Shown here: positions 1 through 64,000 of the stretch, piece after piece
Position numbering within the stretch: the stretch's first letter is position 1
How the letters are laid out: the number at the start of each line of letters is the position of its first letter
Source of the DNA: Blepharisma japonicum
Lineage: Eukaryota > Ciliophora > Heterotrichea > Heterotrichida > Blepharismidae
Assembly (NCBI GenBank): GCA_949751835.1
Contig: CATKHK010000005.1
Coordinates: 62,001-126,000, forward strand
DNA: 64,000 nucleotides
Reading direction: 5' to 3'
Made by a program: the position numbers and the translations under genes
Notes under the pieces: generated by a model
Told to the model about the DNA's origin: nothing
The model's database searches: none
What the model saw: the letters and a program-made list of their open reading frames with translations, nothing else

Positions 1-7
1 ATTTGAA

Positions 8-1258
8 ATGTCAAGCCAAGTGAATAATCAAGGAGGAAAACAGCTGAGTAGAGCAAGCTCAGGAAAAATCATAAAGAAATTAACAATCAGCACAAATGAA
101 GAAAAATCAAGTGACATAGAGAATTTTATAGCTCTTGGTAAGAACTCCCCTCATGCTGTTAATCTTGGGAAAAGCAATGCTTTGGGAAGTCCAAGCAATG
201 CTGCAAGCTCAGTTTTTTCATTTTCAAATCCATCTCAAAGCCAAATTGATATCAATAGTAAAATAAAATCGCCCTCTCGGTATGTTTTTTCGACACACAG
301 TCATAGTAAGATTTTTGCTACTGGAACACCTAAAGCACATAGCTCATCTAAGCAAAGTTTCCAATCAAAAATCCTTACTCCAAGGGCAGCAAGTTCTTCC
401 TCTCTTAATACGACCAGAAAAGAGCCAATGCAAGAAAAGAATGTTAACTCCTTTCAAACACCTAAAAAAGCTAGCACAAATGAATGCACTGTAAACAGCG
501 TAGTCACACGAGTCCAGCAAAACAAAGTCAATGATACTCCTTACAAAGAGCATCTATTCCAAACTTTTCAGTCCATGAAATTCATAAAGAATTTAAGGCT
601 GCCAACAAACGAAGAACTGACAAGCAAAATCGTGAATTTGCCAAAAAGAAGGGGCTATGAGCATAAAAAAACAGTAGTTTTTGATCTTGATGAAACACTT
701 GTGCATTGTGTCGAAGATGCAAATAATGCTCATGTACCTATCAGTATTGATTTTCCAACCGGAGAAACCATAATTGCAGGTATAAACATAAGGCCATATG
801 CTAAGGAAGTCCTTATGGCTGCAAATAAAGATTATGAGGTTATTGTGTTCACAGCTTCTCATAAATGTTATGCTGATAGAGTTTTAGATTTTCTTGACCC
901 AACTGGAGTGCTTATTCATCACAGATTATATAGAGAAAATTGTTTATTTATTGATGGAGTCTATATAAAGGACTTAAGAATTCTTGCCAATAGGCAAATT
1001 AAAGATATTATCATTGTTGATAATGCTGCTTATAGTTTTGCTTATCAATTGGATAATGGAGTCCCGATTATTTCTTGGCATGATGACATGATGGATAGAG
1101 AACTGTATAAACTTATTGAATATTTAAAAACATTAGCAAGAATACATGATATTAGAATAGCTAATAGGCAGACTTTCCATTTGGATTCGTTCTACACAGA
1201 CTATATTAGAGACTTTATGAGGCAGACAGATAAAGAAAACATGCCACCCTCAGAATAA
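8..1258 (+). CDS. CTD small-phosphatase-like (FCP1/SCP) HAD phosphatase
   Basis: 416-residue protein with a low-complexity Ser/Asn-rich first half and a C-terminal FCP1-homology (NIF) domain from about residue 210. The HAD nucleophile motif FDLDETLVH (DxDxT) lies near residue 225, followed by a VIVFTAS segment and a later VDNAAYSF segment, the usual order in SCP, Dullard and CTDSPL2 proteins. The family removes phosphate from Ser residues, classically on the RNA polymerase II C-terminal repeats, but Dullard-type members act on other proteins, so the substrate is not certain. No introns are needed. Only seven bases precede the ATG, and the two codons before it are open, so the true start could lie outside the window. 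Ends in TAA. Confidence 0.85.
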   Translation: MSSQVNNQGGKQLSRASSGKIIKKLTISTNEEKSSDIENFIALGKNSPHAVNLGKSNALGSPSNAASSVFSFSNPSQSQIDINSKIKSPSRYVFSTHSHSKIFATGTPKAHSSSKQSFQSKILTPRAASSSSLNTTRKEPMQEKNVNSFQTPKKASTNECTVNSVVTRVQQNKVNDTPYKEHLFQTFQSMKFIKNLRLPTNEELTSKIVNLPKRRGYEHKKTVVFDLDETLVHCVEDANNAHVPISIDFPTGETIIAGINIRPYAKEVLMAANKDYEVIVFTASHKCYADRVLDFLDPTGVLIHHRLYRENCLFIDGVYIKDLRILANRQIKDIIIVDNAAYSFAYQLDNGVPIISWHDDMMDRELYKLIEYLKTLARIHDIRIANRQTFHLDSFYTDYIRDFMRQTDKENMPPSE

Positions 1259-1658
1259 ATTTAATAGAATTTAAATAAATAATAAATTCTTTTTCATGTA
1301 TAGGATTTTTTATTAAAAAAACAACCAATAGTATAATTTAAAAGAAAATAATTAGAGAATAATATACAAATTATGCTATTTATAAGAAAATTATTAAATA
1401 TATAGATAAATAATTTAAAGCGAAATATGAAAGAAATTAAATTTAATAAATAATTGAAAATAAATTAAATGGATAAGCATAAAATTTATATAATATAAAT
1501 GAGATAATTAATGCTCATACATACTTATATAAAACCATCAAAGCTTATGATATGATTATACCAAAAAACTGCCAGTGCATATATCAGTTAATTATAAATA
1601 TTCTCCCCAAAATTAGAGAAAAATGAAGCAGCGAATAATATCTAAATTGATAACTTAA
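1259..1658. other. AT-rich intergenic stretch, no gene seen
   Basis: 400 bases between two plus-strand genes. All frames are broken by TAA/TAG and no RNA gene or repeat was recognised. Confidence 0.6.
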
Positions 1659-2537
1659 ATGATTTCTAAATCCTCTTTCGAAGAATCGCCTCATGAAAAT
1701 ATTTTTAAAGTCTCTGTCCAAACAGATTCCACAAGTTGCGATACTTACAACAACACTTATTTGCCTGAATTCTCACAGCATCGATCATCAAACTCTCTCT
1801 CCAAAGATCTTTCAGACTCCCAACTGAGCAATTCTCAAATCCGCCCAACCTCAGAAACTTTAAACGTAAAAAACAAAAAATGCATTATCTGCAACAAAGG
1901 TGTTGGATTACGAAGAAGAAACTATACTTGCAAAGTCTGTCAAAATTATGCATGCTCTGATCACTCCTTTAAAAAGCTTCTCAGCACTTCATCAAGCAAG
2001 CCTCAAAGAATTTGCCAAAATTGTGATTCAAAAGAAACAGAAGAAGCTGTAAAGCTCCATACAAAGAGTTTTAGAGACGAAGCTGTAAGGATGGACAATG
2101 AGCTGCAGAACGCCAAAATTTATTATTTAGACATAAATAAAGACAGAAAAGAGAAAAAGTTGCTGATAAAAAAAATAGAAATAGAAAGAGAAGGTCTTGA
2201 GAGAATTCACATTCAAAAGAAAACTAGGCTGCATGAACAGTTGGAGAAAGAAGTCCAAGAAGGACTGAAATTAAAAGAATCAGTTGAAAGCTTAGAAAAA
2301 GACCGAATTGACAGAGAAAAAGACTATTTAGGGGTAATAGAAAAATGCGAAGAAAAAGAACAGTATATTCGTGCTATGCAAGAAAAATTGGAAATCTTAA
2401 ATAAAAGAAAAGAGCTAATATTGATCCAAACAAAAACAATTGATAAAAAGCTTGAAAAAGATGAAGAAATGCGAAAGAAATTTGAGAAACTGTGTAAGAA
2501 ATGCTATAGTAGAACAAGAAGCTTTAGAAATGTCTAA
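1659..2537 (+). CDS. FYVE-like zinc finger with coiled coil
   Basis: 292 residues. A cross-braced zinc finger lies at residues 75-122: C75/C78, C91/C94, C99/H102, C119/C122. The spacing is FYVE-like, with a basic RRRNYTCKVC stretch in place of the classic RRHHCR, and the sixth ligand is His rather than Cys. Residues about 125-285 are Glu/Lys-rich heptads, a long coiled coil. FYVE fingers bind phosphatidylinositol 3-phosphate on endosomes, but the changed basic motif makes lipid binding uncertain; rabphilin-type fingers have a similar layout and bind Rab GTPases. The N-terminus is Ser/Thr-rich and probably disordered. Intronless, TAA stop. Confidence 0.65.
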   Translation: MISKSSFEESPHENIFKVSVQTDSTSCDTYNNTYLPEFSQHRSSNSLSKDLSDSQLSNSQIRPTSETLNVKNKKCIICNKGVGLRRRNYTCKVCQNYACSDHSFKKLLSTSSSKPQRICQNCDSKETEEAVKLHTKSFRDEAVRMDNELQNAKIYYLDINKDRKEKKLLIKKIEIEREGLERIHIQKKTRLHEQLEKEVQEGLKLKESVESLEKDRIDREKDYLGVIEKCEEKEQYIRAMQEKLEILNKRKELILIQTKTIDKKLEKDEEMRKKFEKLCKKCYSRTRSFRNV

Positions 2538-2662
2538 AGGCATCAAGTATAAAATATATTTGTTTTATATAATCAAAATAAGATTAAAAATATTTTGACA
2601 GTTTATTTTTAATTTTCGAAAAATTTCAACATTTTATAAATTACTAAACTAATTATTTTCAA

Positions 2663-3430
2663 ATGAGCAAACCTTTTCAAGCATTTTCCTTTAAGCCGAA
2701 TAACTTATATCAGCAAAACAGGCTATTACCCCCTACTTCATGCAGAACCCCAAGCACATGCTCACGATCTGAAAAGAACAGTAGCAAAGACAAGGGTTTT
2801 AAAGAGTATGGTGAAGTAATTTTGCAAGCAAAATCCTTTATAAACTTGGTATCTCATAGACAAAAACTTCGAGATTTGCTTAAGAAAACTAAGAGAGACT
2901 CGAAATCTCCAAGTTTATTTTTATTAAAACCAGGTTCAGATATGAACGAATTCCCAGAAATTAAGAAAAGCAAAAGAAGCACAAAATCAATAAGTGTTCT
3001 AGCAAAAAATAAATGTAAATTGGTATATGAAAATAAAAGGAGCTCAGAAGAATACCAGAAAGGTGGGATTTCGTGAATTCATTACAAGCCAATTGTTATA
3101 AATGAAAGCCCAGCTTTAAGAACAAAAAGTTGCAATAATGAATCACCAAAGAGAGAGGAAAAAATAAGAAAAATGATTTTATCTGAAGAAAATTCTACAA
3201 AAAATTCCTGTATTTTATCTAAAGTAAAAGCAATATCGGGAAATGAAAACAAAAAATTAATCTCAAATAATAAACGATGTAGAGAAAGAGTAAAAACAGA
3301 AGTTTCAGAGAATAATGATGCAGAAGAGAACGAATATATAAATTCGTTGCTGATTCCCACATATTGCAAATATGAATGTGAGCCTGCTGAAGATGACAGT
3401 CCTACCTTAGAGTTTCAGCCCAGGTATTAA
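2663..3430 (+). CDS. Hypothetical basic protein
   Basis: 255 residues when the TGA at 3074-3076 is read as Trp; both halves are in one frame with no TAA/TAG. Rich in Lys, Ser and Asn, with scattered SPSL and KKTKRDSK-like basic patches. No recognised domain, signal peptide or membrane segment. It follows the FYVE-like gene by 125 bases in the same orientation and converges on the F-box/VLRF1 gene. I do not recognise the family. Confidence 0.6.
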
Positions 3431-3515
3431 TTGTAAATATGTATTTTTCCTCAATTTACTTTACCTTTATAATTAATTAAAAATTTCTAAATTCTTAAAT
3501 ATTTTCGGAGATTAT

Positions 3516-4532
3516 TTACACATTAAAAAGGAAAGTTACTGTCGTCATTTCTTCAAAAATCCTCTTGGCTTCTTCGAATTTTGCTCTTTGAATTGATGAG
3601 CCAACAGATTTAATTTTATTTTGCCATCTTTGCAAAACTCCTTCTTCCGATAAAAATATATTTCTGTTTACTCCAGGAGCAAAAAAGAAAATTGCGTTCG
3701 CGTCATCTAAAATCTGTGTATTTTCTTCGATTATTTCAATAATATTTTCTTTATGTTTTTGCTCGTTTGCTCTTCTTATTTGAGAGCCTATTGATCTTAT
3801 TCCTCCTTTTGTCTTATCAGCAGTGCTTTGCCTTTGTCCTTGTTTTCCTCTGACAACGTATTTTTTATCAGATTTATGGAAGGTGCATTTTCCATTTTCA
3901 TCAAAATTCGCAATAGAAAATGATCCACCAAGGCACAAAATTATTACAATATTTCCTTGATTTCTTAAGAATTTCAAAGAATTATCGTCAATTTTCAGCT
4001 CATGGGTAAGCTCATTATTTTTTATTTTTTGTAAAATATCTTGTTGTCGTTTTAATAGAGCATTTTTGTCTGTGAAATCAATGGCATTAAATTCATCAGA
4101 TGATGAAAGCCAAGATATAGGGTTTATTTCTTTTCCTTCTTCGTTATATATTAAAGGATTTGCAATAGAAATTTCATCGTTAAAGTCATTTATAAAGGTT
4201 TTTGTTCCACTGATGGCATCAGAACTGTTAAAGGTGTAGTGAACAGAAAATAATTCTTTTGGGAAATTATATATTTGCTGCTTTACTACGAGGAAATCTT
4301 TATTGTCTTTGTGAATAGTAGTTAGTCGTGCTTTTTTCTTGTTGTTGAATTGGATAGCTCGAAGAAAAGTCCTTCTTAGGCTACCGTATTTGATTTTTTT
4401 ATCGTATTCAGGAATTAAAGTGGCTTTTATCAAGCCATAAAGGCTTTTGGAGCTTATAGCCAAATTAAATCTTTCCTGCCGGTCTAGATAGGATGCGATA
4501 CACTCTATGGACGAATCTTGTAGGCTGTGCAT
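3516..4532 (-). CDS. F-box-like / VLRF1 (Vms1/ANKZF1-type) release-factor protein
   Basis: 338 residues. Residues about 190-330 match the VLRF1 domain: a GGSF strand near 202, FHKSDKKYVVR (218-228), the catalytic-type GxxQ loop GQRQ (232-235) and a following SIGSQIRRANE helix. In the known family Vms1/ANKZF1 cleaves peptidyl-tRNA on stalled 60S subunits during ribosome quality control, and the Gln of GxxQ is needed. Here the C2H2 finger, ankyrin repeats and VIM expected in Vms1 are absent. Instead residues 5-35 (SSIECIASYLD...SKSLYGLI) resemble an F-box helix pair. The F-box call is weaker than the VLRF1 call. TAA stop, no introns. Confidence 0.72.
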   Translation of the reverse strand: MHSLQDSSIECIASYLDRQERFNLAISSKSLYGLIKATLIPEYDKKIKYGSLRRTFLRAIQFNNKKKARLTTIHKDNKDFLVVKQQIYNFPKELFSVHYTFNSSDAISGTKTFINDFNDEISIANPLIYNEEGKEINPISWLSSSDEFNAIDFTDKNALLKRQQDILQKIKNNELTHELKIDDNSLKFLRNQGNIVIILCLGGSFSIANFDENGKCTFHKSDKKYVVRGKQGQRQSTADKTKGGIRSIGSQIRRANEQKHKENIIEIIEENTQILDDANAIFFFAPGVNRNIFLSEEGVLQRWQNKIKSVGSSIQRAKFEEAKRIFEEMTTVTFLFNV

Positions 4533-4778
4533 CAGATAAAAATGGTATATTAAACTAATTAAAAAGATGAGACTAATTTAGCATCAGTTATGTAATAATT
4601 AAAGACTGTGAATATATTGCTGGAGCCAAAAGAACTTGCCTTTACTCTTAATTAGTTCAGATAGCCTCAATTTTTCAATGAAAAAAATAAAAATTTTATT
4701 ATTAAAATTATAATTATTACTATTATATTATTGTGATTGCTAATTGATTTTATTAAAATAGTGAAAAATTAATTATAT

Positions 4779-6395
4779 TTATTGAGAAACCCAATCTGCT
4801 TTACTTTTATTCCTTCTCCTTTGGCTTGCAAGAGCTTTCATACTTTCAATAATTCATGGGTGCTCCAGCGCTTCTGCTGGCGTTATTCTTTCTTCTGGAT
4901 CCCAATTTAGGCATTCTAAATTAATCTTACTGTCAATCAAATCCACAAATTGATTATCGCTGCATCTCATTTTTTCAACTAAATTTTTAGTTGTCGGTAT
5001 TCTTACTCTTCCTTTACTATTTGGTGCTATTTTCGGTTTATCATCATTATCAAAAAACAAGCTTTTTCGTGTTGAAATTTCCAATAATTGTGCAGGCGGC
5101 AATCCTCTTATTTCCATAATACATAAAAGCTGCTCAGCCTCACTTTCCCCAGGAAAAAGCGGGTATCCAAGGAAAAGTTCTGCAAGAACACATCCAAAAG
5201 ATCACATATCAATAGCAACGGTATATTCAATCCCCAAAATAATTTCTGGGGCTCTGTAAAATCGGCTTTGTATATAGGTATATATTTTTTCATCTTCAAA
5301 ACAAGCGGAACCAAAATCAATGACCTTAATGCCTGATTTATCGCTATGCTTTAAAAGAATATTTTCTGGCTTTAAGTCGCAGTGGACTATTTTGTGATCA
5401 TAAGTAAATTTTAAACAATAGAGAAGCTGCAAGGCAAATCTTCGAATAAGACTTAGGGAAAATCCTTGAAATGAATTAGATTTCATCAATTCATATAGGT
5501 TTATGCTTAGGAGCTCAAAAGAAATGCAGAGGTGTTTTCGGAAAATAAAGTGATCTTTTAGATGAATTGCATTGGAGAAGCCGTCTGGGTCGTGCTCTTT
5601 TATGTGCTCGAGAACTCTAACTTCCACAACTGCTTGTCTATGAAATCTCCGTTTGTTTCTTATAATTTTTATAGCGATATAGTCTTGAAGTTGATGATCA
5701 AAACATTTGCAGACTTGCCCAAAACTACCTTTACCAAGAATATCTTTGATTTCATATCTATATGCAATATGATCCCCTATAGTCAATTTATAATCACCTC
5801 TTTCATCATCCATCCCATTATTGGGAGCATTCAAATTTGATTTCAATTTTTTGGCTTCTAACCCTAGAAATCAGATTGATTTGTATTCTAAAATTTCTCC
5901 TTGCTCATATAAGCTCATATTCGCTGAAAATAACTGAAGTGCTTTAGCAGCTGTAATTGGAAGATCTAAATTGTCAAATATTTGTAAAGGGTCAGTGCAG
6001 GGAGACCTAGATTTTATATTGGGAGTCAGCTTATCTATAGCTGGCATTTCAATATCAAGGCAATCAGAATTTGGTAATGAAACCCTTCTTTTGCTAAAAT
6101 TTAATTTTTTATGACTTTGAAGTGAAGTATTATTTGGATTGGCTGTTGTATCAATAAGCATAGGAAGAATAAGTTCTCTTTTCGGCGAAAACATAGAAGA
6201 ATTTTTCTTTTGGGCATCATGTATTAACGTCTTGTTTATCCTTTTCGTGTTAGAGCTAGGAAGGTCAAATGATTTTTGCTGCTTTGCTCTACGGCTAGAT
6301 AAAGTTAAGACACTGAGGTTAAGAGTTTGATTTTTAGGGCTTTGTACAATCAGTTTCAGCTTACCTATTTTGCTCCTGGGAGAAGCTCCATTCAT
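4779..6395 (-). CDS. DYRK-family dual-specificity protein kinase
   Basis: 538 residues in one frame through three TGA (Trp) codons at 5871-5873, 5202-5204 and 4854-4856. A Ser-rich N-terminal tail of about 210 residues precedes the kinase domain. Glycine loop [20 protein letters not shown] catalytic loop, DFG as IDFGSACF, and the DYRK activation segment [15 protein letters not shown] with the autophosphorylated second Tyr. One TGA encodes the Trp of DMWSFGC, an invariant kinase position, so it is direct evidence for the code. DYRKs phosphorylate Ser/Thr in RxxSP contexts and regulate growth and cytoskeleton. Ends about 15 residues after the domain. The next gene downstream on this strand starts 246 bases away. 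Confidence 0.9.
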
Positions 6396-6679
6396 TAAGA
6401 ATATTTAATGTTTAATTATGAATATTTTAACAAGTGTTTTCTAAAAATACTTGAGATTATATTGGAACGGTTAAATAGCTGTTATGTTTATAGATATTTA
6501 AACCTACCATATTAATCATTCAATTTACCTTAAAACTTTATAGTAAATAGATAAATATAAATTTCGAACGATTTTAATTCCAAAATAAAAAAATACCTAA
6601 AACAATAAATTCCAATTTTTAGCAATTAATTTTTACAATATATTATTTAAAACACTATCTATCATACACAAAATTTAAA

Positions 6680-7417
6680 TTATGAAAAGAATACTATGTT
6701 AGTAACTAATATTAAAATGCTTTCTCCTGCTAAATAAATTCCTGCTACTATATATCTGATATTATTTTCTATTGAAACCTCCTTCATCAAATGAATATAA
6801 AATGATCCAAGGCACCACAGAGACGACAAAATAGTTGCGATTATTCTTCACCAGAGTGCTCCATATAAGCAAAGTATTAGCCCAGCACAATGCCCAATAG
6901 ATGAATATCCATAAATAGACAAAATATTTAGATAAGGCATCACAATCCCAGAGTAATTAAAAAAACAATAGATCGCTAAAGGAATTGCTGCCAAAATACC
7001 ATAAACAGTAAAGCAGCCCGTAAGTATATAAGAAATATGATATCCTACTTCAGAAGTTCGAATATAGGTTTCAATATACCCAAAAGCACAAAGTAAAAAT
7101 ATCAAAGTTGCTGCAATCCATACAGATCCATATAAATCAGGAGATTTGTCGTCAAAGAAAGCAGACGTATTAAAAGGAAGCAGGGATTTCTTTATTCGGT
7201 CTACTACAAGTGCAGTATCCACATCAAAAAAAGGCTTGTAATAGCCTATTTCCCATAATTTGTAATTTTTGGCGCTTGGGGTCTTGCTGCTGTATTTTAG
7301 GTATTCTTCGAAATCATGGATTCTTTCTTGTTCTGCGTCTTCGTTTAGAGACTCTGTTGGCTTATCGTCACTTATATCTAACTCAAGAAGATTGGCACTA
7401 TATCCTTTGTTTTCCAT
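6680..7417 (-). CDS. YIPF/Yip1-domain Golgi membrane protein
   Basis: 245 residues; the TGA at 6848-6850 is read as Trp, which adds 56 residues ending in a last hydrophobic helix and TAA. The N-terminal acidic cytosolic part leads to PDLYGSVWIAATLIF, the signature start of the Yip1 domain of YIPF1/2, followed by about five hydrophobic segments. Family members sit in ER/Golgi membranes and bind Rab GTPases in vesicle traffic. Subfamily (YIPF1/2 rather than YIPF5) is inferred from the DLYGxxWI motif. Confidence 0.75.
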
Positions 7418-7516
7418 AATTAAATCAACTTATAAATAGATAATTTTCTAAACTAAATAATCACAAAATATTTATTAATATAAAAAAATTATGTATAAGC
7501 AGAACTTTAATTAGAA

Positions 7517-9397
7517 TTAACTAGGAGTCATAAAGGACCAGCCATCAAGTCTTTGTGCAGGTGTTTCATCTTCTTCTAGTTTTCCAAACATTCTTTCAGT
7601 TGTGATGTCTCTATACATTCTTTTTGATTGGTGTATTGGAGGAGCTGGTATAGTTTTTTCAATTAAAGCAGTCCAATCTAAGCCTTCAAAGAAAGGATGT
7701 TCTTTTATCTCGTCAGCATCTCGCTTAGATGCCCCTAATCTTTTACTTGGGTCACGGTTCAGCAGCTGCTTTATCAGTAATTTTGAATTTTCTGACATAG
7801 TTTTAGGTAGCCTTAGTTTTCCTCTTTGAATATTGTTAAATAACTCTTCTCGGTTGTGAGAATAATAAGGAGGAGACCCTGTAAGCATCTCATAAAGGAG
7901 AACTCCTAATAAATATCAATCTACTGAGCGTGTATGTCCAGCCCTTCTCAGCATTTCTGGCGCTAAATAAGCGACTGATCCACAAAATGATTTATTTAGC
8001 TGCCCATCAGTTACCCCTTCTTTTGAAAGCCCAAAATCAGTTAGTCTTGCATGGCCATCTTTATCAAGCACGACATTTCCAGGTTTCAAATCCCGAAAAA
8101 GAATTTCGTGCTTATGAAGCTCTTCGAGTGCCAATAAAATTTCGGCGATATAAAATCTAGCTTTGTCTTCATTAAATTTCTTCTCCCTATTCAAATACAT
8201 CCCTAAATCTCCTCCTGGGCAGAAGTCCATCACCAATACTAATTTTTCAGGAGTTTGGAATGAATAATTCAGCTTCACAATAAAAGGGTGGTTTAATTTA
8301 AGCAAAATATTTCTCTCGGTAAATGCATATCTTACAAGATTGCTTCCAAAAACTTTTTCCTTCCTCAGAACTTTTAATGCGAAGACTTCTTGTGTGTCTT
8401 TTTTCTCAACTAAATATACTTCTCCAAAGCTCCCTTTGCCTAGCTGCATCAGTCCACGAAAATCATGAGGTCCAACCTTTGAAGGTGGCAGTACAAGCTT
8501 AGGAGGTGTCATAGAAATTTTTTTCTTTTCAGGTCTTACTAGCAGTTTAGGTCTTTCATTAAAAATATTTAAATCCCTCGCTCCTGGTTTTTTTGTGCAT
8601 TTTGCGAGCATTCTATTGATTTGGTCATCTCTGGAGTTGTGCAGAAGAACACTATAAAAAGGAGTTCTTGTATATTGTGAGCTAGGAATTGGGATCCCAA
8701 GCTTTTTACAATAAGATGAAAATTCTGAATAAATTTCAATACTGGGAGATACGTCTGCTGGAGTTCTATCTAAATAATCAGCGATAGTTATGTCTGGGTC
8801 AGATTTAAGCAGCCATGAAACGATTTCGATATCCCCATGTATGGCAGCATAATGAATAGGAGTGCTGCTATCACTGTCTTTTGCATTTATATTGGCTCCT
8901 TTTTGAATTAATAGTTTTACTACACCAAGATGACCATGAAGTGCTGCTAAATGTAAAGGGGTGCGATTCATACTTGTGAGAGCATCTATATTGGTTTTGT
9001 TTCCAACTGAAATTAAAATTTCTGACGCTTCCAAGAAGCCGTAGGAGGAAGCAAGATGAAGAGAAGTTCAATCGTTTAAGCCTCTAGCATTTGGCTGGGC
9101 TACCATTTCTCCATATCGAGATTTATCAAGCAGCTCTTTGATCCTGATGATATCATTTCGTTCTACTGCTTCTCATAAGTCTATGTTTGCTTTAGGATTG
9201 AGGTTTCAGTTCTCATCAATATCCATTGAGTTTTGAGAGCTTTTTGAATATTCTTTGGATTCTTCAGAAGGACTTGTTGCATCTTTAGTTACTGGTGTTG
9301 AAGCTGTAGAATAGACTGAAGAAGCCACATTTCCATTTCCTTCTTGATCTCCATACTCTTCTTCATCAATTGTATCTAGTAATTCTTTCCCTAGCAT
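7517..9397 (-). CDS. Ankyrin-repeat AGC protein kinase
   Basis: 626 residues through several TGA-Trp codons (for example 9206-9208, and the Trp of SVDWYLLG near 7915). Acidic/Ser-rich residues 1-65, then ankyrin repeats at about 85-240 (TPLHLAALHGHLGVV and TPIHYAAIHGD cores), a linker, and an AGC kinase domain from about 314: LGKGSFGEVY, FRDLKPGNVVL, TDFGLSKEG, activation loop SFCGSVAYLAPE. The AGC C-tail is present and ends close to an aromatic WSFMTPS stretch. AGC kinases are normally activated by activation-loop phosphorylation; the ankyrins may bring a substrate or anchor. No PH or cNMP domain was seen. TAA stop. Confidence 0.87.
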
Positions 9398-9491
9398 TAT
9401 AAATGCATTAAATAATGAAATTATGCAACTTGCATGAAATTTTTCAACAGTTCCCTGTTTATCATATAATAAAAGTCTATTATTTAATTTA

Positions 9492-10508
9492 CTAATAATC
9501 TAGGTCTGCGCTCAGAAACTTGACTTTCACCATTTCTTCTTGTATTGCAATTGCTTCATTTAGTCTTTCTTCGTTTCTCTTAATAAGTTCTTTCAGTTTT
9601 CTCTTATCTCTTTCCATTCCTGATTCATATTCAATATCTTTTACTTTTTGCTTTAATTCTGCTTGCTCTTTTTCTAAAGCAACAATCATGTGGCTTATTT
9701 CTGATATATATTTTTGTTTTCCATTTCCTCTTGTACGTGATGGGCTTAAAGGTTGAACTGGTTTTAATATTTTTTTAACTGGTTTTTTTTTCTTAGTTTC
9801 AATCTTTAATTTATCTTCGCTTTTAGCAGCTCTGATTCTAGGCTGCTGCGTTAAATCTTCTATTTGTTGTATCAATTTTTCTATTTTTTTGTCTTTTTCT
9901 CTGACGACCTGCATAAACCTTTCTTCATCTTCTCTTATCTTATTTTTAAATGCTTCAGCTTGTTGCTCTTTTTTTGCTTTTAGTGTTCTAAAGCTAATCT
10001 GCATTTCTTGGAGTTGTTTATTAATATCAGAGGCTTCATCATTAAATTGTTTTCTTTCTTGTATAAGCCTTTCTTGCAGCTCTCTCATATCTCTTTCCCA
10101 ATTCAATTTTTCTTTAGCATGCTGAGAGACATGTAATTCTTTTTCTCTTTTGATTATATCTAGTTGAGCATGGGCAAATTTAGACTCAGATTTAGATTTT
10201 GAAAGTTCTACCTCAAGTTCCCTAACTTGTTTTTCCAGAAGTTTTATCCTAATTTCAATGTCTTTTTCACCAAATCTATTAGGAGATCTATTAGGAGATC
10301 CGCTGGGAGATTCTTTATCACTTTCTTCATCAGATTCACCAAGTTCTGGATATCACTTATTTGAAGATGTATCATGCAATAAATCTGAATAATCTCTCCC
10401 AGGCGACGGAGTTCTAGCTTTCAAAGCATCTTCATATAAACTATTAGTAGAAAAATGCGCCCCAGTCCGATTCATATTTGAATTTTGTGGTTCGTTGATA
10501 TATGACAT
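9492..10508 (-). CDS. Coiled-coil protein
   Basis: 338 residues from the ATG at 10506-10508. The Ser/Pro-rich N-terminus contains a short repeat (SPSGSPNRSPNRF, about 79-91). From there to the end it is almost continuous charged coiled coil (Glu/Lys/Gln heptads), interrupted by a basic KKKKPVKKILKPVQPLSPSR linker. No enzyme domain. Such layouts are common in centrosomal, basal-body or cortical ciliate proteins, but the sequence does not decide which. Stop codon is TAG. Confidence 0.7.
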
Positions 10509-10572
10509 ATCCTCTATAATTCTTTATGATTTTTTTCCATTAAATAATTATGAAAGAAATAAGGTATTAACA

Positions 10573-12777
10573 CTAATTAATAGACTTCAGAGGAGCATAA
10601 CTTTCGAGAGAGATCAGCTCAGATGTGCTTGATCTTTCAATCTCGAAATCTTTTTGGTCTCGTGGGAACACAAAAAATACAAAAAATGGAGTCAGCATTA
10701 CAAAAATGTGCCAGCAGGAGTGAGTCTAAATAAAATATACGATGTAATAATTGTCATTTAATTCAAGAAATCGGCTTGTTAAAGCAAGAGCAAAGCTCAC
10801 AATAGCAGCCAGTGCCCATTTCAAATTAATAAGCTTGCTTGTAACAAAAAACCACTTAACTTGATGCCAACTCCAACATTTATTTTCTTTTCGCTTCGAA
10901 AGCATCATAATTATATAGATATATCTAGATATTGGAATCAGCCCAGCAATCAATGGAGGCTACATATTTTTTACCATAAATGTGACTAGTGTCCCACGAA
11001 AAGCTGTATTAAGCCCAATATATAGTAATAGCACAAATAAAAATACATAAGCAGCTGTTTTTACATTTGGATTTTTTAGTCTTGAGATATGAACCAAGCA
11101 GACCATAATACTCATATAGCTCAATAAAAAATCAACCAATAGAAGTGTCATAGGTTCGAAATTGAAACAGTAATATTGCCAGTCACAGGTATGGTAGATC
11201 ATGCTTGCGATCATATTTGAGCCATATACAGCAATTTCTCCATAGTATAAATAAATAAAGCCAACAACCAATGCTGGTATCATTGCAAGATTTGAGGTGA
11301 TTAGAAAAGTTAACCCAAGATCATAAATGGTATCACTAAAAGCTGTTTTTTCACAGTAAGGACCTGCAGTGTTTCTCATACAATAGCAGGTATATACGAT
11401 TTCGTTATATAAGTAATAATACTCTGAGTGGCAGATATTGTCGCCTACTTTAGTGCGGAATATGCCAAGTTGGTAATATATAGGAGAGTTTATAGAGGCA
11501 AGTGAGTTGAATTTGAAAGAGGCATAATTCATACCTTTTTTCAAGTATCGAAATTCTATTACAATTGAAATTCCTGAGGATTCTTTTATAACTTTACAGT
11601 AAACGTCAGAGGTTTTGCAGTTAGTGAATGATAGATATGAGCTTGTATTGGTTGGAGGACTTCCAAGCTGGATTTTGATTTCAAAATCTTCATTTAATAG
11701 ATTGTAAATTGTATTTTCATCTAAAGTACTGTTATATATTCTCAGCTTTGCTCCAAATCTTTCATCAGTATGATCAGGTAGCACCATAAATCTATGATAC
11801 TGTACATCTGACTCAGAATTAAAGCTCCCAGTGAAATCCATCTTAATATCACCATCTGAAAGAGTAGTATAGCTTTTCACTGAGTCTTGGTAAGCTAGGC
11901 TATTGCCAATCACCATATTTCCATCTTTATCTCACTCATAATCTAGTATGTCAATTTCATAGCTAAAAGATGTATCATTTGCAGAAAAGAACAGAAGATG
12001 CCAAAAGCCAGGTCTAGGGCTTTGGATAATAATTCGCCCTGGCTCAGTAAATGTCCATGAATAATTTTCATTCAAAGAATTTACAAATATGAAATTGTCT
12101 GGGCTTGCCGTCAAATTTAAGCTACTGACGACGCCTGAGACACTTATTATTAAAGATTCAGACCCAGATGGCACTTCATATATGATTGGCTGAGTAGGCA
12201 CACTAATAGTACCACTCTGAGTGTTTAGAACTTCAATATCACACTGTGGTTCTTGCTGAGAATAAAACCCGCTTAATAAATATTGAGACGAGGTGGCAAA
12301 CTGCGATTCACAGTAATAAGCCCACGTCTTTATCTTATAGCTCCATCCATAAACTGTATAAGCTGGCATTAGATGGCTTTGATCTAATAAGCCTCCATCT
12401 AATCTTAACACAAAATAATTAGCCTTTTTGGGGTATGGAATATCTATTTTAGATTTCCAATCTTCACTGCTTTTGAGCTCGAATTTATAATCATAGAATT
12501 CCTCATCTGGAACTGCATCAAACCTTATGTAAACAACTGGCTTTGGAGTTGGATACTCAGTTAAATCCTCATCTAGATCAGTCAATTTGATTTGAACTGA
12601 GAGCTGTAGGAGTGACTGAGAAACGGGAATAGGAATATTTTGATAGCAAATTTGCATTTTCTTGCAGAGATTTGTCGCACTTTCGTAAACATGAGTGGAA
12701 TTTTCCAAAGCAAATGCTACTGATATTAGAAGCCAAAACATATTATTTTGAATTATCTGGAAACGCATATCATACAA
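10573..12777 (-). CDS. PGAP6/TMEM8-like multi-pass membrane protein (CREST superfamily)
   Basis: About 724 residues from three exons (12777-10975, 10959-10741, 10725-10573). It has an N-terminal signal-like segment (MFWLLISVAFA), a large extracellular part, an EGF-like CYCMRNTAGPYCE knot, then about seven membrane helices. The helical part carries the TMEM8/PGAP6 pattern: TSNLAMIPA, YYGE, SMIYHTCDW, a later D in VDFLLSYMS and, after the second intron, THSCWHIF. These His/Asp/Ser positions make up the CREST metal-dependent hydrolase site. PGAP6 is a GPI-specific phospholipase A2 that releases GPI-anchored proteins, plausible in a ciliate with GPI surface antigens. Start could be nine bases downstream (MRFQII). 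TAG stop. Confidence 0.78.
10726..10740 (-). other. 15-nt intron
   Basis: Minus-strand GTATATTTTATTTAG. Its in-frame TAG would end the protein just before the conserved HSCWH motif, so splicing is needed. Phase 0. Confidence 0.9.
10960..10974 (-). other. 15-nt intron
   Basis: Minus-strand GTAAAAAATATGTAG. It carries an in-frame TAG between two membrane segments of the PGAP6-like protein; removal keeps the frame. Phase 0. Confidence 0.9.
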
Positions 12778-13118
12778 TGTGCAGAAATTTTTTCACCAAA
12801 CAGAAAGAATATAGATAATAAATTTTATAGATTTGATAATTTTATAACATTTTACTAGATTTTCTGAGCAAATTTCCATTTAAGAAAGATGCCATATTAT
12901 TTTAAAACTACCGATATCAAGTTTCTCCTATTATGGTATTAATTATGTCTTATGTTATGCCATTCTTGCACGATTCAAAGAGCCTTCTTTAAATCAATCT
13001 TAAAAAATTTTTAAATTTTCTTATAAATTATTTTTAAAAATTTGCATTAAAATTTATATAGAAAATGAAATTATTAGTTAAATATAGCGATTTTCATTTA
13101 TATATGAAACTAAACTTG
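12778..13118. other. AT-rich intergenic stretch, no gene seen
   Basis: 341 bases between two minus-strand genes. Contains many stops in every frame; presumably the promoter of the PGAP6-like gene and the 3' flank of the B-box gene. Confidence 0.55.
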
Positions 13119-14138
13119 CTAATTATACCCTTGTTTTATATCCTGTGCTTTTACAAAATAATGAAATCCAGTCCCTAAATGCTTCGGAGGTATATGAGGG
13201 TCTTTCGCAAAAAAAGGCGCAGAATGGTCTCTTTGGTTCATCCTGCAGAACGTATTAACATTAGTTTCATCAATAGGAACCTTACAAAAATAGCAAAACA
13301 GCTGCATATTAGAAAGCCTATCAAGGTATTTATCAGTCAGCCTCGATCATTGCAGAATTTCTCTTTTTACAGTCCCTTCTGAATTTCTCATTTCCCCGGC
13401 CATAATATCTCAGAGAATTTCATTTTTCGCCTGATTCAAAGTTTCAAGCCTCTGCAGCGCCCTTGACCTATTTCTCCACTCCAATAGTTCTGTAGGTATA
13501 CTCGATACATCAAATTCGCTTTCAGGCGGTAGCTGTTTATTAGCCAACATAACTAGATCATTAATCAATTTTTTGTAATTTTGTAAAAATAAAATCATAT
13601 CATTCCCTTTGACTAATTCTAAAGCTTGCTCCATAATTTCTACATCTGCATGGACTGAAGCTTGCTCTTTTGATAATTGGGAAACTGCAGGGGCTGTATA
13701 TAGTTCTAATCTTCTGAGCATGCTAGAATGTGTTTCATTTAGCTCGTTTTCGATTAATCCACAAGCTTTGCTGAGTTCTCCGATATTTCTGTTTCTTTCT
13801 TCTATGCGGAGTTCGAGGAGTTTCTTTTTTGAATATCCTCGTTGTGATAAAAGGGCTTGCAATTGGCTGCTTTGTATTCGGTAAACTTCTATAAGAGGTT
13901 TTAGTTGATGATAAGCAGAGTGATGAGTAGGGATACAGAGAGAGCAGAGCATTAGGGAACAAGTTTCACAAAACATTGTAAATGGCTCTTCATGATCTTT
14001 ACATTTAATTTGGGATTGAGAGGGCACTGTGGTATGTGTAGAAGGATGACGATTTGTTTCACATGATATGCAAAAATGCTTTTTACAGCCTAAACAGTAT
14101 ACAGAACTTGTTGCAGTTTGGCAAGCTTCACAGTTCAT
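13119..14138 (-). CDS. Tandem B-box zinc-finger coiled-coil protein
   Basis: 339 residues through TGA-Trp codons at 13410-13412 and 13347-13349. Residues 2-38 form a first B-box (CEAC, CLGC, CISC, then His pair) and 45-88 a second (CKDH, CETC, CSLC, HH). A coiled coil follows at about 100-200. This is the B-box/coiled-coil core of TRIM proteins without an N-terminal RING, so ubiquitin-ligase activity is not supported. A third cysteine cluster (CYFCKVP, CRM, H) near residue 278 may bind zinc. TAG stop. Confidence 0.78.
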
Positions 14139-14413
14139 TTATATTTAAATAATTCTTTATAATTAATGGGTTTCACCTAGAAGATTTATAGGAATTGGCT
14201 GTTGATAAAGGAATTAGTCTTTTGTTATCAAGAATTTAATATTTTAAATTTAAATATTATTGTATGATTTTTTAAAAAAGAGGTATAGATTCTAAGCATT
14301 ATTTACCAGCTGTTTTTAAAAACTCTTATAAGATAATTACATATAAACCACTTAACACCAAATTTTTGTAAGTAAAATTCAAAAAAATAAATAATTTATA
14401 ATTAATAAAAATA

Positions 14414-16438
14414 ATGTATACAAATCGAGGTTTTATGCAGCGAGAATATTCACACCCCTACAAATACTTATCCCAAAGTAACTCTACATCTTTAAGCCCA
14501 AAGCCTAAACATAGATGATTAGAAGAACCAAAAATCCAAATTTCCAATCCTTATCCGTCTTCCTACAGTCCAGTTACTCACAATAAAATCCAAAGAAATT
14601 CTAGCCAAAGCAAAATAACTCCAGTCAATTTTTTTTCCTCATTAGAAGGCAAAAAAGACTTTATTAAAGAAACTCGTGAAGAAAAATATAATAATTCTGC
14701 TTATACTTCTAATACAGAGCTTCATTTAGCTAAAAGCATGCCACGGTTACCAGAATTGTCATCTCCACAAGATACAGCAAGAAATTATTCCAGAACAATA
14801 AATTCTAATATTTATGATGAAGTTTCTATTAGAAAACCAGTCTATGCAATTGACGCAGTTTTTGAAATATATGGCGTTGGGTATGCTTATGCTACAAAAA
14901 CTGGCTATGGTCACCCATTAGGAATGGGATTTTTAATAACAAAAACCCTAGCAATGACTGCTCATTCAGTCATTCCTGACGAAGAAGTAGCAACCCGATG
15001 CTTTGCGAGGTTTACAGACAATTTATATGAAGCTCACCATTTTGATGCTGGCCGTTTCTTCTATACCAACCGAGGGCTGAATTTTACAATTGTGGGGTTT
15101 ATGCTGAGCGAAGAAAGTATAAAGCCTAGACTTCCATTAGAAATACGTGAAGCTTTTCAGCTAAAAGATGGAGATGGGATTGCTTATTTAAACTCAGGAA
15201 CAGTCCCAAGAATAGTTACTCATATAGATAATGACGTATTTAGCTACACTGCAGGGAATTACATATCTCCTGGTATGCCGATTTTTACAACTGATTGAAG
15301 AATACAAGGAATCCATCATACTTGCACAAATTCTTACAGGTTTAATCAAGGGACACGAATTGATGCAGTAATAAGGACACTTGTGAATATTAAAGAAATT
15401 GCGACACATCCTGAGCTGGATTTGCTCCTGTCTGATTATGCAAAAGCATTTGGGGAAGGTTGGGATAGTACCAAAGCGACGTTTGGGGATTCAAGATATA
15501 TGTATTGAATTGAGTGATATAATAGAAATATTTATAGATATGACATACCTTTGGAAAGATGAACTTGTGTTAAAATCAGCAATTTAGAAGAATTTTTAAG
15601 AAATGAGCCATCCTCGTGAAATTTTAATTGAGGCTGCAGATTGGTTTATGTCCCTGACGGAAGTTTTTATATCATTGGAGGAGTAGGACATGAACTAAGC
15701 AGCACCAAAGCAGACGTATTTTATTTTGCTTCAGAAACTAGAGAGCTCTCCAGACAAGCTTCCATGCTTGAAAGAAGAGAAGGACCAGCTGTCGTCTATA
15801 GGCAAAATTACTTATATGTAATGGGTGGAAAATACAGTTACAACACTTGTGAAAAATATTCAATCACAGACAATACCTGAACCCATTTTTCTCCTATGAT
15901 TCATGGACGGTTTGAGCCAGTCGCTTCTCTGCTTCAAGGTGAAGAATACATGTACGTAATTGGTGGCTACCCTCAAGAACTTGTAGGAAGATCAATAGAG
16001 CGCTACATTTTTAGAGAAGACCGATGAGAAACTTTACAAATTCTTCTCCCAGTGCCTTGTCTCCATTCTGGGATATATCCTGTAAACTACCAAAAAATCG
16101 CCATACTTGGTGGCCGTTTTTCAAGATCAGTCTTTATTTTTGACGTCACAGAAACTCAGCTGGGGAATACCCTTTCACAAGCCCAGGACGAAATGTTCAG
16201 AATATATGAGATTGAAAGCTTCCCTGACCAACTAGAAACAGTTTACCCTCTTGTTTACTATAAAGAGGACAACAAAATTTACTTCATAAAATCAGTCCAA
16301 GGCGAATCCCCTACGGTGCTATTTTATCCATACCGTAGCTTTATGAGAGGGCCAGCTCAAAATCCTATAGAATATCGTAGAACAGTAAAATTGCCACCAA
16401 TAAATACGAATTCGTATATAACATTTAAACGTAAATAA
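14414..16438 (+). CDS. Trypsin-like pseudo-peptidase fused to Kelch repeats
   Basis: 674 residues in one frame through about ten TGA-Trp codons. Residues about 150-330 have the trypsin-fold order: GMGFLITKTLAMTAHSV (His at about 184), LNFTIV where a DxAxV Asp is expected (Asn at about 223), SPGMPIF (285-291) and IQGIHHTC. In active relatives the last motif is PGMSGSPIF, so the catalytic Ser appears lost with a three-residue deletion. Residues about 405-650 hold Kelch-type blades (IIGGVGHE, VMGGKYSY, VIGGYPQE, ILGGRFSR). The protease is therefore probably a binding fold. Known family roles do not give a function for the fusion. The stop overlaps the next ATG by one base (TAATG). Confidence 0.75.
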
Positions 16439-18120
16439 TGTCTAAAAAGAAAGATTATTTAGCTCAGGAGCAAGAGTCTGCTGCTTTTCTTGCAAAGGCA
16501 AAAATTATGTAGTTAAATTCGGTTACTGTGCAGAGAAAAAAGGATTCGTCAGTGAAGCATCATAAGTTTGAGCTATTGCATCATATGCAAACTTTAAAGC
16601 AAAGAAGAGCTGCTTTAGAAGCTGATCTAGGATTATTTATTGAAGAAAAAGGCTTAAAAACGATTATTGAAGAAGAAAAAGGATTGAGCGCTGAAAGAGA
16701 TGAGTTTTCGGATGGAATAAGGACTGAAATATCAGGGTGCAAAGAAATTCTTGAAAGTTTAAAAATCCAATGAAATCACATTTTGGCGTTAAAAAACCAA
16801 GGGAAAAGTATAGAAGCAAGGAAAATTTGGAAAGATAGGATAGAAACAGTGAGGCAATTTTTAGAAGAAATTAATGCTCATTTTAAGGAAAGAAGCGAAT
16901 ATCTAAAAGAATCCCAAAATGATATAGAAATTCCAAATCTGCAGATTGATGAAGAATTCCCAGAGCCTGACCAATTTTTAGATTCTATTCCTATTGGAGT
17001 TCCAGGGTATCTTTTATATAGAGTTAACACAGAATCAATAAAATCTGAATACTCAAAAGCTTTAGCAATTGTTAATGAAACCTTTGAGTTCCAACTTCAA
17101 CAAATAGAAGAAGCTATACAGAATTGGCCTCAAGATTCTCATGAAAGATTTATGGCTGTTTATAAACAATATATAGAAAATGGCAAACCACGTGAAAGAT
17201 ATATGGAAATGCTCAAATTTCATTTCCCTACACTTTCAAGGCAGGAACTTGAAAATCATGACAGAGTCGTAGAAAAAATTAGATGGAATAAAAAGCATAG
17301 GAAAAATATTTTAAAAGACTGAATAAGGCATAGGGTGGCTTTAAAAGAAGCTGCAGAAAATATGCTGGCAAGCATTATGGATACAGCAATAGAAAGATTT
17401 AATAAAGAATTAGAATTTGTAAAACAACAAAAGCAGCTTGATAGACTAGGAAAAGAGATTGACGAAAAAAGACCTGAATACTTACAGAAACTTGAAGAAA
17501 AACAGAGAAAGGAGCAGGAATTAAAGCAAAAAGAGCTTGAAGAAAATCAAAAAAAAATAGAAAGCAGCAAAATTCATCAAGAAAAAATAAAAAAGCAAGC
17601 TGGTGAATACAAAGAAAAAAAAATGAAAATTGCAAGTCAGGAGAAAAGTCTTAAAGTCCAAAAAGAAATCCAAGAAAACTCAAAGCAGAAAGATTTAATT
17701 ATTAAAAACAAGCCAAAAGTAAATGAAAGACAAGTTAAAGCAAAAATAAAGCAGCAAGAAATACAAGATAAAAAAGAACAGAAAAGGATTGAGCAAATTA
17801 TTGATAACCAAAGAATTGAAGCTGCAGTTCAAGCTTATTCACATATACCACAGGTTGAATTAGACAGAGAAAGAGTTCAAAAGAATACGAAATCAAAAGA
17901 AGCCAAGTTTGTAAAATATGATAAAGCTGACCAGGTCAAATTATTCCCACAAACTGGATTTACTGCAGAAAATTTAATGAAAGATATGAGATATAGGATT
18001 TCAAGCATGCTTAATGATGCTGGACTGGCCACTACTGAATATGGCAAGCGTATAATAAACGCTGCTCCTCCTATGAGAGAACCGAGAAGGGATACTGTTG
18101 GATCATTAAAATTTAATTAA
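16438..18120 (+). CDS. Coiled-coil protein, CCDC148-like
   Basis: About 555 residues after removing one 15-nt candidate intron (16498-16512). Residues about 185-295 (RFMAVYKQYIENG, RERYMEML, WNKKHRKNILKDW) resemble the conserved middle of CCDC148, a poorly known coiled-coil protein of ciliated organisms. The rest is Glu/Lys/Gln-rich coiled coil with a conserved-looking C-terminal segment (GFTAENLMKDMRYRISSML). The assignment is from memory of the pattern and is moderate. If the intron is not real, the first usable ATG is at about 16585. It begins on the last base of the upstream stop codon. TAA stop. Confidence 0.6.
16498..16512 (+). other. 15-nt GC-AG intron (candidate)
   Basis: GCAAAAATTATGTAG. 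It contains the only in-frame stop between the ATG at 16438 and the rest of the gene. It fits the local consensus (A at position 10, TAG end) and differs from GTAAAAAATATGTAG of the PGAP6-like gene at few positions, but has GC instead of GT. Confidence 0.6.
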
Positions 18121-18433
18121 TGCTTTTCTATGAAAAAAATGAGAATTTTTATTTAAAATGTTAAAATCAAATAGTTTCATAGTTTTACTTATAAGATATT
18201 TGAGTAATATAAAGAGAAAATTGCCTATTTTTCATAATATAGAAAACTTTGAAGGAAAAAGGAGATACTTCTCTTTTCTATTATTAAATACTTAATTTAT
18301 AAAAATGAAGGAAACAAAGCAAAATGAAAAATTATTGGCTAATCTGATGTATAAATAATTAGTCGCCAAATTATGGGAGACACTACTCTTTAAAAACTCA
18401 AACTGACAAAAACGTGATATTTAAATAATAAAA
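18121..18433. other. AT-rich intergenic stretch, no gene seen
   Basis: 313 bases between co-directional genes, stops in all frames, no RNA gene recognised. Confidence 0.55.
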
Positions 18434-19711
18434 ATGAGAAGAATGCTTACATCATTGAGAGTTACCTTTGTAACTAATAAGACAAGCAATAGATTAGGAA
18501 TATCCCAAGAACTATTCAATAGGTATCGACAATGTGAATTAGCCTTTGCAATTTTCGCAAACATTGGTGTTGTTACATCTATCATTGATTATGAAACATC
18601 ATACTCTTCATCCAGAAATCATTATAATTGCCACCAAGAACACACCCAAAATATTCATAAGGTAATTACGCTTTTTTCTAGCTTGATAGCTATGATATTT
18701 TTGTTTCTTAAGCACTCCCAGAAAGAAATCTGGATCGATTACCAAAGAGAAACAGAAAAAATACTTAATAAAAGCAGGACACGACCATATTTCTCTACCC
18801 TTGCTGTGAACGAAAAACAGTCCACAAAAATTGCAAGGATTATAGAAATTGCAAGCCTTTGTATGTTTCCTTATCCTTATTTAAATGGAAATATTATTAT
18901 CCCAATGCGATGACAATTTCAAGACTTGCATGCTTGCTATACATTAGATGAATTAATGTACGCTTTGATTTTTATACGAATCTTATTCTTATTTAAAGCG
19001 CTTTCGAATTATACGATATATAAAGATCACTTAGCTAGAAGATACTGTACGTTTTATAGGACAAGTGCTAATGCAAGGTTCTCATTTAAATGTATAATTG
19101 CGAAATATCCTCTTAGTGTTATCATAATCTGTATGACAGTTCCAGCTCTCATAGTCCTAGGACTTATTCTCAGGATTTTTGAAAGACCATTCGACGACCT
19201 TACAGGCCAAGATTTTCAAGACGTAACAAATGCGTTTTGGGTATGTACGACATTTTTAATAGGGGAGGGTTTCACAACTTTTGTTCCAGCATCTTTATTA
19301 TCTCAATGCATTCTTGCGATTTGTTTTCTTATCGGGTCAATCATTTATACCTTGACTTTACTTACACTATGAAATAAAATTAGTATGAATGATAAGCAAG
19401 AAACTGTCTTTGTGAACATACAAAAAGCTGATGCTGCAGCTATGCTAATATGTGGAGGTTTCTCTTATTATTTATCAAAAATAAAGCATGGTTCTAAAAG
19501 TTTTCTTACAGAAAAAGCTTTAGAAAAACTCTATCGATATGCAGATCTTTTTAAAGAAAAAAAATCAGAAATTTTGACTATGAACTCTAACAAAAACAGG
19601 GACTTATTAGAGCTAAATTCAGCAGTACAAGATATTGAAAATAAACTGGGTAAGCTTGTAGATATACATAAGCAGATCATGCTTTTGTTTGAAACACCAA
19701 ATAAACTATAA
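18434..19711 (+). CDS. SK-like six-helix cation channel with atypical filter
   Basis: 425 residues through TGA-Trp codons near 18911 and 19370. The order is that of small-conductance calcium-activated potassium channels: N-terminal helices, a pore loop at about 265-285, last helix, a 70-residue calmodulin-binding-like region (QKADAAAMLICGGFSYYL) and a short C-terminal coiled coil. The pore loop reads CTTFLIGEGFTTFVP; SK channels have TFLSIGYGDMVP. The Tyr and Asp of the K+ signature GYGD are Glu and Phe here (residues 277-280), so K+ selectivity cannot be assumed. It probably sits in the cell or ciliary membrane and may be gated by calcium/calmodulin. TAA stop. Confidence 0.72.
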
Positions 19712-19734
19712 ATTTACATTTAATCTAATTAAAT

Positions 19735-22700
19735 ATGGATTTGCCTGAACATCTTTACAATTGACTTCAAACACTTGGAATTATACCTTATAGCGATAAC
19801 GCTGAATCTGACCGTTATTCCCTTCCTGAAGAAGTTGTAGAAAGCTTGGAGTCCGGAGACTGTGTAACACTTCTCGTTAAACACTTAAATCAAATAAAAG
19901 TAACTGCAATATAGAATAACTTTGAGAGACTTACAACACCTATCCCTGAATTAAACACTCTCAAGCCAGTAACAAACCTTTCAGCTAAACTCTATAACTG
20001 AAATATCATTGCCCAAGCTCTTCAACTTTTAGGTGTCACTATCGATCCTGACACAAAAAGCTTAATTGTTGCTGGAGACCGAGAAATGATTACTGAAGTC
20101 CTTGAACAAATTTATCAAGCTGCCAAGCCACAAGCTGTAAATCCTACCCCGCAGCCTACACAAGTGTATAAAAAAGCTATCACAACTTCAGAAGGAGGCG
20201 TAATCATTGACTCAATTGACTCAAGTAAGCCTTTATTTGAAGCTGACACTTGTTTGGAGTTTTTTATTCTCTCATTTTGTCACAATTTTAATATCACTCC
20301 TAAACAAGCGGCTGGACTACTTACTCAAGGCTATAAATATTTAGCTCATATTGTAGCAAAAGGGCTAAAAGGAGACTTTGAGCCTGTGATTATATGGCTT
20401 CAAGATATATATTCAAATACCGAAAGATTACATGGACTTATCCAAAATGAAATTTCTGGAGGCTCAATGAATTTTGTGTTATCTGCTTTTAAACCTGGGC
20501 TGATTTCTAAAGAAATGGAAGCTTCCCAATGGACTTATAGGGTATACTCCAAGCTATGTCTCGAGCTTGCTGAAAATGACTCGTTAAAAGAAGCTTGGAA
20601 TTGGTTCATTAGTGACACTTCCTGCATTGAATTGTGCCTTAAAAGCTTAAAAAGACATGGGAATGCAATTTTTCCAAATTTAGTTGAATTTTTGCTGCAG
20701 ATTGGCCAGCAGAACTATGTGGAATTATTTACTTTGCATTTAAGAAATTCCATTCCAGACTCAAAAGAGTATTTAAATTTAATGAATGATTTTTTACCTC
20801 TGCTTTCAGAAAGCCAAACTGCATATGATGAAATTGCAGATTCTGGAGTTATAGGATATTGACTAGAACTAGGGATGAGAGAAGCGGAGTCTGGGCAAAA
20901 CCACGACCCTGGGACAAGAAGCTGTGCATTGTATTTTTTACTGCATTTATTGACAGAGTTTTTTTCAAAAATATCGAGTAATGAAATTCTAGTCAATGCA
21001 GTCTTATCATTATTAAATAGAACATGTAGGGATGAAAGCAAGGCTCTTCAAAATATGGCTGTCGGCATGCTGTTTCTCTTACTTGAATTTTTTGCTGGAG
21101 AAAAAAGCAATTACGCCCCAATTGTGTATAGAACCCTCACATTTTTGCTTGTAGAAAATTACTCACATAATGAAATGAGAGAATATTTAGAATGCAATTT
21201 CAGGATGACTTATAAAACAATTGGGTCAATACCGGTAGGAGTTTTATTGGAGCCGCTTGTCAAAAGACTTCAGCTGAGCGAGGTCCATTTAGACGTTTTT
21301 GATTTTGATTTTTTAGTGGCGCTTTCGCAGCACCCAAGTTTGACTGTAAAGCACGCAATCCAGCTTATTGATATTGTAGGGAAAACATATTTAAATGATT
21401 TAATACGGTCCCGAGCTTGTGGAGTGCCATTTACTTATTTAGCTGATCGATTTGTTGAAACTGAAGCTATGCAGGATTATTTATATATGTTTTCTCGATA
21501 TTCTCTGAATTTGGTATTAACATGTGAACAGCAGAATTATCAAGTAAAACAAGGAAACCCAAAAAATAAACACTCGATTTCTGAAGCACAAATGGACGAG
21601 CTTAGACAGCAGAGAAATTTGATATTAGACATGATAAGTTGAATTATTCAACAATGGCAAGAAACCTTAAATGAGAAGCTTAAAAATCTTTTATTGCAGA
21701 CAAATTATGCCTTTTTCCAAGTTCTCGGGTTGAATTGTAAAAGCATTCTTGAAGTTTTAAGCCTTTTTGGAGAGCCGGAACAGCTAGTTAAATCATTTGA
21801 CCAAGAAAATGCAGAACTTATTGTCCCACATGAAGAAGAAGGTGAAGACGAAGATGCCAAAGGCTCTGAAAACTATCAAATTGTGCCTGTAGAAGAAAGA
21901 AGCTCAGAAGGACAAGGAAATAAAGAAAAAAAGGGGGGGTTTCCATGAGATAGAGCTTTTTCTGATATAGAAAAAGCAAAGAAAAAAAGACTAGAAAAAG
22001 AACTTAAAGCTAAAGAAGACGAGGAAAAAAAACAAAAAGCATTAGAACAGAATAGAAAAAAGTTACAAAAACAGCTTGAAATAAGAAAAGTTGAACAAGG
22101 GAGACATCGAGATGCTAACGATATTTCAATGTATGAAGAAGGAGTTGCTACTAAATACATAGCACCTCCAGATGAAATTACATTAAAAGAATTCAGCTCT
22201 GCTGAGTCAGACGAACAAGAAGCTATAGATTTACTATTGAAAAAGTATTCGAGAGTATTTAAAATACTTTTCACTAAATATTCTGGAACTGGGCATGCAA
22301 GAAAAAATGGAGCTGTATCTTCTTTTGATTATTTAGCAGACAGAAAATCGAAATTAACTGAAGCAGAAATGATTAAAGTTTTAATTGATCATAATGTCAT
22401 TCCAAAATTGCTTACAAAAGAAGAACTAAAAACTATCATGAAAACTTATCTTTTGAAAATAGTCAAACAAAATGATTTAACAAACGTTGACTATGATGGG
22501 TTTAAAGGATTATTTTGCCAAATTGCTTGGTTTATATATTCAAGGAATCCTCATGATTTTAGCCACTTGCCAGCAATAATCCCAATCCAAACGTTGCTAG
22601 ATTTTATGAGAGACGATATGAAAGAAAAAGGATTTTCAACTGAAATGTATGATGACCCTGATCCAGGAACTGGCGATAAAGATGTTGTCAAAAAATTAAA

Positions 22701-24444
22701 TAAGCTGCTTCGAGCGAACCCAGATACACCTTTACCTGAAGGCTACAAAAAGATTCAAGACAAAGAAATTGATATCGCATACGTGATACCAAGTATGCTG
22801 AAAATTCCTGAACCTAAACTGATTTCTTTAGAAATATTAGACGGGGTGTTAGAGAAAACATTTGGAGTACACATAATAGAGCCTCTTGTAAAATTCCGAA
22901 CTTATTATCGTGCCAAAGGAATAGCCCCAAAACCCCCAGAAGTGACTTTATCAGCACCTTCAGAAAATATAAAATCCAAAGATAAGCTGCCAACTATCCA
23001 AGCTCAACCTTCAATAATCCCAAAGCAAGCCAAATTATCTCCCCTTTTGAAATTCGAAATAGCCAAAGCTCCAGCCGGTCAAAAAGACACATATGAGCAA
23101 TGTGCGATAGTCCTCGAAAATATTTTACATACCCTTCATATGAAATCTAGAAAGTTTTTAAATAGGGTAGAAGTAACCCCTAATAAACTCGAAGAAAAAT
23201 TCGAGCTAAAAAAAGAACGCGAAAAAGAAGCTGAAGAAAAAAAGAAGCAAGAGATGGAAAAGAAAAGAAAAATGAGGCAACAAATGCTGCTAGAAGAAAT
23301 TGCAAGAGCCAAAGCAGAAAGACAAGAAAAACTGAAAATTGATGAAGAAAAACGGAAAATAGAAAAGGCAAGGGAAGAAGAAAAAAAGCGGAAAAAAATG
23401 GAAAGGGAAAGAAAAGAAAGAGAAGAAAGGCTTAGTGTAGCGAAAGAAGTTGTAGAAGTGAAAAAAGATCAGCAGATTAAGCTCCCTGACCCAGAAGAAA
23501 TAATAAAAAAACAAAAAGAAGAGGAAAAAAATAGGAAAAAATTTGAAGAAGCAAAGAGAAGAAATGCAGAAAGATTACAGCATGCAATTAGAGAGAAAGA
23601 ATCGAAAGGGAGAGAGATAAAAATGGCAGATATAACTAAAGAGCTGAAAGAGCAGCAAGAAAAAATTTTAAAACAAAAAACAACAGCAAAGATATTAAAA
23701 AATGCAAAACAAAGCTCAGAAAAAAGTAATCAAACTAAGCAAGAAATCAGTACTTTGTTGCATGACAAAGATTATAATGAAATAATTGATAGATTTTCTC
23801 AGCAGATTGATGCAGTTTATTCGTTTTACTGTAAGCAAGGATCAGCTAAGATAGAGCAAGATGCGACATCAATGTTCAATTCTATGACTTTCCAAGTCTT
23901 CAATAAGTTTTGTCTGCAATTCAGAATATTCCCAGGTCTCGTCACAGGTGATGATCATCAAATAATCTTCAAACATTTGACGAAACAGAAAACATTTCCA
24001 CCTGGAATTCCTCCAATAATTACAGTTGACGAATTTAAACAAGCATTAGCTCATATAGCTTCACATGCAAGAATTAAATTAAATCAGCAAGCTGCTCAAG
24101 GTCCAAATATGCTAAGTGCAAAAACTTTTAATGCGCTAATAAAATACCTTGAGCTCGATATGCCAGTTAAAACTTTAAAAGCCAAATTAAAAAAGCTTGC
24201 TGAAGAAAAATCAAGAATTAACTCAGTAATGGGCTCAGCTGAAGCTACTGTAATGGAAGAAATCAAAGAGTCAATTTTAGAGCCAATGATTAATTATGAA
24301 AAAATATATACTGAAGACGAGAAAAAAGCCAAAATCTTAGAAGAGGAAGAAGCAATTCTCCAAAAAATTTTTGAGTCTAAAAACTTATCCCCAACCGAAG
24401 AAGGCGCTTTACAAGATATAAGCTATCCTGAATATAATGATTAA
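19735..24444 (+). CDS. Large CH-like / helical-repeat / coiled-coil protein, probably axonemal
   Basis: About 1564 residues after removal of a 15-nt intron. Residues 1-125 look like the CH-like domain of SPEF1/CLAMP-type proteins (LYNWLQTLGI at the start, repeated as LYNWNIIAQALQLLGV). Residues about 150-650 are helical and armadillo-like, then a Lys/Glu coiled coil, a mixed domain (about 800-1090), a second long coiled coil of EKKRKKMEREE type (about 1150-1300) and a helical C-terminus. CH-like domains bind microtubules, and the neighbourhood (centrin, coiled-coil genes) fits a ciliary or basal-body role. I cannot name an orthologue. TGA-Trp codons occur throughout; a seven-G run at about 21935 keeps frame. 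Confidence 0.68.
19900..19914 (+). other. 15-nt intron
   Basis: GTAACTGCAATATAG, phase 0. Its TAG is the only stop between the ATG at 19735 and the remaining 1500 codons. Confidence 0.9.
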
Positions 24445-24464
24445 TAAAAATTCAAATAATTTAA

Positions 24465-24995
24465 ATGAAAAGTGTAAGAGTCAGGACAGCTTCTGCTAGA
24501 AAACCGGCAAAGAAAAAAGCGAGCAGGCGTGAAGAGCTTAGTCATGAGCATACAAAAGACATAAAAGAAGCTTTTGATTTATTCGATATTTCAGGCGCTG
24601 GCACAATTGAAGGAAAAGAGCTTAGAGTTGCTTTGCGTGCTTTAGGATTTGACCCATCCAAAGAAGAAATAGAGCAGCTAGTTGGGACTGCAACTCAAAC
24701 AGGTAGAATTGATTTTCATGAGTTTCTTGACATTATAATCAATAAAGTAAGTGAGCCAGATACCCCTGAAGACATTGAGCGAGCTTTTGCAATGCTTGAT
24801 TTAGACAGCAACGGAGTCATTACAAAAGAAAGTTTACAAAAAGTTATAAGTGAGCTAGGAGAAGACATGAGTGAAGAAGAAATCGAAAAAATGATAAGAG
24901 TAGCTCAAAAAGGCTCAAAAGGATCCAAAGAAAAACGCAAACTTGAAGTGACTTTTAATGAATTTTTGGGAATTATGAATAAAGCTGATAATTAA
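24465..24995 (+). CDS. Centrin-like EF-hand protein
   Basis: 176 residues. A basic N-terminal tail of about 28 residues is followed by four EF-hand positions. EF1 ([12 protein letters not shown]) and EF3 ([12 protein letters not shown]) look able to bind calcium. EF2 ([12 protein letters not shown]) lacks the first Asp and EF4 is replaced by a longer Lys-rich loop, so both are probably inactive. The [13 protein letters not shown] and ALRALGFDP pattern is centrin-specific. Centrins build calcium-responsive contractile fibres and basal bodies; heterotrichs contract strongly and carry many centrin paralogues. It starts 20 bases after the upstream stop. Confidence 0.88.
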
Positions 24996-25005
24996 TATTT
25001 TATAT

Positions 25006-26148
25006 ATGTCAAAAACATTTAAATCATACTCTCAAGAAGAAAACCAGCAAAGCGAGTTTAAAAACATTGACAAGCCTTTGACAAGGACAACTCAGTTAAG
25101 CCCAATAACTGAGCTGCAAACCAAATTAAATGTATTGAACCGGGAAAATCAACAATTAAAATCAGAAATATGCGATAAAGTTGTAGAAGCCCAAGAATTA
25201 CAAGCAGAATTAATTGCAATCAGAGAGCTAAACGATATTAAAGACCAAAACTTAAGCAAGCTTAAAGAAGAGCTAAAACAAGCTACAACTGCTAATAGTA
25301 AAGCAGCAGGTGAGCAGCGTTTTCTTCAAGAGCAAATGCTGCTGTTTCAGCAAGAGCAAGAACAGCTTTTAGATGATTATGAACAAGCTTTAGCTAAAAT
25401 TGAAGTTTTATCGAAAGAAAAAAATCAAGCTTTATTCCAATTAGAAGAATTAAATACTCGATGTCTGTATTTGGAGAGGCAAAATGAAGACCTAAATAAT
25501 GGCAAAAATCAAGACAGTTCAGAAATTTATCAACTTCGGACACAATTAAAAGAAAAAAATGAGGAGGTTTTTACATCAAAGCAACAATTGGAAAATTTAA
25601 GGAATGAAACTAAAGGGTACATAGAAGAACTCCATCATATGCATCAGATTAATGAAAGATCAGAAGAAACTGCAAAAGGGCTTCGAGAAGAAATTAGAAG
25701 GCTACAGGCACAGATGGATGAACAGTTTTTGAAGACTCAAAGTACTGAAAGAGAAATGATGAAAGCTAGAGAAATGGGTGAAGAGTTAAAAAATATTGAT
25801 AGAGATAACAGGAGGTTAGAAGAACAGCTGAGAGAGACCAGCTTAATGCTAAGCCAAAAAGATGCAGATTTAGAAGCAAGATACACAGAAATATCAAAAC
25901 TCCAAAAATCAAATAAAGAGTTAAGAGATGACAATTATGTGCTATCAAGCAAACTTGTAGAATTTGAAAATGAAAATGAAAGGCTGAGAAGGTCAAATGA
26001 TGAGTTTAGAATAAGGGTTGAATATTTAAGTGAAAATGATAAAGAAATCAGAGGATATTTGAGTAGAAAAGAAAAAATGCTTAGAATTAGAGAACAAGCA
26101 GAAAGAGAACTGCAAGATGCACTTGATTCTTTCAGCTCAACTAAGTAA
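25006..26148 (+). CDS. Coiled-coil protein, possible basal-body or cortical component
   Basis: 380 residues, almost entirely long coiled coil with Glu/Gln/Leu heptads (about 35-375), without a recognised globular domain. Begins only 10 bases after the centrin stop, the shortest positive gap in the window, so the two genes may share expression. No Trp and no intron. The function is not readable from sequence. Confidence 0.7.
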   Translation: MSKTFKSYSQEENQQSEFKNIDKPLTRTTQLSPITELQTKLNVLNRENQQLKSEICDKVVEAQELQAELIAIRELNDIKDQNLSKLKEELKQATTANSKAAGEQRFLQEQMLLFQQEQEQLLDDYEQALAKIEVLSKEKNQALFQLEELNTRCLYLERQNEDLNNGKNQDSSEIYQLRTQLKEKNEEVFTSKQQLENLRNETKGYIEELHHMHQINERSEETAKGLREEIRRLQAQMDEQFLKTQSTEREMMKAREMGEELKNIDRDNRRLEEQLRETSLMLSQKDADLEARYTEISKLQKSNKELRDDNYVLSSKLVEFENENERLRRSNDEFRIRVEYLSENDKEIRGYLSRKEKMLRIREQAERELQDALDSFSSTK

Positions 26149-26516
26149 TAGTCATATATTATTTATTGCAATGATTTTCTATGTAAAATAAAATTTGATA
26201 TAAAATAAAAGCGATTAAAGGCACAAAATGGTAAATTACTGGCTTTTTGTTTCAAATTTAAAAAAATTAAGCTAGATTCTGAAAGACATTATATTTTGTA
26301 TATATAGCTATAATTAAATCAGCATCTAGCAAGTTTTAGTTTCTCAGCATATCCGCAAAGATTCCCTTTTATCTCTATTCATTCAAAATTAAAACACCCA
26401 ATCTATCCTCTTAAAAAATTGAAAAAAATCTATTATTTTTAATCTATAGTCAATTAAAGTTAGCTTTACTTTGTGTCTTTGCAGTAGTTTAAATTTTATT
26501 TAAAATGAGGACTTTA
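26149..26516. other. AT-rich intergenic stretch between convergent genes
   Basis: 368 bases, stops in all frames, no recognised RNA gene. Confidence 0.55.
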
Positions 26517-27107
26517 TTAAAACAAGAAATCATCAGGATCCAAATCAAGTAAAGTCGTTGGCAATTGTGATGAATCTTGTTTAGTAATCATATCGGCAAA
26601 ATTAAATGATACCGTAGTTAATTCAGTCGATTCAGATAGCTCTAAATTAGTATTAGTAGAGCTACCTTTGATTCGAGACAGTTTCGGCAGAGTCTCATTT
26701 GTGCTCAAGGTGCCTGCATCAGAATCCAGTCCTTTCCTGACTTTATCAGTAGGTTCGGAAAACTGTGACTCGTCAGTTGCTTGCTTAAGGCGCTTCGTAG
26801 GAGGCGGGGAAGTACTCGTCTCTTTAGCGTCAGTCTTCAGAAGAGCTTTTATTTTGTCATTGTGGAAAGTCTCAACCTTGTCCATGTGTTCTTTGGCAGC
26901 TTGTAGGCCAAAGAACAGTTGTCCAGCATCCTTAGATGAATATTCAATCCAAGATTTTGTGTCTGGGGAATATACAACAAGTAGCAAGTCAACTTCATGC
27001 TGCATAGCTAACTCTACAGCCTTTTTGACAAGTGTCTCGATTCTCTTAGATCTAAGCTTTACGTCTGTGTTTCTTTTGCGCCCTTCACGATTTTTATTGT
27101 GATTCAT
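26517..27107 (-). CDS. MADS-box (SRF-like) transcription factor
   Basis: 196 residues. Residues about 10-60 resemble a MADS box: basic KNREGRKRNTDVKLRSKRIETLVKKA-type start, then AVELAMQHEVDLLLVVYSP, the first strand of the dimer sheet. The match to KRxxTxxKRxxGLLKKAxEL is divergent: Gly-Leu-Leu is ETLV. The C-terminal part is Ser/Thr/Pro- and acidic-rich and ends in LDLDPDDFLF, which looks like an acidic activation tail. MADS factors bind CArG-type AT-rich boxes as dimers. The upstream 1.3 kb is gene-free and would hold its promoter. TAA stop. Confidence 0.65.
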   Translation of the reverse strand: MNHNKNREGRKRNTDVKLRSKRIETLVKKAVELAMQHEVDLLLVVYSPDTKSWIEYSSKDAGQLFFGLQAAKEHMDKVETFHNDKIKALLKTDAKETSTSPPPTKRLKQATDESQFSEPTDKVRKGLDSDAGTLSTNETLPKLSRIKGSSTNTNLELSESTELTTVSFNFADMITKQDSSQLPTTLLDLDPDDFLF

Positions 27108-28420
27108 TTATATATGTGGTATACCGAGAAGTTAAATTCTTTCTTATAATTATAAAACATATTGATATTGAATAAATATGAATTTCGCTTGCATTTATAC
27201 GTGGTGAAAGATAATTTATTATTCAGTGATGTGCCATTATGAAATTTAGATTAAAATAATGGATTATCTAATTAAAATAATTATAATTAAGTGGTAATTA
27301 ATATGCAAATTCTTTGGTTTTGTATGTTTCTATATTTATTAAATAATCTTAAGCATTTATAACGATAACAATCTAATTATTGGCTATATAGATTCCATAA
27401 GCATTTACAAATAAACTATGACAGAATGGAACAGATTGCGCTTGCATGTAAATAATGCTTAAGAAATTCTTTGATGATAAAGGCTCATACTAAATAATTG
27501 CCTAAATAGACATGATTGGGTAGATTACTAAAGATTCCATATTTGGCGCAATCATTTAGTCAGTGGAGATTTTATGTTAGAGGTAGTTAAGACATATATT
27601 TTAAAAATTGCAATAATTTCAATCCATACAAAGAGTATAAATATAAGTCAGCTGATTTTCTCTACAAGAAACATTATATCAAATATTTCTTTTCAAATTC
27701 AATTTATATGGAAAAAAATTTAGAGATATTGCAGCTTATGCCATAGCTGACCTCAGATATTGTTTTAATGCAAGAAATAAAGCATCTATATAGCTCTCAT
27801 ATTATTATATTGACCTCATTTTTAAAAGAGAAATTTAACATTCTCCAAATTTATTATCCTATAATGGCATAGTGATATTGAAAGTACTTAGAAATATGGA
27901 AATTAATTGGTGATCATGTTTTACTTGAGATTTAGGACGAAAAATATACCAATCTTACATTCAGCAAGTGTCATCAATCAAACCAATCCATTCCTATAAA
28001 ATCATACATTTATACAATTAATCTCAAATTTCTATTTTTACAAACTCCAAGAAATATTTTCTAATATAGAGAACAAAATTGCGTTTTGGGTAATTTCAAT
28101 ATATGCTTAATAGCTTCTTAAACTCCAGATTTAAGAAATCTATAGCGACTTGGAGGATTTCAGATTCTTATCTAAAATTTTTCCAAACAATCTTTTATGC
28201 ATATTCTTATTCTTAAGGAAAAGTAATTTACCTATACGCACTTTATTATTTCATCAATTTATAATAAAAATCAAAATCTGTTCAGACTAAATCATATTTC
28301 CAAGACATTTTATAATTTATAATTAATAGATTATTCTATTTAATCAATCCTGTTAGATTATGATTTCAATCTGATCACCATTTTATATCGTAATAAAATA
28401 ATTATAAACATAAAATAGTG
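27108..28420. other. Longest gene-free stretch in the window
   Basis: 1313 bases between divergent genes (MADS-box-like on minus, CCCH finger on plus). With TGA as Trp and 15-nt introns allowed, I found no credible reading frame on either strand. No tRNA, rRNA or obvious snRNA signature was recognised. It may hold regulatory DNA or an unrecognised ncRNA. Confidence 0.5.
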
Positions 28421-28888
28421 ATGGATATGCTACCACAAATCACCAATGGCACTTCTCCAAAATCTCTGGACCAGTTTTCAGGATTAAGTCTATTGGAAAT
28501 CCCTGATGAGACTCCCAAAGGAAAAAGCAAAAAAAGATCGAAAAAAGCCAATGATTTCTCAATCAGATTTAAAACTGAGATATGCAGGAATTGGGAGAAT
28601 GGATTCTGCGAATTTGGCGAAAAATGTACTTTTGCCCATGGCCAAGATGAGCTGAGGTCTAAGGAAGGTCTCCCTATCAAGCCATCCAAAGCATGCAAGC
28701 AGTATTTTGAACTGGGGTACTGTCTTTTGGGCTCAAAATGCGCTTCAGAGCATGCTGACGACTCTGAAAAAACAGCTTCAAGCTCACCTTCGAATAGTAC
28801 AGTAGCCAGCAGAAAATCATCTGTAGATAGCACGTGCCAATGCATGCCTTTATTTATTGACCTCGAATGCAGAGGAATGTATATATAA
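28421..28888 (+). CDS. Tandem CCCH zinc-finger protein (TIS11/TTP-like)
   Basis: 155 residues. Two fingers: residues about 50-73 after the lead FKTEIC, spaced C-x7-C-x5-C-x3-H, and about 89-110, spaced C-x8-C-x5-C-x3-H. In the TTP family the lead (R/K)YKTEL and C-x8-C fingers bind UUAUUUAUU-type sites in mRNA 3' ends and promote decay. The first finger is one residue shorter than usual. A Ser-rich tail follows, with a few late Cys (CQCM, LEC). An ATG at 28421 is used; a GTG directly before it is not needed. TAA stop. Confidence 0.8.
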
Positions 28889-29049
28889 ATATACATAGAA
28901 TACTTAATGTAATTAACTTAATTTATAGATAAACTTGAGTTTTTTAAGGATTTTGTGGGTTTTCAGCAGTTATCAGCACAGATGGGCTCATTCGAGAATA
29001 TGAAAATGGTGCTTATATATAAAAAGGCTTAACTGACAATTATAAAATT

Positions 29050-29379
29050 ATGAACAAAATTGAGTCAGAAAATCAAAAAACAAAAATTTATATTGAAAAT
29101 CAAGATAATGAGTTTCCAATAAGCACTCTTAAGAGTTATAGGCAGCAAACTCTATTTGAAGATGAGCCAAACAGAATATTATGTGAAAATAATTGTAAAA
29201 AAATCAAAGAAATTGCATTAAATAAAGTAGAATCCACACAAAGTATCATGACTGACAGCACTTTATCATCTGCAGACGATAGACACAAACACACCAATTT
29301 TCGAAGAAAAAAGCTATCAATTGACTATCCAAAAAGAATTAACGGGAAATGTATATACGAAATGCTATGCGGCAAATAA
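29050..29379 (+). CDS. Small hypothetical protein
   Basis: 109 residues, Lys/Asn/Glu/Ser-rich, with a basic FRRKKLSIDYPKR stretch and two Cys near the end. No domain recognised. Lies 46 bases upstream of the mannosidase gene in the same direction. The reading frame is complete with ATG and TAA, but evidence that it is a gene is only its length and codon use. Confidence 0.5.
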   Translation: MNKIESENQKTKIYIENQDNEFPISTLKSYRQQTLFEDEPNRILCENNCKKIKEIALNKVESTQSIMTDSTLSSADDRHKHTNFRRKKLSIDYPKRINGKCIYEMLCGK

Positions 29380-29424
29380 TAATAAATTACTAATCTATTA
29401 ATTGAAAATTATTTATCACTAAAT

Positions 29425-32400
29425 ATGTGGAAATTTATCCTTTTAGTTTGCTGCTCCGCTTTACGATTATTTATAATCCCTCATTCTCATTGTGATCCTG
29501 GCTGACTAGAACCAGTTGACTGATACTACGAAAACAAAGTCCGCAATATTTTCAACAATTTAATAGAATTGCTTCAAGAAAATAATCAAAGGAAATTCGC
29601 ATGATCTGAAATTTCATTTTTAAAGATGTGAATGGACGAGCAAAATATTTTGAAGAAAAATGCATTAAAATATCTCATACAGTCAGGGAGAATAGAAATT
29701 GTTGGTGGCGGATTTGTTCAAAATGATGAAGCGAATACTGATTTTGATATGATTATAAGACAGTTTGATAGCGGAAGAGACTATTTATATCAAGAATTTG
29801 GGATAGAAAATGTAAAAGTGGGGTGGCAAATTGACCCATTTGGACATTCAGCGCTTACACCTTCTTTGTGGGCTAAATTAGGATTTGATTATCTTGTCAT
29901 TAATAGAATCAGTAAACCTTTGAAGGTATATTGTATATAGAAAATATGAAGAAGGAAAAATAATCTGGAATTTCTGTGGGAGGGATCGGATCTTGGATCG
30001 AATAATACCATTTTTACTCATATTTTGTATGATCATTATGATTTTCCTGATATTTTGCATCCTTTGAAAAAAGAATTATGCTTGAGTACAATTGATATAG
30101 CAAATGTATCGGAGTGGTAATTTTAAATTAGTGCAAGCAAGCTCTATAATCTTGTAAATAAACAAAAGCATGCATATAGCACAGAAAATATCATGATGCT
30201 CTATGGAGACGATTTTTATTATCACGATCTCGCTGAATCGAGACTTTTATACCAAAGAATAGAGCTTCTTAAAGATTATATTAACCATTATTATTGGAAT
30301 TTCACTATAACAATTGCGACACCATCAGAATACTTTGAAGCTGTCAAAGCAGAAAACCCAGAATTACCTTATTTTACATCTGATTTTTTTCCATATATGA
30401 ACTATTTCAATATGAAAAATAACTACTGGACTGGATATTATACCACAAGACCTCATCTCAAAAATGAGGTTTATTTTGGACACAGACTTGCAAGAGCTGC
30501 TGAAATTGCTATGGCTTTTACTTCAAAATCGAGTCTTAATTCTCATCAAGCTAGTATTTCCCTCCATCATGATGCAATTACAGGGACTTGCAGAGATCAT
30601 GTAGCTGCTGATTATATGTACAGGCTGAAAAAAGATATAGTAAATTCTATTCATGCAATTGAATTTGTGTTAAAAAATGTTTTGACTGAAACTAAAAATG
30701 AATTCGCTTTAGCAGTTCCTTATAGAGTTTTGATTGCTTATAATCCTTTAAACTGAGAAAAGGATGAGTTATTTTCAATTAAATCTGAAACAAACGATAT
30801 TGAAATTGTAAATTGGAAAGGAAAAGCCGTGAAATCTCAAGCTGTGAGAAATGTGATAGATGGAGGATACATTATTTATTTTAAGGCAAAATTGCCTTCT
30901 CTTTCATTTTTAACTATTTTTGTGAGATATTGCTTTGCATGCACTGATTTATCAGCTGAATACGAAGGATATAGTTTGGCTGATAAAGTATATAAATTGC
31001 ATTTTGATCAAAATGGGATGCTTGATCTCATATTTAGCAAAAAACTTGAAATAATCCCAAAAACCAATAATTCACATCAGAAAATAAAAAATAAAATGCA
31101 TGAGTTTCGCATTAGGCAGGAGATTTTTTCTTATAAAGGAGAAAGCAGTGGAGCTTATATTTTTCATCCTACTGTAATTTTAATCTAGGGATATGCTGAA
31201 AAATTAGATCTTAATCTTGAACAAATCATGATTTCAAGCGGTAAAGTTGTCCAAACCTCACAAATTATTTGGTACCGCAAAGATGATACATCAAAATATT
31301 TTTACCAAAAATTTATATTATATGATTCAGATAAATTTATTTGAAAAATAGGTGTAAGTGCTGTACAAAATGAAGAAATAACAGTCAGATTTGAAAGTCA
31401 AGATGAAAATGCGATTGATATTTTTACATTTAATTCTGCAGATTTAAGACAAAGAGAACACATAGAAGAAATTTATGCATCTAGAGTTGGAAAAAATATG
31501 TATCCAGTTCCTGCAGGGGCAGTTGCAAAATCTAAAAATTCTTATTTGAAATTTTACCCGCAATTTCCACTAGGAATAGGCGTGGTCTCTCCTAAGAGCT
31601 TTGAATTTCTATTACAAAGAAATCTCTCAAATGATGACTTATGCGGATTAGGAGTTGGAGTTACAGATATCACAATAGCTGAGCATACAATGCACGTAGA
31701 GCTTGGCAATTTAATCCATGAAGAATTTTGGAGAAACTATTTAAATGCAAAAACTGAGTCTTATTTATTCCCATTAAAAGACGCAGGAAGATATACATTA
31801 ACTCTTGAAGAATGAGAAGAAGCAGAAATTTTAAATGAGCCTTGAAAAAAGAAAACAGAATACTATATGGGATTTGAGGATAATAGGGTATATATGTCAA
31901 GTGCTGTAATAAAGGATTCTGAAATTTTAATGAGAGTTTTGAATTTTAATTCGGTCGGGATTGGATTTGATATAAATGGAGGAAAAGTTTCAAATAAAAC
32001 TAATATAGCAGGATACCAAGCTTTAAGTGAAATGCATAATTGGAAAATTGCTGGAGAAATGTTTGACGAATTTAAAAATATCAGCCAGCCTGCAATAAAG
32101 ATGCAAACTAAGCAGACTGTAGCAATTGATAGAGGGCAAGCTTTAAGTCCAATGGAATTAGCAGCGTTTTATATTGATATTAATAAATTCCCATATGAAA
32201 GAAAAATCCATGAAAAATCCAATAAAGAATTTTCTACAGGACTAAAAGATATAACAAAGCCTTATAGAGAGCTTCTTGAGTATGAAATGATAGATATTGA
32301 AATTCCTAATAAATCTCAATATAATATTCTCCACCTATCCTTTATATTTCTTATCTTTTTTGCCCCCGCTTTAGCCATCTTATTCTACCATTTCAAAAAA

Positions 32401-32439
32401 TCTCATTCCAAAAGAAAGCTTAATCTTTACACAATTTAA
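29425..32439 (+). CDS. GH38 alpha-mannosidase
   Basis: About 989 residues from four exons. A short signal-like N-terminus runs straight into PHSHCDPGWLEPVDWYY (His20, Asp24), the zinc site of GH38, where most relatives have HSHND. The nucleophile Asp lies in WQIDPFGHS (Asp137) and the third zinc-ligand region in LHHDAITGT. The middle helical and C-terminal beta domains follow. A hydrophobic stretch near residues 960-980 followed by Lys/Arg suggests a C-terminal membrane anchor. GH38 enzymes trim mannose in Golgi or lysosome; the membrane anchor and PHSHxDPGW favour a Golgi-type or secretory-pathway enzyme. Several Trp are TGA, including the one in HSHCDPGW. TAA stop, 20 bases from a convergent gene. 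Confidence 0.9.
29926..29940 (+). other. 15-nt intron
   Basis: GTATATTGTATATAG, phase 0, with in-frame TAG inside the GH38 catalytic domain. Confidence 0.92.
30117..30131 (+). other. 15-nt intron
   Basis: GTAATTTTAAATTAG. Phase 2: it splits a TG|T Cys codon, and reading through it gives TAA. Splicing restores the GH38 frame. Confidence 0.92.
31174..31188 (+). other. 15-nt intron
   Basis: GTAATTTTAATCTAG, phase 0, in-frame TAG in the GH38 gene. Confidence 0.92.
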
Positions 32440-32459
32440 TAAAATTGCAATCGATATAA

Positions 32460-32972
32460 TTAAGTAGTAGATAACACAATAAGACTCACAACAATCCCAA
32501 CAGTCATTGCTACTGACAATCCCAAAATGAAAACTTGAGTATTTATTCCACAACATTTATCATCCACCCTCGGTAAGCATCCATCTGTGCTTCTTGATGC
32601 TGGCCGCGCTTCTGACGGTTGGCTTTGTTGCCTTCTATTATTTGCTGGAGGTGGATAACTTGCATGAGGAGGAGGCTGATACGGCTGAGGGTTTGGTGGA
32701 GGGTAATATTGAGGTGGCTGTGCTGGATAAGCTTGATATGGACCCTGAGATTGCATAGGAGGGGGAACATAAGGCTGTGGATTTTGAGGGGGAGGAGAAT
32801 TATATTGATTTTGCAGTTTCCTTGCTATTTCTTCATCTTCTAATAATCTTTGTCTAGCCCTTGCGTTTTCTTCTTCCTGATATTTTTTGGCCACTTCTTC
32901 GTCATTAGATGTATTATGGCCTGTATACCTCTGCTGCATGCGCTTTCTGTATTCCTCCAATTGATCTGCCAT
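32460..32972 (-). CDS. Pro/Tyr/Gln-rich tail-anchored protein
   Basis: 170 residues. Charged helical N-terminus (1-56, many Glu/Arg), then a Pro/Tyr/Gln-rich region (58-115) with repeated PQPYxPPP units, a short cysteine-containing linker, and one C-terminal hydrophobic helix (about 146-168) with almost nothing after it, the layout of a tail-anchored membrane protein facing the cytosol. PPxY-like and proline repeats may bind WW or SH3-type partners. The family is not recognised. Confidence 0.7.
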   Translation of the reverse strand: MADQLEEYRKRMQQRYTGHNTSNDEEVAKKYQEEENARARQRLLEDEEIARKLQNQYNSPPPQNPQPYVPPPMQSQGPYQAYPAQPPQYYPPPNPQPYQPPPHASYPPPANNRRQQSQPSEARPASRSTDGCLPRVDDKCCGINTQVFILGLSVAMTVGIVVSLIVLSTT

Positions 32973-32999
32973 TATTTATACAACATGCATGAAATTTAT

Positions 33000-33491
33000 C
33001 TAGAAAACTAAGCAGAATTTTTTACAGCATAAAAATCTAACCTCTTCTGATTCTGGGTCTAGTTCTTCTTCAGGGCTTGTTGGTAAATTATGACCAATTT
33101 CGTCTGTTATATTTCTTTTGACTTCTTCTGTTTCAGCACATTCTTTGCTGGAATCAGAAGGGAAAATGTCTTTCATTTCTAAGTCTCTTAATCTTTGTTC
33201 TGATTTTCTCAATAGAATTTCTTGGTGCAGTTTTGATAAATTTACAGGTGTTTTATTACCGAAGCCTTTAGATTTATATTCAACTCCCACAGAAATTGTA
33301 CTAATATCCATTTCACCAATTGAGTCGTTATCTGCATATTTTTCATTATGTTGAAAAGGAGACTTTTGAAGTGAATCAGAGCTTTTATAGTTACTTATGC
33401 TTTTACGGCTGATGATTTCTTGCCTTCCTTTTATGATCATTTGTAAAGAATCTTTAATTTGGCTTTCTTCCTGCTTGTGAACTGATTCCAT
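33000..33491 (-). CDS. Hypothetical protein with C-terminal lipidation-like tail
   Basis: 163 residues, acidic and Ser-rich, probably disordered with short helices. It ends RFLCCKKFCLVF. The last four residues fit a CaaX box (Cys, two aliphatics, Phe), which in known systems favours geranylgeranylation, and the CC pair just before it could be palmitoylated. No catalytic domain. TAG stop. Prenylation is inferred only from the tail. Confidence 0.6.
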   Translation of the reverse strand: MESVHKQEESQIKDSLQMIIKGRQEIISRKSISNYKSSDSLQKSPFQHNEKYADNDSIGEMDISTISVGVEYKSKGFGNKTPVNLSKLHQEILLRKSEQRLRDLEMKDIFPSDSSKECAETEEVKRNITDEIGHNLPTSPEEELDPESEEVRFLCCKKFCLVF

Positions 33492-33533
33492 TTATCAAAA
33501 TTTTTGATTTAAATACATTTATTAGTTAACCAA

Positions 33534-34382
33534 TTAAAAATAATCACTTGCAAGACCTTCTAACTTTCTCTGAATTTCAAAATCAATTGAGCAAGAGCGC
33601 CTTTCTCTTGAAACTACCTTGTATGCTGCATTATAATTTAATTTGTATTTTGATATTAAATACCCTATAACAGCTGCACAAGACTCTGAGCTTCCTGTAG
33701 GACAGCAAATCAAAATATTGCCTTTCGGCAGCCTAAAGTCAATATAGCTTGTTATTTCTTTCAAAACTTTATTTGTATTGCTACCATTTTTATCTAGGGT
33801 TATATTTAGCATATCACCTTTGAAAAATTTCCAATAGAATTCTGATGCTTTGTATGTGTCTATTGATATAATGGATTTTATTTTATTTTTCAATAGGAGA
33901 TTATAATCGTTTGCAGACCTAATGCTTGATATAAAAATATCATAAGAATTTCGCTTAACGAACAAGTAATCTTGAATGGGGACTTGAAAAAGACCTTTCT
34001 TTTCTTCTTTTAGCTCAAGATTAATTAGTGGCTTTGGCATAATTTGAAAGCTTTTTTTGATGAATTTCTTTGTTTTTTCAGATGAATTACCTTTTATTTG
34101 TTCATTTGTGCCAACACGATTATTTTCAAAAAAATAATTTCTTGATGCTTTTGGGCTGCTCTTTTGTTTGAAACCTTTACAATACCCATTAGAGTCGCAA
34201 AATTCTATAGTATCGGAGTTAGTCTCTTTTAGCACGTTTTTTGATTTTGAATAATTAATTAAGCAATTTTTAATTGCATGATTGGATGAGTCGTCTTTTT
34301 CTAAGCGGTTGAGTAGATTGAGCATTTTACTTGGGTTGGAAATGCTCGCTTCATTGTCTAACGGCAGATTTTCTAATTCCAT
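33534..34382 (-). CDS. Dual-specificity-type pseudophosphatase
   Basis: 282 residues. Residues about 135-280 follow the DSP fold: a start strand (DYLFVKRNSYDIF), SIISID, and the P-loop strand ILICCPTGSSESCAAVIGYLI, then a helix (YKLNYNAAYKVV) and RRSCSI. The catalytic motif should be HCx5R; here it is CC-PTGSS-E, so the Cys remains but the phosphate-binding Arg is Glu (about 233). An active enzyme is unlikely; phosphate-binding scaffolds of this type (STYX-like) are known. The N-terminal 130 residues are Ser/Asn/Lys-rich. A TTG 18 bases upstream is open but an ATG is preferred. Confidence 0.72.
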   Translation of the reverse strand: MELENLPLDNEASISNPSKMLNLLNRLEKDDSSNHAIKNCLINYSKSKNVLKETNSDTIEFCDSNGYCKGFKQKSSPKASRNYFFENNRVGTNEQIKGNSSEKTKKFIKKSFQIMPKPLINLELKEEKKGLFQVPIQDYLFVKRNSYDIFISSIRSANDYNLLLKNKIKSIISIDTYKASEFYWKFFKGDMLNITLDKNGSNTNKVLKEITSYIDFRLPKGNILICCPTGSSESCAAVIGYLISKYKLNYNAAYKVVSRERRSCSIDFEIQRKLEGLASDYF

Positions 34383-34494
34383 ATTTTGTCTAATTATCAA
34401 GATTCCATTTTAGATTAAATTTTAGTCATATAGGTCATTTAATATTTTTTATGATAAAATCAGTTATTTGAAAAAATACTTAAATACAAATTTT

Positions 34495-36246
34495 TTAAAG
34501 GCTAAATTCCACAAGTTTTTTGTCTTTTTCTTTTTGTTGTCCATCTAATACAGAATATGACCCAATTTCAATATTTTTCTTGACTTCTTTTACAACTTTC
34601 TGTTTAAACATTTTCATTTCATTTGTTTTTCTGCTTTTATAATTGTCAAGCCATCCTTTAAGCCTTCTTGATTTTTCAGAAGTGTCTCTTCCCTTTACGG
34701 AAGAATAATCAATTTTTAAAGCATCTAATAGAGCTTTTTCCTAAATAATATATACATTTTGATGCCTATCATTTATTTCTTTAAGGATTTTTTCCTGCAA
34801 TTTTTCATTTGAAGGAATATATATTCCTCCCATTTCTGTAAAATGCTCGATATCTTTAAGAGAAAACACCTCGAAAAATTCGGTTCGGTTTATAATTAAA
34901 CATGAAGTAGACTCTTTAGCTATTGCACGAGTTTGTCTTGGATAATCTTCAATTAATTCAGCTTCTCCAAAAAACTGTCCATATGTAAGTGTATTCAACG
35001 TCACTATATATTTTCTTTTTATCTGTCTTATTTTCCACTTTTGAGACCCTGTTGGCCAGCAATTTTTCTGTTCAACATCTATAAATGCTTGAATTTCTAC
35101 TTTTCCTTCTTTTATGATATAGAGGGTATTGCTTGGGTCTCCTCTATCATAAAGCAATTCATCCTTCTCATAATGCTTTAATATCAAAAAATTACTGAGT
35201 CTTTGAGCTTTCAAAAAGCTCCAATTTTCAAAATATCTGATGCTTAATAAAAATTTTGTATTATCATGTTTTTCAAGTTTTTTAATCCCAAGAATCACGC
35301 TGTCATAATCAGTTTTTTTTAATTTGAAAATTACTGTTGGTTCTTCAGCTTTAACGCCAGCTGATCTTGGCATTTCTGTATCTAATGCAGTTTCACCTAT
35401 TGCATCTTTGATGCTTTTAACACCAATATTGCTTCCATCTTCCAAATAAATCCCTACTTTTCCAGAAAAAATGACAAACATAGAATCAGCTTCATCTCCC
35501 TTATGAAAAATCCATTCCCCTTCATGATAATTTTCTTTAAATAATTTGTCACAAGTTTCATAAACCACAGATTTTGGTAATTTCCCAAAAAATTTAGTTG
35601 AGCTTATCCATGCTTGCAATGCAGCTTTTTCATCATCAGCCCTTTGGCTTGGATGAAGAGAAACAATATGCTCCAGATCAGAATTTTTATAATCACTCAT
35701 TTTCCTATAAGCGCTCTGGAAGTCATTTCTTGCTACAAGCCAATTTGGGTAGCAGCTATTTTGGCTACTTTGTGCAGCTTTAGATGTTTTTGGTCGATAC
35801 TGAGATTCAAACAAAATTGCTTGACAATTTGCCAAATTTGACTCAGAAAAAGAATTGCAGTGGGTATGAGATTTTGCAATTTCTCTCGATAGTGGAGGAC
35901 CAAAGATTTTTGACCTGTCAGTCGAAATAGATGGCACTTTTGAATGATTGACAGATTTTGTTTCAAAATCTTTCCTTGCTTTTTCTATATAAAAAGAAGG
36001 ATGCTTCGGCTTGTCTATTGTGATATTTTCTATTAGAATTTTCGGCCGAGCGATTTCTTTTAGCAATCGATCCTGGGTCGCTCTTTTTAATTCTTGAGAG
36101 ATTTTTCGGTTTCTCTGCTCTGCACTAAAAGGCTTGATTCTCTTATTTCTAGTTTCTGTATGACTGGAATAAGCTCTTGAAGGGATATTATCAGATGTTT
36201 TATAAAGAGACATTTGAGAAAGGAACATAGGAGGGATGCTTTCCAT
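34495..36246 (-). CDS. Tandem cyclic-nucleotide-binding-domain protein
   Basis: 578 residues from two exons (36246-34756, 34740-34495). Basic N-terminus, then two cNMP-binding folds at about 210-330 and 333-470. The first has a phosphate-binding cassette of the IGETALDTEMPRSA type (Glu and Arg kept), the second FGEAELIEDYPRQT (Glu and Arg present but spacing altered). No kinase, inhibitor sequence or channel is attached, so it is neither a normal PKA regulatory subunit nor a channel. CNBD-only proteins occur in cilia and sperm. Lys-rich C-terminal exon. TAA stop. Confidence 0.82.
34741..34755 (-). other. 15-nt intron
   Basis: Minus-strand GTATATATTATTTAG, phase 0, in-frame TAG. Splicing adds an 81-residue Lys-rich exon to the cNMP-binding protein. 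Confidence 0.85.
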
Positions 36247-36332
36247 TTGACAAATTAGTTAAATTACTAACTATTAATCATAATCAATTTTATTACTTTT
36301 TGTATATGTCGAATTAAAAATAAAAATTCACC

Positions 36333-37190
36333 ATGGACTTGATCATCAGAAAGTTGGGCTTGATCTCTGATCGTCTTCCTAAATCTGTGGCAATTGCTCT
36401 AACAATAATAGGTGCGATTAAAGTTGCTTGCATTTTGAAGACTGCTATATCAAATACCTTTTGTAAGAAGCTCTGTTGGCCTCTTAACCTCTCTGCATTA
36501 TACGGCTCATACTCAAGAGTTTTAATTACTGAAGCATCTACACCTATAGGTCAAGCTTGGGCAGAGCAATTTGCAAGCAAAAATTTCAATCTTCTGCTTG
36601 TGGGCTCTGATGAAAATAGTTTGGCAAAGCTCAAAGTTTCTCTTCAGCTTAAATACAGAGTTAATATTGAAACCTTAGTTATTGATTTATGTGAAAGAGA
36701 TGCAAGTGAATTGGTCTGCAACTTTATTGAAGAAAAAAACTTTGAAATCTCTGTTGTTGTGAATATAATGAAAAATGTCCAAATTGGAAAATTCAGAACT
36801 TTATTCAATAGTGATGGGAAAATAGAGCAAGGTGCTTTTAAAGAAATGGTCAATGAAAATGCTTTGAATATAATCCAAGCAAATATTGTGTTTTCTACTT
36901 TAGTTGTTAGAAGCCTTTTGCCTAAGTTAGCAGCAAGAAAATATAAATCTGCAGTTATTAATTGCAATTTGAATATTGAGTCACCTTATAGCTCGGTTTA
37001 TGATGCTACTAAAGAGTATTTGAAAATTTTTACGTTAAAGATTGCGAAGGAAACAAAAAAGAGGGTGGATGTTTTTAGTACTTCATATAATGAAGGTGCA
37101 GAAAAAAGGTGTGTAGATGAAGCTATGAGAAATATTGGAAGAAATATTGAAGCTCCAAAGAGTCTAAGCTCAATATTCTTTAGTCATTAA
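36333..37190 (+). CDS. Divergent short-chain dehydrogenase/reductase, membrane-bound
   Basis: 285 residues. N-terminal hydrophobic segment (about 20-40) then a Rossmann fold. The layout resembles HSD17B12/3-ketoacyl-CoA reductases. The cofactor loop reads TEASTPIGQAWAEQFA instead of TGASxGIGxAxA: Gly to Glu and Gly to Pro. The catalytic YxxxK is present as YDATK (about 228-232), but the Ser-containing strand reads VINCNLN rather than SS. It may have lost activity or use another mechanism. It starts 86 bases from the divergent CNBD gene. TAA stop. Confidence 0.7.
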   Translation: MDLIIRKLGLISDRLPKSVAIALTIIGAIKVACILKTAISNTFCKKLCWPLNLSALYGSYSRVLITEASTPIGQAWAEQFASKNFNLLLVGSDENSLAKLKVSLQLKYRVNIETLVIDLCERDASELVCNFIEEKNFEISVVVNIMKNVQIGKFRTLFNSDGKIEQGAFKEMVNENALNIIQANIVFSTLVVRSLLPKLAARKYKSAVINCNLNIESPYSSVYDATKEYLKIFTLKIAKETKKRVDVFSTSYNEGAEKRCVDEAMRNIGRNIEAPKSLSSIFFSH

Positions 37191-37520
37191 TTAGCTTTAA
37201 AGATAAATTGAGTTACAAAATTGAATTAGATCAGTTTTTGATTTTTAAATATTTATATTTAAAAATCAAAGAGTTATAGCTAGTATTATTAATGTTATAG
37301 GGATAATCAGTTTATCCTTTAGTTTATTGAAGGAGTTATATATATTATTATACCTAAAATATTTTCATAATAAGTAGCACGTTAATTAGCTAATATCGCT
37401 TATAGATAAATACTTTTTTATTGATAATATAATATGAAAAAGTTTTGATTTAACCTTAAGAAATTTCTCCATGATGCATATTAGAACACTGATATTTTAA
37501 TCTTGACTCTACAATTAAAA
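37191..37520. other. AT-rich intergenic stretch, no gene seen
   Basis: 330 bases. Contains a local inverted segment (AAATATTTATATTTAAAAATC near 37245-37268) but no supported feature. Confidence 0.5.
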
Positions 37521-38354
37521 ATGGATCCTGATAGTTATGATTCATATATCTTTGACTGTGATGGAGTCCTTTGAAAAGGCCTTATAGAAGTTCCTGGTAG
37601 CATCCAAGCTTTAAATCATCTTCAAAGTCTTGGCAAAAAAGTATTTTTCCTCACAAATTCAGCACGCACTAAGCCAGACATTGCAAGCCAACTATCATCA
37701 TATGGATTTACAGCATCTTATGATCAAATTCATAGTGCAGGTACAATGCTTCCTTTATATATAAATAAATTCCACCCTGGGCTAAAAAACGTATTCTTCA
37801 TCGGACTTCGTGGCAAAGAGCTTCTTACAGATGCAGGCTTCAATGCTTTAGAATCTCATGAAATCCCTAATAATAAGATCACAAGTTTACAAGATTTAAA
37901 AGACTTCAGGCTTCAAGAAGTCCCAGATGCTGTTGTTGTATGCCATGATATTGATTTCGACTATTTCACAGGACTCTATGCATCTGCCTGCATCCAAGAA
38001 GGTGCAAAATTTATTTCTGCCAATTATGACGACTACTTTATATTAGGAGACTGAAAAATGGCCAGTTGTGGAACTTTATGCAAATATATAGAAGGTGCTA
38101 CAGGCCAAAAAGCAGAAGTTGTTGGGAAGCCTAACAGTTTTATAATAGAAGAAATTATTGAAGAAAACAACCTGGATAGAAGCAAATGTATTATGGTAGG
38201 GGATACCATTGATTCTGACGTGCTGCTTGCACACAACGCGCATATAGACTCTATGCTAGTTCTTACTGGAGTGTCTAAAAGAGAAGATATAGAGAAATAT
38301 GAGTATAAACCAAATTTTGTATTTGAGAGCTTAGGGAGCGCTTTTATAAATTAG
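37521..38354 (+). CDS. HAD phosphatase, phosphoglycolate/4-nitrophenyl phosphatase type
   Basis: 277 residues with two TGA-Trp codons. Motif I FDCDGVLW (Asp nucleophile, residues 11-18), motif II FLTNSAR, a cap domain, and motif IV GDTIDSDVLLA (about 217-227). This is the NagD/PGP subfamily (C2 cap). Members hydrolyse 2-phosphoglycolate, glycerol-3-phosphate or pyridoxal phosphate. The Lys of motif III is in the VGKPN segment. Its TAG stop overlaps the TAA of the convergent neighbour. Confidence 0.87.
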
Positions 38355-40012
38355 CTTTTATCTTTTAACATTTTCAGATCTCTAATAAGTTTTTCTCTGT
38401 CACGAAACTTGAGTCCATGAATTGCTGCGAAATTTTGCCCGGCTCTTAATAGATCGTCATTGGGCCCTACAGTGACATTTTCATATTTGCCAGGACCAAC
38501 GTTGACTCGAAGAGTAAAGCTTGTTGGTGTGCTTTGCTGAGAATTAGTTACACTTGATCTATGCTTTAATGGAGATGTTTTTGCTGAATTTGATCTCGAT
38601 AATGGGTCTTTTGGTACTGAGGAAATAACTTTTATTGCTGAGTTCACACTATATTTGCCTGCTGGAGTTGTTGACTTGACAGAAGCGTTAGTTATGACTG
38701 GTTTTATTGGAGCTTTTGAAGGAGATACCCATTGTGTGCTGCTACGAGGTTTTGTTTGAATTGAGTCAAAGTCTATATCCATATCAGAACTTTGTATAGA
38801 AGGACTCGCCATTGACATTCTAGGATTGAAATAAGGGATATCTAATGAATTCCTATGAGATCCATAAGTGATTTCTTGACTTGAAGGAGGTCTTAAAGTT
38901 TCAAAATTATCACTGTTATTACTATATTTTTGTTGGGGCAATTCTAAAGTTTCTTCTTTTTCTAAATTAAACTTTTCTTCGTATTTTAGAAACTCATCTT
39001 TGATTTCTTCTGAACGTGGAAGTGATGATGATGAGCTTTCGCTTGAGGAACAGTCAGATGACCCACTTGAATAAACAACAACGTTTAAATCAGATGTCTT
39101 GCTTTTATTATTAGACTCTTTAATAATGTTTTCTTGCTCAAATTGACAAATTGATATAATTGGCTTTGCTTGGCACATAAGCAGCAGAGTGCTTATTTCA
39201 TGATTTTGTGTATTAGCTTTTTTTCCGCCATTTTCTATTAAATTTGATTTCTGAGCAGTATCTTTTGTATGATTTGTATTTAGTTTACTCTTTGCTACAT
39301 TTTTTCCCGGATTATTTTGATTTATTTTATTTTCCAGCTTGGAAATTTCAAGATTTTGATACATCATATCATGTAGTAAAATTCTGACTCTGCTAGCATT
39401 CATTATAGGACTAAAATATTTATCCTGGCAAAGTTTTTCACAAAATTCAGCCTCTCCAATTTTATTATGATCTTTCATTAGCTCGTTTGAAATTTTACTA
39501 ATTAATTCATTTTTTTCTTTTTTGATAAAGTCCAGATATTCGCTCACGTTTAATAGAGGTGAAATTTTATCCTTTATAAAATGTGGGATATTTTCTGTAG
39601 CTATATCAATTAAATTCTCTAAAGAATTTTTAAGTTGTTCATTATTAATGAACTCTAAGGCTTCTTCATCTATAAGATGATAATAGGTCTTTATCTTTTC
39701 ATTTTTGTCTCCACTTCCTAGAAGGATAATTGCTATACATATTTTCAAAGAATTGTATTGCTTTTCTTTTATCCGAAATTCCTCACAAAGCTGCATTATC
39801 TCAGATTTTAAATCTGCAGAAGCTTGAGATAATGATCGTTCTATTTGAGATCTTTTAATTATTTTATGGCTTGAATTAAGCTTGATTTCTTTGTAGAAGT
39901 CAAGGAATGGTGTTCGGGAGATTAAAAGGGAGTTTTCTGCATGTATAAGAGCTTGCTCCTGTTTTGGTATTTTAAAATCATTTGAAATTGTCTGGGATTT
40001 TGCACAACCCAT
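38351..40012 (-). CDS. N-terminally acylated-type protein (MGC), Ser-rich
   Basis: 553 residues starting MGCAKS, a context for N-myristoylation of Gly2 plus palmitoylation of Cys3 (inferred). Residues about 40-230 are helical; the middle (about 230-470) is low-complexity, Ser/Asn-rich with an SSSDCSSSESSSSS patch; a small conserved-looking globular end (about 505-550, FTLRVNVGPGKYENVTV...) has a ubiquitin-like strand pattern and an RDREKLIRDL helix. I do not recognise the family. The stop codon overlaps that of the upstream HAD gene. Confidence 0.65.
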   Translation of the reverse strand: MGCAKSQTISNDFKIPKQEQALIHAENSLLISRTPFLDFYKEIKLNSSHKIIKRSQIERSLSQASADLKSEIMQLCEEFRIKEKQYNSLKICIAIILLGSGDKNEKIKTYYHLIDEEALEFINNEQLKNSLENLIDIATENIPHFIKDKISPLLNVSEYLDFIKKEKNELISKISNELMKDHNKIGEAEFCEKLCQDKYFSPIMNASRVRILLHDMMYQNLEISKLENKINQNNPGKNVAKSKLNTNHTKDTAQKSNLIENGGKKANTQNHEISTLLLMCQAKPIISICQFEQENIIKESNNKSKTSDLNVVVYSSGSSDCSSSESSSSSLPRSEEIKDEFLKYEEKFNLEKEETLELPQQKYSNNSDNFETLRPPSSQEITYGSHRNSLDIPYFNPRMSMASPSIQSSDMDIDFDSIQTKPRSSTQWVSPSKAPIKPVITNASVKSTTPAGKYSVNSAIKVISSVPKDPLSRSNSAKTSPLKHRSSVTNSQQSTPTSFTLRVNVGPGKYENVTVGPNDDLLRAGQNFAAIHGLKFRDREKLIRDLKMLKDKS

Positions 40013-40193
40013 TTTTTTTATGTAATCTCGCTATAAGGACTATTATAAAAAAGCATTGAGACAGAAATCTTAAAATTTTGAATTGTTCAAGAAATCAGTA
40101 TATCAATCTAACTCCAATTCCAAGGCATAAAAAAAATTATTATTTTATCAGGTTAAAGTGAACTATTATGTAAGTGGCTTGGTAATTAATAAA

Positions 40194-40712
40194 ATGTCAA
40201 ACCCCAAAATTCAACAAGCTCTAAACTTCGTGAATAAAATGGCTCGTAAGTTCTAGGTAGCTGACACTCCTGTTGATAAAAAACTTGAATTTTTGAAGAA
40301 GAAATTGTCTGCATCTGAATTAGAAGAAGTGGAAAAAATAATCAGGAAAGATGATATATCTAAATACTTTGAGCCAGCTTCTATTAAAGAACAAAGGGAA
40401 GCAAAGAAATCTAATATGAAATATTTAATATTAACTGCTTCATCAATCATTTCTGGGATATTGACCGCTGTAGCTACTATCAATTATAAAGATATCATCA
40501 AGCGTAAGCATGATATTGAACCAGAAGAAGATAAGGAAGAAGATTTTATGATTGAAATAGACAACGATAAAAAGAATTATATAGAGAAGCTGATAAAATC
40601 ACAAAATGAAGGGTTTAAAAAGCTATCAGGACAGTTAAATGATATTAATATGTCATTAAATTCAATGAATGTGAGAAAAAATAGCTTAAAGTCAGGGCTT
40701 GATTTGGATTAA
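40194..40712 (+). CDS. PEX14-like peroxisomal docking protein
   Basis: 167 residues after removing a 15-nt intron. Residues 4-50 match the PEX14 N-terminal domain, the three-helix fold that binds PEX5 WxxxF motifs: QQALNFVNK, a P-x-x-K linker, and EFLKKKLSASELEEV where classic members have FLKKKGLTxxEI. A hydrophobic helix follows at about 79-98, then a Lys/Glu-rich tail with short coiled coil. Order and lengths fit PEX14 but the protein is less than half the usual size. The N-terminal match only exists after splicing. Confidence 0.68.
40246..40260 (+). other. 15-nt intron
   Basis: GTAAGTTCTAGGTAG, phase 1 (splits a C|CT Pro codon). It contains an internal TAG at 9-11 as well as the terminal one, and joins the two halves of the PEX14-like domain. 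Confidence 0.85.
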
Positions 40713-40903
40713 TAATAATTGCTGCTAGTGTCTATTTTTTATATTTGTTCAGTCAATATAAGAGACTAATAAATTTCTATCAAAAAGTAATTTCTGGCAT
40801 ATGCATAGTAATTGTTTTCTATAGGAACTAATCATTTTATAATAAACTTATATCAAATAAAAATTATTGACACATTTATATATCTTCAATAAACGCTTAA
40901 TAA

Positions 40904-42235
40904 ATGTGGATTTCTTTTGTATTAATAGGAATTGCATTTTCTGCGCCACTCTCAGATCTTGTTAAGAACCAGCCTGGTCTTCCTGAGCCTGCAAATTTTG
41001 ATACATATTCAGGATACTTAGACATCCCAAACTCCAATGGAAAGTCATTGCACTATGTTTTAGTAGAAAGTCAATCAAATCCTGCAACTGATCCTTTAGT
41101 TCTCTGGCTTAATGGCGGTCCAGGATGTTCCTCCTTAGATGGCTTTATATATGAGCATGGCCCATATGTTTTTCCAGACTCAGGAACAGCTCTTTTTAAA
41201 AATCAATATTCATGGAATACCAACGCAAGCGTCATTTATCTAGAGTCTCCTGCAGGGGTCGGATTTTCTATTCTAGGAGACGTATCGAATAATAGCACAG
41301 ACGATGAAATTACAGCTCACGATAGTTTGCAAGCAATTTTACAATTTTTCCGAAAATTCCCTGAATATAGATATCATGATTTTTACATCACAGGAGAAAG
41401 TTATGCAGGAATTTATGTTCCAACATTAGCTTATAATGTGCTTATGTACAATTCTTATAGTCCTCATAACAGTATCAATTTAAAAGGTATTGCAGTCGGA
41501 AATGGAGCTTGTGATTGGAATGTGGACACAACGCCTGCGTATATGAAAATGGTATGGAATCATGCTTTAATAGGATATGACTGGTATAATAAGTTAGTAA
41601 ATGACTGTGATAATTTCAATGAATGAACTAGCGAAGCATGCCAAAACGACACAGACTATATACAAAATGTCTTGCTAAATAATGTGAATATTTATGATAT
41701 ATATGGAGAATGCATTTATCATGGAAATGAACAAGCTTATGAAGATAACCAACGAAGGCTACGATTCTTAAAAGACCTAAATACAGGACTTGAAGTTATT
41801 CCTCCTTGCTGCGCATGGGAAGGCGCTTACCAATATTTCAGAAACGCTACATTTAAAACTGCATTTAATATTCCTCCACAAGTTCAGGTGTGGGAATTTT
41901 GCGCGAATCTTGATTATAGTCCTGATTATTTGCATGGATCTTATTACACTTATCCATTTTTGATAAGGGCAGGACTAAGGATTTTGATTTATTCAGGAGA
42001 TGTTGATGGAGCTGTATCTTTTATTGGGACAAGAGAGTGGATAAATAATTTGGCTTTGGATGTGAAGACACCTTATTCGTCTTGGTATGTGGATGAACAA
42101 GTTGCTGGATATTTTATTGAATATGAAGGATTAACGTTTGTGACAGTTAAAGGGGCTGGACATATGGTACCTCAGTGGAAAAGACCACAAGCATGGCATA
42201 TGATCAATTCGTTTTTAAGTGGAGTTAATCCATAA
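40904..42235 (+). CDS. Serine carboxypeptidase (S10 family)
   Basis: 443 residues with one TGA-Trp codon near 41624. N-terminal signal peptide (MWISFVLIGIAFSAP), LWLNGGPGCSSLDG oxyanion-hole motif, catalytic Ser in TGESYAGIYVP (about 167), Asp in YSGDVDGAVSF and His in GAGHMVPQWKRP. All three catalytic residues and the S10 substrate-carboxylate motif are intact. It removes C-terminal residues from peptides in lysosome-like or food vacuoles. Length is normal for the family. TAA stop. Confidence 0.93.
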
Positions 42236-42787
42236 ATATACCATTAATTCTTCAAAAAATTAGGATTCTTTGGAATCTTTATTTAATTATAGATGCTTTA
42301 TTACTAACCATATTGAATTTGGGCCACTGATTGTCCATTATGCAAATTATAATTTTTAAGTAAGTACACGTGTATTATATAAATTAACTACAAAATATTT
42401 ATTGCTTTAAAATTATATATCTATTTAATTATTATCTTTATATATATAAAACTTCTAAAAATAGCTCTCTCCTTCAGAGAGCATGCAAAATTATTGGAAA
42501 AATTCTAGTTAGAAATGCTACTTTTTGTTTCTATCAGATTATGCATGCTTAAGGTCGATAGTATAATTTTTCATTTTTATTATAGCTCAAATATTCTTTA
42601 TGATAATTTTTCTCGACATTTATGTACACAAACCAATATTTGGATATGTCATAATTAAAATTAAGATGTTTTAATAGCCAGTAATTACTAAATAATCTGA
42701 TCTGCTCTGATTAACTTGTCAAACTCATCGTCATCATAGAAAGACACAGAATTTCAAATCTTCAAAATATCATTTATAGTAATTAAA
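42236..42787. other. AT-rich intergenic stretch with one hairpin
   Basis: 552 bases between co-directional genes. No coding frame. The only structure seen is a perfect 7-bp hairpin at 42464-42482. Confidence 0.55.
42464..42482. repeat. Perfect 7-bp inverted repeat (hairpin)
   Basis: GCTCTCT-CCTTC-AGAGAGC. GC-richer than its surroundings; could be a transcription or processing signal 230 bases past the carboxypeptidase stop. Role unknown. Confidence 0.5.
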
Positions 42788-43705
42788 ATGACAAACAAAA
42801 GCACACTTGACGACTACACTATCTTAGAAAAGATAGGATCCGGTCTCACAGCCAAAGTTAAAGTTGTGAGAGATTCTGAAAGTGGGGAGGTTTATGCTGC
42901 TAAGATTTACAGATCTAAAAGCAGCGAAGCTTCTTCCAGAAATATAATCAGAACTGCAGACAATGAGATCGCAAATTTGCAACAGATTTCTCATCCGAAT
43001 GTAATTAAGCTGATTTGCTCAAATAAATCAGGAGAATATGTTAAGAAAAGTGGAGAAAGGTACTCGTGTGCTTACATTGTGATGGAATTTTGCCCTAATG
43101 GCAATTTCTACGAAACTATAAGAAATATTGGAAGATTTAATGAAAATATTTCAAGATTTTACTTCCATCAATTGATAAATGCAATAGATGCAGCCCACCA
43201 AAGACACATAGTGCACAGAGACTTAAAGCTTGAAAATTTGTTGCTTGATGGCGATTACAATTTAAAAGTGACTGATTTTGGATTCAGTGCTTCAGTTCTT
43301 GACAAAGATGGGTCAAGAATGCTGAGAACTCACTTGGGAACTGAAGGATATATGGCGCCTGAGCTGTACATGAACATCAACTACTATGGAGAATCCGTTG
43401 ATGTGTTTGCTGCTGGCGTTATTTTATTCATTTTCAGGTCTGTAAATCCTCCATTTAGCAGAGCAAACATGAGTGATAGAATATATGAAATTTTAGTAAA
43501 AAATCCAAAGAAATTTTGGGATCTCTACTCCAGGAGCAAGCCTCAAAACTACTATAGTGAGGAATTCAAAAATTTAATAATGGGAATGCTTCATCCAAAC
43601 CCTGAAAGAAGACTCACTATTTACGATATAAAAAATCATCCTTGGTATAATGGTCCGATAGCGTCTTTGGAAGAAGTCCAAAGCATTTTTAGAAGAAATG
43701 CTTAA
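42788..43705 (+). CDS. CAMK/AMPK-like Ser/Thr kinase
   Basis: 305 residues, almost all kinase domain. Glycine loop IGSGLTAKV, VHRDLKLENLLL catalytic loop, VTDFGFSASV, activation loop ending EGYMAPELY, SVDVFAAGVILF. ATP-binding Lys in YAAKIY. The HRDLKLENLLLD motif is typical of CAMK and CDPK-like kinases. No regulatory tail is attached. Its last 40 codons and 3' flank were copied downstream (45499-45739). Confidence 0.9.
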   Translation: MTNKSTLDDYTILEKIGSGLTAKVKVVRDSESGEVYAAKIYRSKSSEASSRNIIRTADNEIANLQQISHPNVIKLICSNKSGEYVKKSGERYSCAYIVMEFCPNGNFYETIRNIGRFNENISRFYFHQLINAIDAAHQRHIVHRDLKLENLLLDGDYNLKVTDFGFSASVLDKDGSRMLRTHLGTEGYMAPELYMNINYYGESVDVFAAGVILFIFRSVNPPFSRANMSDRIYEILVKNPKKFWDLYSRSKPQNYYSEEFKNLIMGMLHPNPERRLTIYDIKNHPWYNGPIASLEEVQSIFRRNA

Positions 43706-43822
43706 ATTAAATAATTGATGTAAAAAAAATTATAATTTCCTTTTTTATATATGTAGATACTCCTGAAATTCATTAATAAATTAAGGAAACTTAGAAAATA
43801 AAAGCAGTTTTATAGATTAAAA

Positions 43823-44851
43823 ATGTCAGGGCATCCACATATACCGAGAGATTCTTCTGATATATTTGAAAATTATTCAACTTATTTTCCTCCTGATTTG
43901 CTTATATATCTGCAAGAATATTTATTACAAATGGAAGATCGAGGTCTTAACCAAGAAGATCTTTCTGATATATTTTTAAGTTATTCGACTTCTCCATCTA
44001 TTGATATACATAGATATCAGCAAGAAAATTTTATACAAATGGAAAATTGAGCTTCTAACCAAGAAGATTTACCTGATTCAACCCATGAGAGCAGCAGAGC
44101 AAGAGCTGTACCAGTTATGAACCCTCCTTTTGCTCATCATCCTTATCGAACCCATCAGCCAGAAAGTATGGAAATTACTGGGGCCGATTCAAATGATAGA
44201 GCACAGCCAGTCCCATGTCTAAACCCAAATTTGAGCCTGAGCAATCCAAGATATGAAGATCCAGTCCTGCCTGAACAAATTGACCGTGCTCAACAAATTC
44301 CTTCATTTCCACCTCACACTGTCAATGCAATACCACATGCATCTCGAATACCAGAGCCACCAAAAAGGAATACCCAAATAACTCAAAATGTTGCAATAAA
44401 CAAAGCCCCTGCCCTTATTCAGCCTACATTTAATACTCCAAAAATGCATGAGGATTTGATCGAAAGTTTGACTTGCTTGATTTGTAAAGATATATTTTTA
44501 GACCCTGTTGTATCGACCTGCTCATGTGCTATTACTATATGCAGAGATTGCTCAGTAAAAAATAAGAGTAAATGCCCCACATGCAGACAAAGGACTAATT
44601 ATCAGCCTAATAGAATAGTCAAAGAACTTGTCGGGAAGATCCCATGCAATTGTGCCTGTGGAATATCATTTAAGCGAGATGATAAAGAAAAACATGAAAA
44701 ACAATGCCCGCAGATTATCAGAAATTGTGGGCTATGCAAGTTTAATGGGAATCGTGGACAATTGCTAGACCATTTATATGAAAAGCATTATTTGAATATT
44801 TTTTACTATTTCGCAGAGCCAGTTCAAGATCAAGTTGTTTCACGGAATTAA
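43823..44851 (+). CDS. RING/TRAF-type zinc-finger protein, copy A
   Basis: 342 residues, one TGA-Trp codon at 44048-44050. N-terminal 36-residue repeat present twice, Pro-rich middle, then a RING finger (CLICKDIFLDP, CSCAITICRDC, CPTC) at about 224-265 and a TRAF-type finger (CNCACGISF, H-x3-C, CGLC, H-x4-H) at about 280-325. The order RING then TRAF finger is that of TRAF/SIAH-like E3 ligases; the first RING pair, second pair and H/C positions all look intact. Near-identical to copy B. May have evolved or been lost in expression; nothing shows it is inactive. Confidence 0.82.
43856..44071 (+). repeat. Two in-frame 36-residue repeats
   Basis: Two 108-base units starting SDIFENYST and SDIFLSYST, each ending NQEDL. 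Copy B has one unit (45773-45880). Confidence 0.85.
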
Positions 44852-44896
44852 TTTAAAATGTCTTAGTTAAAGCATTTTATAAGAATTTCTTAAAAT

Positions 44897-45497
44897 ATGG
44901 CATGCTGCAACTCAAATTGTTCAAACCCTGCAGTAGACTTACAAGCATGCCCGCTCTGTGACACTTATAAATATTGCTCAGAAGACTGTAGAAGGCGAGA
45001 TTGAAATTATTCTCATCAGTTTACTTGTAGCCATAATCAAAGTTATTCTCTTGAAGACTTTAAAGAGGTTAAAGACCCAAGCCTTAAAATCCTGGGAAAA
45101 GGTTCATATGGAGAAGTAAAGCTTGCTACTCATATTAAAACTGGGAATTATTTTGCACTAAAACAAGTAAAAAAAGAAATACTGAAAAGACATTCTTCAT
45201 TATCTGTTTTGTTAAGGAATTTTAAGAGCTAAATTACGGTATATATACTCCAATCTCAAAATTCTTAAGAGAAATCAGTATTCAGAAATCAATAAGGCAT
45301 CCTTATATTATACAGCTTTACCAGCATTTTGAAAGCAATGGTAGTGTTTATATTTTGCTTAAGCATGCTGCACAAGGAAATTTATTTAGATTAATTAGAA
45401 GAAACAGAGAATTATCTGAAGGAAGAGCTTGACATTATTATTCCCAGACCTGCATTGGGCTAAAATATTTGCATGATAAGCAAATAATCCATAGAGA
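44897..45497 (+). pseudogene. Truncated MYND/Aurora-like kinase head (copy A)
   Basis: Begins with the same MACCNSNC start as the intact gene downstream and reads through the MYND finger and the glycine loop. A 53-bp insertion then adds TAA at about 45231. Beyond the insertion it stays homologous, but breaks within the catalytic HRD codon, where the duplicated tail of the CAMK-like kinase is joined out of frame. The HRD motif onward is missing, so it cannot be an active kinase. Confidence 0.9.
45212..45269. mobile_element. IES/MITE-like insertion with TTAAG duplication
   Basis: Compared with copy B, copy A has 53 extra bases here. The insert is bounded by direct TTAAG (45212-45216 and 45265-45269), and the 48-base core has inverted ends GAATTTT/AAAATTC. 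No GT-AG intron reading exists. A TTAA target duplication is typical of piggyBac-type elements, and ciliate IES excision uses domesticated piggyBac transposases. Identity as a retained IES or MITE is inference; no transposase is encoded. Confidence 0.6.
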
Positions 45498-45498
45498 G

Positions 45499-45616
45499 TG
45501 CTTCATCCAAACCCTGAAAGAAGACTCACTATTTATGATATAAAAAATCATCCTTGATATAATAATCGGATAGCATCTTGGAAGGAGTCCAAAGCATTTT
45601 TAGAAGAAATGCTTAA
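45499..45616 (+). pseudogene. Duplicated tail fragment of the CAMK-like kinase
   Basis: Copy of 43587-43705, starting TGCTTCATCC, with small deletions and changes that disrupt the frame. Followed by the copied 3' flank leading into RING copy B. No kinase core is attached. Confidence 0.85.
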
Positions 45617-45739
45617 ATTAAATAATTGATGTAAAAAATATATAATTTGCTTTTTTATATATGTAAATAATAGATATACCTAAAATTCATTAATAAATTA
45701 AGGAAACTTAGAAAATAAAAGCAGTTTTATAGACTAAAA

Positions 45740-46660
45740 ATGTCAGAGCATCCATATATACCGAGAGATTCTTCTGATATATTTGTAAATTATTCTACTT
45801 CTACATCTATTGATTTAAGTAGATTTCAGCAAGAAAATATATCACAAATGGAAGATCGAAGTCTTAACCAAGAAGATTTACCTGATTCAACCCATGAGAG
45901 CAGCAGAGCAAGAGCTGTACCAGTTATGAACCCTCCTTTTGCTCATCATCCTTATCGAACCCATCAGCCAGAAAGTATGGAAATTACTGGGGCCGATTCA
46001 AATGATAGAGCACAGCCAGTCCCATGTCTAAACCCAAATTTGAGCCTGAGCAATCCAAGATATGAAGATCCAGTCCTGCCTGAACAAATTGACCGTGCTC
46101 AACAAATTCCTTCATTTCCACCTCACACTGTCAATGCAATACCACATGCATCTCGGATACCAGAGCCACCAAAAAGGAATACCCAAATAACTCAAAATGT
46201 TGCAATAAACAAAGCCCCTGCCCTTATTCAGCCTACATTTAATACTCCAAAAATGCATGAGGATTTGATAGAAACTTTGACTTGCTTGATTTGTAAAGAT
46301 ATATTTTTAGACCCTGTTGTATCAACCTGCTCATGTGCTATTACTATATGCAGAGATTGCTCAGTGAAAAATAAGAGTAAATGCCCCACATGCAGACAAA
46401 GGACTAATTATCAGCCTAATAGAATAGTCAAAGAACTTGTCGGGAAGATCCCATACAATTGTGCCTGTGGAATATCATTTAAGCGGGATGATAAAGAAAA
46501 ACATGAAAAACAATGCCCACAGATTATCAGATATTGTGGGCTATGCAAGTTTAATGGGAATCGTGGACAATTGCTAGACCATTTATATGAAAAGCATTAT
46601 TTGAATATTTTTTACTATTTCGCAGAGCCAGTTCAAGATCGAGTTGTTTCACGGAATTAA
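45740..46660 (+). CDS. RING/TRAF-type zinc-finger protein, copy B
   Basis: 306 residues, close to identical to the copy A protein but with one N-terminal 36-residue unit. RING at about 188-230, TRAF-type finger at about 245-290. Changes in the fingers are few (for example Cys to Tyr in KIPYNCACG, Asn to Tyr in IRYCGLC); the main zinc ligands remain. Lies 45 bases upstream of the MYND-kinase, so the pair may work together, for instance as an E3 ligase and kinase in one pathway; this is only inferred from proximity. TAA stop. Confidence 0.82.
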   Translation: MSEHPYIPRDSSDIFVNYSTSTSIDLSRFQQENISQMEDRSLNQEDLPDSTHESSRARAVPVMNPPFAHHPYRTHQPESMEITGADSNDRAQPVPCLNPNLSLSNPRYEDPVLPEQIDRAQQIPSFPPHTVNAIPHASRIPEPPKRNTQITQNVAINKAPALIQPTFNTPKMHEDLIETLTCLICKDIFLDPVVSTCSCAITICRDCSVKNKSKCPTCRQRTNYQPNRIVKELVGKIPYNCACGISFKRDDKEKHEKQCPQIIRYCGLCKFNGNRGQLLDHLYEKHYLNIFYYFAEPVQDRVVSRN

Positions 46661-46705
46661 TTTAAAATGTCTTAGATAAAGCTGTTTATAAGAATTTCTT
46701 AAAAT

Positions 46706-48547
<1,842 letters not shown>

Positions 48548-48578
48548 TATCTATTCTACTTATCTTTATGTGACTTAC

Positions 48579-49793
48579 TTAAACTAACTCAATTGCCATT
48601 GAAGTGGCTCCACCGCCTCCATTGCAAATTCCCATAACTCCAATTGTTTTGTTCTTTTCTTTCAAAGCATATATTAGTGTTGATAAAATTCTAGCGCCTG
48701 ACATGCCAAGTGGATGTCCAAGAGAAACTGCTCCACCATTGACGTTTACTTTGGAGTGGTCAAGCTCTAACAATTTCATGTTAGCCACAACTACAGCACT
48801 AAATGCTTCATTTATTTCAAATAGATCGACTCTATCTTTAGTCAGCCCAGCTCTTTCTATTGTTTTCTTTATAGCTTCTGCTGGTGCAATCCCAAAGTGT
48901 GTTGGCTCAGTTTCGGAATCAGCAAATGACAAAATCTTTGCAAGAGGCTTATATCCAAAATGCTTAGCTTTTTCTGCACTCATTACAACTAATGCGCAAG
49001 CTCCGTCGTTAATAGACGAAGCATTTGCAGCTGTAATTGACCCATTTTTATCAAAAACTGGCTTCAATGATGGGATTTTTTCGAATTTTACTTTTCTGAA
49101 CTCTTCGTCTTCGTCAACAAATACCACACCTTTTTTGCCTTCAACTTCTACAGGAGTCACTTCAGTTTTAAAGAATCCTCTTGCCCAGGCATCTGCAGCT
49201 CTTTTATATGAGTCAATGCAGAATTTGTCTTGTTCTTCTCTTGTGAGTCCGTATTTTAGGATTGTTTTTTCTGTGCAAGCTCCCATTAATACTTTATTGA
49301 AAGGACAGTTGAGGCCGTCATAAGTGATTGAGTCATAGAGGACTCCATCTCCCATTAATTGGCCTGATCTGTAGTTTGGTAGTAAGAATGGGGCTAAGCT
49401 CATGCTTTCCATACCTCCTGCTACAATTACGTCAGAAACACCAAGGGCAATGCTTTGGGCTGCGAATACGACAGCTTTGATACCTGATGAGCAGACTTTG
49501 TTGACTCCAGTGCAAATGGTTTCCTGAGGAAGTCCTGCATAGAGAGTTGCTTGACGGGTAGGAGCTTGGCCGCAGCCAGCTTGAAGGACGTGACCCATAA
49601 TGACTTCATTAACTTCTCTTGGATCAAGTTCGATTTTATTAAGAGCTGCCCTTATAGCGTTGGCTCCAAGTTTGGTTGCAGGGACGGTACTGAGAGATCC
49701 CATAAAGCTACCAATCGGAGTACGCTGAGCTGATACGATGACAACATCTTTAGGGAGAAATCCGAAACTTCGGGTCGCCAATCTTCTAAGCAT
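48579..49793 (-). CDS. Acetyl-CoA acetyltransferase (thiolase), probably mitochondrial
   Basis: 404 residues. N-terminal MLRRLATRSFGF is basic and Ser/Arg-rich, a mitochondrial-type leader. Catalytic Cys in NKVCSSGIKA (about 100), the loop NVNGGAVSLGHPLGMSGAR and the final GICNGGGGA Cys are present. Joins or splits acetyl-CoA/acetoacetyl-CoA in ketone, isoprenoid or fatty-acid metabolism. Full length, no introns. TAA stop 31 bases from the convergent MYND-kinase. Confidence 0.93.
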   Translation of the reverse strand: MLRRLATRSFGFLPKDVVIVSAQRTPIGSFMGSLSTVPATKLGANAIRAALNKIELDPREVNEVIMGHVLQAGCGQAPTRQATLYAGLPQETICTGVNKVCSSGIKAVVFAAQSIALGVSDVIVAGGMESMSLAPFLLPNYRSGQLMGDGVLYDSITYDGLNCPFNKVLMGACTEKTILKYGLTREEQDKFCIDSYKRAADAWARGFFKTEVTPVEVEGKKGVVFVDEDEEFRKVKFEKIPSLKPVFDKNGSITAANASSINDGACALVVMSAEKAKHFGYKPLAKILSFADSETEPTHFGIAPAEAIKKTIERAGLTKDRVDLFEINEAFSAVVVANMKLLELDHSKVNVNGGAVSLGHPLGMSGARILSTLIYALKEKNKTIGVMGICNGGGGATSMAIELV

Positions 49794-50033
49794 TATTTAT
49801 ATCCATGTATGAAATAATTCACCTTTTATATGAATCATAATAATTTAGCTACTGATAAATTTAGGATTATATATAATCAATATCATAAACTGTAAAAATC
49901 TAGCATTAGAGTCTCAGTTTTTTATTTTTAATTCTTTTTTCTTGATAGAAGTTTGGCAATAATATATTTACAATTATTCTCAAAATCCAATTATATTTTA
50001 AGAAAATTTTAATATAATAATGTATATATCGGT

Positions 50034-53000
50034 TTAATTCGAATCAATAATCTCATAGATCCTCAGTAATTCTGCTTTATATATCTTCCAGGCTAGCATT
50101 GCTTCAGAAGGGTTTCTATTCATCACGCTTTCTTGACAATTTTCAAGCTTTCTGATTCATTCCTCTTCATTTAGAGATATCCACTTTTTTTCATGAATTT
50201 CTTTCATTTTCTCAATAATGTCCATCATTGTTTCTTTTCCTGAATTTATTTCATTTAGCACAGCTTCAGTGGATAGATCTTCTTTCGGTGTATAAAAATT
50301 ATGCACATCACTAATGCACAGTAGATTTTTTTCTACGCATTTCCCATAAATTTCTTCAAGTTGGCTTGTTTCGTCATCATCCTTAAAATTTTCGATCCAT
50401 TTTCTTATATCATCTCTTGCTAAATAATAATTTTTAGGAGAAATAGTTCTTGCATAAATCAAGAATTCTTCAAATGGTAAATGTGTGCTATCTTCATTAT
50501 ACCGAGTAGCTTCCACCAAAAGATAAAGCCCTTGATTTATCCTTTTCTGATAATCTTCATGTGCCTCAATAAAGAGTTCTAATACAGCTTCAGTCTCGAC
50601 TAATCCAGAAATATTAATTTTTTTTGGATCTGGCACTGATAAATACTCAATTGTTGCAGAAATTCTTGAATGGCTTTGTTTATCAATGATATGCTCTAGT
50701 TTTGTATTTAAAAATTCTATTGCTCTTATTTTTGGTATCATTGCTTTTTCGACTGTATCATCATAAGCGACCGATATTCCTTTATTTGACGAAATTATTG
50801 AATGATAAGCTTGTAGATAAAAAATAAAGCTGAATTTAGAAAAATTTTGCATGCTAATTCTTTTTGCTGTACCTATAAATCTCATAAAGTTGACAGCTCT
50901 TTTGCTATCAATAGTGCTAAATAATGAAGATATAAACTCAATGAATTTTTTTTCTGAAGATTTTTTATTGCCATATCTCTGTGTAAATTCGTCATAAGTT
51001 AATTCAAGCAGCCCATCTATAATTTGTCCAGACATTAATTTTGTTAAGCATGAAGAATATATAGAGCTTATCAACTTATGGACCATTTTTCTTGTCATTG
51101 TTGACTTTTTTCTAATCCAATCCATTTTTTTGTTAAGAAATCTTGCTAAGAGACCAATTGCAGGGTGAATGATTTTTTTTGAAATAATAGTTTCTTTTTT
51201 TTGAAAGTGAAAAGTTTTGAATTTTGTGCTTGTGAGCCTCCTTTCTTTTCTCCTTTGAAAACCTTGTTTTGGGTTCGAGCTTCTGGAAATTCTGGTATCT
51301 TGACGAAGTAGCTGCATTTCAGTGTTTGCTTTTTGAATATCAGGGATATGTCTTTCTGTGTTATTTTGTTGAACGTTGGTGATTTTTTCTTCATCTTCAG
51401 TTGGTTTTGGAGATTGACTTAGGAACATAGTACTGCCTCGTTTGGAAAGTTTTCGTATTGGGATGTCTATACCATTAATTTCATTATTTGTAATAGGTAG
51501 ATATTTTGTTTCTGTAAGGTGAGTTTCGATATCTCCGTTGTCCTCTATCATTATAGGGCTATTAATGTGAACAGGAGAGATATCGTAGGTTTTGCCAGAT
51601 TTAGACGTTTCAGTTTCATTAGTTTCTAGCTGAACAATTCGCTTGCTTCTTACTTTCTCTTTAGAATAATTAGCATTTGCCTTTTTTATCCTTTTTTTAC
51701 GATATTTCACAATCTTATTATCTCCAGTTTTAACTGGTGTCAGTGTTTCACTCTCCCTGGATGACTTACTTTTTGGCCTAATTTCTTGTTTAATATCAAT
51801 TTGCTGATTAATTTCTATAATTTCATCAGTCTTGTCTTCTTCTAATGTATCATTATCATTAATTATGTCAGAATCTTCACTGTTTTCAGACAAATCACTG
51901 TCTTGTTCACTGTCAGAAGCTAAATCAGACGAAAGATCTGAAGAAGAAATATTACCTTTTGACTGTTCAAAAAAGGATTGAAGCTCTGATACATTTTCTT
52001 CATCAGGTAGAACCATGGAAATCTGATCTGTAGAGCCTGAATACTGTATATTTTCTTTTTTCTCAGCAATTTCTTTGTTCAAGTTCTTTAATATTATCAT
52101 TTTCTTCTTGATTAAAAATGTGATGAAATTCAACTTTGACTGATTTTTTTGGATAATTTTTGATAAATTGTCTTCTTCACCATCATGTGGAGAACTCTCG
52201 TCAAGATTTTTATGATCATTCTGGGATATTTGTGAGAATGATTTGTGTTTTTCTTCATCTTCGTCAGCTTTTTTAAGCTTTATGATTTTTTCTGATGAAT
52301 TTTGGTCAGGTAAATGCCTTTCTTCAATATTAAATTCACTTAGTTCTTCAATGTTACTGTTTTCCTCTGTTAGATCTTGCTCAGTTAGCCCAATTTTAAG
52401 GAATTTTTCTTCTTCCTCATTTATATCTATCTCTGCTTCTTCACTTTCTTCAATAATTTCTAAATTTTCAATTGATTTTTGTTGATTTTCATTACTAAAG
52501 TTTACTTTTGATTTTTCACTTTTTGGAGATTCTGAGCCTTGTGTGCTATTTATTTGTTCTAAATCATTTAAATCCCATTGGGTTGCAACTTCTGTATTTT
52601 GCTTTATTTCTTGAAGCACACCAGGCGATAATAGTGAATTCTGTGTAGGTTTTTTCTCAGGACTAGGGTCTTGACTTACTTGGATTTGTACATCAGAGAT
52701 ATCTGGCTGATTGCTAATAGGGCTCATATTGCTATTTTCAAAATCATATATCGCTCCTCTTACTTCTTCTTCTAAAGGTGGAGCGCCCATTGATGAAGCT
52801 CTAAAGCTTGATCTCCTTACTTTCGAATTGTTTCCCCCTAGTGATTTATTTGACACTGGCGTCAATGATCTAAATCCATAAAAAGTGTTCCTCCTATTTA
52901 ATTCTAATTCATCCAAGGTTTGTTTCCTCAACAATTCAGTCTGTTTCAATGCTGAATTCAGCTTAGCTTTCAATCTCAGCTTCGAGTTTGACTTTCTCGC

Positions 53001-53927
53001 CACAGCTTCACTTAACTCTGCTATTTTTCCTTCAAACATCTCTTTAAGCTTTATTTTCTCCTCAATTTCTGCATCAATTTCTTTTTTCCACTTCTCTTCA
53101 GAGTTCCTAATTTTTTCTTTTAGCCTATTTATTTTCAAAACTTTAATTTTCATAAGTGCTTCAATCACTTCTTTCAAAATCTCTCCTCTTTCAATACAAT
53201 GCACAGAAACCTGTCTAATTATTTCCTTTGCACAAATTGAATATATCAGCAAAATTTCTTTTTGCAGAGTTTTGCTAACGTCTTCTATATTTTTATTAGG
53301 ACCAATAATTTTTTCTATCATAAGTTGTAATCATTTCTTAAGGTTCTCCACATCTTGTCTTCCTGTAGGGTTCCCTAGATCTAACTTTTCATGATCATTA
53401 AGTTCTGGAATGGTACAAGAGCTATTTCTTAATATTCTTCTGGATCCTTGTGTTTTTAATCTAAATTCATTACATTCTTCTTTCATACACGGAAAAGTAG
53501 GAACCAAAAAAGTCGGACTGGACGGGCTGCTGCACCCAAACGGCTCTTCATTGGCTACAAGTTTTTGCAGGTGTTTGATATCTGTAGGCAGAATATTTTG
53601 TGTATTTTTTATATCAATAGGTGGAAACATAAGCTTGTCTTTCAAATGTGAAATATCTCTTGTTTTGGTTTCTATTGACATAAAAGCAAGGTTTTTTTCT
53701 TTGTCATACTTTAAAAAATCATTGATTTCTACAGGAGGGATAGGCTTTAAGCTCGTCTTTTTGTATAATTTCGGACTAGGAGATCTAATCCTGAAATTCT
53801 TCATTTCGCTTTTGGGGGATTTTGTAAACAAAAAATCTAATATGTGTTCTTCTTCTTTTACTTTAACTAAAGGCGGAGATTTAACGCCATCATCAACTCT
53901 GGAAATTCCATGGTATAAGTGTCTCAT
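50034..53927 (-). CDS. Large coiled-coil / acidic protein
   Basis: About 1297 residues. The segments at 53331-53927, 50157-53321 and 50034-50156 join in one frame once TGA codons at 53331-53333 and 50157-50159 are read as Trp. N-terminal basic/Pro-rich region, charged helices at about 210-330, an acidic Glu/Asp/Ser-rich middle with many disordered stretches (about 400-750), and a more folded C-terminal third with hydrophobic helices (about 870-1250). No recognised domain. It lies 36 bases downstream of MTR4 on the same strand. TAA stop. Confidence 0.68.
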
Positions 53928-53963
53928 AACAAAATATTAGAACCTATTTATGTGTTAATATTT

Positions 53964-56894
53964 TTAAAGATATAATGAAGCAGCAAATACTATCCCTCTT
54001 TGGATCAAACGGATGCCTTCAGCGAATTTTTCAGAAAGCTCGTGACTTTGGATAGATCTTGCGGCGTCGTGTAACTGTCTGAGGAGCTCGTGAAGCCGAC
54101 GAATACATCTAATGATGGTACCTTCATATACGTCTGTAAGCTGGCAAACTTCAGAAAATTTTGCTCCGTGGGCCCAGGAGTAAACTGCTTCCATTAGAGA
54201 TGGTTTGCAGGAATTTATGTAGGATTCTTGGTCAATGTTTAACTTACTTTGCACAAAAACGTCAGCGAATCGGGTAGCGATATCAACTAATAGCTTGTAG
54301 GCGGAAGAAAGTTCGGGGTTTGAAGGCTTTTTGGACTCGGCGGAATTTTCTTCGTGGACAAGGCAGCTGAGAAGTGCGACCATTATATCTATTGGAAGAT
54401 CATTAAAAATACCTCCAAGCATCATTTCTGTTGTCAAGAGCTCGTCACTTGTAGAGATTTCACATGCCACTCTGCCTTTAAGTTCCACGTGGTTTTCACT
54501 GCAAAAGCCAAGCCTTCTTAAAATTCTTCTCATGGCTTTCCAGTCATCTTTTAAGATCATGGTTTTGCTGGCCTTAAGTTGCTTGTTTAGCAATTCTATT
54601 GCTTGGCTAATGCTTTTTTTCTCTTCATATTTCGACTTAATTTCAAGAAAATCAGGCCTTTTGACTACCGGCAATTCTTTTTCCATTTCATCTAGCTCAT
54701 TAATTTTAGATAGTGCAGCAATAAAATCAGGGTCAGCTATTTTAAGATCATTTATAGGATCCAGCAACGGAATATCTCCGTTTAACTGTTTATAAGCTTT
54801 TCTTAAGTCAGCCACAGTCCCTGGCAGAAATTCTTTACTTTTCAAGTCAGGCTTAATATAAAGCCTAAGCTGGCTTACTTTATCAATTGAGTCTAGCTGA
54901 AATCGCATTGAATATGCTTCTCCTTCTTCTGAATTCATATCAAGAAGAGGACGTGGTACATCTCTCATGAGTACATAAATAGCAACATCAATTATAAACT
55001 TTACTTGAACTTCTTCTTCAAGATCTTTTAGCTTCTTTTTATCAACTCTTTTCTTTGTACAACAAGTTATCACTCCCCAGCCCCATTCAATTCCTTTATG
55101 GTCAATTATATATACAATTCTTCCTGGATTCATAAATCTCGCAATAACTTCAGGATTTTGAATATATTTTTTAATTGTTTTTTTAAAGGACTGTTTTGTG
55201 ACTTCTATATGATCATATTCTTCCATTTCATTTTCATGCTCAAAAGTTATTTCATTTAGTTTGTTTTGCAGTTCAATTTTCTTTTTCATGACTTCAGGGC
55301 ATGATCTATCATTTTGGAACTGATGAAAAGATTTTTTTATCATTTGTTCAGGATGCGAATCTTCGATTCGCATTAAATTTAGAAGCATATTGTAGCTTAA
55401 GTGGAACATTGAATTTAAAGGATCACTATGCCCTTTTACCATACCTCTAGCTATTTCTGGCTCCATTTTTTGATCAACCATTAAGATGCATATTCCTTTG
55501 TCATCAATTCCTCTTCTTCCAGCTCTTCCTGACATTTGTATATATTCCCCCCCAGAAATTCATCTGAAGCTTTCTCCATCAAATTTCCTGACATTAGTAA
55601 AAACAACAGTTCTTGCAGGCATATTTAACCCCATGCTAAAAGTTTCTGTGCTAAATAAACATTTGACAAAGCCTTCTTGGAAGAGAATTTCTGTGACTTC
55701 TTTTATAATAGGCAATAATCCTCCATGATGGATTCCTACCCCTTTTTTTAATAGTGGGAGAACATTTTGGATCATAGGTAGACTTTTGTCTTCTTCTGCC
55801 AATGTGTCAATGGCGTTTACAAAAATCTGTTCTATTGCAGCTTTTTCTTCATCTGATGTAAAGTCGTGCTTATTTAAAGAAATTGCATAAGCTTCGCATT
55901 CTCTTTTGCTGAAGCTAAACACAATGGCGGGCTTCATATCTTTTTCCATAATCAGCTGGACAATTTTGGTGACTTCTGAGTTATTTCCTGGGCCAACTTT
56001 TCTGTTTTGCTTTCCATCTTGGGCATCATTTAAGCATGAAATGGCTTTTTTGAAGCTTTTTTCTTTGAATTTTCCAAACTCATCAACTACTAAATAAAGC
56101 CCTTCACCGCCTGAAGGGAATATATAATGTTGCAAAGGTGTAGGACGATATTCAGTATACACCACATGGCAAGGCTGTTTTTTTAGCTTGCACACCCATT
56201 CAGCAAATTCTAATGCATTAGGAATGGTCGCAGACAAAAATATCAATTTTATAGCTTCAGGCAATAAAATAATGGTTTCTTCCCATACGACTCCTCTTTC
56301 TTTGTCTCTCATATAATGAATTTCATCAAAAATGACCCATTTCATTTCACGTACAACTTCACTGCCTTTGTATAGCATTGATCGGAGAATTTCTGTGGTC
56401 ATTACTAAACAGCTGGCACTTTCATTGATGGTGACATCACCTGTCATTAGTCCGACATCTTTGAATTCGTCGTGGAATTCTCGATATTTCTGGTTACTTA
56501 AAGCTTTTATTGGGGATGTATATATAACTCTTTGGTTGTTTTTTAATGCTGATGCAATCGCATACTCAGCTACAGCTGTTTTGCCAGCTGAAGTGTGAGC
56601 GGCTACGAGGACACTTTCGTTATTTTCGATACATTTTATGGCACATTTTTGGAAAGGGTCTAGCTCGAATTTATAAGTTTTTGCTGGTTCTGATTGGCTT
56701 GTTTCGATCTCTATGTAATCAATTGGATATGCGCATTCATGTGTGCAGCCATCAATATCTTCAGTTTTCACATAATATTCTTCTTTGAATTCCTCTACCT
56801 CTTCTTCTTCTCTCATCCTCTTTTTTGGCAGCTGAACTTTTGATTTTGCCCCTTCTTGAAAGACATCAAATAAACCTGTTCCGAAGTCTTCCAT
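53964..56894 (-). CDS. MTR4: MTR4/SKI2-family exosome RNA helicase
   Basis: 976 residues. Q-motif-like LDPFQKCAI, Walker [19 protein letters not shown] (DEIH box), SAT as [16 protein letters not shown] motif VI (after a TGA-Trp codon at 55557-55559), then the MTR4 arch/stalk and helical bundle (ending [20 protein letters not shown]). Family role: unwinds RNA for the nuclear exosome in TRAMP-like complexes. A complete MTR4/SKI2-family protein; the MTR4 assignment rests on length and N-terminus lacking SKI2-type extension. TAA stop. Confidence 0.93.
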
Positions 56895-56924
56895 TTATCT
56901 AAGTCAAATATGTGATAATTATAA
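56895..56924. promoter_or_regulatory. 30-bp divergent spacer of MTR4 and RPB5
   Basis: Only 30 bases separate the two start codons. Together with the starts they form a 9-base inverted repeat, TCCATTTAT and ATAAATGGA. No TATA or other known box was recognised; transcription starts must overlap or lie inside the genes. Confidence 0.55.
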
Positions 56925-57539
56925 ATGGAAGCAGAAGAAGCCAATAAGCTTTACAGGATTTGGAGGACCCTCATGCAAATGCTCCAAGACAGAGAATACC
57001 AAGTGCCTGACGACCAAGCAAACTATACTCTTAATGGCTTCAAAAATAAATACTGTGAATCCAAAACAAGGGAAGCCTTAAATTTCCAGTTCTCAAAAGT
57101 AGACGAAAATAGCAAAAAGATCTTTGTTTGTTTCCCTGACGACCAAAGAATTGCAGTCCCCATCATTGCATCAGTTGCTCAAAGAATGCACAAAGAAGGG
57201 ATCGAACGAGCAATAATTATTGGGAAAGGGATCATTACCCCGTCTGCTAAAACCGCCATTGTGGAGCTACAAAATCATTTTATAATAGAATACTTTGAAG
57301 AAAAAGAGCTCTTGGTCAATATCACTGAGCATGAGCTTGTACCAAAGCACATTGTGATGACTGGTGATGAGAAAGGAGCTTTACTGAAAAGATATAGAGT
57401 CAAGGAAAGCCTGTATCCAAAAATCCAAACTACTGATCCTGTGGCAAGATATTTAGGCCTGCAGAGAGGACAAGTTGTGAAAATTATAAGGAATAGCGAA
57501 ACAGCTGGAAAATATATTACCTACCGCTTAGCAGTTTAA
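56925..57539 (+). CDS. RPB5: RNA polymerase subunit RPB5 (RPABC1), copy A
   Basis: 204 residues, full length. N-terminal jaw domain and the C-terminal assembly domain shared by archaeal RpoH: ITEHELVPKHIVMTGDEK, followed by RYRVKESLYPKIQTTDPVARYLGLQRGQVVKIIR. The subunit is common to RNA polymerases I, II and III. Its copy B is nucleotide-identical across the coding region. TAA stop. Confidence 0.97.
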   Translation: MEAEEANKLYRIWRTLMQMLQDREYQVPDDQANYTLNGFKNKYCESKTREALNFQFSKVDENSKKIFVCFPDDQRIAVPIIASVAQRMHKEGIERAIIIGKGIITPSAKTAIVELQNHFIIEYFEEKELLVNITEHELVPKHIVMTGDEKGALLKRYRVKESLYPKIQTTDPVARYLGLQRGQVVKIIRNSETAGKYITYRLAV

Positions 57540-57652
57540 ATAACCTTTAATTTGATTTGAAAATATGAGGAGGAGTGTTGAATTTAGGTGGATAATAATA
57601 TATTAAATGCTAAAAATAAGCTGTAAATCTAGATTTTTTAGAGCTGTAAAAT

Positions 57653-57892
57653 ATGGGATGCAAATGCTCTAATACAGTTGTAAAAGGTACAGTTCAGCTT
57701 AAAGATCTTAAATCAACAGCAGTTGATATAAAAAGCAATAACGGCTCGATTGTGAGTAAGAAAGAAACTACAGATATAAAAGAAGAAACAAATGTGATGG
57801 TTTCTGTTCTAAATGAGTTTTTGGATGATATATACTCTAGAGCTCTCAAAAATGTTGCGATAAAAACGAAATTGAAAGAACAAAGGATATAG
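57653..57892 (+). CDS. Small MGC-type protein, copy A
   Basis: 79 residues starting MGCKCS, a likely N-myristoylation plus palmitoylation signal (inferred), followed by a polar region and a C-terminal amphipathic helix (about 50-78, VLNEFLDDIYSRAL). No family recognised. The layout could be a membrane-tethered adaptor. Differs from copy B at residues 66 (Lys) and 70 (Ile). TAG stop. Confidence 0.65.
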   Translation: MGCKCSNTVVKGTVQLKDLKSTAVDIKSNNGSIVSKKETTDIKEETNVMVSVLNEFLDDIYSRALKNVAIKTKLKEQRI

Positions 57893-57930
57893 CTTTACCT
57901 TAGGACATAATATTCTTCTTTGAATTCCTC

Positions 57931-58029
57931 CTACTCTTCTTCTTCTCTCATCCTCTTTTTTGGCAGCTGAACTTTTGATTTTGCCCCTTCTTGAAAGACA
58001 TCAAATAAACCTGTTCCGAAGTCTTCCAT
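57931..58029 (-). pseudogene. MTR4 N-terminal fragment with stop
   Basis: Copied first 32 codons of MTR4. Compared with the original, GAG-GTA-GAG became GAG-TAG-GAG, giving a stop; the fragment has no further helicase sequence. It is a by-product of the duplication. Confidence 0.9.
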
Positions 58030-58059
58030 TTATCTAAGTCAAATATGTGATAATTATAA

Positions 58060-58674
58060 ATGGAAGCAGAAGAAGCCAATAAGCTTTACAGGATTTGGAG
58101 GACCCTCATGCAAATGCTCCAAGACAGAGAATACCAAGTGCCTGACGACCAAGCAAACTATACTCTTAATGGCTTCAAAAATAAATACTGTGAATCCAAA
58201 ACAAGGGAAGCCTTAAATTTCCAGTTCTCAAAAGTAGACGAAAATAGCAAAAAGATCTTTGTTTGTTTCCCTGACGACCAAAGAATTGCAGTCCCCATCA
58301 TTGCATCAGTTGCTCAAAGAATGCACAAAGAAGGGATCGAACGAGCAATAATTATTGGGAAAGGGATCATTACCCCGTCTGCTAAAACCGCCATTGTGGA
58401 GCTACAAAATCATTTTATAATAGAATACTTTGAAGAAAAAGAGCTCTTGGTCAATATCACTGAGCATGAGCTTGTACCAAAGCACATTGTGATGACTGGT
58501 GATGAGAAAGGAGCTTTACTGAAAAGATATAGAGTCAAGGAAAGCCTGTATCCAAAAATCCAAACTACTGATCCTGTGGCAAGATATTTAGGCCTGCAGA
58601 GAGGACAAGTTGTGAAAATTATAAGGAATAGCGAAACAGCTGGAAAATATATTACCTACCGCTTAGCAGTTTAA
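58060..58674 (+). CDS. RPB5: RNA polymerase subunit RPB5 (RPABC1), copy B
   Basis: Second, nucleotide-identical coding region for the same 204-residue protein, with at least 130 bases of copied upstream sequence, so it may be expressed. Two identical copies of a core polymerase subunit would alter dosage if both are transcribed. Recent duplication or gene conversion would explain the identity. Confidence 0.96.
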   Translation: MEAEEANKLYRIWRTLMQMLQDREYQVPDDQANYTLNGFKNKYCESKTREALNFQFSKVDENSKKIFVCFPDDQRIAVPIIASVAQRMHKEGIERAIIIGKGIITPSAKTAIVELQNHFIIEYFEEKELLVNITEHELVPKHIVMTGDEKGALLKRYRVKESLYPKIQTTDPVARYLGLQRGQVVKIIRNSETAGKYITYRLAV

Positions 58675-58787
58675 ATAACCTTTAATTTGATTTGAAAATA
58701 TGAGGAGGAGTGTTGAATTTAGGTGGATAATAATATATTAAATGCTAAAAATAAGCTGTAAATCTAGATTTTTTAGAGCTGTAAAAT

Positions 58788-59027
58788 ATGGGATGCAAAT
58801 GCTCTAATACAGTTGTAAAAGGTACAGTTCAGCTTAAAGATCTTAAATCAACAGCAGTTGATATAAAAAGCAATAACGGCTCGATTGTGAGTAAGAAAGA
58901 AACTACAGATATAAAAGAAGAAACAAATGTGATGGTTTCTGTTCTAAATGAGTTTTTGGATGATATATACTCTAGAGCTCTCGAAAATGTTGCGAAAAAA
59001 ACGAAATTGAAAGAGCAAAGGATATAG
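58788..59027 (+). CDS. Small MGC-type protein, copy B
   Basis: 79 residues, same MGCKCS start; Lys66 to Glu and Ile70 to Lys relative to copy A. Both changes sit in the C-terminal amphipathic helix, replacing a hydrophobic position with Lys, so its helix may pack differently. TAG stop. Confidence 0.65.
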   Translation: MGCKCSNTVVKGTVQLKDLKSTAVDIKSNNGSIVSKKETTDIKEETNVMVSVLNEFLDDIYSRALENVAKKTKLKEQRI

Positions 59028-59191
59028 CTTTACTTTAGGAGTTTTTAATGCATTATAAGTCTATTTTATATTTAAATTGATGTGAGCTTACAAGTGGAAT
59101 ATCTAATTTTTTTTGGAAATGATACAAGGCATTAAATAATTTTGCTAAAATTATATAATTATAGGATTATATAAAATTATGTTAGTTTTCA

Positions 59192-60301
59192 TTATGCTTC
59201 TTCTTCTATAATTGTTTCAAAATATTGTTCTTTCAAAAAAGAGCTTCTTGGCTGTCTTCGTCTATTAGTTTTAACTTTTTTCTCAATCCATCTTTCAGGA
59301 TTTTTTAAAGCTTGGCTTACCCATATACTCCAATTTTCAATTGGAATGCTATTAGTGACGGCTTCATTATACAGTTTTTGTATATCAATATTTTGTATAT
59401 GACTGCTGCTCGCAGATTTCATCTTAATTCCTAGACAAATAGAATAAAAAAACCTTTGCAAATTATCCCCACCATTCGTTCTTTCAGTCAAATCTTCAAA
59501 TTCTTCCACCTTTGTCATATCTTCTTCGATAATGGAAGAGCTTACTACTGAAGAATTCACGCTTTTAAAACTTGATATTTCACTTGAAATTTCTTCAAGT
59601 TTTCTATTTATATCAGTTTCTTTCATACCAGGATGTTTTAGAATCGTCCTCTGCAAAATGGCTGCTCTTGATCTATATTTTTCGACATCGTCTCTTAATT
59701 TATTAACTTCTTGCTTTTTTTGCTCAATTTCGTATTCCTGAATTGCTAATTTTTGGTCTTGGGCTAGTGATTGCAATCGGTCAGCATAAATTCTGATAGA
59801 TAAAGAGCCTCGAAATGTGACTAGTAGAGAACTCAAGGAAGTAAGAACTTCTGCATTGTCTTTGAATGCTGGAGGGGTAATATTCGAAATCTTATTGCAC
59901 ATTCGTGATAAGATAGCAATATAATTTTTATCCCCTGGACGAAGTCCAGGGGTAGCGGCTATGTCAGCCAAGCATTTTTCAAGTTTTTGAAGCTTAAAGT
60001 TAGTTTGTAATAAAAACGACCCTGATTCTACTTCTAAGACATTTTCAGAAACTCTAACACAATGTAAAGAATGCTCTTCTATAATATTGACATTTATCAG
60101 ATTTTGGCAATTAATACATAGAATATTTAATTCAGTCTCACTATCTTCTTCAATAGGCTTTTTTTCGATTTTCCTAGATGTGCTGAGCTTTTCATAAATA
60201 GGGCTTGCGCCAATCATAGAAGGTCTTGAGAAAATTGGCATAGAATGAATTTTTTGAGAAGAGTCAGATGGTCTATCTGTATAAGGGTATGAATTTCTCA
60301 T
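59192..60301 (-). CDS. Zinc-finger / coiled-coil protein, unknown
   Basis: 369 residues if started at the ATG at 60299-60301, preferred because the next upstream ATG (60337) is followed by AT-rich leader-like sequence; 381 residues if not. One C2HC-like finger (CINC ... H-x4-C) at about 61-80, a helical region, a coiled coil (about 185-260) and a helical, Trp-containing C-terminus (SIWVSQALKNPERWIEKK). The family is not recognised. TAA stop. Confidence 0.65.
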   Translation of the reverse strand: MRNSYPYTDRPSDSSQKIHSMPIFSRPSMIGASPIYEKLSTSRKIEKKPIEEDSETELNILCINCQNLINVNIIEEHSLHCVRVSENVLEVESGSFLLQTNFKLQKLEKCLADIAATPGLRPGDKNYIAILSRMCNKISNITPPAFKDNAEVLTSLSSLLVTFRGSLSIRIYADRLQSLAQDQKLAIQEYEIEQKKQEVNKLRDDVEKYRSRAAILQRTILKHPGMKETDINRKLEEISSEISSFKSVNSSVVSSSIIEEDMTKVEEFEDLTERTNGGDNLQRFFYSICLGIKMKSASSSHIQNIDIQKLYNEAVTNSIPIENWSIWVSQALKNPERWIEKKVKTNRRRQPRSSFLKEQYFETIIEEEA

Positions 60302-60523
60302 TATTTTTTTAAATATATTATATGGAGCGAATTGCATGCAAAATAAAAGCTATTAAGTGATAAAGTGGAAGAAAAAACCAGCTTAAATATAAAAGTAAAA
60401 AATGAATATTTTGTTTACTATAAAAAAGATAATTGAAATTGATTATATTAAGAGAATTAGATCTTATAAATATATAAATTTGATGCGTACATGGTTTATT
60501 CAGACTCACTAAAAGAATTTTAT

Positions 60524-60528
60524 AAAAA
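60524..60528 (-). terminator. Pol III T-run terminator of tRNA-Met
   Basis: Five T on the minus strand one base past the tRNA discriminator end, the standard RNA polymerase III stop. Confidence 0.7.
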
Positions 60529-60529
60529 G

Positions 60530-60602
60530 TGCGGCTTGTGAGGATTGAACTCACGACCTCGAGATTATGAGACTCGCGCTCTACCGACTGAGCCAAAGCC
60601 GC
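60530..60602 (-). tRNA. tRNA-Met (CAU), elongator
   Basis: 73 nt folds into a full cloverleaf: acceptor GCGGCTT/AAGCCGC, D arm GCTC...GAGC, anticodon arm with CTCATAA loop (CAU), variable loop AGGTC, T arm GTGAG-TTCAATC-CTCAC, discriminator A. First pair G-C and TTC T loop mark it as elongator, not initiator. No intron, and CCA is not encoded. One U-U mismatch at 31-39. Confidence 0.96.
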
Positions 60603-60912
60603 ATGAAAGCTTTGTTTCAATTTGGTATTTATAATATTTTCGATTATTCTTCTTTATTTCCTGTAATTCATTCTAACTAACTTATCAGGACTATTACCTC
60701 TTTATATTTAAATTTATTTCAACTATACACGAATAATATTGTATTATTTAATTAAAATACATTATAAATGCTTATAGGGCAGATATTTCTTTTAAAAAAT
60801 AAAGCTGAATTTGTGTTATTTTACAGAAAAATTGCTTAAATATTATATGTATTTTTTTAGCATATAATTTTAAAAAGTGTAATTTTCAGTTTTAATTAAA
60901 TATATCTATAAA
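60603..60912. other. AT-rich intergenic stretch, no gene seen
   Basis: 310 bases upstream of the tRNA (minus strand) and downstream of the TMEM185-like gene. No feature recognised. Confidence 0.55.
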
Positions 60913-61695
60913 TTACTCCAGTGCTGAATACCCTTGGCTTCCCAAAATACTCAGCATTTCAGATATCAATAAACTAATTTCTAAAAGGAATAAAGGAATC
61001 ATCGCAACCGACGGAGGAATTTCTGATATTTCAACACACATCGTTATTAAAACTGTAAAAGTGATCAAAAATAATAAAATCGCTAGCTCAGTCTTATTAT
61101 TTAAGCCTTGGTTTTTATTAAAATATGCTATTAAGTGCACTCCACATACCACCCAAATCGGAATAAAAACTAAATAGAAGTTTTCATAATCCCATTCATC
61201 TGCATATAATAAAAATAAAACCGCTGAGCCAAAAGTCCCGCAAAAGTATCCAAATAATAAGAACGCTTCTACTTTCATATTCACATCTTTATGAGTTAGA
61301 CCTGGACAAATATAAATGCAAAATGCTAAATATATAAATAATAAATATCATAATGGTATGAAAACAACAGTCCAGAGAGTATCAACAAATTCATCTAGTA
61401 AAAATGCTGATAAAATAATAAAAATCGCGAATGAAGCTGTTCCATTATAGACCAAAAGCATGATTATTCATTCAGAAGTTGGGTTCATAAGTGGAGCAGC
61501 ATAAGCAAAGCTGAGACTCAAATAGACAGGTAAAAGAATGAGAGGGATTAGTAAAGGGAGTATTATGATACTCCATCATATAGAAATGACTTCTTCTAAA
61601 TATAGAGCTGCCAGAGCTGTTGTAACAGCAATCCCAACTCATCCAATAATCCTTAAAACCAGAAGTCATCTTTCAACTTGAGCAGCTGAATGCAT
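60913..61695 (-). CDS. TMEM185-like multi-pass membrane protein
   Basis: 260 residues in one frame through several TGA-Trp codons. About seven hydrophobic helices. Segments such as FVDTLWTVVFIPLWYL and YENFYLVFIPIWVVCG follow the W-x-x-VFxPLW repeat of the Transmembrane Fragile-X-F (TMEM185/TMEM60) family. Function of the family is unknown. The start (MHSAAQ) gives a short cytosolic head with no signal peptide. TAA stop. Confidence 0.68.
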
Positions 61696-62134
61696 TTTAT
61701 TTTATTTTTTATATTGGAAAACAGCTAGTTTCATTTATGTCAGAGTATATTAGTACCAGTGAAGACCACTATTTCTCATTAGAATCTCTGGCCTATCCAG
61801 CATTTTTGTTATAATTAAATTTAATGAATATCATAAAGATATTAAGTTTACATGAAATCTTTAAAATAATTGAAAATTTAAAATAGCCATTAAGCAATAA
61901 TAATATTTATATATAAATCTTAAAAACAATTTTTTTACAATAATCATTTCTCCTTTAATTCTAAATCCCAAATACTTTTATAATCAAAAAAGAATCTACA
62001 TATTTATTAGAAATGGTTATCAATTTTTAATAGTAATTATGCTCATCAATAAATATAATTTTATTAATTTAAATCTCCATCTTTTCAACTAAATGATTAT
62101 AATTTGATAGCTTACAGTAATTAATAACAAACAA
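61696..62134. other. Intergenic region between divergent genes with a small ORF
   Basis: 439 bases between the TMEM185-like gene and the NEK kinase. AT-rich except for about 80 bases covered by a 25-codon ORF (61737-61814). Confidence 0.55.
61737..61814 (+). CDS. Small ORF, 25 residues
   Basis: ATG to TAA, codes MSEYISTSEDHYFSLESLAY plus PAFLL. Base composition is less AT-rich than the flanks and codons look like those of neighbouring genes. It might be a small peptide, a uORF of the NEK gene or chance. Confidence 0.3.
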   Translation: MSEYISTSEDHYFSLESLAYPAFLL

Positions 62135-63490
62135 ATGTCCTTATCTGACTTCGAAGTTTTAAAAAAATTAGGAGACGGCGCATATAGTACAGTTTACCAA
62201 GTCAAGAGGAAAACTGACAATCAAATTTATGCTCTCAAAAAAGTCAGAATGGCATCATTAAAACCAAAAGAAAAAAGAAACGCTCTTAACGAAGTCCGCA
62301 TTATGGCAAGCATCAAACACCCCAATGTGATTTCTTACAAAGAAGCTTTTTTCGATGATGAAAGCGGAAGCTTATGTTTAATTATGGAATATGCAGACTC
62401 AGGAGATTTATATCAAAAAATTTTGACATATCAGAAGAAAGGCTGTTACCTCAGTGAAAATTACATTTGAAATGTGTTTATTCAGCTTTTAAGAGGCTTA
62501 AAAGCTTTGCATGATTTAAGCATCTTGCATAGAGACTTGAAATCGGCCAATGTATTTTTAAATAAAGACGGGACTGTAAAACTCGGGGATATGAATGTGT
62601 CGAAAGTCGCGAAGGACGGACTTTTATATACACAGACGGGAACTCCTTATTATGCAAGTCCTGAAGTTTGAAGGGATCAGCCATATGATGCAAAAAGTGA
62701 TATGTGGTCTTTAGGATGTGTGCTATATGAAGCAATTACTTTGAAGCCTCCTTTTAGAGCTGAAGATATGAATGGGCTGTTTCAGAAAGTAGTGAAAGGG
62801 GAATATCCGCCTATTCCAAGAACTTTTTCAAAAGATTTATCAAATACTTTAGGCCAACTTTTACAGATTGAAGCGTCCAGAAGGCCAAGCTGTGAAGTTA
62901 TGCTTAGAAGCTCTTTATTGCAGAGACATATTGCAGAAAAATATACAGAAACAGAATCCCTACATGAAAACTCTCTACTTAGCTCAATAAAACTTCCGAA
63001 AAATATAAAATTAGTCACAGATTTTCTCCCTAAGCCAAACTATAGAGATTTACGCTCAAACTTTTCTGAGCCAATTCCTAGCAGTGAAAAAACACCATCT
63101 AAATCTCCATCAAAATCAAAATTCTCCACAAATCGATCATATCTAACTCACGATTCCGAAGAAAAAAAAGTCTCATCTCTTTCCCCTACAGAGAAAAACC
63201 ATAATATTTTTAGTCCAAGGCGCTACAGAGAAATATTAAAAGAAAGCTACGGGGCCTTAAAATTGCCCAAAATTCGGTACCCTGTGAAAGGTATCATCCA
63301 TCATATAAAGATAAAGCGAAATCCTGATGACATTTTCAGCACCCGAAGTTTGCCACTTCAAAGAGGTGCCAATGAAAGGCTTGAACGAATTAAAGAAGTT
63401 TATTTAAAAAAGGCTGTCCCAAGACTCGGACTTTCACCTGACCCCCGAACTCCAATAAAAGTAAGTTACAAGCCTACATCTTGGACATAA
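62135..63490 (+). CDS. NEK-family Ser/Thr kinase
   Basis: 451 residues with TGA-Trp at 62468-62470 and 62669-62671. N-terminal kinase domain: LGDGAYSTVY, ILHRDLKSANVFL, then LGDMNVSKVAK where DFG would be (Asp kept, Phe-Gly changed to Met-Asn), TQTGTPYYASPEVW, DMWSLGCVLYE. HRDLKxxNVFL and TGTPYYxSPE are NEK signatures. A basic, Ser-rich tail of about 190 residues follows (SPSKSPSKSK, SLSPTEK). NEKs regulate ciliary length and basal bodies and are expanded in ciliates. Confidence 0.92.
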
Positions 63491-63518
63491 TAATTTTACC
63501 TTTAATTGCATAATTTAA

Positions 63519-64000
63519 TTAGGAGATAACTGCTTTATCAAGCTGAATTCTTTTCGTTGTGCCTGGGATATCATTTTGACATCCGATGCATTGGCAGCTA
63601 TCTCCACATGCAATTCCGCTCTGAAAGCATTCACAATAGTTCTTCAGACAAGCTGACTTTGTACAATGGCAGCCTCGGTTATGAATTGCTTTTGATTCTC
63701 CTTTTACCAAAATTGTCTTAAATTTTGGTTTGAATGCTTTTGGATTTTTTTCTAAAATTGCATTTATATACCCTGCCCGAATGTTTTCATGCTCTAGAAT
63801 GTTATAGCATTCACTACAGCTGCAGCCTTCACAGTAAACCCCAGCTGCGAAGCAATCGCAGTAGAGTTTTAAACATCTTGATTTTTGGCAATTACAACAT
63901 GTTTTCTTTTCGATTTTTAGTTCGTCGCGAGGACGCTTTTTTGGCTTGGAAAGTGAGGAAGAGGTGGGGAGCTCGCTGTTGTCGACAGCTTCATCTTGGA
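63519..64000 (-). CDS. Tesmin/LIN54-like CXC-domain protein (partial)
   Basis: C-terminal 159 residues of a protein that runs off the window. Two cysteine-rich CXC repeats: the first with CCNCQKSRCLKLYCDCFAAG then CxxCxCxxC, the second with CHCTKSACLKNYCECFQSG then CxCxxC, joined by a linker with RxxxxxILExNPxAFxPK. This is the tandem CXC (CRC) domain of LIN54, tesmin and TSO1, which binds TTYGAA cell-cycle (CHR) promoter elements in MuvB/DREAM complexes. A basic KPKKRPRDE nuclear-type signal precedes it. TAA stop. Confidence 0.9.
   Translation of the reverse strand, partial: QDEAVDNSELPTSSSLSKPKKRPRDELKIEKKTCCNCQKSRCLKLYCDCFAAGVYCEGCSCSECYNILEHENIRAGYINAILEKNPKAFKPKFKTILVKGESKAIHNRGCHCTKSACLKNYCECFQSGIACGDSCQCIGCQNDIPGTTKRIQLDKAVIS

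Follow-up and report, generated by a model that had tools for sequence, protein, structure and literature searches.

The window analysed here, a stretch of 64,000 nucleotides corresponding to bases 62001-126000 of the 832-kb contig C5 in a Blepharisma japonicum assembly of 45,185,585 bases and 224 contigs, contains a tandem duplication with a first unit at 43584..45497 and a second at 45496..47253, both on the forward strand. Each unit includes a zinc-finger gene, preceded by the tail of an upstream kinase and followed by the head of a MYND-finger kinase, the last being designated copy A in the first unit and copy B in the second. One 108-bp in-frame repeat unit close to the N-terminus distinguishes the zinc-finger genes (43823-44851 and 45740-46660). 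Its junction carries a 13-bp repeat, and both gene copies are open; the match of Pfam Sina_ZnF to the first of them fell below the Pfam cut-off. The duplicated kinase tail at 45496-45877 has 88.5% identity to its source, compared with about 97% in the zinc-finger/MYND-kinase part, which suggests that constraint on this fragment was lost. Another tandem duplication in the window (56770-57905 and 57905-59040, about 1.14 kb) has copies that are 99.4-99.5% identical.

The sole complete MYND kinase of the two units is that of the second, copy B (46706..48547, forward strand), an open gene without the insert described below, encoding a 613-aa MYND-finger protein kinase with TGA read as Trp (three in-frame TGA codons in 613 residues). 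Both zf-MYND and Pkinase scored above the Pfam cut-offs, with the MYND finger at the N-terminus and a protein kinase domain that, from its motifs, we take to be Aurora-like. Identity to its five closest other kinase matches in the genome is 61-89%, and TGA occurs in many of the 145 kinase matches listed. The copy A reading frame (44897..45232, forward strand) encodes the MYND finger and the start of the kinase domain, reaches LLRNFKS and then stops at a TAA (45230-45232) inside the insert, confirming the proposal of an initial annotation of this DNA that the insert breaks the frame. Kinase-derived DNA extends to about 45497, where the duplication junction cuts the gene, and the pseudogene envisaged in that annotation is indeed a truncated gene copy. 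When the C22 paralog is taken as outgroup for the aligned kinase head, 8 changes are private to copy A and 1 to copy B (two-sided binomial p 0.04), as would be expected if copy A decays.

The far end of contig C5 consists of tandem TGTTAGGG, the complement of a permuted form of CCCTAACA, and both CCCTAACA telomeres and UGA=Trp have been reported for Blepharisma (PMC9942806). No telomere-type repeat was found at the starts of the nine contigs checked, C5 among them. The same source describes the published B. stoltei assembly as 41 Mb with 64 telomere-to-telomere sequences (PMC9942806), from which the present assembly departs in both size and number of contigs. We infer that the present assembly is macronuclear, that is, somatic-type.

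Alignment of the two kinase heads revealed that copy A, at 45212..45269, consists of TTAAG, 48 bp and a second TTAAG (...TTTTG TTAAG GAATTTTAAGAGCTAAATTACGGTATATATACTCCAATCTCAAAATTC TTAAG AGAAATC...), whereas copy B reads ...TTTTG TTAAG AGAAATC... at the same site. The direct repeat (45212..45216 on the left and 45265..45269 on the right, both forward strand) is exactly 5 bp long and contains TTAA; the body (45217..45264, forward strand) has a G+C content of 27%, and together with one TTAAG it amounts to a net insertion of 53 bp relative to copy B. Kinase paralog alignment showed that the insert is absent from 6/6 comparators (copy B and paralogs on contigs C22, C55, C2, C31 and C11), the kinase matches of which contain no stop except TGA, and that the empty site in copy B and C22 already has TTAAG. 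Since copy B and five more distant paralogs lack it, the 53-bp insertion is, on these alignments, derived and private to copy A, in somatic-type sequence. The clean 53-bp insertion at a TTAA-type site, flanked by TTAAG on both sides, that had been described from the letters alone is thus upheld, and the counter-possibility raised with it, a deletion in copy B, is rejected by the five further insert-less paralogs. An intron was likewise ruled out, the insert being 53 bp long compared with 15-16 bp for Blepharisma introns (PMC9942806) and copy B being open across the site.

The ends of the insert are inverted with respect to each other. Comparison of the left end, GAATTTTAAGA (45217..45227, forward strand), with the reverse-complemented right end, GAATTTTGAGA (45254..45264, reverse strand), gave seven exact matches at the outset and 10/11 over the whole (GAATTTTRAGA), bearing out the GAATTTT/AAAATTC ends noted earlier; taking TTAA rather than TTAAG as the duplicated target would put the inverted repeats one base out of register. 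As a null model, 53-bp pieces were drawn at random from window DNA and inserted in silico 300,000 times. Of these insertions, 1016/300,000 gave a direct repeat of at least 5 bp containing TA and 4/300,000 an inverted repeat of at least 10/11, and none (0/300,000) combined a TA direct repeat of at least 4 bp with an inverted repeat of at least 9/11. As single-stranded DNA, the insert folded no better than shuffled sequences (z -0.75; 43/200 shuffles at least as good), and a hairpin reading was rejected on that basis.

We also scanned 238,135 bp blindly, without paralogs, for direct repeats of at least 4 bp with inverted ends of at least 10/11 at spacings of 30-200 bp, a design with little power. 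The real orientation yielded 6 at 10/11 (two control orientations: 5 and 3) and 50 at 9/11 (controls: 55 and 44), showing no clear excess of TA repeats with inverted ends above the orientation controls. Markov simulation over 40-130 bp gave a mean of 0.9 across 12 runs, compared with 5 rows (4 places) observed; in view of the orientation controls, a length cluster at 53-66 in this comparison was set aside. Because the blind scan is weak, the case depends on boundaries fixed by paralogs. In a survey of 47 paralog alignments comprising 33,418 columns from 288,135 bp, with alignments of fewer than 200 columns or less than 70% identity dropped, the only insertions of at least 40 bp were the copy A insert (seen against both copy B and C22) and one 108-bp coding tandem-repeat unit, that of the zinc-finger gene. 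Insertions such as that of copy A are rare.

As a whole, the insert has no second occurrence in the 45.19-Mb assembly: both the pattern joining its two ends and its inner 30-mer (3 mismatches) match at this locus alone, no second copy having both ends was found, and the left-end 21-mer has one other match in the assembly, with 2 mismatches, versus 2 in the control. The right-end 21-mer including TTAA (45248..45268, reverse strand) has ten matches in the assembly counting the insert itself, three of them exact, versus 0 in the control. The nine other matches, at up to 2 mismatches, comprise two exact ones, four with one mismatch and three with two; the number of exact matches expected by chance is 0.0004-0.0006. 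The search for related elements suggested by the initial annotation, as carried out in this macronuclear-type assembly, was therefore positive for the right end (nine other matches, control 0) and negative for the whole insert and the left end.

Seven of these nine places (on contigs C97, C98, C1, C53, C102, C191 and C38) carry a longer common repeat, TTAAGAATTTTGAGATTGGAGAATGATGGAATCAAAAACTTTCCAA; of the remaining two, that on C18 is without the longer repeat and that on C49 is doubtful. A 28-mer of this dispersed repeat occurs exactly six times, at unrelated places (control 0). Counted from the first T of TTAA, similarity in the 21 pairs formed by the seven places starts at -7 to +1 and runs to 41-84 bp, and no flank beyond that is common to them. 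The dispersed 41-84-bp repeat thus begins at TTAA and has a near-invariant core. The insert matches it in its last 21 bp only and then diverges. Around the nine other right-end places, no inverted copy of the repeat was detected at distances up to about 460 bp (best inverted scores 15-23), a search in which a diverged opposite end would be missed. An RNA gene at the repeat places was rejected: among ten 941-bp loci searched with E up to 0.1, the sole match was to a miRNA and scored 26.6 bits, the gathering score being 70. A single conserved coding family was also rejected, the C191 peptide matching C34 in its upstream part only and C38 and C1 in the repeat part only. The repeat may be a transposon end, a retroelement tail or a functional motif.

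The split matches of the C191 peptide, to C34 on one side and to C38 and C1 on the other, mark C191 as a junction. There, a gene fragment related to two tandem genes on C34, presumably encoding an Arf-like GTPase, reaches GAGCTTAA, after which the dispersed repeat takes over; at the junction position one of the C34 genes (C34b) has TTAA and the other (C34a) TTAG. The junction has no sharp edge: past it, the C34 genes run on with bases similar to the repeat's first five (GAATA or AAATA), as seen when the C34 paralogs, TTAGGAATA and TTAAAAATA, are set against TTAAGAATA. Judged from these bases, the junction may represent either an insertion at TTAA or a microhomology join through 8/9 common bases. 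On the far side of the repeat, C177-related sequence starts 70-77 bp away from the TTAA, with no return of the C34-type gene. C191 thus supports TTAA targeting less strongly than the window locus, at which both flanks resume.

Taken together, the insert is a derived feature of copy A alone, with duplicated TTAAG on its flanks and inverted ends, and its right 21 bp equal the TTAA-side end of a repeat found at seven other places. The best reading of these features is a MITE- or IES-like miniature element that is still in the somatic genome, and we lean towards the view that a very small inverted-repeat element integrating at TTAA (or at the inner TA) entered the head of the truncated MYND-kinase duplicate. 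Integration would have been into germline DNA and transposase-mediated, with a staggered cut followed by duplication of the target (TTAAG), and would have occurred after the tandem duplication, into a copy that was already truncated. The insert may be a deletion derivative of a longer element, because its right end is common to the dispersed repeat but its interior is different. Macronuclear development would leave it unexcised, whether it is too short, has ends that are poor for the excisase or was never an IES, and it could persist since the truncated copy is presumably under little constraint.

Alternatively, the insert may be a retained IES, a normally excised germline sequence as old as the duplication or older whose excision failed in copy A through shortness or loss of an end; we regard this as possible but rather unlikely. 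It would account for the TA-containing direct repeat, a feature of roughly three quarters of the IESs of B. stoltei, and for the inverted ends, which are said to be common among them (PMC9942856), and the length of 53 bp falls about one helical turn under the first published length peak of Blepharisma IESs, at 65 bp (PMC9942856). There is also a precedent in Paramecium, in which six IES-to-exon recruitments were reported among 64 groups examined (PMC3464196). However, the lack of the insert from the somatic DNA of the paralogs says nothing of their germline IESs, and Blepharisma IES ends are described as heterogeneous, leaving no consensus end with which to compare (PMC9942856). An extension that we consider improbable is escape by shortening, in which an IES-type element shrank by decay to 53 bp, less than the shortest length that the Blepharisma excisase handles well, and became permanently somatic, with the seven TTAA-ended 41-84-bp repeats being somatic relics of the same germline family. 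IES excision has been called a continuum, and DNA without suitable target sites has been conjectured to escape it (PMC9942856); in Paramecium, old IESs shorten (PMC3464196). The accessible literature on Blepharisma yielded no report of this insert or of somatically retained short TTAA-bounded elements.

The sharpness of the dispersed repeat on one side and its variability on the other (41-84 bp) would also suit a retroposed, 5'-truncated non-LTR element, with the TTAA side as the 3' end, the seven places as variably 5'-truncated copies and the insert as a very small copy, either truncated or template-switched, flanked by a short target duplication; non-LTR retrotransposons have been reported in the Blepharisma somatic genome (PMC9942856). 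This is quite unlikely, the insert having just the last 21 bp of the repeat before it differs and the inverted match between its two ends being left unexplained. Still more doubtful is a repair event in which captured DNA, 21 bp of the dispersed repeat among it, served to fill in and seal a staggered break at TTAAG, perhaps via TTAAG microhomology. The composite nature of the insert, 21 bp being repeat-derived and the remainder unique, and the 8/9 common bases at the C191 junction of the same repeat speak for such filling, but two coincidences would be needed, namely a captured repeat end falling on the border TTAA and 10/11 inverted ends. Finally, that copy B and the other paralogs lost the sequence, or that the insert is an assembly error, is very improbable, no supporting point having been found, all six comparators lacking the insert with kinase matches that are stop-free except for TGA, and the inverted ends and repeat match not being expected from misassembly.

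The implications of the insert depend on its germline status. If the insert is a germline IES, copies A and B would constitute a natural paired test of the excisability of a short element, in one genome and 1.8 kb apart. If it was never an IES, small TTAA-targeting elements would be able to colonise somatic-destined ciliate DNA when landing in dispensable sequence.

MITEs of the piggyBac type have a TTAA target duplication, and piggyBac terminal repeats begin CCY. The insert has TTAA within its TTAAG, already present at the empty site, but its ends are GGAATTTT/GAATTTT and not CCY, and the piggyBac relationship proposed earlier is not supported, the TTAA target alone being in agreement with it. 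Twelve matches to piggyBac-type transposases at 7 places in the assembly are not linked to the insert, and no transposon copy related to the insert was found in the assembly. As in MITEs generally, there is a target-site duplication with terminal inverted repeats in a short, noncoding sequence; the several copies with both ends typical of MITEs are replaced by a right end that alone recurs in the assembly. The BogoMITE or 'MITIES' elements of Blepharisma share with the insert a small size, a non-coding nature, inverted ends and target duplication of the TAA/TTA type; unlike it, they are about 389 bp long, have C-rich ends and occur in the germline assembly in some 8,000 copies (PMC9942856). 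Their C-rich terminal repeat of about 30 bp differs from the GAATTTTRAGA ends found here, and an 18-mer of the BogoMITE end is absent from our assembly at up to 1 mismatch, leading us to reject this identity; its absence fits a somatic assembly or another species.

With the exon-recruited IESs of Paramecium (Arnaiz et al. 2012, PMC3464196), the retained-IES reading shares its outcome, a germline element becoming somatic sequence as recognized by paralog comparison, although that study drew on germline sequence and the copy A insert is known from a somatic-type assembly alone. From the IESs of B. stoltei (Seah et al. 2023, PMC9942856), the insert differs in being present in a somatic-type assembly and in its length of 53 bp, below both the 65-bp peak and the short class of about 65-115 bp; it would pass the filter of that study, which dropped predictions under 50 bp. 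With the same IESs it has in common the TA-containing terminal direct repeat (here TTAAG), inverted ends of a heterogeneous kind, shortness, AT-richness and the intragenic location that is frequent among them (PMC9942856).
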